NCBI RefSeq assembly: GCF_021155765.1
Contig: NC_060107.1
Coordinates: 16,788,501 to 16,852,500, forward strand
DNA length: 64,000 nucleotides
From: Diprion similis
Taxonomy: Eukaryota; Arthropoda; Insecta; Hymenoptera; Diprionidae
Direction: 5' to 3'
Both the position numbers and the translations under genes were made by a program. Shown in pieces: positions 1 through 64,000 of this stretch; within the stretch, counting starts at the first letter, position 1; the number at the start of each line of letters is the position of its first letter. The notes beneath the pieces are model-generated. The model was not told where the DNA came from. It was given only the letters and a program-made list of their open reading frames with translations, and did not search any database.

Positions 1-315
1 TCTCACGACCACCATACGTAGATAATTTGCCAGTTTGGATAGTTGGGGATGTTATAATAAAACTCATCAAATTAGTTGAATACTGCCACATCATACGGGC
101 AGAGGCAGACAGGTATAGAATGTAATTTCATATTATAAATAAATTTACATAATACGTTTATATATAGTAAATATTTACAGAACTTAAATATGTCGGAATT
201 TGTTGCGTCTTACACAATAACGAAGTCACGTTGCGTTTACCGAAACTGAATAAATGATTCATCGAGTTACGTGGAGATTTCGTTACATGTACTTTGTTTG
301 AATATTAAACTTTAT
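1..315. other. noncoding DNA downstream of the first GMC gene
   Basis: No open frame of interest is seen. On the minus strand this is the region just past the GMC stop codon. An AATAAA-type poly(A) signal (minus strand, 311-316) overlaps the stop codon, so the 3' UTR may be very short or may use another signal further left. If the flotillin-2 model is right, all of this lies within a flotillin-2 intron. Confidence 0.5.
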
Positions 316-2817
316 TTATGTTTTGTCAATTCGTATTTCGGCACAGTCATTTGCATCATTGTCAGTCACGTATTTTGTCGTGAGACAAGTTTTTGTGAAA
401 TTTTGCCAAATTTTATAAATATTGAAATCGCCTTCATCTTTATCCGGTATAATTTCGATCTCAAAACCACTTTGCTCCCCAGACTGGTCGTCGATAATAT
501 GGCGTTTCAGCTTAACAGCTTCCAACTGATTGTGTACCATATCCACCTCCTTCTCCCATTCCTCCTTTTCGCAATCGTCGTCTGGAAAGTCGGAATCGCC
601 TTCAAGGTCAATGCGCAAATTCCCACTGCCAACATTGTTGCTAAACCTGTCAATTTGATTATCCCTAAATGCCATCATTATCTGCTCCTTCTGCTGATCC
701 TGCTTGAATTGTCTATTTCTCAACGCTTGCACGCCCAGAATCCTCAGTTGCTTCTTATCGCCCACTGAATCATTCGTCAATGGTTCATTGCAGATGTCTT
801 TCCAGTCCTCCTTTATGAGGTCAGCAGCTTTTTCAGCTATCATGATCGTCGGCGCGTTGGTGTTGCCCGTCACAATATTCGGCATCACAGAAGCATCTAC
901 TACCCTCAGTGCATGCACACCATAAACCTTTAGCCGCGAATCCACTACAGCCATGGGGTCATCGGATGGGCCCATTTTACAAGTGCTGGTGGGATGATAA
1001 ATCGTCATCGTGTAATGCCTTGCATGGCAGCGCCAGTAGTCGTCGGAAAGAAAAGCAAAGTGTGCACACTCCGGTATTTTATTCGAATTTGGACGAGCGC
1101 CAAGTCTCTTCATAGTCAGAGTCTGACTAAGGTTATAGATAATTTTTGCCCCTTCGACCTGCACAGCAAAAACGTTGTCGAAATTGGATCTACTAATTAA
1201 TTCGGACAATACGTTTGCGAAGAGAAGCTTTACTGACCAGAATATCCAAATCATGCGGATCGCTGAAATAGTTCGGAACTATGATTGGATGTTGCCTTGG
1301 ATTTGCGTCTCTCAACTTGATGTAACCTCTGCTCTTCGGGCGCATTAACAACGGCACGATGGTGTAGGTATCTTCATAAAGGATTCCCTCGAACATATTG
1401 GCAAAAAAATCGTCCTTGAGTCCACATACCCGTTTCCCGAACAGCCCGCCATCCGAATTGTCTGCAACTGAAGCGAGGAATAGCTGAACATCGGGATAAT
1501 CCATCGTCTCATTGGCGTAGCTGAAAGAGAATAGAATTAATGACTTCGAACCGTCTTGAATATTTGTCTTGAAGATATTTACATCGTGTTTATAAAACCC
1601 ATGGCCTCGCATTCCGGAACATTGTAAAGAGGTCCTTTCTTTTCGGCCAAGAATTGCTTGATGGTCTTGAGGGTCATAAATCTGGGCACAACAAAGCAGA
1701 AACCCGTTCCCTCTGGGTAGTCTGAAGGTGAATCGATTAGGTAAGTAAGTCCACCGATGGCTACGTGATCCTGAAGATTCTTCCCAACGCCAGGGCTGTC
1801 ATGAATGACCCGAACCCCGACCTCCTCGAGGTGCTCCTTGGGTCCGATTCCCGAGAGCATGAGCACCTGCGGCGACTGCACGGTTCCGGCAGAGAGTATA
1901 ACCTCGTTCCTGGCGTAAACGACGTAGTTTCGAGTGCCTCTTCGAAACCTGACGCCATAAGCGGTCTTCGTGGTCTCGTGAATAAGGATTTTCTCTACCG
2001 TTGAATGGGCACTGACGTGGAGATTTTTCCGGCGAGATGCCGAACGTAGAAAGGCTTTCGCCGTGCTGCATCGCAACCCTTCTCGCAGGGTTCCCTGGGA
2101 GTAAGTGAAACCGGTCTGAGTTGCGCCATTGACGTCGGTTTCCTCGTAACCCATGTCACGACCAGCGTTGAGGAAATGCTTGGCGATCGGTGTGTTGTAC
2201 CGAAAACGTTCGATGTTTAGATACCCGCCAGTACCGTGGAAGGGCGACTCGGCGAGGCCAGGGATCATCACGTTCTCAGATTTCTTGAAGTAGGGCAGAA
2301 CCTCGTCATAACTCCACCCCGGGTTCCCCATGTCCCTCCACTGGTCGTAGTCTCGTCGATTTCCGCGGACGTACAACATAGCATTGAGGACGCTACTACC
2401 ACCCAGCACCTTGCCTCTGGGCCAGTTACACTGGTTGTTGATCATCCCCTGGCAGTAATTCGTCGAGGACTCCGTCTTGAACTGCCAGTCCATCGCGGTC
2501 AACTGAAGGGTTGGGAAGACCACTGGCACATCGGACAAAACAGTCTCATCACCTCCTGCCTCAAGCAGCAAAACCGTCCAATTCAGGTTCTCCGACAGTC
2601 TGTTGGCCACCACGCAGCCCGCCGAACCTCCGCCAATCACGATGAAATCATAGCTGGCATACATCTTCCTCGTCGATACGATCTGCACGCGGTTATTTCT
2701 GTCAATTATATCCTGTCGCATCAGCACTATCATGAACCTGAGGAACACCAGGAAACTCAGCTCCGGACCGTACGACAGAGCTATTCGCGCCGCCGAATAC
2801 GCGCCCATGATTGTCAT
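316..2817 (-). CDS. GMC oxidoreductase (glucose dehydrogenase-like), long C-terminal tail
   Basis: FAD-dependent GMC-family oxidoreductase of the insect glucose dehydrogenase group, which oxidises an alcohol or sugar. Exons read from the minus strand are 2817-1583, 1520-1238 and 1158-316. The donors AT|GTAAAT and CTG|GTCAGT and acceptors TTTCAG| and GTGCAG| keep one frame of 786 codons. Residues 1-50 hold a hydrophobic N-terminal segment that could be a signal anchor. The FAD dinucleotide motif GGGSAG is at about 62-67. GMC signature 1 ([12 protein letters not shown]) is near 134-145 and signature 2 ([11 protein letters not shown]) near 315-325. The catalytic His lies in [10 protein letters not shown] near 561, and GNTNAPT is near 604. 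The family normally ends soon after ADLIKEDW (about 625). Here about 160 more residues follow, acidic and rich in D/E/K, in the same exon without a stop. Its neighbour at 6256-10670 is a tandem paralogue. The substrate cannot be told from sequence. Confidence 0.93.
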
Positions 2818-3633
2818 CTTGAATGTCTCTTGTTTTCACTTCACTTTTTGGATGTGACAATTCACACAATGGATATGACAATTTCACCGTTTTAAATCCG
2901 CTGCTTCTAGCACGCCTAAGTGACATAGAATCATTATTCTCGAAGAAATAATTGTTCAGCCGACTTAATCAATTAATATGCAACCGCAATGGTGCAATTC
3001 CACTCAATCACCCGGGAAACCGCGTGGTCGACTGACACTTCATAAACAACGCCGTATGCACTACCGCCGAGTTTTGCTGTGTCAGCAGATTCAAAGTTTA
3101 CCTTTCGTGGCCAGGGACATGCAGTGTTTGTTTTCAAGAGGCAAGTGGGTTCTGGACTTTATTGCAGATACGAATTTGAAGCGAAGATACGAATACCGCA
3201 ATGCTTTTTTTCATACTTGTAACGAAAACTTTATATTTGTATTCGCGAAGTTTTTAAATAAATTTTGACACGCTCATCATGAACGAGAATACACACAAAC
3301 AATGTCTATATGCCATGTATAAAACATTTTTGAATTTCAGATAATAACGTCCAAAATTCATTGAAAGAAGCCATTGGGTGCTAGAGTACATACTACACTG
3401 ATCGGATCGTCATATAATTAAATTATAAAATTTCCTCTAAACGTATATTTCTCTGCATAGGCCACTTTTCAATTCCGGGTTTTTCCGTCCCAAAGCAGTG
3501 GTTTTTTATTTTTTTTTACCTTCGGGAATATGTTTTATTGGGTAAAAATTTTTCTCCAATACTATAACACAACCAGAAACGGACAACGTTGGTATTTTTG
3601 ATAATATTTTTAAGACACAAAAATAGTGTACAT
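2818..3633. other. noncoding spacer upstream of the first GMC gene
   Basis: This is the promoter side of the minus-strand GMC gene. AT content rises away from the gene. I see no convincing exon; the open frame near 2978-3268 on the plus strand has no recognisable domain. No TATA box or initiator could be assigned with confidence. Confidence 0.4.
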
Positions 3634-4370
3634 TAGGGTGTTCAAAAAAAAAAAATTTTTTTCAACTCTTACCCTCTCAAATGTTTCTATTTGATGTAAA
3701 AAAAAATCCTCACCAAATGTGAGCCCTATAGCTCAACTCTAAGGGGTGGCTATTTTTATTTTAGTTTCCCATTTAAATAACATGGAAAAAATTCTTTTTT
3801 CATTAAAATTGAATTTACACATAATTAATGCAATTTTTTACAAAAAACCAATTTATATTCTTAAAGTTGAGTCTTTGAGCTTTACAAAACTCTAAGACAA
3901 AGTATGATTATCTTTACAAGAAGACTAGTTACAGCAATTTAAAAATTACTAAATTTCGAAATTTCATAATTTCAAAATTTAGCAATTTTTAAATTGCTGT
4001 AACTAGTCTTCTTGTAAAGATAATCATATGAAATTTCAAATTTCAAAATTTAGTCATTTTTAAATTGCTGTAACTAGTCTTCTTGTACAGATAATCATAC
4101 TTTGTCTTAGAGTTCTGTAAAGCTCAAAGACTCAACTTTAAGAATATAAATTGGTTTTTTGTAAAAAATTGCGTTAATTATGTGTAAATTCAATTTTAAT
4201 GAAAACAAAATTTTTTCCATGTTATACCTAAATGGGAAACTAAAATAAAAATAGCGACCCCTTAGAGTTGAGCTATAGGGCTCACATTTGGTGAGGATTT
4301 TTTTTACATCAAATAGAAACATTTGAGAGGGTAAGAGTTGAAAAAAAAAAAAAAAATTTGAAACACCTTA
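3634..4370. mobile_element. 737-bp palindromic (foldback) MITE
   Basis: The left arm (about 3634-3990) and right arm (about 4000-4370) are near-perfect reverse complements, so the element can fold into one long hairpin. Termini are TAGGGTGTTC on the left and the inverse of TAAGGTGTTTC on the right, followed by A-rich tracts. The 8-bp direct repeat GTGTACAT flanks it at 3626-3633 and 4371-4378, extendable to TAGTGTACAT if the TA is counted outside. This looks like a target-site duplication. The right half carries a tandem copy of a ~45-bp block with CTAGTCTTCTTGTA at about 4000 and 4070. There is no coding capacity: the 71-codon frame in the right arm is a by-product of the repeat. Confidence 0.85.
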
Positions 4371-6255
4371 GTGTACATGCTACGTTAATATGTTTATTCA
4401 GAAGACTCGCACTACTCAAGAGTTCTGAAATGTTGTGTAATAACATGCCTAAATTCTTAATGCCTAGGTTTGTATAAACTCTAGCTGTCTTGGCTGTCTA
4501 TTATTGCATATTATTGAAATAAATAACCCCATTGAGATTCTAATCCGAAAATTTCGAATTCCTGGTAAAATAGCTTGCTAAACACAGAAAAAAAATTAAA
4601 TTGCAAATTCAAATGGGTAAAATGCTTAAAATGACGTATTCTCTTGAAACCGTACGTTTAATCATTTTTACGACCGTTTGATTACGTCAAGAGTAAGTAT
4701 AAATTCTTTTTAAAGTTTTTTTTTACGTAAAGGACGTGTATCAATGAAAAACCGCAATACATCATGTTGCGCAAGTTATTTGTTACCGATTGTTTTTAAA
4801 AATCTGAGAAAATTTCAAGACGTCTTTTCCTTGACCTTTATTTTACTGATTTTCATACACGAAGCGATACAACAAATTTCTTTATATTTTGTAAACAGAA
4901 TCTGTATCGGGAAAATTTTCAGGTATTTAATGAAACATGATTAGAAACAAAAATGTGTGAGGCTTCGAATATTCTGTTCATAGTCCCGGCTCTTTAATAC
5001 TTTATAACCCCAGGCTTACGAAAAATGTGACACTATGGACAATTTTTCTTCGAATAACCATAACTGAGAAAAATAGACAAGACTGGATAGCAATGCAACT
5101 TTTTCTCAGCCATCTTGAATTGGAGTGAACTGTTATGCATAAAAATGCAGCGAAGGCACCTCGTTATTCAACTGGAGTAACTCCAAGCAAAAGATGCAAT
5201 TTTCTACTGGCAATTACTCAAATTGCGCAAACAGTGACATTACATTTAATTTACTTCCATAATGTTAGTTTATACAACACTAGTTTTTTCGTTATATATT
5301 TCTCTTTTCATCAGTATAGAAAAGAACCGTTTTTCTTCCGTGCTACTTATAATTTCACCCCTAAAACTGTAATGATTTTATAAGCAAGAGTAAATAATAT
5401 ACAGGAAGCGGAGTTTCAAGGTATCACCTACGTTTTACGTTTATTATTAATCCAAGGACATCATTACTCACTCATACAAATTCGTTTATTTACAAGCTAA
5501 TGGTGTATATAACATGCATTATAGACATAGCTTTTCTCGGAATAAAAATACAATAATTATTTACAATGACAGTACAGTGACCGAGCATTTACAGTACAGT
5601 TGTGCAACACAAGTTCCGTTATCTTATTGTCAAATTACAAATTGTCGCTGTAACTTTCACGATGCACTGGATTTCCCGTCAAAATTATTTCTATTGTACA
5701 GCATAACTTACAAACTAAACGTATCTATAGTAACCAAATACTATTGGGATCCAAAATATCTAAAGCTGCCATCTGAAGGCAGCAAATGTACTATGCTAAT
5801 CGAGTCCTCGTGTTTGATTGCAAGAATGATTTTAAGGGCATGTTTCACTCTTTGTTAACTCACAAAAGTTTAATAGCTTGCACTGAATTTTCTATATCTC
5901 TGCATTCGTAGCATTGAGCTAAACGATGAGCTGATGAAAGGCGGTGGCGCGACACTATATTGCTGTCATACGTGTTAACATTACATCTCACATCTTTAAG
6001 TAAATTGGTATTCAATTCAAGTGTAAAAGTTAATTTTTTTTGATTCGATGTCAAAATTTATTATCTTTCACTATCTAACCAAGATTAAAAAAATGACACA
6101 AATAACCTTTTAAATTGCTTTCTGCTACTCGGAATGAGGTTTTTCGTAATCCACCGAACAATCGTGTAAATATTACAAGAACGTGTAAAATTTTCGATCA
6201 CACTTCGAAAACCAGTACTGAAAAAATGCAGTCAGTCCTTCAAGTCCAAACGTAT
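4371..6255. other. AT-rich intergenic region between the two GMC genes
   Basis: This separates the start side of the first GMC gene and the stop side of the second. Three short plus-strand open frames (4744-4944, 5135-5383, 5514-5858) are AT-driven and lack domains or splice context, so I do not call them genes. The 3' UTR of the second GMC gene occupies the right end. Confidence 0.4.
6057..6062 (-). terminator. candidate poly(A) signal of second GMC gene
   Basis: AATAAA on the minus strand, about 195 bases past the stop codon of the GMC gene ending at 6256. This is a plausible 3' end. Only the hexamer supports it. Confidence 0.4.
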
Positions 6256-9200
6256 TTAAGTCTTTCGCCTCAGCCACTGTTCCTTGATCATGTCGGATCC
6301 CTTTTCGCCTACCATGATGGTTGGAGCATTGGTGTTGCCACTGACGAGATTGGGCATGATTGAAGCGTCGATGACCCTGAGCCCGGAAACGCCATAGACC
6401 TTCAATTGGGGGTCGACAACTGCCTCTGGGTCCCAATAAGGCCCCATTTTACAGGTGCCAACAGGGTGGTAAATGGTCACGGAATAGTACCTAATCATAC
6501 ACTCCCAATACGCATCGGTGTAAAGGGGCACCTGTTGGCACCCAGGGAACTGAATCGGGTTGAGCTCGCTGCCAAATCGCTGAAAGGACTTTGTCCGGCT
6601 GAGAGCTACGCCTATTTTGACGCCCTCAACAAGCGTCGCCATGTCAAACGGGTCCTTAAAGTAATTCGGATAGATGAGCGGGTAATCGAAGGGGTTTTTA
6701 CTTCGTAATTTAATAACCCCTTTGCTTCTGGGACGCAGCAGCATTGGAATGACGCTCCAGGTATCCTTGTTGCTGATGGGCCCGAACACGGCGTTGTAAA
6801 ACCGCTCCGTCAGTCCGTGAGCCTTGCGAATTTGCCGACCGCCATCGGAGTTCGTCGAGCCAGAAATAAAGTGCAACTCGATGTCGGGGAAGTCGTCCGA
6901 AGCGTTAGCGTACTTTGTATTAACGAAGGCCAGGCCCTCGACACCACCGAGAACCGTCAGTGGCCCGTCACCGAGAACGGCGTACTGCATCACCGCAGGG
7001 ACACTATGAAGTCTATTCTCGACCATGGAGACTTCCTGGTTGACCATGAATGTCAGTCCGCCAAGCCCCACGTGGTCTTGAAGGTTGTACCCCACCCTAA
7101 GATCCTGTTTTGTCATTGAATTTTACGTAAAACATTAGAAACGATGGTACAGATGGGGAATGACGGTATATGGTAGGAATGGTAATAAAACAGAAGAACG
7201 GTATTACATTCGCTCAAAAGTGTTCAAAGAAATTATTGTCACTATAAACTGTTTTCCCTTAAGTATAAGTATTCACCTAATTGAACGATGATGATGATAA
7301 CATCAGTAACAATATAAATACGTCTATCAAAAACCAGAATTTCGTACCTACTAACACTTAAATCCGTCTGTTTTCACGAACGAATTATGAAATTCCAACT
7401 TTTTTGAAAATATAGTAAAAGTATTGAGAGTGTCCAAGCAAGTAGTCAGGGAACCAGAGAACAGTCACGAATTTTTGAAATTTCAATTGAGTGACTAGCC
7501 TGTGCTTATCATAAAAACCTTTACCTGTATCACAGGGATGTTATGCTGAATCAAGTCCTCACGTGGCCCGATGCCGGACAGCATTAGAATCTGTGGGGAG
7601 TTGACTGAGCCCCCGGAGACAATGACTTCCTTTTTCGCTCTGATTCGGTGCAGCTTACCGTCCCTAAGAAACTCTACACCATAGGTCCTCTTCGAGGTGG
7701 GGTCAACGAGAACTCGAGTGACATGAGAGTGCATGGCAACGTTCAGGTTCTTCCGCAGTCTGGCCGGTCGCAGGAAAGCCTTTCCCGTCGAGCAACGACT
7801 ACCGCGCCTTATCGTCCCCTGGGCTATCATGAAGCCCGTTTGGTACGCTCCGTTTATGTCACGGTTGGCGTATCCCATTTCCTGACCCCCCTGCACAAAC
7901 GCCGCTGCCAGTGGCGTGTGCCACGGTGCCTCCTGGACAGTCAGATATCCCCCCGTCGAATGATACGACGTCTTCGCCAGGTAGGGATTCAGGTTGTCTT
8001 CTGACTTCTTGAAGTAGTACAGCGCCTGGTCCGAACCCCAACCGGGATTACCTTGCGCCTCCCACGTGTCGTAGTCTTTCCTGTTTCCTCGCAGGTACAG
8101 CATGTAGTTCAGCACACTGCTGCCTCCTATCACTTTGCCACGTGGCCAGTTGCACCGACCGTTTTGCATTGCTGGAATGAAAAAGTCTCTTGAATATTTC
8201 TTTTCTTTTAATTTTGTACTTTATTCCTGAGTCAACTGCAATGACGACTTTATTGGCTTGAGAAGCGGGATAAAAGTAACATATGATTTCTTCTTATACT
8301 TTGTTCCCGCATTTGCGAGAGAAAAATAGAAAAACTTTTCTCCCGCTAATGGATTGACCACTTTTCAAGAAAAAAAAGTTGCCACAGTCGAGTTCAGAAA
8401 TGAAATACTATAAGCAATACGGAAATAAAGTCGATTAATCCCTCTCGTGATTACTGTCCTCACTTCGCTCAGGTAGTAAACTCACCCCCTGGAATAATCT
8501 TCATCTTTATTCCCTTGTTACATAATGTACTATTTTTTTGATTATTTTGATACTGATAACATAATGGAAGTATCTTTGCTTCGACAATTTCCATTTTCGT
8601 AGAAAAGTTTTGCTGAATCAAATCCAGAAAAGTTCTTCTAAATTTGAAAAGACACATTTTGACCTATAATGGTTTCTTTCTAAGTATTACGTAGATAAAG
8701 GACTTGAACGAAAGAGCAAATATTGGCAGCAGAAATTCACTTCAAAAATATCATGTCATCAAAATTTGCGAATTGAATTATTTTGCCCACCTTATTTTTT
8801 CAACATACCCAAACATGAATCTCCTTGCGGTTCCGTTTTATACTTCCAGTCGAGCTGACTGAGTTGTAAATAACCAGCGAGTAAAGGGACGTCTGAAATC
8901 TCTGTTTCATCTCCCCCAGCTTCCAGTACTAAAACATTCCAATCTTCTACTTCCGAAAGGCGACTTGCCACAACCGCTCCTATAAAATGATTTTCCCATA
9001 CCATCAAGCTATTCCGATATGTTTGCATCATTGAAGATATATAAAAAAAATAAACCGTCATAAAAAAAAAAACATTAAGTAATCCTAGCAAAAATTAGAT
9101 AAAAGATCAGAGTGCAGATTATCAGGAAGCTTGGAAAAATCGTTATTAAAAGCTCATATTATTCCAGTATCAGTTTAACAACATATGTAATAAATATACA

Positions 9201-10670
9201 GATTGCGTTCGCATATAGAAGTTTAACAGTGAAATTATAGTAATTAATTTTGAACAGTATAATTATTTATTCTTATCACTTTTGATGCATGAAATTTTTG
9301 TCACGGATGTATATAAAATATACGACTACAGCATTGAGCAAGAAAGATCTTTGCACGTGTTGTATACTGTACGATGACATTGACACTGTTGTGAGGCAAA
9401 CTGCACGTGCACATAAATATTTCATCAAAGAATACGGACATGTTGCGGAATTCAGGGTAAAACTAATTTCCGACTTTTTGCTGATAAATAATGTCGGCGT
9501 TGATTACGTGTTCGCAATAGATGTAAAGTGACGAACGAAGAGTAAACCGAGTGTGGATGAAACACATGTATGTGCGTCATCAACTTTCTCTGGCAGTGAT
9601 TCAAATTCTAGTAGAATATCGACAATATGGTAATATAGCGGCGGTTTTCTTTCCTGTGTTCTAAAATTATTTCGCAATATATTTAAAACACGTTCACTGT
9701 AAACCAAATTAGCGCAACTATATCAAGGCAATCTGATTATGCACAGTGTAATGCGTTATTCAAAACCCGAAACAATCAACACGGCTGCAATAGAATATTG
9801 GTAAATTGTAATGTGACCGGAGAAAGTCTTCCGGAATAATATTAATACCTGCGAAAAATTTTCGGTCATACTCTTGGTAATTCACATTTCGATTCTCATC
9901 AATCAGATTATGACAAATGAAACGCTACACTTCGTCCGACTTAACCCAACCAATATGGTGGTGACGCGGGAAATTGGCTGGATTTTCAGTATGTTATAGT
10001 ACATATCCTCCCGATCAAAAGTTCTTCTGGACACAAGTCCCAAAAATCAGTAGTTTCCGAAATACAAGCTTCGAAAGGGGAAGGTATAAATTTTTTGATA
10101 TTTATCAATTAAAAAAAAACCTCGCTCACTAAACCTCACTAAAACCTCGCAGTTACAGATTTTTTTGAATATTATCCACAAAGTGGATTATCCCAGAGTT
10201 GAGGTAGAAATCTGAAAAAATTAGGTAAATGTTTTCGAAATATTTGAAGTTGATTTGAGTGGTGGAGGATTTGGGGGGGGGGGGCTGGATTTGGTTTGCT
10301 ACGTTTTTTTGTGATGTAAAATTGTAACGCGTCAATTACCAATCATAAGGTACATTTACATTTTATCTAATCTTAATTACAAAATACAAATGTAATTTGT
10401 AATTAAAATCTAATTAATTCTCAATGGTAACCAGGCGGTGCCCAATACTACTCATAACGTACCTGCTGATCCTGCTCCAATTACTATGAAATCGTACGCT
10501 GGCAAGAGAAGTTCTGTCGGTACGTCGATCGGCCTCGATTCCGGGTCCATTACTTCGAACTGAAAGTAAGCTATCGCTGCAGCTAATACTGGAAAGAACC
10601 AGGCAAGATTTCCGGCTGCAGAACTCAATGCACCACCTAGAAGTACCGGGAGACCGGCTACGCCACTCAT
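6256..10670 (-). CDS. GMC oxidoreductase (glucose dehydrogenase-like), tandem paralogue
   Basis: Four exons on the minus strand: 10670-10463, 8979-8809, 8171-7525 and 7104-6256. Junctions GCAG|GTACGT ... TTATAG|GA, TTGG|GTATGT ... TTCCAG|CA and ATACAG|GTAAAG ... AAACAG|GAT keep one frame of 624 codons, the usual family length. Residues 22-38 are hydrophobic (signal or anchor). The FAD motif GAGSAG is at 65-70 and is split by intron 1. Signature 1 reads [12 protein letters not shown], and signature 2 is [11 protein letters not shown]. The catalytic His is in the canonical [10 protein letters not shown], followed by [11 protein letters not shown]. It ends normally at [10 protein letters not shown], without the tail of its neighbour. 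The start is the ATG at 10670, ahead of the hydrophobic segment. Exon structure differs from the paralogue (introns near the FAD motif and before NLQDHV), so the duplication is not recent. The substrate is unknown. Confidence 0.93.
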
Positions 10671-11929
10671 TTTTGCTGGTTCGCTTCAAGCTTTTCTCTG
10701 CGAAACCACATAAAATCGTTATTATAATAATAATTATATCAGTGATAAATATTCAAGGGAAATCCAAGTGTTGGATCAATATAGATTTTTTGTACCAAGT
10801 ATTTTATGAGAATAATTTTAAAAATCACTGTTGTAAGCGAATATAATTAATAAAACTTTTTTTGTTAATAACAATCTGCTGTAATATGTTGAACTGCGAT
10901 TCAACTTGCAAATAACTGGGTGAAAAATGATTACGAAGATGTGTTTTTAACTGATTGTGAACTTGATGAAAAAAATTTGACCGTAATCTGCGGGATATCC
11001 AAATTTTTCTTACTCATTAAAGATTTGATAAAAGTTATTCCAAAAAAATTATACTAGTCCATATAATTGATAATTGCATTCTACTACTTTAATACATCGA
11101 AATGATCAGTTAACTGTTCTAATAATTTTTTGATTCTGACATTCATTTACATCGTTAATCTGGACAGTTTTGGGTGAAAATTGTTTGAATGAGAGCGATT
11201 ATCAAGAAAACAATCAAAACATAAATTTTATGTAAAACACAATTATTCCAGTAATCACAGAATAAAAAAAGACCTTTCGCTTCTGTCTTTTACTTACATT
11301 AATTATTATATCTTCGAATTTATCTCGCTACTAAAACACTGAATTCCATGAAATTACTGTTAATTACCATCAGTCGACGTACAAATGAAACTTGATGATT
11401 TAAAAAAAAAACACCGCAAACTGGAATCGACCGAATTTGTCTCAATCGTAATAAAAGCGTCACTCACGTTGTCATAAAATCTAATCATTTCTGACCATCA
11501 CAATAGTTGTCATTATCATTGATGAAATTTTCGATAAATCATTGAACGTATATTGAGCTCGTGTTGTGACCGACACATTTGACAACGCGCTTGAAAAATT
11601 TAATTCAATTCGGTAATCCCTGAAAGACAGACGTGGTGTGACTGGCTCCATTTTCACAACAGGCGAACGAGGATGATATCCATCCTCAGGAGGGGAAACT
11701 TTCTACCACCTCAAAATCCAAGCCCCTACCGCAGCTGTCACCTACTGCAATTTGTCAGCCGGCTGATGACTACTAATAGATCCGTGGGACGTGATCGCCA
11801 AGTATATCTAGATTCTTCAATGCGTAACATTCTTTCACTTGTCCTGGGGAAGATAATAACATGCCGAATCGAGTGGTTTATGTGTTTCAAATCACGTTAC
11901 ATGTAAAGAAAATGTTAAATTAACCACTA

Positions 11930-12370
11930 TAAGTGAGGATAAGTTAGTTCAATTCGATTGGAATTACGTGAATTCAGATAAAATCAGTTGAAGTAATTCT
12001 AAGTCATATCGAGTGATTAGAAGTAATTTAAGGCCCTTTGATTTGAGAAAATCACTTTGAGTCATTTGACGTCGCGTTAGATCTTTCGAATTAAATTTGT
12101 TTGACTTTATGAAGCAACTTGAAATTATGTGAACTTATACGAATTCACGTGAAGTCAGTTGAAGTACTGAAAAAAATTTGAAGCTATTTAAATTCTGTTG
12201 AAATCTCTTAACCTTCTAAAATCACTCGAAGTCATTGAAAGTTATTTAAAGTCATTCCAATTCAATTAAAGTCTTTCAACTTGATGAAGTAGCTTCAATA
12301 AACATCACATTAATAATTCACATTAAGTTACTACAAGTAACTTGAATTGAATTAAAGTCTTTTGACCTCA
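11930..12370. repeat. degenerate short-period repeat (GAAGTCA-TT-AA type)
   Basis: The stretch repeats variations of AAGTCATTTGAAGTCA, AATTCACGTGAAGTCA and TTCAATTAAAGTC about every 10-14 bases over roughly 440 bp. Copies are heavily diverged, as in an old minisatellite. There is no coding potential. Confidence 0.6.
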
Positions 12371-12923
12371 CACATAAAATCTCCATCGAGTATAATTTTC
12401 TCCACCTGATCTAATTTCACCACAAGTAGTATGCCTGTATTTTTAAATTTCAAAATCGGGTTGCATACTATTTGTTGAATCGCAAATAGTCTCAAATGCG
12501 TGAAAATCACATCAAATTAACAGACCGATTTTTGACATTGTGTTAATCAATGTGTGACGAATCGCACGTAGGAAAAAAGATTACGGTTCAAAGTAACAGT
12601 GGCGTGGTGTGTACCGTAAGTCGCACGTGATTTGAATACCTGCCACCGATTTGAATGCCAATCTTTGCTGTACTTTCTGGAGTGGTCAAATAAGTTACGT
12701 AACTATTACCGAGTTGTGTAATAAATTTAGCCCAATTGATCACTTCCGGTTGATTAGAATATGCTGTTTCATCGGCGCCCTAGCATTACCGACAAATTCA
12801 AATGCATCTTTCGACACCTGAAAAACGCTTCGATTGTTCGATACTTTGAGACTAAAGAACATTGAAATATAGGTTTTCGGGTCACCGTTAAGAGCGACGA
12901 CCAAGTGTCACGATAATTTCTAT

Positions 12924-13570
12924 TTGGATTTTCAATCAAACTTGTATACTTGCTGCGTCTGTAATACATCAACTCAGAATACTATCCCCTTTCCTGTTAC
13001 CACAACAATTTACCCAGTAATTACAGCGCTATCCATCGTGCTAACAGAAGCGAAATTGATACTCCGTTTACGCAGCGGTGATTCTTCAAGTTCCAGCTCG
13101 AAGTACAGAATAAATTTAGAGTTTCAAATCGGAGCACTCCAAGTATTTACCCAACCAGTCAATCCAAATCCGAAATTCCGGAACTCCAAGTTTCCTTCCA
13201 TCAGCGTGAAAATCAAGCCTTGCGAACAACCTTGCACATCGGCTTCGAGGATTCCCTGATTCATGGCATGATGGCCGATTTCACTGCCCTTTCAGCATCG
13301 TCACAAGCTCAGCAAGAAGTTTATTCCCTCGACAACCACTCTGACACTCAACCATCGACACTCAATGTCGCGTCCGACATTCCAGAGACCCGACAACACA
13401 CTGACCGTGGCCTTGCCCGGGTGATGATCATGATGCTGAGTCTATTCATTCAGAACCCCGCTGTACCTGCACAGACCCGGTTTACGCCTCATAACGGTCA
13501 ACAGCTCCCTCCTCTCGTCTTCCGGTAGACCGAGCACCTCCAGTCCTCTCCCTGGTGTCCTATACAAGGT
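12924..13570 (+). other. GC-richer open stretch, possible exon of unknown nature
   Basis: Two overlapping plus-strand open frames (12924-13259, 111 codons; 13220-13528, 102 codons) lie in a block visibly less AT-rich than its surroundings. The block ends near a donor-like CAAG|GTATAAG at about 13566. Neither frame shows a domain, and Ser/Thr/Pro are common. It could be an untranslated exon of flotillin-2, an exon of an unknown gene or an old insertion. I do not call it a gene. Confidence 0.25.
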
Positions 13571-16500
13571 ATAAGCGTGTATCGGCGCACGTTCACTTCT
13601 TTTCTTCCATATTCTTGCGAGAGATTTTTACCATTCAATTTTTCCCCTGTTTTCACGCGTTCTACCATTTACCCGCCATTTCTTTACCATCGCTCAATTG
13701 ACCGAAGTAGAACAACACCCATGTGCTTTCAAGATACAAATAGTTCTAGAATGTTGATGTTCATCTTCATGCACAGATGAAGAACAAATGGCTCGTTAGC
13801 AGGATGTTTTTTTTTTTTATTACTAGTTGCAGTAGTTTTTGTTTCCAAGAAAAATTAGAAGACAGAAAATATTGAACAGTATCAGTTTCGCAAGCATAAT
13901 GCTCAATTTTCGTACTTCTCACTGAAAAGAGGATAAAATTTTAGTCAGAAACTTTCAATTTTTTACGGTTTAAAAACTGTGCTAATTCTCCCCGAGTGAT
14001 ATTAAGTGTCCGTAATGATCCAATCCTGTTTAGCTACATATAACAATAAGCTTAAACTGCAGACTGGTTCTCATGGATTTCATCCTGAAGTCACCAATAT
14101 TGCGTCATTTGTAACAACATGGCTGTGTGTCACAAACTCAAACTACCATCGACTCTGTAATCGAGACTGACTAACAGTAAACGCAAGCGCTATAAGGTAT
14201 TCAGCTGACGAAAACGAAGCGCTGTCCAAACTAATGATCGTAAGACGCGTCCTGCGTAACCTTCACGAACCTTCTGAAGAATTATTACTTCACACAATCA
14301 ATAAAATCATTACATCATTTTACCGATTCAGAACCAACAATGCTTTTCGAACCGACATTTTTCGCAATGTCAAATTAACTCTATCAGGCATCCATTTTGC
14401 TCAATTCCGTTAGTACTCAAGAATTTTACTGTGGAGTGATAATTGGTTCACTTTTATCCTACTTTTAGTAAACAAATTAATGGTCAAAGGACATTGTACG
14501 CCATCTGTGTCCCATTTTGTAAATGCTTTTCTTGCTACCTTGACGACTGTTTTCTAAAAATTCTGGTAGCTTACATAAAACTAACAGATAATCCCTATAC
14601 TGAACACGTCAGAACTTGTATAAAATTCTTTTGCCATATCAGCATTTTTAAGCAATCATCTTCGTAACGCAAACTTTTTCTTTGCGGTATATTCAGTTTT
14701 GTTGCTACATGAATTATAGCGTCGACATACTTTTTTTTATTGCGGCATTCACCGGTTTCTTGTTATAGCCAGTACCGTTAATGTTAACAAAAAAGGTGAA
14801 GCTATAATAACTGATCTGGGGACTTCGAAACTTCCACTCAATTCTTCATAGAATTTATCATCTAATTAGTAAGTTTTGTCAACTGATTTTTCTTTTTTTG
14901 TCTTCTTTTCTCCTCAAAAAATTTTGTATTTCGTGAATCAATATTATACTGACGATTTGTTGTAATTAATGTTTCTACAATATAAAACAAGTCCTAAGCG
15001 CATGCTTTGAAATATTAAAGAGCAAGCTGCGATCGATATATAAAATGACGATAACTAGTGACCAGACACTTGGGCAAGTCAATTTTCTTGCTCTGCTAGA
15101 AAACGCTACTGGCAATACGCCGAATGAAAGCACAAGTGAAAACTTGTAAGAGATTCTCTGTGATGTAGACCGAGCGAGTGTATTTGACCCACTATGAGTT
15201 TCCGCTTCTCTTTTAAGGATTCACAAAGGAGGTAGGCAACAAATCGAATAAGCGCACGTGACGAAGCTCACGTAGGATCAGGGGTTCTTTATTGAGTCAA
15301 ATTAGCGCGAAGGAAAAGAAAACACGAATTCTCAGACATAACTGGAATTTGTTTAAGCCGAATACGTCACTCGGGGTGAATTTCACTCCAAAAAAATTAA
15401 TGGAATATGAATTAATTAAAAACGTTAGGAAACTGAGAGAGTTTTTTCTGCGATCTTTAAACAATACCTAGATTTTTTAGATATTCTTAGAACTCATTTT
15501 GGAAACAAAATATCACGTGACCCCCGTGTGACCGTTATGTAATTATACTGAGGTGTCACCTATTAGGTTGAAGGGTTATTTATATGCAGTTGTGAAAGGC
15601 AAAATTTACGAATTGTTTTCACAATTACCGTGCATTTTTTAATCGAAAACAGAGCGTGATTTCATAGCACAATTATCGAACTCAAAATACATAAATATAG
15701 TTTTTTGTCAAGATATATTTGAAAAATGACACGGTACAGCAATTCCCCGAAAACTTTTATCATGCCGTCACCACGATAATTTGACAACGCCATATCTGAA
15801 ACATACGAAAAAAATTATTCTGCCAGAAGACATCGACATCTGCTGATTGAACGAAGGATTTTTCGAATTTCCGATTTTCACCAAAATAGCAGTGATTTTA
15901 CTGAAAAATCACTTTTTTTCTCTTATACCATCCTCGTTTTTCCTTTTAATAAAATAACAATTTTTCATATAAAAAAAATCCTGCGTATTTTGAACGTGAA
16001 AAACAATACGCACCTGACAGAAAAACATGGTGTACGGGTCCCCAACTTGATTTATGGTCGAGGCTACCCAAAATATAGTAATTCTGACCACTTTTATGAT
16101 CACAATAACAGTTTTTATTATCTTGACTTAAAATTACATTCAAGTCGAGGGCAATTTTGAATACATTTTCTTTCACATAGGACTCTGGAATTTCTTCCTG
16201 AACGGAAGGTCAGAAATGGCGGCCATTTTAGAAAATAGGTTTAAGATGAAAAATTACCCCTTCAGTAAAATTTAATTAAAAAATATTCTCACTTTGTTCC
16301 CGTTATTTGCATCTTATCGCTTATTTTGCTGAACTGTGTATGAAAAAATCCTTATATCACTTCTATAAAAATAGTTACATGTTAAAGTCGTTATGGTGTT
16401 CGAAGTTTCATTTGAAAATCTCCTTCAATCATTTCCGGCACGTTATCTTAAATCTGATAGCATTATATTGTTAGGAACGGTTTGACGATCATTTTTTCAG

Positions 16501-17390
16501 ACACCTTCTCCGCCATTTTATTCTTCCGTTTCCCATAGTCATTTTCTCTTACAAACCATTTTTAAATTGGTGTTATTAAGAATTACAGTATAAACCAAAC
16601 GAATTCAATGAAGCCAAAAATTGCAGTTATAAGAGAAATAAGCAGTATGAAGATCCATTTGGAAAGACTTTTTAAATTCCTTTTGATTTTTTATCTTCAA
16701 AAGGTATATTAACTATACACTGCACTGTGATAAGAACTGTAACAATTATTCTCCTTTGTTAGCTCCGATATTTTTTATTCAATGTACTTTTCATGAAGGG
16801 TTAGAAAAAACAATTGCTAAAATTAAAATCCTTAAACACTCAAGGAGCGCATCTGATGATGGTAAAATTACTACACCACTAACCGAGTCATTTCCAACCA
16901 TGAAAACAGTTTGTCATCATAAATTTCACTCTATACATTGACTAAATATCACGAAAGAAGAATCTAATAACGCAGATATTTTCTCTGTCTGGCTGAATTA
17001 TAAATAATATATACAAATGTCTGCTAAATTTACATAAATCGATCAGTTGATCATCAATTCCAATGCCAATCCTAAATATACTATACCTGATAATATTTAA
17101 ATTCTTAAATTCTCGTGGCACTCCACAAAAAGTGAAAGATTTACACCATGCTGGACGTTCTCTGTGCCTTGATACTCGTTAAATTTACCCAAAATGACGG
17201 TCAAAGTATCATCCAATACGAAATCACACTACCAAACACCTTGATATTAATAGTGTGTTTATGGTTCTACCTGAAATTCACTCGTGCTCTAAAATCACAT
17301 AATATTTCATTACGATAAAAATCGAAAGTTGTAAGTCGATTCGCATATTCGAAATGAATAACTCGTCTAATATGCCCATTCTCTCTACAG

Positions 17391-20300
17391 GGGGATGCTG
17401 TGGCTCCATGAGAAAACGGACCATCGTGGGTGGCTACGCGTTCACCTGGTGGTTCGTTACGGATGTTCAGCGGCTGTCTCTCGAAGTGATGACCTTGAAC
17501 CCCCGCTGCGAGTACGTGGAGACCGCTCAAGGCGTACCATTGACCGTGACCGGGGTCGCCCAATGTAAGATCATGAAGGCTGACGAACTTCTGCACACGG
17601 CCAGCGAGCAGTTCCTCGGAAAGACTGTCAACGAGATCAAATCGACCATTCTGTCAACTCTGGAGGGTCACTTGCGCGCCATTCTTGGTAATGACATTAG
17701 ATATATGTAGTAAACCAACACGTTCGTTCAATTTCTTCTGGGATAGTCGCAGATTAAGTATTTATCAAATTTTTAACCGATTATTTCGCGGAAATAAAAG
17801 TGGATCTGCTTACGTTTATACAATTCAGGGTACATTTTACCGATCAATATTTATTTCATATTCTGTGATTGGTCGAAAAGTGACGAGTCGCCCAATCGTG
17901 TACAATGAGACAAATGTCGATTGGTAAAATCTACTCTTACTTACCGACGAATACAGGCGGATTTCGTTCAAATCTACTCTGAGTTGCATAAATGCACCCG
18001 GATTTACCCGGCTAAAATTCAAATGCGGAAAACCGTAGCCACAACTGTACAACTGTACATCATTCTTCGACAATTTCTACCTTATATTAAAAAAACTTTC
18101 GAGAATTATTACCCTGCACAGCTGTATAAAGCTGCCGGGTCGTGCCAGGATCTTGATCAGTTTTCTCTATGTTTGAACCGGTGCTATTACTGTTATTTAT
18201 TTTATTATTCGATATGGAAATTCCGGTTTTGACATTTTTATCCTATCACTATTTCCGATAACATACTCAAACTTTTTAATCATTGAAAAACGGAATCAAT
18301 TTGTTCGGTGATGAGACTCAAACCTTGAATATTAGGTCTATCGAGTGGTAAATCCACCACCTTAACCACTTGGCTACGAAACACTTGATAACTGACTGGA
18401 AAGATTGAGGTTATAACTGACAGTGGTCACAGCGTAGAATCTCCATCCCGATAGACAATCGGAAGTAGAGTTAAGTGAGGATTGTAACAAATTTATTATT
18501 ATATCAGTAAAAATGTTAATCATTTTCAGGATTAATATACATCGACGTAATTGAGACGAATATTCTTTCCAAGAATCTGAAATTTTCATCAAAATCAAGT
18601 TGCAGTCATGGTATTGATCTATAGCTAACAAGAAACAGTGGCTTCTCTGAAATGTCGATTTTTTAAACTTGAATATGTGTTTCACCTATCAAATATATAA
18701 CTTATCCGTAATATCTATGCGTAATATTCATAGATGACTACGCTAAGAATTTTGAACATTAATCAACATAGCTCAGTTTTTAATCCGGCTAAAAAATGCA
18801 ATCGTACTAAACACCACGTAACGTGCAAAATAACAGTACTTATAAATTGAGAATTATGTCAAGCATTAATTTCAATTTTTACTAGTATCGGTATTAGAAA
18901 TCGAATGAAGCGCTGTCGGGGTTATTGGAAAATGTCCTCATGACATCAGAGCCTGGTTGTGGGCGCCATTTTATCACCACATAACCTAAGTTTTTAACTT
19001 TAATGGAGACAAATCGTGATTCTTGGGGATTCACATTACTCTTATCACATAAATTAATTAAAAGTAATCAATAATACACCTGTTCTACTATCCACACGCA
19101 AAAAAATACGGCCAACGGTCAGCAGTCAGCCTGGTTGGATTAGTTTGATTTTTTTCGACCAGATGACTCATATATTGCAAAGTGACAAGTCCAATACCAC
19201 AATGGTTGCTGCTTATTGTGATTTTTCCCTCTAATTGGGAAATCACGGGATTTCTTACTCGCAAAGGCACTAACAAGCCATTGCTGCACCGGTACGGTGG
19301 TTAGGTATAACCAGTGGCGTAACACTCGAATGCCATAGTGATGCCAACGATTAGAGTGAGAAGTCTGACTCCCGTTGTTGCTTTCTTTTTCCAATTCGGG
19401 ATTCAGCTCGATGCACGGACCGCGCAGTCTATCTCTATAAGTCTATGGTTAGGGCCCTGATGGACATTTGATAAAACTCGACAAATTTCTGTATGGGTGT
19501 TAAATTGCCTGTAAATAAACATTTCCAGAGAATGATATCGTATTGAAGTTAGTAACGTTATCGTTATGATTCATGCTGAGAAAAAACCGCTATTTCCCGA
19601 TTTTGGACTGTTTGAAATTTTACTGATTACAGTAAACCGTAATGAAACAAAACACACTCACATTTCGAAATCTTAGTTCCTTCAAAATCGTTGTAAAATT
19701 ACGAAAGTAGTAAGTTTTTTTTTTCTATGTTATAACCTCGTGAAATGACCCGGTATATTTCTAATCTACGGTCAAACGAATATTATAGTAAAAAATTATG
19801 CATCGAAATTTTATTTCAAATCGTTTTAAAATTGAAAAAATCCAATTGATTCGTTCGATTTTATTCTGCGATGATTGATTCAAGTCAAAAGACAATTTTC
19901 TACATCTCTCCGTGACACGTTTTTATTATGTTGGAATCGTTGACTATTGAATTTGTCAAGAGTCTAACGGTATTGATTTTGATTAATAGATAAAAAATGT
20001 TGAATACACTCTTAAAAAAACTGCCTATCCCAATGAATTCGTAAAAAAAAAGATTCTCAACAAAATAAGCCAAGATAGAATAAAATCGAATCAATTAAAT
20101 CGACATATTAAGTTTGTAACAGTCTTCAAGCTGTTTGAAATGATAAATCTACGTCAAACCTCTGCTTCATAATTTCAACCCATCTATCGATAAAATATCT
20201 TTGGTAATTAAATGAGAGAAATTATTATTTTTTCAAATTCTGACTTAAAAATTATGTCAATTTCCGAAAATTAAGTATGTAAATTCACTGAGTTCGCGTG

Positions 20301-23300
20301 AAAATTTATTTCCCTTCTAGCAACATTTCCTCAAAACGTGTGAAAAAATGAACATATCTTCGATATCGTGTGTTTATATAAATCAAGCTGCGATGTTGAT
20401 AAATCAATCTTTTTGGTCGATCGCACAAAATATTCATTGTAAAAAAAAAAAATTTCTTGATTTTTCTTTTGAACCTGATCAGATTTTTCTCTCAATGTAT
20501 AAGCCATACGTTATATAATTGAATTTGCCTTGAATTAGGTGCATTAGGGGTTCAATAAGTTGTTGACGTGTCCTCGATCCGAACAAATTAGATCAAATGC
20601 AATTTGTATCTAATTTCCTATACACGTTTCTTATTTCTTCAGCAGTATAATAAGTTAGGTCTACAACTGTTTCACTATACATATAATACAGCTGCTAATA
20701 CGAAAGGTCATTTCAATTGTTGTACACACTAAGAACTTCCTACTTGCTTCACAAGTTCGTTCGTTCTTCAGTACTAATTCACCAGCATATTGTGCATGGT
20801 GCGATATAAGGTGTAAAATTCTGTGCTCATCGTCAGTTGCCTTTCGCGTAAATGACAAAAAACATCAATTTTTCTCTTTTCACGCCACTGTGAGATATTC
20901 GACCCGTTGTTCAAATCGGAAAAAATTCAATCACATCTTTAAAAAAACGCTCCTTTTAATTGGACTAATTTTTGTTCACGTTGTTTATTAAAAAAAGTAG
21001 AATAAATTACCAGTTTTTTCAAACTGCTAAATATTCGTTCATTCAAACGAATGACAAATCAACGTACCTAGAATAACCTCTCTAAACGAATTTTTTTCTT
21101 CGTGAAAAGTTTGCAGGTGTTACTGAAAACAGCGAAATACCAAATTGATTTCGAGTGTAAATTCAATAATGCATGTAATTATTTACATTTGCTGAAATAA
21201 GTCGACTACCAACTGAAAATTTCAAATTTTAATACTTGATTTTCGTTTTTCAATTTCATTAGATAATCTTTTGGACTCAGTGAAATAAAAAAATCGACAC
21301 TTTTTGCAATCGGGGGAAAACTCTGAACTGCATGTTACGTGGTATTCCAGTGTATCATGCGATAGTTATAGACTATATTTGTTAATTACCTTGACCTCGA
21401 CTCAGTTATTGCTAAATCTATCGTAACGAGCTGCAAGTTATTAAATTCTCTACTGCTTGATAGTTGTGCACTGGTATTTTCCTTGAGGTCTAAAGTAATT
21501 TCCATATTTCAATTCACGATCAGTATGTCATATACCATATGTGTAATTGTTTTTTCTTCGCCTGCAAAATACCCTTGATATTAAAAATCGGAATAATGAA
21601 ATGTTTTCTGTCTATAAATTTAAATTTCATTATAACAATTCGATTGATTTTGAGCTTCTGAAATTACAGTAAAAATATTATCGTGACAAAGTATTATCTG
21701 AGTCATACTCTAGATAAATATTTATCGTTGCTACTTTACTCTGATAATTTTCATTAGGTATTAACTTAGTTCTTCACATTGGTCAAAATCCGGCTTCTGT
21801 TATCACAGTAATTGAATTTATAATATAAAATTGCGAATTGCATTGATTGTTAACGCTAGGAGGATTTCTCCGATTATATACACAGCTAACGGCGATCAAG
21901 ATAAAGTGATGAATAACTGACAGCCATATGATAACTTGATATAATTTCTGTCTGCGTCAAACAGTTGTGGAAATTATTGTTCAGTGCTGTTCAAAGACGT
22001 GGTCATTCCGGAAGTTCGATACGTGATGACGATTGTTTGGATGGGGTGTTTTAATATTGCCATGACAATTTTGGCCACTGTAGCGATTGTTCAAAGGTAT
22101 ATAATAATTCTCAAATTAGATATTATTCTTTATGCAATCGCGATGAAATACAGCGTTCAGATCTCTTATTATGTATGCACAAGTATACTCAATTATTTAA
22201 CCATTTTTTATGTTAAATCTAGGAAACCTTCGTGAGATTTTTATTGTAACTCTTTCGGAACGCTTCGTAACTGAAATTCGACAAGTTCGAAATATGAGTG
22301 AATTGTAAATTTGTGTAGAAAATTGTGCATTTTTTTCATCAGAGATATGTGTTAGCGCGTAAAATCAGCTTTGATTGATATTAGACACTAACGAAACTTA
22401 ACCCCTTGAATTGGTGACACACATATGAGCGGTAAAGAGTTGTGCCACTTTTGTGTCATGACATATATGCGAACAATTGAAAAAAACATGTTTTTACTAT
22501 ATTAATTTGACTATTGTTTGGTGAGTTATAAATTTTAAGGTCGCTGCATCCGAATCTGGAATCAGATTTCCAAAATTCCAAATGACAGATCCAACATGGC
22601 GGGAGAGAATTCGAAAAGCAGTTAGATTTTGACCAAAATTTGTATTTTTAGTGTTGATATAATTTCTTATATTATGTTAGATGTTTTCTCACATTTAGGC
22701 GCCCAAATTAAAATCAACTCGATCAACTCAAAATTCAAATTGGCAAGCACCATAATGGTTCCGCCATTCTGAATATTGGAATCATCATTTCAAATAAAAA
22801 TTCAGCGGTCACAGAAACTTTGAGATACTTACTTCAGTTGGTATCAAATATTTTTCAAATTTGCATCCGCCATATCGGATAGACCATTTTAAATTTGAAA
22901 AATCTGCTTTCAGATTCAAATTCAGCGACCTCGTACACATTGGTACTGAAATTATCGAATAAATCTGTGAAATTTTTTTTCGGACACAAAAGTGGCACGA
23001 AAATGTCATTTATATAACGTGAGCATATTTTACGCGATTTTCCATACGTGTTTGCCGTACTCAAAGTACCTGTTTCTATGATGGTCGACTGAGTTTGCGA
23101 ATGCGCATGCGCATGCGCGCAATACTAAAAAGACCATTTTTAAGTCCGGAGACTCAAAAGTGCTTTTTTTCTGTACTGTGCGCACATACTGTCAAGAACA
23201 AACCTGACATTACGCGACCCTAACCTCAATTTCATGCCTCGGGAAAAATGCGTAACATACTCTTGTTATGTAAAGAATCAAGTGCAAAAAAAGAGGCAAC

Positions 23301-26300
23301 GTTCTTTTCGCCTCGCGTATTTGCAATATTCGTCTTCGGCTCGCACAAGCATGCTCGAATGCGTGCTCAATTACGACGCACATTACAAACTTACACTCGG
23401 CCCAAAAAGACCGAGTTTGCCTTCTTGTTACGTAACATATCATTTCACCACTCTGCTAAGGGTTTAAAGCCGTCTAAAAGTCGTGTAACATCACTCAAAA
23501 ATAATTTTTTGCCAGCTGAAGTTCATTTTTACAATTACAGAAACTACAGTAATTTTGAAATTAGAAAATGATTAACTGTAATTAACGCCTCGTTTACGAA
23601 ATTTTCGCAGGAACTCTTTCTGTAGAAGAGGTGTACAAAGACCGCGACCAGTTCGCAGCACTAGTACGCGAAGTGGCAGCGCCTGACGTGGGCCGCATGG
23701 GCATTGAGATCCTGTCTTTCACCATCAAAGATGTCTACGATGACGTTCAGTACCTGGCTTCCCTCGGGAAAGCCCAAACAGCCGCTGTGAAACGAGACGC
23801 TGACGTCGGCGTCGCTGAGGCGAATCGAGATGCTGGAATTCGAGTGAGACTTCACCCATCGTCATTATTTAAATGGCAAAAATTTGCTCTCGAATTTGAA
23901 TGTTTCGTTCCAATTGAAGTCTTTTCAATTCTTTTGAAGTTCACGTATTTTGTTTGCTCAATTTTTTACCTCAATTCGATCTCAAGTTTGAATTCTCTTG
24001 AAGCTTATGAACTATGAATCACTCTTCAAAAATGAATACAACTCTTAAACGGAATGAAATATTCAGGGCTTGTCTTCTTTGTCTTAAGAATCTTCGAGAA
24101 GTCGATCTCCTATTATATGTAACAAAATAATATTGTATAATTTAGGAAGCGGAATGCGAGAAATCAGCGATGGACATAAAGTACAATACCGACACTAAAA
24201 TCGAAGACAATGCGCGACTTTACCAACTGCAGAAGGCGCTTTTCGATCAAGAAATAAACACAGCGGTGAGTCAGGATAAAGATTAATATCTTCAATATTA
24301 ACAATTATAATAATTTGGTTATACATATATTATAAACTTATTCATGAATCATAAAACGTGGATGTATAAACAGTTCACCTGATTTGTAAAATTCAGAAAG
24401 CCGAAGCTCAGCTAGCCTACGAGCTCCAGGCTGCGAAAATCAAACAACGAATACGAAACGAGGAAATCCAAATCGAAGTCGTCGAGAGGCGCAAGCAAAT
24501 CGAAGTCGAGGAACAAGAGGTTCGTCGTAAGGAACACGAGCTTCGAAGTACCGTGCGACTTCCAGCTGAAGCGGAACACTACAAAATGGGCAGAGTAGCC
24601 GAAGGAAAAAGGTTTTTTTTTTAATATACTTCGTCAGACGGTGTAAACATGAATTTCATCATTAAGGGTATTAATTAAAATCATTTTCCAGGACGCAAAC
24701 GGTCGGCGCTGCAACAGCCGACGCCGAAAGGATCCGATTAATTGGTCAAGCTGAAGCGGAATCATTGGAAGCCGTCGGGAAATCCGATGCTGAAAGAATG
24801 CGAATGAAAGCACAGATCTACAAGAAATATGGCGATGCTGCGATTCTCAACATCATTCTAACTGCTATGCCAAAGGTATAATACCTCATTTTATTTAATA
24901 AGTTTCCATTTTGTGGGAGTGAATATATTGCTCCAACCTAATCGTATTTCATTTTTCAATTCGGTTTTTGTACCACTCATTTTACCGTACATCGATTCAA
25001 TATCATAAAATGAAAGTCCAACGGTTTACGGGATGTTTTCTGTACCTTGATACATATTTTCTCAATATTTTCACAGAAAAAGTAAAATATACCTCAAAAA
25101 ACAAGTTTTACAATTAACTACGACTATTTGGCAGAAAGAAGCCTGAGAGAGCCCACGCTCACGTTTGTGTTCCTGATTTACAATTAATAGCGCTTCCTGA
25201 TAAAATAGGTTTTTGGAACTAATTTTCGAGGTGCTTGGTTCGTAAACGCGTGAGGGTAACCGACCAATTCTCTGCCGTATTTAGTATCATGAAAGTAGTG
25301 GAGCACGAGATTTAGGTTAGGGTTGCGTAATGTCAGATTTGTTCGTGATTGCGCATGCGCGCAGTACAGAAAAGACCACTTCTAAGTCCTAGGGTTTAAA
25401 AGTGGTCTTTTCAGTACTCCACGCATGCGCATTTGCAGACTCCCTCGAACGTCACAGAAACAAGTACTTTGTGTACAAAAAACACACATGGAAAAACGCC
25501 GAAAACATGGTCGTGTTGTATGATATACATTTATGTAGATCAGTAGTCGAAATCGAAGAAATTAGAAACGTCCACTGCTTTGGTGATCCTAAATACTGCA
25601 GAGTATAGAACATGTATTTATCGAATAAGAGCGTTCTGGGCGCCATGTAGCGGCGAAAAGAAGACTTACTATTTTCTTGAATTTTGGCATCACGCGTAGC
25701 GCCGATTGAGCCTCCTTCTCTCTACTCAAGGAGGATGCAGTCTATCTTTGTAAATCAATGCTCTCCCACACAGACTCCTCGCTGTATTTAGCTAGCGCTT
25801 AAACATTTTTTTCGCCAGATGGCACCTTTCTTAGAGTTACATCAGGAGTATGGAAAGTAGAGTAAAGACTGTCTCTATGCATAGAAAGTGTTCACAAAAT
25901 AGAGTACAATTAAGATGGCGTTGCTGTAGCAACAGTACCTCATTTAAAAAAACGCGCCAATCACATTCAGCCCCAATCAAACTTATTAGCGCTATTCTGG
26001 TGACTTGTTTGACCACTAGGTGTCGCTATTTGGTGGAAACTTTTTCAGTTGAAAATCCATATGAGATACTTCTCCTTACCTCTACCCTCTGTAATCAAGA
26101 CCAATTAACTATGCAATAATGACAAAAAAGAATCTTTATATTGATTTGGAAAAGATTATGAAACTCTTTTAAATTGCAAAATTTATGTTTACGTCTAGAT
26201 TGCAGCCGAAGTAGCTGCGCCATTGGCCAAAACGGAAGAGATTGTGCTTTTGGGAGGTGGCGACGGAACGAGTTCAGAAATTACACGTCTTGTAGGTCAA

Positions 26301-26460
26301 GTCCCGCCAGCAGTTCAAGCATTAACAGGTGTTGATCTTTCCAAAGTAAGGAATCAATTTTATTCAACATTTTATTCAATAATCACATTACAATTGCAAA
26401 ATAATAAATGCTAAACCCTTACCATTTCAGGTACTTGGAAAAATACCAGGGGCCAAGTAA
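17391..26460 (+). CDS. Flot2: flotillin-2 (reggie-1), lacking the N-terminal exon
   Basis: Membrane-microdomain scaffold of the SPFH/prohibitin family. Coding exons are 17391-17687, 23611-23843, 24146-24265, 24397-24611, 24692-24875, 26199-26345 and 26431-26460 (stop TAA). All junctions fit GT-AG, and the frame is continuous over 408 residues; family members are about 425. The first exon here opens with two bases of a glycine codon, then GCCGS, the acylated cysteine region. The missing part is the roughly 16-residue start carrying the myristoylated Gly. The SPFH core covers the first two exons seen (motifs VPLTVTGVAQ, REVAAPDVGRMGIEILSFT). Next comes the alanine/glutamate-rich flotillin coiled coil (AEAQLAYELQ, GQAEAESLEAVGKSDAERM). 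The C-terminus ends LTGVDLSK-VLGKIPGAK. The donor after AEGK is a weak AG|GTTTTT. Introns hold several MITEs. The two GMC genes on the opposite strand probably lie in the first intron of this gene. Confidence 0.95.
17796..17964 (-). mobile_element. ~170-bp MITE in flotillin-2 intron, copy 1
   Basis: The termini, about 28 bp, are inverted: AAAGTGGATCTGCTTACG on the left and the inverse of AAATCCGCCTGTATTC on the right. The interior shares ATGTACCCTGAATTG, ATCGACATTTGTCTCAT and related blocks, in reverse orientation, with 27667-27832. The paired copies support a transposed unit with no coding capacity. Confidence 0.65.
18303..18382 (-). pseudogene. tRNA-like sequence (serine/leucine type), degenerate
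   Basis: On the minus strand an A-box-like TAGCCAAGTGGTTAAGG is followed 45 bases later by a B-box-like GGTTTGAGTCT. The 5' GTTTCGT can pair with the 3' ACCGAAC over six of seven positions. The total of 80 nt and the spacing fit a tRNA with a long variable arm. The anticodon stem GTGG/CCAC leaves too short a loop and the T stem is not paired, so this is more likely a tRNA pseudogene or the head of a tRNA-derived SINE than a working tRNA. Confidence 0.4.
18390..23040. other. noncoding part of flotillin-2 intron
   Basis: AT-rich sequence between flotillin-2 exons at 17687 and 23611. It includes one copy of the GAAGTTAGTAACGTTA repeat at 19544-19570. Short open frames here (for example 21984-22235) have no family resemblance or splice support. 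Nothing else is recognised. Confidence 0.45.
23041..23250 (+). mobile_element. GCATGCGC-bearing palindromic MITE, copy A
   Basis: Shares a run of blocks with 25310-25500 (reverse orientation) and 36880-37090: CACAAAGTAC-like start, GAGTTTGC, GCGCATGCGC, AAAGACCA, TTTTCTGTACTGTGCGC and TTACGCGACCCTAACCTCAA. This copy has a doubled GCGCATGCGC. It lies in the last ~570 bases of the long flotillin-2 intron. Confidence 0.65.
24876..25309. other. noncoding, flotillin-2 intron
   Basis: Left part of the 1.3-kb intron between exons ending at 24875 and starting at 26199. No exon or other structure is recognised before the MITE at 25310. Confidence 0.4.
25310..25500 (-). mobile_element. GCATGCGC-bearing palindromic MITE, copy B
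   Basis: Reverse-orientation relative of 23041-23250. It is centred on an inverted repeat with arms AAAAGACCACTT and AAGTGGTCTTTT (25370-25412). The arms are flanked on both sides by GCGCATGCGC (25351-25360) and ACGCATGCGC (25421-25430). The outer block TTTAGGTTAGGGTTGCGTAA matches the other copies. Confidence 0.7.
25640..26050. other. intron segment with CTCF-like/AGATGGC motifs
   Basis: Several short GC-rich words stand out against the AT-rich intron: CGCCATGTAGCGGC (25641), CGCCAGATGGCACC (25813-25826), AAGATGGCG (25912) and CCACTAGGTGTCGC (26013-26026). The second and fourth resemble the CTCF core (CCASYAGRKGGC), with a mismatch in the fourth. Function is inferred only. Confidence 0.3.
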
Positions 26461-26848
26461 ACACGAACAACCAGTAATAGGATCTGAAAATGAAATTTTA
26501 CTCTTATATAGCAGATCAAACGGTTAAAGAAAAGGCAAATTCAAACAACACATTATGCATATTACCAATCAATTCTCTACCTTACTGCCCACTCCCATTT
26601 TCTCCTCGAGGGAACAAACCTTTGCTTACTGAATCTGGATTACTAGATTATTAGATCTTTGGCCTTGATTAAAAAACCAAAAGCGAATTATCGTATCTAC
26701 CAAAAGGCAATGATTAATTGAAACGCACTTCGCATGCTTCATGAATACTGGCTAATTCAGTGTTGTGTTCTCATCGTAATACCTTTCTTTCCGTTCGTGC
26801 CATCTTCTTCTTACTTATAGATATTATACATATGTAATTGCATACATA
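26461..26848 (+). other. flotillin-2 3' UTR start
   Basis: Follows the flotillin-2 stop codon. No AATAAA with a good downstream GT-rich element is seen before the palindromic MITE at 26849, so the transcript may continue further. Confidence 0.4.
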
Positions 26849-27561
26849 TGAGGTATTCCATCCCAAGTGTGTAAACCTGTGACCCTCACCCTCTCCGATT
26901 TTTTTTTCATATGATTGCATTGAGTCTAAAAGACACCCTCATATTTATTTTAGATTTTTCCAAACATCCCTTATTTCAAAAAAAAAAATTTTTTTTTAAA
27001 AAACACCATTTTTTTTAAATCTGAAAAAATTCTCAAAATACCGTGATAACATATAAAAATTTTCAAGCTATCACCCGTAGTGGGCATATTTTTTTTTAAT
27101 GTGTTTTACGAGCTATTAACCTTCACAAAATTCCAAAAAATTCTCGAATAGCTCACCTTGAGCAGATATTGAATTATTTCGGTACTTAAAATGAAAATAA
27201 AATTCATAATTGATGATATAAAATTCATTTTGAGTACCGAAATAATTCAATATCTGCTCAAGGTGAGCTATTCGAGAATTTTTTGGAATTTTGTGAACGT
27301 TAATAGCTTGTAAAACACATTTAAAAAAATTTGCCCACTACGGGTGATAGCTTCAAAATTTTTATATGTTATCACGGTTTTTTTGAGAATTTTTTCAGGT
27401 TTTAAAAAAATGGGGTTTTTTTTAAATTTTTTTTACATAAAGGGTGTTTGAAAAAATCTAAAAAAAAATATGAGGGTGTCTTTTAGACTCAATGCGATCA
27501 TATAAAAAAAATCCGAGAGGGTGAGGGTCACGGGTTTACACACTTGGGATGGAATACCTCA
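26849..27561. mobile_element. 713-bp palindromic (foldback) MITE
   Basis: Nearly the whole unit is one inverted repeat. The left arm begins TGAGGTATTCCATCCCAAG and the right arm ends with its inverse. Arms of about 335 bp meet near 27200-27220, and both carry TGAGGGTGTCTTTTAGACTC and TCACCCGTAGTGGGCA-type blocks. The dinucleotide TA flanks both ends (26847-26848, 27562-27563), as in Tc1/mariner-type insertion. It is not related in sequence to the palindrome at 3634-4370, though built the same way. There is no coding capacity. Confidence 0.85.
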
Positions 27562-27666
27562 TATGCATTTTTGAAGTTACGATATACATATATTTCCAAA
27601 TTTCCATTCACCAATTGATATATCAGGTTAGTTTTTAGCAATGTCACCTGGGTAATTTAACATTAA

Positions 27667-27832
27667 GTAAATCTGCCTGTATTCACTCAATTCAGGACAC
27701 GTTTTACAGATCGACGTTTGTCTCATGGTCTATGATTAGTTGAAGAGAGAGAAATCGGTCAATCCTGAAGTACGAGTGTAACGTCACTCCGCAAACATGT
27801 ACCCTGAATTGGATGAATGTAGGTGGATTTAT
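27667..27832 (+). mobile_element. ~165-bp MITE, copy 2
   Basis: Terminal inverted repeats TAAATCTGCCTGTATTCA and the inverse of TAAATCCACCTACATTCA, each followed by the CAATTCAGG block. It is the inverted partner of 17796-17964, sharing ATCGACGTTTGTCTCAT and GTACCCTGAATTG. Confidence 0.65.
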
Positions 27833-30546
27833 CCTATATCCAGTTGCTCATGTGATATTTGTACAAAATAACTGGATATATGAGTTCAAGGTTTGGAAAA
27901 TGATAATTAATTCTAGCGAAAGTAGCTAGTATCACACAAACCTCATTGAAAACGATAAATCTTGAATACACAGTTAAAATTAAATAAAAATTAAAGAATT
28001 ATTGAAAAACCCAAAAAAATCATACACGTTGATTTCAATGGAAGTTAAAATTTTTCCAAACGGAACCTTCTTACATTATATTACGTATAGATGAAAAATT
28101 CAACTGTTAATACGTCTAGATTACGATTCACGTGACTTGCCTTAGCTGTTTCATATTTCGATGTAGTAAATGTAATTGATCTATTAATTCGTCATCAACA
28201 TGCAGATATACTATTTTATAATTAGATTGACTATTACGTTTTTTCGCAGTTCGTATAATTCTTTCTTTCAATCGAATGAATAAGAATTTGATGGATTCAG
28301 AAAACTGTCAGTTCATACGTCAAATTAAAATGCGCGTATAATAGAAATTCACAGTGCGTTATTCGATCATCGTGCAAAGTCTTGAAAGAATAAGAGATAA
28401 ATTATTCTTCATTTCATCGCAAAATTGTAGAAATATTAAATTTTTTCCACATGAATAGAATTACTGAAAAAAAACAAGGGATATTTGGTAAATGAAATTA
28501 AAAAAAAAAAAAGAGGAAAAAAAACAATAATTCACAGAATGTTAACTTGTAAGTGTACAAAACAACTCCCTGTTGTTTTCACTTAAAATCTTATGATATT
28601 AACGATGTTTACTTTGTTATTTTATTTTATCCTTATACCAATGTATTCATTATACATTGCCAAATATTTGTATTTCATAATCTCACGTTACTCTCCTATT
28701 ACCTATACTATTACGTACATTTATATCAATTATTAAGTATCTTCGCATGGTCAGTTTTTACCTTTGGTCAGCCTATGTTATACATATTATACGATACAGA
28801 AAAATCGTGACAGTTGTAATACTTTTCAATGAATGTCTTAAAATGGGTAACCATTACTGCACAACTGGTTATCAGAATATACATTAAATTCAGGCAATAA
28901 TATTGATACAAATTATACAGCTTAACACTATTAATTGAGCGTAAAAAAATAACTATATATCTTGGAAAAAACTGATATTAAAGCATCGCACGACGGCATC
29001 CAAATTATACATATTACTGATTATCCGACATTCAAAAATACACAATTGTAAAATGAAACCACCATTGTCATAAGAATTGTACATTATAAATTTGTCAAAC
29101 GTCGGATTCCCATAATTAATACTATTATCTGTAAGACCTAAGTTCACGCCATACTATAAACACAATAGTAAGATAACTATTACTTTCATTAGAGGTAGTG
29201 TATACAACTTGAAACTCGATTTTATATAAGCACTGATGTATAGAATCGAATATTTCGTCAACTACATACTTTTACAGCAAGTTATTCCTACTTAAAAGTG
29301 AAATTGAAGAAAATTTATAAGCCAACAATATTTTGCTACATTTTATATACGTTTTTCAATGCGTAATGCCAATTTTTTTTCAGTAACAATCTTGCGTATT
29401 CTGTTAAAAAAAATGCCACTTAAAACTCAAATGATTCAAACATCAATAGTTGCTTCAAAATTACATAATTTCAGAATACCAGCACTAAATTTTGAGAAGA
29501 TTCATTAAGGGAGGCATTTCTTATAGAACACCAAATCTTAGTTGATTTTCATAATTGATTTTTTTTTGGAACGTAAGGAATGATTATCTTTTTATGCTCA
29601 AAACTGTTTTTTTTTCCTTGCTTAAAAAAAGTCAATCTCTCCGAAAGGGAGGCCGAATGCAGTGTACATTCCAGCACCTTGTAAGATTATCTCAAACGGT
29701 CTGCGCAAATAAATTGATTAGTGTATACATGTGGTTACTCGATGAACCAATAACACTGGAAAAATAATGATAATTGGCTAAAACGGAGGCCTTAGAACAA
29801 AAAAGTTCATTTTGTTCCTATTCGTCTCCTCTCTGCGTGATTTACTGGGGGCTCTTTTGACACCAAGGAGCTGCGCTTCTCTTACCGCTCCATTCGTTGC
29901 CGATCTGAGTTCAAAGGCTCTTGGGAAGTCATTACAGATTTCGAACTACAAATGTAGGCAATGAAAAAAATGCAGTTTTCGAAGCCTCTGCAGTGAATGC
30001 CACCCTTAAATTCTAGAATTTTATTCAGCTTCACTTAGGAATACCAGTAATATCTGTTAGGAGAAAGTTGAGTCAATTGAATATTTCATTACAACACACT
30101 GAGCTCTTAAAAAAAAATTTTTTAACGTGTACATGCTACCTTGGGATTATTGTTGATGCAGAAAAACAGTTCGCCAGTACGTAGAGAAACTCAAATTATT
30201 CCAGTGACATTATCTCATTGTCAGTACGCCGAAGTGGCAAATGAAAATTATCTGAGGTATAAAAATATAGATATAACAGACATCCACAGGACAAGTAGAC
30301 CTTACCAACCACGTTTATCGCAGTCAACAATCAATAACATAATGTAAACAAGGTAAAAGAGCCTAGAAATGTAGTGTTACACTATACTGATGTGCGTGCA
30401 AATTATGAGATCGGTGAGCAAGTTTATGATTGGCATGTCCAGATATAATAATATTAATTGTGGTATCCCATTTACACACAATATTAATTACCTACTATAA
30501 TATACATGACATAATATATAATATAATACCTGCACAGAAAATAATA

Positions 30547-30577
<31 letters not shown>

Positions 30578-33500
30578 TAGTAATAATAAGAATAATAATA
30601 AATTAACAAACCCTATTGTGATTGGAACTTTCGAATCAGTGTGTTCATCGTATAGATAACTTGTAACTATACCATAATAGTTCATGCAGAATGGAGGTGA
30701 AAAAGCTCCCCTCCTTAATTCTATGTGTAAATATAAGTAGAGGTTTAAACATAAAATGTTTAAATATTGAATCTTCTGTTAAACTATAAAGTTGATTCGA
30801 TATGACAACAGAAATCTAAACAAACCAAATAAACTAAGTCCAATCAGTTTTTCTCAGGATCTGCGCTGCGCTACCAAATAGCGTATACATATGTTCATAG
30901 TTTATTATTATTTTCCACACCCATACTACATCATTAACTACATATATCATAGATACGTGTACAAGCAGTTATTATTATCATTCTTTTTTTGTCTTTTGCA
31001 CCTTTCTAATTATCAAGTTGATTTTCAAGTCTACAAATATTTCGATAAATGAACAAAGTTTTGAAAATCAACGCCGTGTTGTACATTATAATATTGTATA
31101 CATGTATAGAATTCAATTGATCCATTTCTTGTTATTTTATTGTTTACTGTATTACTGGATATTTCATCATATTTTTTAACAACTTCAACAGTGGCATAGA
31201 TAATTCGTACAACTGATATTGAAATCACAAATACAATTTTCCTTCATTTCGAAGGATATACTTTTTACCATTTTTTTTCTTCCTTTTTTCTAACTGTTCA
31301 GAGCTCAGAATCAATAGCGAAATTCGTAGAGAAAATACATTTTTTTAATAATGTATAATAAATTATGGTGTGTGCAGAATTAATGAAATATTATTTATTG
31401 ATCAAATCTTGATATTCTACGTCACGTAATATTTCTGTATAGGTAAAAAATAATGCGAACCATGTTAACAATTTATACAATACCTTATCTTGCTGAGAAA
31501 AATTTAGTTCTGAATATATTTCATAATGTTGCATCTCATATTAACACCGGCAAATTTAAACATATAATGAAAAAAACAGAACTTTTTATTATTTAAATTT
31601 ATCTCAGCATTTATTATTAAAAAAATTATATATTTTTAATTATGTAAACCCTAATAACTAAAATAAATGCTTACATACCTTATGAATAAAACAATTCAAG
31701 TACGTAACAACTTTTCTAGTATACAAATAATTATACAATCGAATTAATTATATATATACATATGTATAAACGATAACTTATCGTTGGACTAGAGATATTT
31801 AGGCCAAAAGAGACAAAAACAAAAAAAAACAAGCAAACTTCAGTTTTATACGAAAGTAGCCCTCTATATCTATATCTGATATTACAGACTTATGATCCAA
31901 ATTTAGCTTTGCTCCATTACTTTGTACTTCTGCACGCTGCTTGTTCATTACCAGTTGATGGAAATTTTAGGATCTTCAATCCACATGCCTAAATCCAACG
32001 TAATTATTGCTAATATCGGTTCATTAAAAGCTAAAGGTCTTCAAGCTGAATCCGTAAATTGTACTCAATTCTGCTTTACTGAAACTGAAAAATATCACAT
32101 TTCACGCTATTTTTAGATATTGTTCAGATGTCCTACTTCACATTTTACAATGAACTATTTGTATTCGTTACACTTTATTAAACCAATTCATCTACTACTA
32201 GGTACTTGAAATTATAATTTTGTTGCAATTATTCTATAATTAATCGATTTTAGGTGTATCGGGTAATAAAATAATAATAATAGTATCTGCCAATTCGGTA
32301 AATGGGGTTTTAAAATATACTATTTGTATACATCCAAAACCGAAATCGTTAACTCTACGTGCATAGCCAAGGATGTAACGTCCCTTTATTATTGCATTAA
32401 TGTTTAATTAATCTGGATTAAAAGAATAAGATCCTAATGAAACACTGAATGTATATTAAAGTGTTCAGGAAGTATTTCTATCCATTTTCTAGATCTGATT
32501 ATATTCTTGTTTATAATATTCTGAATACGATGATTCTGATTCACAAGCAGTTTCTGTGGAATTCTTCAGGCTACAAATTTTATAACAACAATAATTATAA
32601 TAATTATATAATTTACACTGAACGTAGTTGGGAAAATTGAAAATTATTTAAATGGAAATCTGTACTGTATTTAATTCTTACAATAGTTTTATGTAATAAC
32701 TTTAAACGAAAACAAATGTATATTTCTTTCACAATACAGACAAGCTTTTTACTGCACACGAAAATTACACTATACGTCTTTATCTTATTCCGCAAACACA
32801 CAAACACACACAACCCTGGTGAAATATTTTTTATGGAAAATTATTGCAGATTTTTTAAAACAATTATTCATTTATTCATATTATTTATTTATACAAATTA
32901 TTTTACTCAGGATAAATATTGAGAGATAATTGGCAGCGCAGAAAATTTCACAAGGGACAGTTACTCAATATACTATCAATTGTTTTTTTTTTAGGCCTAA
33001 GTTTATAACAAAAATAATTTATATGTGCTGAGTAATATTCGAATCGAAAAATAATTGACATTTCATTCGTATTTTTCCTTACATTCTCTTGATGCACATA
33101 ATAAAATACTAGCAATAATTTGAATTTTCTAGACACAAATTACGTGTTCAAAAACACTAGAGGTGTAGTATTTGAATCACGGATTGTTCATAAGTTAATC
33201 ATGATTATTTATAATATTGGTATAAATATAATTGAATATTGCACTAATTTACAATATAACGTTTAAAATTGACGATTATCAGCGTTTCGTGCGAGTTATT
33301 AGAGATGAGAATCCCCAAACATGGCCAGCTGCAATCTCGAGAGGGCAAAATTACTCCCAAAAAACGAACAAAGCGAAAATAATAGAAAAAAGAATATGCT
33401 TATATTAAGTAAAAAATTTTCTTAAATGTTTAGAAGAAAAAGAAAAAACCCTAGTCTTTTGTAAGTAATAGGTGATAAACATAAAATCATATATTTTGGA

Positions 33501-33690
33501 AGTTGTGTCGTAGACACGTTTTAAAATATATATGTAGATAGCAGAAATGTAAAGATTGTGTCAGACTCTACTTATTACTCTGAAAGTGTAAATGATGACA
33601 CAAACCTATAATATACACAATGTGAATTAGTGAATATTTTTAATAAATGGAGCATCAAATTAAATACTGAAATTCAATTTTTTGTCATCT
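27833..33690. other. AT-rich noncoding region, possibly long 3' UTR
   Basis: No gene is recognised on either strand. The sequence is uniformly AT-rich with TA-rich words and the AAT microsatellite at 30538-30602. Near the right end ATTTTTAATAAATGG (about 33637) is followed by a GT-rich stretch, the layout of a strong polyadenylation site. Composition changes after that point. A long extension of the flotillin-2 3' UTR to here is possible but unproven. Confidence 0.3.
30538..30602. repeat. AAT trinucleotide microsatellite
   Basis: About 20 copies of AAT/TAA, interrupted by AGT and AAG variants. The leucine run in the minus-strand frame is an artefact of this repeat. Confidence 0.9.
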
Positions 33691-33899
33691 ATCGCAGGTA
33701 TGTTCTGTGACAAGTGATAAAAATTAGCGATATCTGAACGAGTGTGGCTTACGCCACGAAGCAAAGGTACGTTCTGTAATCACACGAGTTACGATTGGCA
33801 ACGGCTGCGGAGAAATTCCGGTTCAAGAAACATCGAAAGTGCCACTGACAGAGCGTAAATTAACCGCAGATAACTTAGCCTGAATCCCCTGAATTAAGA

Positions 33900-34370
33900 C
33901 TGACCAAAAATAATCGATAATAATCGATACTTTTCAATCAAATGGCTTATTTTCCCGATTAATCGAGAATAATTGACTATTTTTCAAACTTGATTAATCG
34001 ACCGATTCGATTATGTCCTCACTATCGGTTTTTTTTCACTCCCATGGACGACGCAATACAATATCAATTTACGTGATTAGAGTATCAATTATCATCATTG
34101 TTTTACTTACTAAGTACTTATTTGATATAATTAGTGAAAGATGAATGGATATTTTTACCTGAGATTGAAAAATATTTCGAATGAAACTATAAGCTATCAA
34201 TAAACTTATCCGCCATTAAAACTACGTACTGCAATCTACGAAATTTTGGTTACAAATGCACCGATTCAGAAAATTCAAAATAATCGATTGATTTTTACCG
34301 ATTTAATCGAATCACGTTTGATTATTTTTTTGGACTTGACTAATTGATGCACCGACTATTTTTACCTTAA
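33900..34370. repeat. cluster of diverged AATCGATTAA-type repeats
   Basis: Repeated words AATAATCGATAATAATCGAT, CGATTAATCGAGAATAAT, TTGATTAATCGACCGATT and AATCGATTGATTTTTACCG occur in both orientations over about 470 bp. The similar cluster at 44200-44410 suggests a dispersed, old repeat. Confidence 0.5.
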
Positions 34371-34423
34371 TGCCATCGCTACCCTGAATCATACAGTGTG
34401 TAAAATTAAATTATTGGATAGCG

Positions 34424-34590
34424 CACTTGCGCCAAAAAAGTCCTTGCACGGAAAACTTACCATTGTGTGATAAATGTAGTATTTCAGTCATGCGCGTGCG
34501 CTAACGTTATTTTTCCGCACTCTTCAGAAATGGGGCACTTTACGCACTCTCTACAGACTTCAAAAATCAAACTTTACAAGCAGGTATTGC
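34424..34590 (+). mobile_element. fragment of the GCGCCAAA/CCGCACTC repeat family
   Basis: GCGCCAAAAAAGTCC, GTATTTCA-CATGCGC, TTTCCGCACTCTT and AAATGGGGCACTTTACGCAC match the left half of the repeat at 36640-36880 (some blocks inverted there). It is therefore a second, shorter copy of that element. Confidence 0.55.
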
Positions 34591-36258
34591 AAAACTTATG
34601 TATTCATATTGTATTCAGTCTTCGATTGGAGGCAATAATAGTTTTAACAAAAACAAACATAAAATTCTCGTAAAAGTGTATCTGTTAAAATTTTGAACAG
34701 TTGGGTCGATCGGAAATGAAAGTTTTCTAACTTAAATAATTTAGGAAAGATATGATTTTTTTCTTAATCATTACTACTCACATCAGTCGAAACCAATGAT
34801 ACGAACTCAATCCCGAAATTCCGCAAAAAAAATCTCCATTTTACAAAGAATTGAATTTTCTACGAAAGTATCTGTTGGAGAAAATCCGTAGCAAAACGCT
34901 CAAACGCAATTCAATCTCTCTCAAGACGTCTATGAAGAAAAATCTGTAGCTTCGACGATTCCTAAGTTATGTGTCTTCAAAATAGAATTTACGTAAAAAT
35001 GTACGTTTAAACGTCTTTGCTGGTAAAAGGGATCAAATACATATCATGACATGCCGCTAAGTGGTAACAATTTATAAAAAGTGACATCTTTCCCATGTTA
35101 TTTAAATATAAAAACTTCCAATTCCGAGGGTGACTTTTTAAAATTGTATTGAAGAACTATTCTTGAAAAACATTTTTTTTATTTTTGCTACGTATAAGTT
35201 TTTCAAATAGGTGCGAAAAACATTTCTTCGTAACGTAAGAACTTAATACATACGTAAAATTACTTACCTGTCTCAGCCAGGATCTACTTGTTCCTCTCAG
35301 AACTTAAGTCCAAGAATTCTAGTCCTCATCTACGAAGAGCAACTTTTTCTGTACAACTTGGATGATCAAGAATTATTTCTCGAGTTCCGAATAATTGCCT
35401 AGTGCTACGTCACTACGAGACAAACAACTACTTTATTCGTGAAATAGTATCATATACAAGCATAGTTTTACATAGTATTATTTATGTTGATATACTATTA
35501 TTAGTTGGTATTATTAGCATAGTTAATTATCAATTTTCGCACAATTAGTGTTTCTTCTTCTTTATTTTAGATGTAAAAATTCTTCAAACTATCCTCTTGT
35601 AAAAAAGAGAGCCTTGGGAGAATCTTGCATGCAATATGTTTAATTTACTTTCTTTTTTTTTTCATTTATTAGCTTTTTATTACGAAACTAACTTAAAAAT
35701 GAAATTCGTTAACAAAGGGATCTACATTTTTTCTTTTACTTTATTGTTGTTGCATTCTATAAAGAATTTTTAAACAGAGAACAACCAAAGATAGTTTAGT
35801 TAAATGCAACTCGTTATTTTGCATCAGCTACTACTTTTTTTGTTGTCATTTTATTTAGTAAAGACAGCCCAGTGCAGTGGGACAAAAGAGGGACCTTTAT
35901 TTTACAGGTTCTGCTGCTTTTATCTCACGAATTGATAGTTACTGGTTTTTATTAATTTGTACATACCCTCCAACCTGATATCAAAACATACACATCACAT
36001 AAATATTGATATATAAACGTCATCTGCAATTGTATATAATATTAATATACTAATAGATATTTCACATAATTTTGTTAGGAGAATTGTGTAAAATGATAAT
36101 GTATACCAACAACAAATTATCAATGACCAGGTAATTAATTTTTCTTTATGTATAAAAACCAAAACAAGTCATTGGTTACAACAGGAGGATGTGAATTTGG
36201 GTAGAAGCAAGTTGCTAGATCACTTCTTCCCGGTAGCCCGTAAGTTAAAAAGGAGGAA
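34591..36258. other. AT-rich noncoding region
   Basis: Lies downstream of eIF4H on its 3' side. No coding frame, RNA gene or repeat recognised. Confidence 0.4.
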
Positions 36259-36316
36259 TCATCATTATTATTATCATTATTATTATTATCATTATTATTT
36301 ATTTATTTATTTATCG
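36259..36316. repeat. ATT/ATTT microsatellite with eIF4H poly(A) hexamers
   Basis: Runs of ATT turn into ATTT. On the minus strand the ATTT run gives overlapping AATAAA words (about 36302-36314), only 15-30 bases beyond the eIF4H stop codon, so it may double as that gene's poly(A) signal. Confidence 0.6.
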
Positions 36317-36329
36317 CATACGTTGCAGT

Positions 36330-39300
36330 TTATTTCTCTTCTTCGTTCTCCAACTTTTCTTCACGAGGCTTCGCACCTCCGTAGATCGAACTAGACTTGC
36401 TAGATTCTGCAATTGCGTTCACTGGGTCTGGAACTGACCTGGGTTTCAACATCAATCGTTTTCGTCCGGAGGTATCTGTTAAATACATATTCACAATTAC
36501 GTTCACTATACTCAACCTAAGCTCCTAATCATTTCTCGAAACAGTTTATTGTGTAATAAGTAAGAAGAGTCGGCGATTTCCAACGAAGTGTAAATTTTGC
36601 ATTGTGCACCAGCAAGTTATTAATTAGTTATTCGGAAGTGTGTATGCGCCAAAGAAAATCCGAGTACGTAAAATACAGTATTTCAATTGAACGCATATGC
36701 CAATGATATTTACCGCACTCTTTGGACTTGGAATGACTTTTTTCAACAGCTGTTTGGAAAGTTCGATTTTCGAAGCCTGCGGGTCGTGCGTAAAGTGCCC
36801 CATTTCCAAACAGCGCGATATAACGACGTTGGTACATACATACAACTGAAGTTTGCTTCACAGCTGTTGGATAAAATAGCGCGTTTCACACTTGCGGATT
36901 GGCGCGTGTTTTCCGTACACAAAGTACCAAAGTCTATTACAGCAGAGTGAGTTTGCAAATGTCCATGCGCGGAATACAGAAAAGACCACTTTCCTGTACT
37001 GTGCGCATGCGCTGTCGCGAGCAATTCTAGAATTACGCGATCCTAACCTCAATTTCGTGCTTCGTTAACAAACGCGTACGCACAAGCATGCGCATATTGT
37101 TACACAATATATTATTCTGGAGAATACATAAAAATATACCCTTTCACAATTTGCAGAATGACTCAGGCATTCAATCGATATGAAGTGAAAAACTCACAAC
37201 TGTAGTAGCACACGGAAACGATTCTTGAAGGAATACTTCATAGAAACGATTTTCATACGATTTTCGCATTGTCTAGGCAGCCGGCAACGGCAGCCGACGG
37301 CCTCCAACGGCAACGTGGATAGCAGCCAAGAAATTTCACGTCTTTTGATACAAGTTCTTTGTGGTATATACCATTCCAAAACGAGGAGGTTGATGCAGTT
37401 GCTAAGGCTCTGACGCAGTGAATTGGCAAGCTTGGGTTAGAGACCCAGGCAATTCAAACTTTTACTGTTTTTATTTCTCAGAACAAGTTCGTCCTTGGTG
37501 CAGATTTGTTAAATTATCGTATTCTGTCGCTATCCGAAACCAAAATACAAATACAAGGTAACAGCTAGGCGTCGGTTCATGACTGCCATCCGTACTGCCG
37601 CTCATGCCTGCGTAACCACAATGTACAATCTTTGAGATTAATCTTAAGAATTCTCAGTTAAGCACGCGACAGACAATTTGTGTAATGAAACAGGATAATA
37701 TAATTATTTTGGCAGTCATATAGGAAAATAATCCGACCATTTTACCCAAGAAAATTATTGAGCTCTCCGTTTTTTTATGATTGAAGATTTTACCTGGTGG
37801 TGGCTCTTTGATGTCCTCATTGAAGGGCTTGCGATCTGAACCGGGACGAGGTCCTGCACCACGAGGTGCGTCCCGACTGCCATACGAGCTCGGCCGACTT
37901 CCTCCATTTCCGCCACGTGACCATTCTCGACCACCGGTGCCAGAGTCCTCATTAAAGCTTCCGTAGTTGCCCCTGTTTCCTCGTGGTTCAAATGCACCGC
38001 CTTGTCGCCCTCCGCTACCACGTGGTCCTCTGTCGTTATAGCCCCCTAGAAAATTAAATCAAGTTGAAGTTCCTGGCAGAAAGATTGAACGGGCCGCAAT
38101 ATCTAAATAAAAATTAGAAAAGGAAAAAAAGTTTGAATGTCTTCAGCCGTGTTATTTGTGGTAATGATGATTAACACTAATAAACTAACATTCTTACTAT
38201 GTAACAGAGACGAATGGGAGAAAATTTTAGCAGCACAAGTTTAGAAATCAACAGGTTGAAAAATTTCATATTTAGAACGGTCAAAATGATTAAATTCTGG
38301 TGTTCTTTATTCGATTTTAATGTTTGTAAGCTCATTTTATTCACGATAACAATATCCAGAAATTGACTGAAAAAATAACTTCGCAAATAGTTATGTCAAA
38401 AATGGATAAAAATAGATTCGTATTGGTATGATAGTACAAATCTTTAGCCAGAATTACATTTGTGCGTTGTAACTGTGCTATAATATGAAATTCATTGTAT
38501 ATTTTCCAGACAATTTGTAAGAATCTGGTCAGCAAGTGGAGTAAGCTGAAAAACATTCTATTTGGATTGAAAACAGCAGTTTGAACATTTTGAAAATTCA
38601 GATTACAAATTGTTTTTTACTGTACCTGCTTGGATAATAGTAATACAATACAATCGACCCACCGTAATCCGACAAATGTTTTGTAAGGCAGTGTCGGATT
38701 CCCTTGTAGTCCGGAATTTTTTTAAACGAATATCTTGTAATCCGACAAATTATGAAAATGGTAAGATAAAATCGATACTACACATATGTAATTTGCATGT
38801 CGGATTACAGAGAACGCCAAATTAGAAAGAAAGGCTGGATTACGAAGGGTCTACCGTATACTATTCTCAAATTGTCAATATTTTAGCTTGTATTATCCTA
38901 ATTTGCTCAGAGTTATGTTTGCTACATAGTACGGATGTAGTTATATTCATGTTGACCATTGTTGGCAAACATTACACTGCTGCAGATTTTTCGAACAGTT
39001 TTTTCAGTGTCAACGTCCTTATTCCTTAATGTAACTATGCATTTTTAGTGAAAAAAAAATCATCGTATTTCACAACATACAGATTGTGTGAAATTCAGTG
39101 AACTGTGACAAAGTGAAACACGTTCTTATTGTGCAAAACTCATTTCTGTAACTTTAAAACTGAAAAACAGTGATTATTCTTTGAATATTTCATTACGTTA
39201 TCGTTACCAACTTCAACCTTGTTCCATGATTGTATTTCAACCATTTTATGCTTACGGATAACTTATCAAGTTTCGTTTGCTTTTTTCAATGTTATTATTA

Positions 39301-41916
39301 GTTTTTGATCATGCTTGATTGATCCAAACATATCAAGTGTGTATCTGTATAATTAAAATTCCTCAGTCAATTTCTTGTATTCATTTGTGTCATGAAAAAA
39401 GTTGTATGGACTTCTTAAATTAAAATGTTTCACACTACATATTTCAGATGTTCATTCTCAAAAATAGCTAATCATGATTTGTATAGAGGTTCTGTTACAT
39501 CAGAAATTTGTTTCCTCATATTGTAAAAATATGCCTGTCAAATGATTAATAAATAAAGCATCGAAGGAAGTTCCCCATTTTATGACTTTGGAATGATATT
39601 GAAGGAGTTAAGATTGTAGAATATCAATGAGTTTTACTCTAATTACTACAATTTGCAAAATTCCGCGACAATTTTAGAGTTGCGAACTAGTGATTTACCT
39701 TACAAACTTATTGTTACATTAGTGTCACAAACTTCGGTCGAAATATACAAAAAATTGAAGAAATTGAACATAAGTGTATTAATCACCGAGGTTCTAGCAA
39801 AGCCAGAATTTATCTTTATTAATGCTTATTCTTGCTCTCTTGTGAATGAACCTGAAGTTGGTAGCGTTGGCGTGACAAAATGTTGGAAGAAAAATCACTA
39901 TTTTGTAACTTCAAAATATCTTGATGTTGATGAAGAGTTGAAGTTGCAATCTATCATAAGTAATACTATGTTTGAAAGTTTAGCAGATTTCAGACAATTC
40001 CAAAGTTGTGAAATAACAAATTTTACTGAAAATGCGCTGCTACGGACGTCAACCTCAATATTATAGTTCTGTAATGCCAAACAAGTAGAACTTAATGAGA
40101 TTGAAGTTAGTAACGTTAATGTAATGACATTTCTACCAAAAATTGTTATCTCGCAACTTTATGATCGTCTGCAAATCACTGAATCATATATTATAGAAAC
40201 ATATCTCATATTCAAAACCGTGGACATCTTCCAAGTTGTTCAAAAGTTACAAACTAGCGATTGTTTTTAACACTTCGATATATTAACGTTACTAACTTCA
40301 ATTTAGTAACGCAACGTTGAAAGGAAAATCATTACTTTGCCAACTTTAGAATAACTTTGGAGTTTGATGTCCAAAGTATAATACAGACCAAAGCAAGTTA
40401 CGAGATAAATAGTTTTGCTGAAAATGCATTGTTACAGTAACGTTGAGAACTTCATCACCCAATTTACGCATTTCCGTATTTTGCCCACCAAAATCATCGC
40501 CTCCATAACCGCCGCCTCTGCCTCCGTCTCGACCCCTGAATCCGCCTCCGCCACCTCCTCCACGTCCCCTCCGGTCGAATCCGCCTCCTCTGTCATTCCG
40601 TTTCCCATCAGCAACGTCAATTTTGATGGTGTTACCCTCGACGATAACGATGCCGTTCATTTCGAGCGCCATTTCGAGGTCGCTGAGATCCTCAAACTCG
40701 ACATAGCAGAATCCTTTAAACCTGTCTGTCTCACGGTCCTTGACCAGGCGCACACTCTTCACGTTTTGTTTCTCAAAGATTTTGTCCACGTCTCCTTGAA
40801 CGACGCGGTCTGGCAAATTGCCGACATAAGCTGTGTATGGAGGCTCTGTGGGCAACGGCTTTCTACTGCCATGGTGTCCACCTCCTCCCATGTAATCCCT
40901 GTTTTAGAAAAGAAGTAGCGTTAAACAAGCGGGATAAAATGTGCCCGGCATTCAGTCCGAGCTTTTAAGGAATAATCTGTTTGAAAAGGTAGTTGAGAAA
41001 AGGAAAAAACAGTTCAAAAGATCTCTAGTTTGATTATTCACATTGACGATATTGAACATAAATGAAACGACATTGCAAATATGTATTAAAACTGAATCTG
41101 AGTAAATTCGAACAACGCAATCCAACGCATATCAACAAATTGCGAAAAGATTTCATAATTAGATAATTTGAAATGACTAACTTTATCCGATTTAAACGTT
41201 TTTAACATTCGTTCGGCAGAACCGTGCAAAATGTTTGTAGAACATTCCAAAACTCCAAGATTATAGTACGTATATCGTGCACATGTGATTTGTAACAAAC
41301 GCCGTGCACCGTATTTATACAAGCCTATACCTAACCACTCTAGAGGTAACTATTTGCACGATTTTTTTGAGGAGATCTTTGAATATTTCGATGGTATTAG
41401 AATATAATGAAAATAAAAAAACAACCGAGTTTAAACACTCGTCGCTCTAATCATAAAACCTTTTCTAAAATTGTTGAGAGCTTAGCTTGTGTCATTCAAA
41501 CTTGTTAACAATCATTTCTATTATATGGTAAGGATGTTGTTTCATTCATGTTCACTATGATTCGCACAAGTAACATTGCTGGAGATATTGTAAACGGTTT
41601 TTCCTCTTTTCTCAACTTCCATTCAGGCGGTAGGATCCATTCGTCGTCCTTGAGTCAAGCATAAGATTTCTGGACTCCCGGCGATAATACAGTGAGGACG
41701 ATGAGACTCGCCGAAAGTTTTTCCACGGGGAGGGAAGGGGTTTGATTAACCTTAAATTAATCAACTGTGACACGAAGCGCCTGCGAGACTCTACAAGTTC
41801 GCTTTCGTTTTGTAAAATAAATTCGAAGAAATGCCGGGAAAAATAACTACTCTGCATGGTTTAATGATATTTTTGTATACTCGCCTCGAATCTTCATAAC
41901 CACCTCGTCCAGCCAT
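36330..41916 (-). CDS. eIF4H: eukaryotic translation initiation factor 4H
   Basis: RRM protein that stimulates the eIF4A helicase during cap-dependent initiation. Exons on the minus strand are 41916-41885, 40898-about 40489, 38045-37794 and 36475-36330. The start MAGRGGYEDSR matches the family. The RRM has RNP2 YVGNLP near 35-40 and RNP1 KGFCYVEF near 72-79. It is followed by Gly/Arg-rich sequence and the C-terminal LMLKPRSVPDPVN and SSIYGGAKPREE conserved in eIF4H. With the donor after DDFG at 40489 the protein is 279 residues. A donor 30 bases further (40459) also keeps frame. Intron 1 has no usable GT: only AG|GCGAGT joins in frame to CAG|GGATTAC, implying a GC-AG intron. Introns carry a pogo-like MITE and other repeats. 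The gene is divergent from MYBBP1A. Confidence 0.92.
36640..37090 (+). mobile_element. ~450-bp palindromic MITE in eIF4H intron, copy C
   Basis: The right half repeats the blocks of 23041-23250 (CACAAAGTACC, GAGTTTGCAAATG, GAAAAGACCACTT, CTGTACTGTGCGCATGCGC, TTACGCGATCCTAACCTCAA). The left half matches 34424-34590. It may be the most complete copy. The short minus-strand frames here are by-products. Confidence 0.65.
38651..38856. mobile_element. 206-bp pogo/Tigger-like MITE in eIF4H intron
   Basis: Left end CAATCGACCCACCGTAATCC and right end the inverse of CGGTAGACCCTTCGTAATCC form terminal inverted repeats of the pogo/Tigger type (consensus CAGTNGACCCTC-ATAATCC). TA dinucleotides flank both ends (38649-38650, 38857-38858). 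Internal GTAATCCGACAAAT words recur. No transposase is present. Confidence 0.8.
39191..40300. repeat. dispersed GAAGTTRGTAACGTTA repeats in eIF4H intron
   Basis: The word appears at 39191-39220 (inverted), 39851-39880, 40101-40128 and 40282-40300 (inverted), and also at 19544-19570 outside the gene. Neighbouring bases are related too (AAATCACTATTTTG / AAATCATTACTTTG), which points to diverged copies of a ~200-300-bp unit. The plus-strand frame 39653-40066 lies within it and has no known domain. Confidence 0.5.
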
Positions 41917-42228
41917 GTTGGATGCGACGAAACAGTCGAGAAATACGCGAGTCAAATCCGGTTGAAAACGGTTTCGGTATCGCGATTGAAAGCGGCGCGC
42001 TTCTTCCGCTATAATTAACCTTTGAAAGACGAGCGTGTTCAAATTTACATTTTATCTAGACACGCTCGGTCTGACGATTGATCCGTTCGTTCGCTTAACC
42101 ACGACGCGTAAAATTAAACAAAACACCAGCAGCCACATACGGCGCTACTCTCTAGTAAAAAAAAAAACTGTCCTCCCTGAATCAAAAGACAAACGGAACA
42201 AAAAACACATGATAGAACAAAAATAAAA
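41917..42228. promoter_or_regulatory. divergent promoter, eIF4H / MYBBP1A
   Basis: Only 312 bases separate the two start codons, which face away from each other, so both promoters and 5' UTRs must lie here (or overlap the genes). The block is less AT-rich than the introns and no TATA box stands out, as expected for housekeeping genes. Both products serve protein synthesis, so co-regulation is plausible. Confidence 0.65.
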
Positions 42229-45200
42229 ATGGCGGACAACCACATGGCCGAGGATAATTCACCAACGGTTAAACAAAAGGCTGGACCCACGATTCTTGAC
42301 TCTTTTGATAAGCTCGCTGGACCCAAGGAAAATCAAAGGATCGAAGGCGCCATCGTATTGCTTAGACATTTACTTCAACGAGATTCGGTGAGCCGATTTA
42401 TTAACAACATAACCTCAATCTTTTTTCACAATTTTGTCTCATCTGCTGCTACGCTCTATTCATGAGATGTAAATAATGCACAATTAAATGTTTGCTTTCG
42501 CTCGTCGATTCGGTTCTCCCATTCTTAATATGTCCCTTAATAACAAAATATTTCAGCTTGCATCTGATTTTTAGTGTTATTTCATGATTTGTTAACACAT
42601 TGTGTATTTGAGTTTCACTTTGCGATGGTTTAGGGAATATTAAAACTATTTAAAAATCGTGTATTCGCTTCAATTGGTAAAAACATCAGTTTTGATCGAG
42701 TCGATGTTGTAGATTTATCAGATTGTCAGAGCTCTCGCCACTCGATGACTTCATTTCAACTTTAGAATTTTCTAAAACACAGCATGCAATAAATGATGGC
42801 TCAAATATTGATGTGGCTATACACACTAAAGAATAAGTGGACATCTGACTCTTCGGACACGTCAAGTATTCACTTGTTTGCAATTTTTCTAAAAAAAAAA
42901 CGAAGAGTTCAACCGCTTATTCCAGGCACTCTAAAATCACGCAACAGAGCTTAAATTATCTATAGCTATATTAAATTTAGACATGCCTCGTCTGCGGATA
43001 GCCACAGTATGCATATGGTGAAACTCATTTTATAATAGCATACCATAAAAAATAATTCTAAACTTGCAAAACTTTGATTTGCAATAGAAACTTCAATCTC
43101 GTCAGAACTCAAGGTTTATTGTATGCAAAGGCCTTTTTACAATACAATATTATACTGAATAAATGATGTTTATATTAACTAAGAAAGCTTACTCACAAAT
43201 TGTTGTAAATAATTTTAATTCTCAGTAAAAGCTGAAGAAATCTAACAGAACTATACTATTCTAAAACTCTATTTTTAAAACTACAAGTTCCTCGCAATTG
43301 TCACTGACTGGAATAATTATCTATTCAATTTTTGATTGCCGGAAATAATTCGAGGATAGCTGCATTCCTCCTTTTCATGTAAATTGCAATTGTAAAAAAT
43401 TATTTGACGTTACAAGCGATTGATCATTGATGTGATTATTACTCGGCAGGATGAAACGGATGACAAAGAATTGCAGTATGCACTGACCAGATTAGTGCGA
43501 GGAATGGGAACTTCGAGGGCAGATGCCAGGAGCGGTTTTTTCACCGCTTTGACTACTTTTCTCTCCATGAACTCTGAGATCGAAGTTGGCAGAATTCTTG
43601 AGCTTATCAACTCTAATCTGCACACTGTAGAAAAGAGCGTATGTAGATCTTAAATAGTTAACAAACCGTAATCATGTCTTGCAAATTTAGTGACAAATTG
43701 CGGGTTTTTTTTTTTTCAGGAACAAACTGATATTTGGACAGGACAGATTCTCGTATGCGGAGCACTTATTCACTCTAAAATTTTGCTGACCGCCTCATTG
43801 GAGGAACAGCAGCAAGTAATAGAGCTGCTTTTGTCTGCTGGTCAAAAGCGAAGCTATTTACCATTCGCTGCCTACTCTTTTATTATCGATTTAATCGAGC
43901 AGTTGGACGAAAAAGATTTCAAAACTATAGTCTGGCCCATACTTGAGAAGGAATTATCGAAACCTTGGGATAAACAAACACTCGACACCTTTCACGTGCT
44001 ATTGGTAATTAGCAAAAGGTATCCAAGTATTATCCGTCAGACGTCATTAAAACAATATCTCAACAGCAAAGAAATTATTGACAATAATTCAGTAACTCCG
44101 ATAGCAGCATTGTTGATGGTAAGTTGATGCAAAAGAAAAGTCTCGTATATTGGTAATTTTCTGTTCTTGAAGTATGCAAAATTGACTTTTAATTGAAACT
44201 AGGACTGTGCAAATTGATCAGTTTATCATTCCTTTCAAGTAATGGTTTCATCGATTAATTTGTTAATCGACCTTTCCAGTCAATTATTTTTTCAATTAAT
44301 CAGTCAATCGGTCTTTTTGATTCATTTTTTTCATTTTTGATTAATCGACTTATCGTTCTTTCCATTAATTCTTTTTTCTATCGATGTATTGATTAATTAA
44401 TTGAAAACGCAATTAAATGAAGTCTACAATCACTTGCTCAGCCAGAATTAAAACGAAATGAGTAATCAGGTTTTTTCTGCTTTCTAGGATATACAGATGC
44501 TTGTTTGTTTGCAAAATCCTGTATACAAATTATTCTGCGAGAGATTGACTTCAACTGAACATGTTTCAAATTTTTGGGATAATATTGATGAGTATTTAGC
44601 CAAACCCACAAGAAATAAGATGCTCATTGCTATTGAAATAGCTACATTTATAATCTCGAACATAAAAGATGCCACAGTGGTGAGATTGATTTTTATCAAA
44701 AGTCTTTATAACTGCAATGAATCAAGAATTGAAACTTTAATTAAAATTGTTTTTCCTAACTTGTTTCAGATACCCTCATTAATTACCCCGAATTTCCTAC
44801 AAAACGTGCTGAAAACAGTCGAAATTAATAGAAAAAAACCGAAGGACGAGGTGGTCGTAAAATTCAGAAAGTTACTCGAACTTTTGGTCCTCGTGATGAA
44901 ACGCAACGATATTCAGTCCGAAACTCGAATTGCATTACTCGAAAAGCTGCTGTTGTATCCTGGCGATCTATTAATTGAAAAGAAAACCAGCACCAAAGTA
45001 ATACAAATGTTGACAATGAACTTGAATTCCGAAGGTGTAAAAAAATTATCCGAAATATACAAAGATATCACTGTAGCTTGCAAACCTAAGGAAAAGGCGG
45101 ATTTTCCTGTGTGCTGGATTAACAAGGAAAGAATATACGCCGCTCAAATGATGACGAGGTAAATTTCTTGACTAAAGTGATAAAATGCAATACTTAGGTG

Positions 45201-48200
45201 AATGACACTGATTTAATTGCAGGTTGATGGATCATTCCGCGATGAACGCAGAACATGAATGGAAATTGGAACAGTTGAAGTTGCTATTCCAATTGGGACT
45301 CTGCCAAACACCGACAGTCGGCATGGAGCTTGCAGGTGCGCATCGAAATCTGTAGTTTTGTAATTGTGTCTAGACCACGAAATAATGTCTTTTAACTTTT
45401 CATTTTTACCTTTCAGCATCATTGAAAGAAAGTTTCTACAGAGCTTTAGATCTGAAATTGGCAAAGCTGAACGATTTGAGAAGTATATTGAGCTCGTTGG
45501 TTCATTATATCGATTCTAAACTGTTTTCAAAGAAGAAATTGGAGCTACGAATGCCGCTCACAGAAGCTGCGACAAATGTTTGGACAGAAATGATAGCTAT
45601 GATAAAAAAATTGGAAAACAATCGCAAAATTAAACAAGCTGTGCCTATTTTTCACACCATGGAACTGCACATGGGCTTGCAATTATTTTCTGAACCAGAA
45701 ATGGCAATTGACTCCATACAAGAGTTACACAGCTGCTTTGAAAGGATAGAACCCAAAAAGAAAAATAAACCAGAAGAAGAACCAGAATGGGTCGAAGTTG
45801 TCATCGATCTTATGCTATCTCTGCTTTCTAGAAGCAGTCATCTGCTGCGTTCATTAGTTGGATGTGTTTTCCCACATATATGTCCAATGCTTACGGCGTC
45901 CTCGATTCATCAAATATTAGATGTGAGTTGGCTTTCTCATTTGTTTCTTCCTCCCGTTTTTTTTTTTTTCTTTTTTTTTACTGATAAATCTATTTTAAAA
46001 CAGTATATACGATAGGATGACTGAAAAGTGGGTGACTGGAAAATTTATATTATGGCAAACAATTCAATCAGGATTTACTATATTCTAAAGTATCAAGCAT
46101 CTTTTGCATGTTTTCTATTATTAAAATCAATCAATTGGAAGCATTTTTATTGACTGTAACATCAACTATTTTGCTCGGTGAGATGTTTTGCGGTGCCCAT
46201 AATGCCTCAAAAACTAATCAGGTGATTTAATACAAATTTGGAAATATTATTCTTGGATAGTTTATCTGCTTTGCCGCAGACCAAAATTTTTTTAGCTTTT
46301 GTATCACAAAGTCGCCACCGTTTAAAGTTCAGATTTAATTTTTCTCCTAAAATTTACTGTTTGATTTAATCGACAAAAAAATATAATGCTGAGAAGAAAA
46401 ATGGCGTCATGAAAAAGAGGATGAACTATGCACGAATACTCTAAATTTGAAGTAAATCGGTCAAGTTGTTCTCAAGATGTTGTAGGCACTGCAAAATATG
46501 TCACGGAGAGAAATGGTTGACATTTTCAATAACATTGATTGTTCGATTTATTTATCGTTTATACAAATAATACATAAGAAATTTATTTATCATGTTGTCA
46601 TTATTAATAAAATGAGTACTGCCGTGAACTCTACTACAACATTTGAAGCTATAATAAACAATAAATCTTATAAATATATGCCACCCCGAAATGATCCAGT
46701 CAGCCTTGGTGGTCTCGTCCAATCACAGTTTGAACACAAAGACAGTTAAGTGTCTGCACGTGGGTTTCCAAAGCTGTTTCACGAAACTTGCGACATAATC
46801 TAGTCACTAATCCAAAATCGATATTAGTAGTCTTGCTGACCCTTCCGGACCTAGTTCTTGTAGTGTTTTGTCTATAATTCCCTTATATGTGTTTCCCCAT
46901 GATTGAAGGATCGGTATACGCGTCTCGAACGAAACTGCATTCAATATCTTTGGTTGATACATTGCTTGGTATTAATTAATTTTAATCAAAACAAATGTAG
47001 TTGAAGCTCAATACCTTTGAATAAAATAAGCCCCATTTGAATCGAATAATTGGTTGCCAAGATATAGATGCTCAAAATTCACCCACTTTTTCAACTGCCT
47101 ATTTTTGTAAACACACCCCGTAAACCTGGACTTATTCACCATAAATAATATCTTTACAACAGATACTTGATCCGAAAAATAACACAAACCCACTGTCTTC
47201 GAAAAAAGATGATGATTCGTCAAGTGATGAATCTAGCGAAGATGAGGACACTGTGGAGAATGGAGATGTGGAGGAAGAAGAGGATCAAGACAAAGACAGC
47301 ATTGAAACAGGTGAAGAGGAGAACAGCGATTCAGACTCAGAAAACTATTCTGAAGAAGAAGAAGACGAAGATGATACAGTGAATGATAAACTACGAATGG
47401 CTGTGCAACAGGCATTGGGTAATGCGATGGCAGAAACCGACGACGATGATATTGATGTTGATCAAATAAACGAAGAGGAAGGCCAACAGCTTGACAGCGC
47501 GTTGGCAAATGCGTTCAAACTTTTGCGAGAAAGTCGTCAAAACAAGAAAAAGAAACAAGGGAAAAATGCCCAAGCCTTGACTCACTTCAGAGTCAGAGTT
47601 GTCGATCTATTGGAAATCTATTTGGACTCCAATCCGTCGATGGCTCTCGCTCTCAACATTCTTCTTCCACTGGTAGCTCTTCTAGAATTTTCAATCAAGG
47701 ACCAACATCAGAAGCCGCTGCAACACAGAGTCAGATCTTGTCTTAAACGGCTATCCAATGTAAAGAAATTTTCCAGTATAAATGACGTAACAAGTGATTT
47801 GTTGGCAGACATTCTGAGAGCCCTGATTGACAAGGGTTCAAGATCAGCTCCCGTGTATCACGAGATGGGCGACAAGTTAACAGAATGCTGTACATTTTTA
47901 GTTAGATGTTCTCAGCAAATCGACGATAAAGACAATCAAATACAGGATATTTACACAGAAATTTTAAGAACTTTCTTCAAAAAACGGGACTGTGTTCTTC
48001 CCCTTATGCTGTTTAAATCTGTGTTAAATCTACATTGGATTGGGAATTGGCAGCTGGCTCCTTTGCTCATTGAGTTTGCATTCGACAACGAAATCAGGCC
48101 GTTCAGACGCAACCAGGCTTTGGAATTGTTAGACATATTTTATCATAATAATAGGCTTATTCAGACCGACACAAGTCATGCGAAAATACGCAAGGCGATG

Positions 48201-49089
48201 GAAACAAATATCAGCCACAAAAGTGTTGAATTGCTGGAAGAACTTGGACAGAACAAAAATACTGAAGCCACACATGGTGTAAAACAGAAGTTCGTCTGCC
48301 TACTTTTCACCTTATTGCATACCATAAAACACCAACATCAATCTAGCTTTTGCGATTGGGAAGCTATCGGAACTAGGATGGCTATCTACAGGTCCAAATC
48401 CTCATTAGCTAAGGACGCTAAAAGAGCGTACAATCGGCTTGCCAATCAACTAGGTGTTGAAATCAATACGTAAGTTTGATAATGTTCTGTGTTACAATTC
48501 ACCAGTTAATTCTTTTCAACAGAAATATTAAAAGCTTCTCTGTTATCTAATAAATTAGGCACATGGTTCTCATTTTATTGATTCAGATCATCACTACTAG
48601 CTATTATTACATATATTTTCAATTTTCAGCGTGCAAAACCAAAAGAAACGGGAAAAAATAGACAATTGTGAACACGTGGAAAGTAATGGGCACAGTATTG
48701 AAACTGGATCAACAGATAATGACGAGTCTAGTGAAGATTCTAAGGAGAGAAATAAACAGACAAAGAAGCAGAAGAAGAAGAAACAGAAGAATAAAAGTAA
48801 ACAGAAAGATAAGCAGCAGTTAAAAAAAGTTACGCGTGAACTGCGACTGAAAGCTATGTCGGACGGATTGGATTCAATTGATTTTAGTACAGTACCTATA
48901 AATTATATCAATGATGTAGACATGGAAATTACCGCGGATGGTGAATCGTCACGAAACGGCGAAGTATTTACGAAAAAAACGTTGCAAAATAGTGCAGAAT
49001 TACAATCTGGGAAAAGAGTTTCACCTAAGAAAAGGTTGGCTTCAGAATCACAGAATGTACCCTTCAAAACTAGTAAAAAAAAAAAATGA
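42229..49089 (+). CDS. Mybbp1a: MYBBP1A / DNA polymerase phi (Pol5) family nucleolar protein
   Basis: Large helical-repeat nucleolar protein that, in the family, acts in rRNA synthesis/ribosome biogenesis and as a transcription co-regulator. Exons are 42229-42387, 43450-43638, 43720-44118, 44488-45158, 45223-45335, 45417-45922, 47163-48469 and 48630-49089. Every junction is GT-AG and the frame is continuous for 1267 residues; the human protein is about 1330. The N-terminus has LDSFDKLAGPKENQRIEGA and the conserved ALTRLVRGMGTSRADARSGF. HEAT/ARM-like helices follow. An acidic stretch (about 693-745, runs of E/D/S) precedes a second helical part. The tail has a lysine-rich block (about 1156-1181) fit for nucleolar targeting and ends KTSKKKK. 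The ATG at 42229 has a good context (AAAATGG). AATAAA at 49110-49115 lies 21 bases after the stop. Confidence 0.94.
44200..44410. repeat. AATCGATTAA-type repeat in MYBBP1A intron
   Basis: Words TCGATTAATTTGTTAATCGA, AATTAATCAGTCAATCGG and TTGATTAATCGACTTATCG recur in both orientations between exons ending at 44118 and starting at 44488. Resembles 33900-34370. Confidence 0.5.
45923..47162. other. 1.2-kb MYBBP1A intron
   Basis: No repeat with clear ends. An 83-codon plus-strand frame at 46498-46749 has no splice support or recognisable domain, and I regard it as chance. A poly-T tract directly follows the donor at 45923. Confidence 0.45.
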
Positions 49090-49109
49090 GGACATCTCTA
49101 AATAGATGA

Positions 49110-49115
49110 AATAAA
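49110..49115 (+). terminator. MYBBP1A poly(A) signal
   Basis: AATAAA 21 bases downstream of the MYBBP1A TGA stop, followed by a T-rich tract. Confidence 0.6.
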
Positions 49116-49660
49116 TATTGATATTTTTTTATACAATTAAGAGTTACGCCACACGCATAAGTCTTGTGCTGAATTTAATTTATCACACTGAACGCGCTTG
49201 AGGTAATCATTTACGGGCCTCATGAAATACATCTTTATCACGTTGAACCTGTATAAACGTTCAAGCCGAGTAATAATAATAGGCGTACATTTTTCCTGAT
49301 GTTGTACATTTTTATGTATTGTTTAAAAATATACAGTATAATTAACATTGTAATAGCATTACTAATTTGAACTGTCGGCTTATTGGAGTTGGAAAATCGT
49401 TACTCGTTCGATTTCCAACACGAAGATAATTCGAAACAGAAACTTTTCAGCGGACCTTACTTACTCCCCTTACTCCCGTCAATCTACCTCACCTGAGTCG
49501 ATGGCTTGGGAGAAAGGGGGAAACACATAAGACTCACACAAGTATGCTTCCCCAGTGAACGCTATGTCGTCTGGTGGTTGTCTGTTAGATGGCGTTCGTA
49601 GACAAAAGTTGCCTTTTTATAAGCCAAACCAATAACTCATCACGCAATGTATCATATACA
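49116..49660. other. intergenic DNA after MYBBP1A
   Basis: No gene recognised. This marks the passage from the gene-bearing half to the transposon-rich end of the window. Confidence 0.4.
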
Positions 49661-49790
49661 GGGTGCGTTCCGAAACTAGCTAGCAGTGCAAAAAAATCCC
49701 TAGGACAGAGACAGAGCTAGTTACAAACTCGGCAGCGCAAGAGAGATAAAAGATCGTTACCAGCACCGGGAGCTAATTTCGGAACGCACC
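49661..49790. mobile_element. 130-bp MITE with GGGTGCGTTCCGAAA ends
   Basis: Left end GGGTGCGTTCCGAAACTAGCT and right end AGCTAATTTCGGAACGCACC are inverted repeats of about 20 bp. TACA is present directly on both sides (49657-49660, 49791-49794), a possible 4-bp target duplication. No coding capacity. Confidence 0.7.
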
Positions 49791-49873
49791 TACAATGTAC
49801 AGTCAAGGATGTCTATCTATAGGTTTATTGCTTTTTTTTGCCTGTAGAATGGTTCAGAGCAAAGACCTCTTTT

Positions 49874-50033
49874 GGCTGGAATTTCATGAGCAGCAAAACT
49901 TAGCAGCAGCATTGCCCACCATCCAAGCACTCTAATTGGATGACTAACCTAACTTAACCTTAGTCAACAAATCAGAATACTTGGTGATAGAAATGCTGCT
50001 GTCGCTACTTTTGCTTGTCATGAAATTCCAGCC
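49874..50033. mobile_element. 160-bp hairpin MITE with GGCTGGAATTTCATGA ends
   Basis: The first 16 bases GGCTGGAATTTCATGA recur inverted at the right end, and the match continues less perfectly through GCAGCAGCATT / AATGCTGCTG. Arms total about 40 bp. No flanking duplication could be fixed. Confidence 0.65.
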
Positions 50034-50459
50034 AGTGTTGCCAGATGGCTCAACCAGCTACCCCCCAAGTCTGCCAATATTTGCCACTAAATCTCCCTAG
50101 ATTGGAAATAAAATTCCCCTAGATTTCCCCCTAGATCTTTTTCCTATTAAAATCACGGTTACGGATGGCATTATGAATATATTACACATGTTTTTATTGC
50201 CGCACTCATTGTCGCAGCCGTTGACTGAAGAATATACTTCAGTCAACGTCGCAGCAAAGATCGAAACGAGCATCGAAACACGTCAAACCAAACAAATTCA
50301 TAAATTTCTCTAGAATGATAGTAATTCTGATTAAAAAAAAATCCATTTTAACTAATAAGGCAATGCGTGATTGCAAAGCTTATAAGGTCAAAATAAAAAC
50401 CCCTGATGATTCTTTTCACTGTAACGTTATAATTGTTTTTAGCATCGGCATTTCTACAA
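50034..50459. other. noncoding, transposon flank
   Basis: Contains TGTTGCCAGATGGC (about 50034) and CCCCTAGATTTCCCCC-type short repeats, plus the hairpin at 50219-50248. No gene. Confidence 0.35.
50219..50248. repeat. perfect 12-bp hairpin
   Basis: CGTTGACTGAAG, six bases, then CTTCAGTCAACG. Flanked on both sides by GTCGCAGC-like sequence. Too short to assign a role. Confidence 0.7.
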
Positions 50460-52790
50460 GATTCTTGTCCAAATTCCATCGTGATGGTTATTAGTTCTGG
50501 TCTTCGTTGAGTGTTGTAGTTCGTTCTGCGCGGGAGTTGCAGGGGTTCAAAGGTATATGTATAAGATTTATCACTTGTGGGTTGGATCGCATGGGGACAG
50601 TGGTTGATAGGGGCATGGTTACATTATTCGGGATTTTATCAGGGTTTGTTATCCATTCCGGGTTCCTTTTGCAGATTCTTTCTATCACATCTACGATATG
50701 TCCTAGTAGGTTCAAGGCTATTTCTCTCCTTGATCCGTCTGCTTCTTAGTTCTGTACGTCCCGCGTCCTGTTGTTGCCGGTCTACGATAGTCTCTTGGTG
50801 TCTTGAGTTGGTTTTTGTGATCCATTTATCGCAGTCGATTGGTTGCTGGTATGAGTTTTTCATCCAGTGCAGAAGACCCGTGGCGTTACGAAGCACGCAG
50901 TTGAATTGGGCATCCATAGTTGAATGTTGGGTGCAAGGTGTTCCGTGTTCCTTAATTGTGAACAACGGGTAATATATTTAATAAATTTATCACATGATTA
51001 AAGCGTTTCTTCAGCATTACAGCTTTATCCAATCCTTTTACGAAGATGGTTGTTTGGGTCTTCCTCGCACAAGGGGTAGTTTTTTTCCCTACCTATTCTA
51101 TCTGTTAGTTATGTCCGATATTTCTAACTGAGTCTTATGTACAATTTAATAGGTGGTATCGCGGAATTCATGCTTATGTTGCGTTGTAGAAGCATGCCCA
51201 ACCTGTATTTTTAATTTATCAGTTCGTCATTATCATCTTTAGGGATCTCGATTACTAATTCTGCAATCTCGAGGTATTGTTTTACCTTACTTTGGTTTTT
51301 GTCGTCAATTATTATTGAGAATGTTTCGTCCTCCGCGCCTTTGATCAATACAAGGGTGTTCGCGAGGGTCTCAGTATTGAGATCATTAATAATCCTATAT
51401 GCGTTGCCGCGGTGTTATAATTTTCGCGCACGTTGTAATTATACTTTCCTGGGGGCAAATTTTTATTCAATATCATTCGGTGGATTACTTTCTTTACCCA
51501 ATCTGGCATGATTCTATTGCACCTTACTGCGACAATGCTGTTAACGTGTATTATTTCTAGGACCCGTGGGGTCGGATAGAACTGATCGTCGAATATTATC
51601 ATTGGGTTTTCTTCCTGTTGTACGAGATTCATCATGTAAAATTGAGATTTGAATACATTATCTGGCGGTCTTTGTCGGTTAGGTTGGATCTTGGTCAGGC
51701 GGGGCTCCGTAATTGGTGTTATTCTTTGTTGGGATAAATGAATGGTTCTTAAGGATTGATGAGTTTTGGGTGATGTGTGAGTGGAGGCGTGGGGTTGTGC
51801 ATGGGCACACTTGCGCGGACCATACCTACTCCCCTGTCGAGTTAGTTTCTGTTGGGATCCTCGTTACTTCGAGTCTATGTGACGTACGTGAGCCCGACCG
51901 TGCGTCTTATTGTAAGCTTTGGTCCCTACTTTGCGACCCCCACACTTGAATTGGGGCATGGTCACGAGTCTATATGAACGTCGGTATGGTTGCTGCAGCA
52001 ATCAGTCGCAATTCGATCTTGAAGCGCGAAAAGTTGTCAGCGTCAAAGAGTTGAAAATATTGATCCTGAAAATGGAAACTGGCAAGTGTTTTATCATGGT
52101 TCTCTTTTTCGTGATTTATGGAAATCGGTGTTCGTATTAATGGCATATTTTCGTTTTCCTTAGTTGTTTCTCGTCTCTATTTGACGCCATTGATGGAGGG
52201 CTAATTAGGATGTGCCTTTTTACACCAACTGGGTGACAAGGGAGGCCATGCTGTGGCAGTGGTTCTGCCGGATGGTGTTATACCAACGATATAATGCATG
52301 GCGTCCTCGAAACAGGGGTGTTTTTGCGGAGATTGCATGCAGCATCTCGAGGGTCCCTTCAGGCCCTTGGGACGTCACTTCATGATCTCTCTACCTCTTG
52401 CGCAAATAACTTCTTGTTTTTAGTGCTTGCTACTCACGCGTTCGTCGAGGGTGTTATCGCGCAATGGGTTCAGGCTAAGGCGGGCGGAGCTAAGAAGGTG
52501 GAGCCAAATGGTTGGAGTTGCTATTCGTTGATCACGATATCCAGGCTTGAGAGAGAAGGTTGATGACCGCAGCGTCGCCCCGTTGATGGAGTTCCTGGCC
52601 TTGAGTCTACGTCCAAAATGGTGGTACATATTCTATAGGGAGGTTATGGTGGTTTGAGCTGATAGTTACGGAGATATTGCGTTTTCAACAGGAATTGGCC
52701 CTTTATGCAATGGATTCGCAAAATCTGATAGTTCTGGCAATTGCGTGGCTGCATGTCTTATTTTCTTGAGGTTATAAATTTTAATATTAA
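50460..52790 (-). pseudogene. 3' region of dead retroelement, decayed open frames of unknown identity
   Basis: On the minus strand several interrupted frames follow the integrase/macro region. 51960-about 51250 is open except for one stop and a frame change (internal words PDWVKKVIHRMI and NKNLPPGKYNYNVREN). 50965-50490 is open apart from one frameshift (words NATGLLHWMKNSYQQPID, NPEWITNPDKIPNNV). These are polar, protein-like sequences in the position where some Ty3/gypsy elements carry an envelope or accessory gene. I cannot identify a domain, so the assignment rests on position and strand only. Confidence 0.4.
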
Positions 52791-52801
52791 AATCGTTCGT
52801 T

Positions 52802-53093
52802 TATGGTAGAGGTTTTTAAGCGCATATTTTAATGTTTCGTACGTTGGTTTGTCGCTGCTTTTTCTTTTGGTTATTAAGTAAAATATCAGCCGTTGACCTC
52901 GCTGTAGGGTAAGTACGTCGCCTACTTCTGGATTCTATGCCTTCAACTCATCGATGGAGCCGCACAGATGTCTAAACTGCAGAGCGATCCCTGCACTCAT
53001 GTGGAGGTCCTTGGCTACGCAGTGTGCCAGCGGGGTGTGTCCGATGTCGAGTGGAGCGCTAAACAAGTCGCCCGTCATCTCTTGTATCTTCAT
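52802..53093 (-). pseudogene. macro domain fragment, TARG1/OARD1-like ADP-ribose hydrolase type
   Basis: From an ATG at 53093 on the minus strand the frame reads about 97 codons matching the macro-domain protein OARD1/TARG1 (C6orf130): EMTGDLFSAP, then LAHCVAKDLHMSAGIALQF, VGDVLTLQRGQRLIFYLITK and SDKPTYETL. These are the strand-helix-strand core and ADP-ribose-binding loops of the fold. One in-frame TAG (52935-52937) interrupts it after IDELKA. The C-terminal third (the IGCGLD-type segment) is absent after about 52802, where similarity stops. It begins 30 bases past the integrase fragment stop and is in another frame. So it is either an accessory ORF of the retroelement or a host fragment captured by it. 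It is nonfunctional as it stands. Confidence 0.8.
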
Positions 53094-53122
53094 TCTGTCG
53101 TCTCTGTTCCCTTTGCCGAAGG

Positions 53123-53401
53123 TCAGCGAATGGTTTGGTGATTGGTGGATGTCGGAAGTGGCCCTACTATATCCAGGGATATTTTATCAAACGCGGTGGA
53201 GGAAGTATCGGTTATTACCATTGGTTGTTTTGTTTTTACCCGAAGTAGCTTTTTCTCCTGACAGCTTATACACTGCGTGATAAATCTTTGAATTTCTTCC
53301 TTTAAATTTTCCCAATGATACTTTTGTTTTATTCGGTTGTAGGTTTTCGTGACACTCTTGTGTCCTCCTATTGCTGACGCGTGGCCTTCTTCAATGATAG
53401 C
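53123..53401 (-). pseudogene. Ty3/gypsy-type integrase N-terminal fragment
   Basis: About 92 codons open on the minus strand. The HHCC zinc-binding domain is complete: GHASAIGGHKS holds the two His, and TQCISCQEKK holds the two Cys. The start of the catalytic core, FDKISLDIVGPLP, holds the first acidic residue. The frame then ends at TGA (53123-53125) and the rest of the DDE core is missing. It belongs with the gag-protease part further right on the same strand. Confidence 0.85.
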
Positions 53402-53489
53402 CGATCGTTCTGATTAAGGTGGTAAGATAATTTTGTTCGTACAGACTAGGATTTTTACAGAGTTGGTGGCGAATGTGATTCTGAATAGA

Positions 53490-55053
53490 TTAATAATATA
53501 GCTAAGCTTTTAGAATCATTGTTGAGATTGAACCATTTAAATGCTGAAGAAAAGGAAAATGTCTACATAGCTGCAACCTTCCAGCGTTTAAGGCACCGCT
53601 GAACTGACTTGAAAATATCAAATCGTGACGTCATAAGTACGTGCAGCGCGTCTGAATATCGAACGGTGAAATAACACCGCTGATTTCATTGGCTTGTTCT
53701 ATTAGATCCAACCAATGATATCAGTTACAGATCGAGACATACTTCTTGTGGGCCATGAATGGGCTGCTGTCACATGAAAATCGCCGTTACGAATCGTGCC
53801 ATATTTACAAAAAAAAAAAAAAAACTGATAGTATAAGTTTTCCCGAATAAAGTGAGTGCTTTTGTACGTGGCTAACTGCCTAGCGAGAGTGAAAGAAATT
53901 GTGAAACAGTGCAATCAGTTAATATTCAACATGCGGTAGCTCCGATCGGCCATGTTTGTTGTGGCGTTATTTTATTCACTTCATTATTTTTTATTATAAA
54001 CATTATCAGCGATTTGCATGACCAGTGACTCAGTTAGCCACGTACACTTTTATTCAAGCTTCAATTTAAAAATTTCCCGAGTAAGATTCGTGCTTCCGTT
54101 CTCGCAGGATTCGTAATGGCGTTTCACCCAATTACCTCGCTTCTGACGGCTAGAAATATATATATGACATGCCAGGTCAGCGGCGCCTTGATGAATACAT
54201 AGAGATGTTCGTATATCTCAACGATATTGTGTTATATGCAGAATCACTAGAAGAACATGATGGAAAGTTCAAGAATTTAGCGACTAGATTAAGACGCGCC
54301 AATTGAAAACTCCAACCGGGTAAATGTGAATTCCTAAAGAAGGAAGTAGGCTACCTTGGACATTTTATAGGAGAAGATGGTGTACGACCGGATCCCAAGA
54401 AGTTAGAAGCGTAAAGCATTGTCGACAAAAAGACAGAGGAAAGAACGAACGTTCCCGAACGAATATACACCGGCAACAAATTGACGAACCAAAAATCTCC
54501 ACATAAACCACACGATGAACCAGAAATTATTGAACCTTACGACAGAAATTCGGAACAATCAAGCGAAGACGAGGAGGACAGCGAAGACGACTTCCACGAA
54601 CTCGAGATATCCGAAATCCGAAAACGATATAGATAAAATTGAAACGCCGGCACTCGCCGAATATTTAACCGACCTGACAGAAAAGGAACCGGTCAAGAAA
54701 TCTAATCCTGTCATATAATCGAAGACGTTTTGACCCGCTCTAACGTAATCACGATTCGAGATAATATAGTAACGAAAAAGGGAATAATAATTTGGTTTAC
54801 AAACGAACACGGAGAACCCATAGATTCCGGAGGAAGGTCACTTGTAGCCTGTGGCAAAGCCATAAAATTAGGAAATATTAATGCACGGAAAGGAGAAACA
54901 TGGTTTAGGAAACGGAAATCAAGGAAACAATTCATAATAATTTTGTCAAAAGAGGGAAATGTAGGTGAACAATTAAAAACAGCTATTCCTGAACTTAAAA
55001 CCCTAATCGCGCAATTCGAAATTACACCAATATTCATATCAGAAACCAGATAG
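53490..55053 (+). pseudogene. inverted Ty3/gypsy reverse transcriptase segment, interrupted by a MITE
   Basis: Opposite in strand to the gag and integrase pieces on either side. 53500-53588 encodes a pre-RT linker (LLESLLRLNHLNAEEKENV). The 596-bp element at 53592-54187 interrupts it. From 54190 the palm continues with FVYLNDIVLYAESL, the YxDD box changed to YLND, then QPGKCEFLKKEVGYLGHFI and GVRPDPKKLEA. In-frame stops fall at about 54304 and after KKLEA. The fingers and RNase H are deleted. After an acidic stretch, 54730-55053 holds a spacer-type domain (NIVTKKGIIIWFTNEHGEP, DSGGRSLV, GKAIKLGNINARKGE). All features are of a dead copy. Confidence 0.75.
53592..54187 (+). mobile_element. 596-bp TTAA-flanked nonautonomous DNA element, unit 1
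   Basis: Begins GGCACCGCTGAACTGAC and ends with the inverse of GGCGCCGCTGACCTG. It is flanked by TTAA on the left (53588-53591) and TTGA on the right (54188-54191), one base decayed from TTAA. It is nearly identical, inverted, to 59560-60159. Subterminal inverted blocks include GTACGTGGCTAACT and CCCGAATAAAG/CCCGAGTAAG. TTAA target sites recall piggyBac-type transposition, but no transposase is present. Confidence 0.8.
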
Positions 55054-55290
55054 AAGGAATTTACGAAATACCTTGGATACATATATGTATAGTTTTAATC
55101 AAATGCTCCTCGTAATTTTGAATCATGAATATTCGTTTTGTTACCGGAATTTGGTTTATGTTTCGCGTAGAATTTTCCTTAGTTTGTTACCGTCGTTAAA
55201 TGCTCTCTTGCTTCCTTTTATATTTGTTCATTTCCTGATTTTTATCGTACTGGTTCATTCCTTTCTTTTCAAGTGCCGGATGTCCTTTCC

Positions 55291-56631
55291 TTACTGTAGC
55301 TTTACTTGTGTTATCATCGATGTATAATCATCCATTAATTTAGATTCATTTAATTCGTTCACTACAGGTTCTGTTTTGTTTACCACAGTTTCATCGAACT
55401 TATATTCATTCCTCTTAGATTTATCCTGATATTTCGCGGATTCATTTGGATTTTTCATGGATTCATTCGATTCATTTAGATTCATCATAGATTCTTCATC
55501 AATTTCCCTGGATTCATCGAGATAATGTTTCATAGATTTATTTTTATATCTTATGGGTTTTCTTGCATTCCTATTCTCGATTTGTAATATCTTGTTGCCC
55601 GATTCTAAAGATTCTTTAGATTCGCTCATTTCTTCTAGGATTTGCGGCGGAATTCTCAACTTTACTTCCGAGTCTAACGTATTAATTGCATAAAGGTACG
55701 CTTTACTATCTCGGTTTGCCACTAACGCGTTTCCTATGTAGACGCGGTTGTCACCTGCGTCTAACAATGGTAGGTATCCTTCTGCTAAATCAGTTTTCTC
55801 GAGGTCGACGCGGATGCCAAGCCGTGTCCTCGATGGAATTACGATAACATTTTCCAGATTTTCGACATTTTCCTTCTTTTAGGAGATTCGGAATTTTCTG
55901 TCCTCAAATCGGATATTGTATAACCAAGACGCCCGTTAGATTCTACATCTGGGAGCGGTAAAACCTTGACGTTTAGTTCGGTTCCGCGAGCTCGTTGCAG
56001 TTGCCAGTCTGCGCTCTAGACAAAGTCATTTTTTCCTGATGATCTAGAAATGGAACCTGCACGTTACCGAATTCTAGCATGCCCTTATCAAAATTCATTT
56101 GAGTCCGATTCTCGCTGAAGAACTGAGATCCTATTATTTCATCTTGTGGAATAGGCAAATTTAAATTTCTGGGACTATATGAAATTCTGTTTCTGTTCCT
56201 ATTATATTTATGGGTACTTCTCCCATAGTTTCTACACACACGGGGACGATTCCGCTGAGATTAAATTTCCTTTCCTCATTTACCTCGATATCTGGCTTGA
56301 TACAATTGTTTTTTATAATATATTTAGGTCGGAGCTTCTGTCTAGCATAAAAGTAGTTGGATTTTGTAATTCGCTCGATTCCAATTTGATTATTGGAATT
56401 GTATTATCTGGGTTTATAATTGTGTTAATTGACTTATTGATGGCAGTTTGGACCGGATCTATGTTGATTTTTTCTATATCGCTCGTAGATAGAGTTACTC
56501 GTTTTCTATTGGCACTTCCCCTCGTTTTTCATTACATTCCGTCGTTTAGTCACGCACTCGCTGTTTACATGCCAATAATTCTTACAATAGCGACAATATT
56601 CACGCGCCTGTTCCCTCTGGTAATCGTTGGT
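55291..56631 (-). pseudogene. Ty3/gypsy zinc knuckle, protease and pre-RT region, decayed
   Basis: Read from the right. In the gag frame but after its TGA stop lies a complete CCHC zinc knuckle, CRYCKNYWHVNSEC (56554-56595). The retropepsin active-site region follows at 56313-56345 as FMLDRSSDLNIL, where the family has D-S/T-G, so the catalytic loop is mutated and soon hits a stop. Protease C-terminal and linker pieces continue in other frames (IIGSQFFSENRTQMNFDKG; IPSRTRLGIRV; DAGDNRVYIGNALV). A low-complexity N/E/S/K tail runs to 55291. Several frame changes show decay. Confidence 0.75.
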
Positions 56632-58199
56632 TCATTTCGTATCGTAGGGTTGATAATTCCCTTGCGGCATATAACATGTGTGTTCTCGCGGAGGGTTATC
56701 GTTATGCGGATCCGGATTCTGATTCCCTGATCTAAATTTGGTTTGCGTTCTCTGGGGATTTGGGTCCCTTGGATAAGAATTTTCGCGGTATGGATAAAAT
56801 TTTCCGCGGTTTTGGTTGTTTTTGGGATAACCTGGTCGATTAGAAAAATTCGGATTCGGGTTGCCGTAGTTACCTCTGTTAGCGAAATCCGGAGGTGATT
56901 GTTGACGATTCAAATAGCCTTTCCGTGGCTCGTAATTAGGTTGAAAGTTTACTCGATAATTTGGCTGATTTTGAAACTGGCCCCGTGAATTATTTCTTGA
57001 TTGGTAATTGTTCGTGTCGCGTTGAGGATTGGGGTAAATACTTCTCGGGTTGTAATTATTTCGGTAATCCGTCTGGTTGCCCTGAACGACGTAAACTTGG
57101 TTTCGGGGTTTACGGTGATCGTAGTAACTTTTGTTAGAATAACATTGATAATCATATTTATCGTGGTCTTTGGCTCCGCAGATAACGCAAGTTTGAGGTC
57201 GGAACTGGGTGTAACCGATCGTGGCTTCTCGAATTACGTTTGATTGGTCACCTCGTCTTAACTGAATTTTGATTTTCTCCTGTTTTTCGGCCTTCATTGC
57301 CGCGTCGACTAGTTCTTTTAGAGTACCCGGTATGGTGGGGATTTTTCCATCGATTTCGGGTCTTAACCCGCGCAGGAAAGCGGCTTTACCGTGCGCTTTG
57401 GTATTTCGCATGGAAACTTCGAAATCATCTTTACGTTGTTCCTGCAAGAACGCCGGCCCTATACTTTCTACAGCTTCGCGTACCCGCAAAGCATAGGTTA
57501 TGACGTCCTCATTTTGTTTTTGGAAAATTTTCCCTAATTCACCCTGACACAGATTTACCGATTTTGTGGGTCCGTAGAGTTCATTTATCCGCGCGTTTAG
57601 TTCGTCTATGGTATCAAATCGCTCGTTCCCGATTACGCGCCTGGCTACTCCCTTAATTTTATTGCGAATAATTCGCGCAAGACTCGATTCGACTTGAGCC
57701 GGGACCATTTCGCGTGCATCCTTGCACCCCTGTACAAAACTTCTAGCCTGCGACGGGTTACCGTCGAGCACAGGAACTGCCTCAAGGGCATCTTTGATTG
57801 AAATGTAATGGTAAGGTGGTGCGGGTGAGGTGGTTCCCTCTGCACGCGTGGCCGTGGTTTCCTTCGCCATTTTCGATTCTTGAGCAGTTTTAGTATGTGT
57901 TTGGGATTGGTTTTCTGAATCAGGCGAATGAACAAGTATCTGAATCGGTTTTTCTGTTTCTCCCGAGTTTTCCGGAGAAGTTTTATTCTTTGGGTTAGAA
58001 TTTTCCCTGCGGAGTCCCGCGACTGATCGGAAATAAGATGTGGTTCTCCCAGTGCGATTCTTTTTTCTAAATTCTCTAGTTGACCCTCAAATAATTGAGT
58101 ACCCTGCGTACTGACGTGTGATCTGAGTCGTCGGTCCGAAGGCGGAGAATGCACTACAGTTTGATGTTTTTTCGTGACGGGTGGGTCTTCCTTTCCCAT
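56632..58199 (-). pseudogene. Ty3/gypsy-type gag, frameshifted
   Basis: The longest frame (57870-56632, 412 codons) is a retroelement gag. It has a helical capsid-like part (ISIKDALEAVPVLDGNPSQ, NELYGPTKSVNLCQGELG, GKAAFLRGLRPEIDGKI) followed by a long N/Q/P/R/Y-rich nucleocapsid-like stretch. True translation probably began at the ATG at 58199. That frame runs to about 58001, where a one-base shift is needed to reach the open lead-in of the main frame. A TGA at 56632-56634 then separates it from the zinc knuckle in the same frame. No host role is implied. Confidence 0.8.
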
Positions 58200-59270
58200 T
58201 TATTTATGAGCTCGCGTTGTCGGTTTTTACCTGATTATATCTCGGCTAGCACGGAAACCGATCGTTCGGGTGTTGTATACCGATAATAAAAATATAATAG
58301 ACAATTTTAGTGAGGGGTCACCGTAGGATCGTTACAGTTTCTGCGAGTTCGTCATTTTTTTCTTTCTACGAGATAGGAATGTCGGATTCGGAGGTTATGG
58401 GATTTTTAACAAGTCCGCGGTAGTTACGGTATGTACCGGTGCGTCGATATAAAGTTTCCTCAAGAATTCCGGAGTATATGTTTGCACGGTATACTCGTGC
58501 CAAAGTTTCCTCATTTGCTTATATTTTCCTCCCGCTCTCTTTTACGTGGTCAAGCTCGATATCTCAGGAATTTAAAAACGCGAGGAGGGAGCCGGAGGTT
58601 GAGATGGGGGAGAAATCGAAATGGGTATTAATTCCCACAGCGGTGTCTCTTCGGGAAGAGGAGTCACGGGGTCGGGAATCGCGACCTCTCGTAGGATTTC
58701 CCTTATTTTCTCGATTTCTGTGGTGTCTCCCGGTGCAAATTCGGATTTCGGTTTTACCTCCTTATTAATAGTGCTTGCTTTAGCTACGGTATTGTTTATC
58801 TGAATCAAAAACATCTGAAATGCAAAAATAGCCGCCAAGTACCATGGTTACATTATAATGAAAAACTTATCGTCAATCTTTGCCGTGAAATCAGGAAAAA
58901 TGCCAAGCACGACCTCCCCACACGTACACGTCGTGAAGTCGGACCTCGCTTTTCGTGTAGTGATATCGAAACATCATTCCAAGAGCTACGTACTTGGCGG
59001 GCACATTTTTTCTGTCCTACCGGTACTCTTTTCTTACGCCCTTGTGACTTAATTGAAATTGTACAAGCGATGATAATACTATAAACTCTGAATCGAATAA
59101 TTGTAATAACGATCAGCGTTATGTTCATAGTAATAATACAATGTTTTCTGTATTATAATGACTGTTCACGCGAACACCTTAAATCAATTTTTCAGGGCTT
59201 ATTCGTGTGGTGAGAATTAAATATTGAAGTAACACAATTTAGCATAACTTTATTTTAATTAGAGAAAACC
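58200..59270. other. retroelement 5' leader or LTR remains, not resolved
   Basis: Upstream of gag on the minus strand, where the primer-binding site and 5' LTR should be. I could not find a matching direct repeat near 50 kb nor a clear tRNA-complementary primer site, so the LTR ends are not defined. Short open frames (58572-58838 minus, 58439-58768 plus) have no domain. Confidence 0.3.
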
Positions 59271-59369
59271 ATGGTTTTCGGTGTCTAGGTCCTGTGCACC
59301 GAAAACCATGGAGCGGACGACCCGGGTGCGTCAGACCGCGATGCACAGGACCTAGACGCCGAAAACCAT
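59271..59369. repeat. 28-bp inverted repeat hairpin with nested palindrome
   Basis: ATGGTTTTCGGTGTCTAGGT plus CCTGTGCA (59271-59298) recurs inverted at 59342-59369 with one difference. A nested perfect 15-bp palindrome, CCATGGTTTTCGGTG / CACCGAAAACCATGG, spans 59269-59311. Two alternative hairpins can therefore form. Confidence 0.75.
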
Positions 59370-59559
59370 AAAGCCGATGGACGAGTGGGCTCAGCGAAGT
59401 GTACGAATTTGATGCTCTCTTTATATCGTTTAACTTCTTCTTCGTTTCTAATTGCGTGGTTTGAATTTTTTGGTTTATTAGAATTTAAATATAATATTTC
59501 CACGTAACCTGGTATTGGGTTATTTGGGTCGGTTGAGCTAACAGTCCGTGCGTTTTTAA

Positions 59560-60159
59560 GGCCCCGCTGAGCTGGCATGTCATATATATATTTCGTGACG
59601 TCAGAAGCGGGGAAAACGCAATTACGAATCCTGCGAGAACGGAAGCACGAATCTTACTCGGGAAATTTTTAAATTGAAGCTTGAATAAAAGTGTACGTGG
59701 CTAACTCAGTCACTGGTCATGCAAATCGCTGATAATGTTTATAATAAAGAATAATGAAGTGAATAAAATCACGCCAAAACAAACATGGCCGATCGGAGCT
59801 ACCGCATGTTGAATATTCACTGATTGCACTGTTTCACAATTTCTTTCACTCTCGCCAGACAGTTAGCCACGTACAAAAGCACTCGCTTTATTCGGGAAAA
59901 CTTATACTATCAGTTATTTTTTTGTAAATATGGCACGATTCGTGCGTTTTTCATGTGACAGCAGCCCGTTCATGGTCCACAAGAAGCATGTCTCGATCTG
60001 TAACAGTATAAGTTCTATGTCTGTAACTGACATCATTGGTTGGATCTAACAGAACAAGCCAATGAAATCAGCGGCTTTAGTTCACCGTTCAACGTTCAGA
60101 GGCGCTGCACGTATTTATGACGTCACGATTTGATATTTTCAAGTCAGGTCAGCGGCGCC
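59560..60159 (-). mobile_element. 600-bp TTAA-flanked nonautonomous DNA element, unit 2
   Basis: Inverted near-copy of 53592-54187, flanked by intact TTAA on both sides (59556-59559, 60160-60163). Ends GGCCCCGCTGAGCTGG and the inverse of GGCGCCGCTGACCTG. Subterminal CGTGACGTCA occurs in both arms. No open frame. Confidence 0.85.
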
Positions 60160-61555
60160 TTAATGAGTGCCTTTTCTGTTTTGCGTTTTCCTCCTGTTTT
60201 ATCGTTGTTTCGTCTAGGCATTTAGTCTGGGGCGGAAGTGTTATCTGGTGGGGAAGGGGCGGGGGGGGGGGGGGGGGGGGGTAGGAACAAGAGGAATCCC
60301 TGACTACAGCGTCAGAAGCAATACGTCGGTAGGTACAATGTTGGGGGGATACTTCTGATAATTTTTAGGAAGGCAAAAAGAAGAATCTCTAATTGCAGCG
60401 TCGCTACCACATGCAGCGTGAGAAGCAATTAAGGTCATATAGTCATATTTATCATAGTTTATAACATAATTATTCATAAAGCTTGAAAAAAAAAAATTTC
60501 CAACGCTTGTTTTTATAAAAAAATGGTATAAATTAAATAAATAATTAGGTCAGATCTTTAATTTTGGGCTCAATTTATTCTTTACTTGATAAAGAACAAT
60601 TAAATCTGAGCTTTTTTCATCCCATCTCCATTAGTCTATAAGATATAATAAGTTTAAACATTGAAAACCAAGTGAGACTGATGAAGTAAAGGACAAAAGA
60701 ATTTTTAAAATGCGATAAAAAATATAAATAAATTTTTTTCATAAGGAAGCAATACTTGCTTGTTTTTGTTTCATTGTGTAGAAAAAGAAAAAAAATATAA
60801 TAAAACAATTTAATTGTTTATCACGAATTGTTTATTGAATAAACAATGAAAATTTGAATAAAAACAGAATTTTTTTTTCAGTTATTAAAGAACAAGATAA
60901 ATCATGATTTTCAACAAAAAATGATTCCTTAATATTGAATACAAGTGGTAGAAAAAAATTGTTATTTAACAAAACTATTTTTAAGCTACAAAAATTTTTT
61001 TTTAAGAAACGATTTTTTTTCTAAAAATCATTATTTGTATCAAAGATTGAAATTCCATAAAAAAATTTCAATTATCTTATAAACAACTCATTTGTTTATA
61101 ACAATTTCTTAAACAATAGGAGATAAAAATTTGAAAAAATTATTTCTATGCAGCTTCTGATAACAAAGAAACGGATCATCGATAATATTGAGAAAAAAAA
61201 AATTTCGATGATTAATTGAAGTTTTTAATTTTGCAACAATGAAAATTAGTAATAAAAAACTGAAAAATCAAAATTTTTTAATTTTTCCAACGGAGATCTA
61301 TTCTGAAGCCTTTGAAGAATAGCTCCAAGAAAGGAAAAAAATTTGAGGTTTGTAGTTTAACAATTATCGCATTTGCAATGTTAACATTCAAGCTACATAA
61401 AATTGTTCATTAACTAATGCATAACTAATTGAAAAATTGAGATAAAAATTTTTTTAGGCGGATTATTGTTCATTTATCTATCCAGTAAGCCCCTGAATTT
61501 TTTCATTTCTTAAATTTTATATTTAATATGTTAAAATAATTTTTATTAATAAAGT
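60160..61555. other. AT-rich noncoding DNA
   Basis: Starts with a G-run and two imperfect copies of a CAGCGTC-GAAGCAAT word (about 60309-60432), then over 1 kb of A/T-rich sequence with many poly-A and poly-T tracts. No gene recognised. Confidence 0.4.
60261..60281 (+). repeat. 21-base poly-G tract
   Basis: Uninterrupted G run preceded by GGGGAAGGGGC. Could form a G-quadruplex. The exact length is uncertain because such runs are error-prone in sequencing. Confidence 0.8.
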
Positions 61556-63130
61556 GTCCGAAGTAGGCGCGACTTACGCAGGCCAGAGCACCCATTTTCG
61601 GCCCTATTTTCCTCGCTCTGGGAAAATTATAAATATTGGTCCTACAGTTCCGAGAGTCCGGATTTTTTTTTAGGAAATTTTATCCTCTTTTTGAATCTTT
61701 TTTCAGATTTAAAGTATCTCGAATAGTTTTTGAGAAATAATCAAAAAACCAAACCCCCTTTTTTTTAGTTAATTGTTTATAACTTTTGCAATTTTTGCGA
61801 GCGGCCCTTGAATTTTTTCAAAAACTTTCTACATGCGATTCCGAATCCAATGACACCTCAACCATATTTTTAGGAGAGAGAGAAAAAGTTTTGACCTAAA
61901 AAGCACTTGTTGACTAGACTATAATCACTGAAGTGAAATGGGCAACTTGGTCGAATTCGCGTAATTGGGTATTAACGGGGAGTTGGAAGTTGTTATAAAT
62001 TATTGGAATGAAGTTTACTTCACCTTTTATAAGATGGCTTCTCCTGGAATCGTTGCATAGGTGTGCTGAGGGAACTTGTTTTAAATGAACACTGAATTTA
62101 GATTTGGAATTGGTTTAAAATGGAATATATTTCGATTAAACACACAGAATAAGAATGAACAATTTTAATAATAGAAAATTGGATAATGAATCGGGCAGAG
62201 ATTCGTCGTTGGAATGCAAGTGCTAGAGGATTTTACCGCGAGGATTTACTGAGTACTAGTAGTTACTGGAGATAAAAACCAAGAGAGCAAATGAACGCTC
62301 GGTGTTCGTATTTATTCAGATCGGTAGCGGTAGGGGTGTGAAATCCTCTCCTCAAGCATTGCCCCACACAATGCATTTCTTCCCCTTGTTCTAAAAGATA
62401 ATTAATTCTGATACACTGTTATATTTCGTCTCCAAAAATAATGTAGATGTTTTGATTTTGATGTTTTAATAATAGTCTATTCATCATTATTTTCCTAGGT
62501 TGCCTTTTGATTGCTTCGCCCTACAGAATCATCCCGTGAGTTAGTTTACCTTCGGTGGTTTTGTTATTATGTTACTGATACCATCTTCAGGTGGCTTCTG
62601 TACGGTTCTGCAATAGAGGTATACGTCCTAATCCTCTTTGGTATACGTTACCTCCAAAGTTTAGGCGCGTTGCCTACAATACGGCGTTTCGGAAGGGATT
62701 CTATAATTCATGTTGAATAAGTTGTATTTACGTTTTTGGAGGTATCACAGTCCTTAGCCTTTATAGTTTATTACAGGAATGCTATTGATTTTCATGCTTG
62801 TATGTCTTTTGCATTATAGTCTTATCTATCTCCCGAGCTGTAGAGTGTAGCGTAGGTTGCCTATAATGTGGCTCTAAACTCCGTGTTTGCGACTAGGTAT
62901 TGTATAGTATTTGGATATAATAGTATTAGTAAATTGTAATAATAAAATAATAATATCACAGTCACCTGTAATGTGAGGATCCTGTAATACGGTTTCTGGA
63001 CTCTTGATTAATGATAATTGTTGTTATACCTCATCTAGGGGCATTCGGATGGTTAGGCAGTTTCCTTGTATGACTTACTTACAGAGTTCTCACATTTAGA
63101 GTTTTGGTTAGTTGATACTAATGTTAGGGA
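61556..63130. other. noncoding, probably old repeat debris
   Basis: No intact frame or domain. Text such as TTTTTGAGAAATAATCAAAAAACC (about 61728) has the look of degenerate repeat DNA. The 69-codon plus-strand frame at 62511-62720 lacks any recognisable feature. Confidence 0.3.
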
Positions 63131-63134
63131 ATAG

Positions 63135-63220
63135 TCATAAGCAATAAAACATAATAAGCAATAAAACATACGGACGTTCCGGTCGGATGTTACCATTGTT
63201 ACATTCCGGTCGGATGTTAC
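63135..63220. repeat. two short tandem duplications
   Basis: ATAAGCAATAAAACATA occurs twice in succession (about 63136-63169). TTCCGGTCGGATGTTAC then occurs at 63177-63193 and 63204-63220. Confidence 0.8.
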
Positions 63221-63338
63221 AACCCCCTGAGTATAGTGATGAAAGTGCGTGTATATGAAAACAAAACAATCGCGCTACTTGCGACAGACTGCTGAGGCTG
63301 GGTTCACATGGGCGCGGTATTCGAATGGTGGGAACAGG

Positions 63339-63520
63339 TGTTTTTCTAGAGGTGAATATGACCCTGATGTAGCATCTACCGCAAAAAAATAATTGATTTT
63401 GAAAAAATGATTTTCGATGATGACTCTGCCATTTCATTGAATTCGGCGAAGATGATGTTTTTAGAGATAAATATGACCCTCACGTGGCGTTTAATGCAAA
63501 AAGGCGATTTTTTTGAAATT
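63339..63520. repeat. diverged ~117-bp tandem duplication
   Basis: TGTTTTTCTAGAGGTGAATA then TGACCCT (63339-63365) is echoed by TGTTTTTAGAGATAAATATG then ACCCT (63456-63480). Similar downstream sequence (GCAAAAA, GATTTT-TTGAAA) follows both. Confidence 0.5.
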
Positions 63521-63830
63521 CCAAGTTGCGCTGGTCCCCTTCACTTGTAATTGAAGTAAGTTATTGTTAAATATATTATTCAAATCTGTGTCAGAGAGAT
63601 TCTATGTGCAAGTTACATAATGTCTATAATTAGCCATGATTCAAACGTAAAATCACAGTTCGAAACCAAACGGCTATTATTTACAGGCACGCTTGAAAGA
63701 TCTCAAGTTTTTGCTTACCGAGTACCTGTATGTACAGTAATGTACACATCTCTCATATCTCTACATATCCTGATTTCTGTAGGCAAAGTTTGTTAGTTTT
63801 CCTTCCATTCACCGTACAGTCAGGCTGCAG

Positions 63831-64000
63831 ATGATGAGATTCCGATACCAGAATATCCATCGAAGCCCTAAGACATGCTACGTATTGCCGATACACCCTG
63901 CAAATAGGTTTTCGAGAAATGCATCATCGTCAAACAAAAAGAACCCACAGGTGCACGACTGCGAGAAAATTGAGCAGCACATCACCGAAGCGTTGCAACC
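63831..64000 (+). CDS. start of an unidentified gene, cut by the window edge
   Basis: From ATG ATG at 63831 the plus strand is open to the end of the window (56 codons). The first ~35 residues (MMRFRYQNIHRSPKTCYVL, then IHPANRFSRNASSS) are rich in Arg, Ser and Asn and poor in acidic residues, like a mitochondrial presequence. What follows (VHDCEKIEQHITEALQ) looks like a folded domain. An in-frame TAG at 63780 and a possible acceptor GGCTGCAG just before the ATG mean it is either a first coding exon or an internal one. The family is not recognised. Confidence 0.45.
   Translation, partial: MMRFRYQNIHRSPKTCYVLPIHPANRFSRNASSSNKKNPQVHDCEKIEQHITEALQ

What the first reader, a model, noticed from the sequence alone, without database searches (positions are those of the whole stretch)
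52802..53401. Macro domain (TARG1/OARD1 type) fused to a gypsy integrase fragment
Thirty bases after an integrase HHCC/core fragment, on the same strand, lies a ~97-codon stretch with clear macro-domain motifs (MTGDLFSAP, LAHCVAKDLHMSAGIA, FYLITK, DKPTYETL). It has a single stop codon and a missing C-terminal third. Macro domains bind or remove ADP-ribose, a host antiviral mark. A retroelement carrying one would parallel the macro domains of some RNA viruses. It may be an accessory gene of a retrotransposon family or a captured host fragment. The motifs are seen in the sequence; the link to the element is inferred from strand and spacing.
Basis: partly seen in the sequence, partly recalled or inferred. 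Interest (0 to 1): 0.82.

Follow-up and report, generated by a model that had tools for sequence, protein, structure and literature searches.

The report
Retrovirus-like insect element carrying macro domains
A decayed insect virus-like jumping element carries a domain that resembles a host enzyme which strips ADP-ribose marks, and many related copies in the same genome carry it in long open reading frames of their replication protein, so it is a regular part of these elements and not a chance fragment.

Summary
In detail: on the minus strand, 52669-53413, an integrase H2C2 fragment is followed by a broken TARG1/OARD1-type macro domain. The tight integrase-macro junction (~53150) is a ~2.3 kb deletion seen only in this copy, but the macro domain truly belongs to the element. 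A related copy reads, in one open frame, integrase - degenerate macro - second retropepsin - TARG1-like macro. In other Ty3/gypsy families of this 269 Mb genome a TARG1-like macro lies inside pol, between RNase H and integrase (families B and D; integrase not reached in C), and is followed by a degenerate macro domain. Of 108 genomic matches to one such domain, 37 lie in open frames of at least 1,000 aa. The catalytic Lys/Asp pair is kept, dN/dS is low where it can be measured well, and one family B copy has identical 487-bp LTR stretches. Eight of 20 outside homologues have the same order, one of them in the sawfly Athalia rosae. I infer an ADP-ribosyl-hydrolase carried with pol that acts during reverse transcription or integration; activity is untested. 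Macro ORFs are recorded in fish retroviruses; my searches found no report for insect gypsy pol. The window copy itself is dead.

The parts
53123..53413 (-). Integrase H2C2 zinc-binding domain and start of the core; collinear with L009 up to about 53150
   Evidence: Pfam Integrase_H2C2 3.2e-17; 81.5% DNA identity to L009 1865-2230
53148..53153 (-). Joint of a ~2.3 kb deletion (L009 2230 to about 4569) that brings integrase next to macro
52935..53093 (-). N-terminal part of the TARG1-like macro domain (GDLF, AHCVAKD, AGIA motifs), ending in a TAG stop
   Evidence: phmmer against PDB C6orf130/TARG1 1.5e-5
52800..52934 (-). Middle part of the macro domain with the Lys motif (LITK)
   Evidence: phmmer match to the L009 macro domain 8e-14
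52669..52800 (-). Last strand of the macro domain in another frame, behind a ~103 bp deletion that removes the Asp segment
51242..51554 (-). Remnant shared with L009 6755-7069, which lies upstream of the L009 glycoprotein; no Pfam match of its own
   Evidence: tblastn 3.8e-41
53488..55085 (.). Stretch inverted relative to L009
   Evidence: orientation of matches
54202..54412 (+). Reverse transcriptase remnant inside the inverted stretch
   Evidence: 79-81% DNA identity to L011 and L012
54730..55053 (+). Remnant of the degenerate macro domain that precedes integrase, inside the inverted stretch
53588..54189 (.). Nested repeat; inverted second copy at 59558-60163 (88%)
55644..56528 (-). Remnant of the first retropepsin and of the stretch before RT; DRS where L012 and L046 have DTG

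Best explanation
The stretch is part of a decayed copy of an envelope-bearing Ty3/gypsy element of an insect. Shown: several element families in this genome carry TARG1/OARD1-type macro domains as a regular part of the pol frame. In families B and D a TARG1-like domain lies between RNase H and integrase and is followed, next to integrase, by a degenerate macro domain; in family C RT, RNase H, the TARG1-like domain and the start of a second one are seen, but the fetched stretch ends before integrase. In family A, to which the window copy belongs, a degenerate domain precedes integrase, and behind integrase comes degenerate macro - second retropepsin - TARG1-like macro. Inferred: the domain is packaged with pol and enters with the reverse-transcription/integration complex, where it removes ADP-ribose from acidic residues or nucleic acid ends (known TARG1 substrates) by its Lys/Asp pair, and so undoes marks set by host PARP-type enzymes on cDNA ends, integration nicks or element proteins. 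The degenerate domains more likely bind or are structural. My odds: regular pol domain 0.95, active hydrolase 0.6, this particular target 0.35.
For: Own-genome searches: 94, 150 and 108 matches with three macro queries; 37 of 108 in frames of at least 1,000 aa with no stop in the match, 20 of 108 in frames of at least 1,676 aa (counted by hand). Pfam order RT, RNase H, Macro, integrase in L022; the same with a below-cut-off Macro score in L042. TARG1 matches by sequence: L011 macro2 2e-20, macro1 2.2e-11. Model of the L022 domain, pLDDT 87, best PDB match TARG1 1.9e-16 at 47% identity. Lys84/Asp125 equivalents kept in 9 of 9 outside pol proteins and in the TARG1-like domains of B, C and D. dN/dS 0.14 (L022-L033, 117 codons) and 0.03 (L039-L038, 55 codons). 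Homologues with macro between RNase H and integrase: 8 of 20, and 1 with macro before RT. LTR stretch 487 bp identical in one family B copy. TARG1 chemistry: passages of PMC7050489 and PMC9411070.
Against: No activity, expression or packaging data. dN/dS of family A macro2 is weak (0.76 over 70 codons, 0.36 over 96), and pairs with few changes give 0.24-0.45. In L020 the second macro has lost the Asp. Pfam Macro scores of families C and D stay below the curated cut-off. A search with the family A tail found no relatives, so that arrangement is known from this genome alone. Substrate and timing are inference.
Confidence: 0.75

Rival explanations
1. The macro domains are readers: they bind ADP-ribose on damaged or ADP-ribosylated chromatin and steer the integrase, as chromodomains steer chromoviruses, with no need for hydrolysis.
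For: A macro domain lies right beside integrase in A, B and D; P0012, P0013 and P0015 have a TARG1-like domain directly before integrase; macro1 of family A has lost the Asp.
Against: The TARG1-like domains keep the full catalytic pair over wide sequence distances, which binding alone would not obviously require; the domain also occurs before RT (P0014) and behind integrase (L011).
Confidence: 0.2
2. The domain is a passive spacer or folding unit of the polyprotein, kept by history; the resemblance to TARG1 has no function today.
For: A degenerate copy lies beside the TARG1-like copy in B and D; 1,896-aa frames give only a weak macro match (22-23% identity).
Against: Kept Lys/Asp pair, low dN/dS in B and C, and signs of more than one capture.
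Confidence: 0.1
3. A host OARD1 fragment landed beside an integrase fragment by chance.
For: The joint itself occurs only in this copy; the host has its own OARD1-like exons.
Against: Integrase and macro lie in one open frame in L011 and in pol proteins from elsewhere; the window DNA matches element loci and not the host exons at E 1e-3.
Confidence: 0.02
4. The long frames with macro domains are host genes grown from old elements, not mobile elements.
For: Host genes with two macro domains exist (P0001).
Against: Near-identical copies on many contigs (97-100% in 10 family B rows), identical LTR stretches and an envelope gene.
Confidence: 0.03

Closest known systems
TARG1/OARD1 (C6orf130), ALC1-like macrodomain class
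   Same: Sequence (L011 macro2 2e-20), predicted fold (1.9e-16, 47% identity for L022), Lys84/Asp125 pair
   Different: Here part of a retroelement polyprotein, often next to a degenerate second macro domain; the host gene is an intron-split gene of its own
Envelope-bearing Ty3/gypsy elements (insect endogenous retroviruses)
   Same: RT - RNase H - integrase order, LTRs, envelope gene behind pol
   Different: Macro domains in pol; family A also has a second retropepsin behind integrase. Envelope of the Monjiviricetes (chuvirus-like) fusion type; gypsy elements with type III fusion glycoproteins are in print (PMC13172572 passages)
Fish epsilon-like endogenous retroviruses with macro domain ORFs (Basta et al. 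2009, cited in PMC4977317; one passage seen)
   Same: A retroelement that carries a macro domain
   Different: Described there as additional ORFs in vertebrate retroviruses; their macro class was not tested here
Anakin (BEL/Pao element with a chuvirus glycoprotein; PMC7642597, abstract and passages)
   Same: Envelope gene of chuvirus type captured by an insect LTR element
   Different: BEL/Pao, not Ty3/gypsy; no macro domain in the passages shown
Macro domains of alphaviruses and coronaviruses
   Same: A virus-borne ADP-ribose domain
   Different: Treated as MacroD-type in PMC7050489 (passages); here the TARG1 type with another catalytic pair

Membership tests
TARG1/OARD1 macro domains | Sequence homology | tested here: met
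   L011 macro2 2e-20, macro1 2.2e-11, window piece 1.5e-5
TARG1/OARD1 macro domains | Macro fold of the TARG1 kind | tested here: met
   L022 model, pLDDT 87, TARG1 1.9e-16; degenerate domain, pLDDT 69, C6orf130/TARG1 3.3e-7, hhalign 98.5%
TARG1/OARD1 macro domains | Catalytic Lys84/Asp125 pair | tested here: met
   Kept in the TARG1-like domains of B, C, D, in L009 and L016 and in 9 of 9 outside pol proteins. Not met in the window copy (Asp segment deleted), in macro1 of L011 and in the second macro of L020
TARG1/OARD1 macro domains | Hydrolysis of ADP-ribose esters | not testable with these tools
   needs protein
Ty3/gypsy (Metaviridae) | RT - RNase H - integrase order in pol | tested here: met
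   L022 and L042; L011, L012 pieces
Ty3/gypsy (Metaviridae) | LTRs | tested here: met
   Family B copy on C4, 487 bp identical, cut by the end of the fetched stretch. Not found for family A in the stretches held
Ty3/gypsy (Metaviridae) | Place in an RT tree | not tested
   no named reference RTs were held
Errantivirus | Envelope gene of baculovirus type (recalled definition; stated also in PMC12440569, passage) | tested here: not met
   Glycoprotein pieces of L009 and L044 match Monjiviricetes_fusion (5.5e-44, 1.9e-40, 2.1e-71, 1.4e-23) and no baculovirus family at the cut-offs used
Fish epsilon-like ERVs with macro ORFs | Common origin of the macro domain | not tested
   no such sequence was held

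The most novel reading that the evidence does not exclude
Insect retrovirus-like elements have, more than once, taken an ADP-ribosyl-hydrolase into pol and carry it beside integrase into the next cell, because insect cells mark incoming retroelement nucleic acids or integration complexes with ADP-ribose. The elements would then be the footprint of an undescribed ADP-ribosylation defence against reverse transcription or integration.
Probability: 0.4. Interest if true: 0.87.

Novelty: new variant of a known kind. Interest (0 to 1): 0.72.

Why it matters
Macro domains are known as counter-defence in RNA viruses. Finding the TARG1 class inside the pol of many long open insect retroelement frames, with the catalytic pair kept, suggests that ADP-ribosylation matters in the life cycle of insect retroelements and makes it testable whether hosts mark incoming cDNA, pol proteins or integration sites. 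The natural variants (active or degenerate, single or tandem, before or behind integrase) allow comparison. The macro - second retropepsin - macro module behind integrase in family A is odd in its own right.

Tried and rejected
Pfam-A on the short window pieces gave no macro hit; longer related copies and TARG1 sequences settled it. The PF01661 family search of the own genome did not complete. A protein search with the family A tail found nothing at E 1e-3 among 7,995 scored candidates.

Rejected: that the usual retropepsin died in family A and was replaced by the one behind integrase. L012 and L046 keep DTGS at the usual place; only the window copy shows DRS among those compared. Family A LTRs were not found in the stretches held (L009 shows only a 142-bp tandem repeat). 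A single sequence of the pre-integrase domain had no PDB hit; only alignment and model showed the macro fold.

One origin of the RH-macro-IN domains: unresolved with 89 rows; AU test on 48 rows p 0.016 against one clade. Dropped before these: 11 of 100 domains (short, or P0002 as near-copy of P0001), then 41 of 89 (long branches, a large clade of unnamed stand-alone proteins, P0019, B3_L020_2). Unnamed stand-alone proteins may be element pieces, so this is weak. dN/dS runs not used: two with undefined dS and one with a wrong frame (window-L010).

Literature (open-licence library, all 10 searches): macro domain + retrotransposon + gypsy + integrase, 1 paper, the fish ERV review; macrodomain + retrotransposon + TARG1, 5 papers, of which I saw the retrotransposon passages of one (SIRT6 and L1); two of three of macro domain / endogenous retrovirus / epsilonretrovirus, 104 papers, 15 listed, only the fish review with 'macro domain' among those; macro domain + LTR retrotransposon + insect, 0; macrodomain + retrotransposon + integrase, 3, listing only. 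'Macro' terms inside papers: none in PMC12440569 and PMC12992720, none in PMC10084718 and PMC13172572, one unshown 'macro' word in PMC7642597. A report elsewhere may exist.

Full report
What was checked. The finding lies on the minus strand of the window (G000:C3, unnamed 269 Mb genome). ORF 53123-53413(-) is an integrase H2C2 domain (3.2e-17). Behind it, 52935-53183(-) and 52758-52934(-) carry the quoted motifs. The first piece matches human TARG1/OARD1 at 1.5e-5, and a macro profile made without the window scores the stretch at 87.8 bits against at most 4.2 in 200 shuffles.

What the junction is. Compared with L009 (C10), the integrase side of the window ends at L009 2230 and the macro side begins at about L009 4569: the joint of a ~2.3 kb deletion. 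L010 follows the macro side up to the joint and not beyond. The window copy also has an inverted stretch (53488-55085), a nested repeat (53588-54189, 88% to 59558-60163), a stop in the macro part, a ~103 bp deletion over the catalytic-Asp segment, and DRS for DTG in its first retropepsin. It is a dead copy.

Family A. In L011 one open frame of 1,386 aa holds part of RT, RNase H, a pre-integrase domain, integrase, macro1, a retropepsin and macro2, the last cut by a stop. Pieces searched apart: macro2 to TARG1 2e-20, macro1 to TARG1 2.2e-11; retropepsin gag-asp_proteas 4.7e-9 and RVP 1.1e-5; integrase H2C2 7.5e-21 and rve 5e-10. In L009, about 2 kb behind macro2, two pieces match the Monjiviricetes fusion glycoprotein (5.5e-44 and 1.9e-40). 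Since L012 and L046 keep DTGS before RT, this family has two retropepsins. A genome search with the second one gave 13 rows: 7 rows at 6 family A loci, and 6 rows of 27-29% identity, 3 of them in 1,487-aa frames.

The wider pattern. With the L009 macro domain the genome gave 94 matches (132 of 132 candidates scored); with the L022 domain 108 (150 of 172 scored); with the L039 domain 150 (150 of 225 scored). Of the 108, 37 lie in frames of at least 1,000 aa with no stop in the match and 20 in frames of at least 1,676 aa (counted by hand). In several 1,801-aa frames two macro matches appear one behind the other. Pfam on natural pieces: L022 (family B) RT, RNase H, Macro 2.5e-8, then H2C2 and rve; L042 (D) the same with Macro 0.003, below its cut-off; L039 (C) RT, RNase H, Macro 3.3e-4, below its cut-off, the stretch ending before integrase. 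A family B copy on C4 has a 673-aa frame in the place of gag (no gag family matched), a DTGS motif before RT, pol, glycoprotein pieces (2.1e-71 and 1.4e-23), and a 487-bp stretch identical at both ends, a lower bound. Identical LTRs mean a recent insertion (general knowledge).

A second, degenerate macro domain. The ~140 residues before integrase in A, B and D gave no PDB hit as a single L011 sequence. As a seven-row alignment (two pairs near-identical) against 13 macro rows, hhalign gives 98.5%, E 1.9e-15, 137 columns. The model (pLDDT 69) has C6orf130/TARG1 as its eight best PDB matches, best 3.3e-7. The GDLF, HC, GAGIA and GCG motifs are gone; read by eye, family B may still have Lys and Asp at the matching places, families A and D lack the Asp. 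In L020 two macro domains lie in one frame, the second with GCESR for GCGLD.

Outside this genome. Of 20 proteins found, 8 have macro between RNase H and integrase (P0003 Athalia rosae, of which only the end of RNase H is present, P0004, P0008, P0009, P0012, P0013, P0015, P0017), 1 has it before RT (P0014), and 11 show no RT or integrase match in my scan, though P0019 bears a precomputed RVT_1. P0003 is 66% identical to L022 over 81% of the region, so the window genome is perhaps a sawfly or another hymenopteran (inference).

Function. TARG1 uses Lys84 with residue 125 and frees ADP-ribose from acidic residues and from phosphate ends of nucleic acids (PMC7050489 passages, which print Glu125; PMC9411070 passages print Asp125). 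Both are kept in 9 of 9 outside pol proteins, in the TARG1-like domains of B, C and D, and in L009 and L016 of family A; L011 and L015 are cut before the Asp. dN/dS: L022-L033 0.14 (117 codons), L039-L038 0.03 (55), L022-L017 0.11 with saturated dS; pairs with few changes 0.24, 0.37, 0.45. Family A: second retropepsin 0.17 (141 codons), macro2 0.76 (70) and 0.36 (96), few changes. Constraint is clear for B and C, not for A macro2. That the domain is packaged and acts on ADP-ribose at cDNA ends, integration nicks or element proteins is inference from its place in pol and from TARG1 chemistry.

Origin. The host has OARD1-like exons for two macro domains at C2:13509271-13512701, like the two-macro Athalia protein P0001. 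In the trees, family B with P0003 and P0004 forms one group; C, D, E with P0008, P0012-P0015, P0017 and the unnamed P0026 another; P0009 and family A are unplaced. One clade for 18 element rows is rejected at p 0.016. Two or more captures are likely, not shown.

What is known. Macro domain ORFs are recorded in fish epsilon-like ERVs (PMC4977317 passage). Gypsy elements with type III fusion glycoproteins are in print (PMC13172572 passages). PMC10084718 reports gypsy fragments beside such glycoproteins in Hymenoptera but no clear capture by gypsy (passages); here one family B copy has pol, such a glycoprotein and LTRs in one unit. My searches found no description of macro domains in insect gypsy pol.

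Noticed in passing
L011:2375-2797 (-), L009:4196-4595, L015:961-1383, L016:866-1288: A second retropepsin (DTGA in L011) between two macro domains behind integrase, besides the usual one before RT; weak relatives (27-29%) in other frames, three of 1,487 aa. It may come from another retroelement.
   Followed up: partly
P0018, P0019 (Planococcus citri): A TARG1-like macro domain at the C-terminal end of mealybug proteins; P0019 has an RVT_1 match, and the start of P0018 looks to me like the end of a LINE-type RT (by eye). Macro domains may have joined non-LTR elements too.
   Followed up: no
G000:C1:16149418, C3:18117359, C3:18221166, C12:1707777: Frames of 1,896 aa with only a weak macro match (22-23% identity): perhaps elements that keep only a degenerate macro domain.
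   Followed up: no
P0001 (Athalia rosae) and G000:C2:13509271-13512701: The host OARD1-like gene itself has two TARG1-type domains, in Athalia with a weak third match (679-759, 8.7e-4), so tandem macro domains may be older than the elements.
   Followed up: partly
L044:1293-2522 (-) and L009:7183-8213 (+): Monjiviricetes-type (chuvirus-like) fusion glycoprotein inside Ty3/gypsy elements of this genome.
   Followed up: partly
L009:5680-6109: Three tandem copies of a 142-bp unit between macro2 and the glycoprotein.
   Followed up: no
window 53588-54189 and 59558-60163: Inverted pair of a ~600 bp repeat, 88% identical.
   Followed up: no
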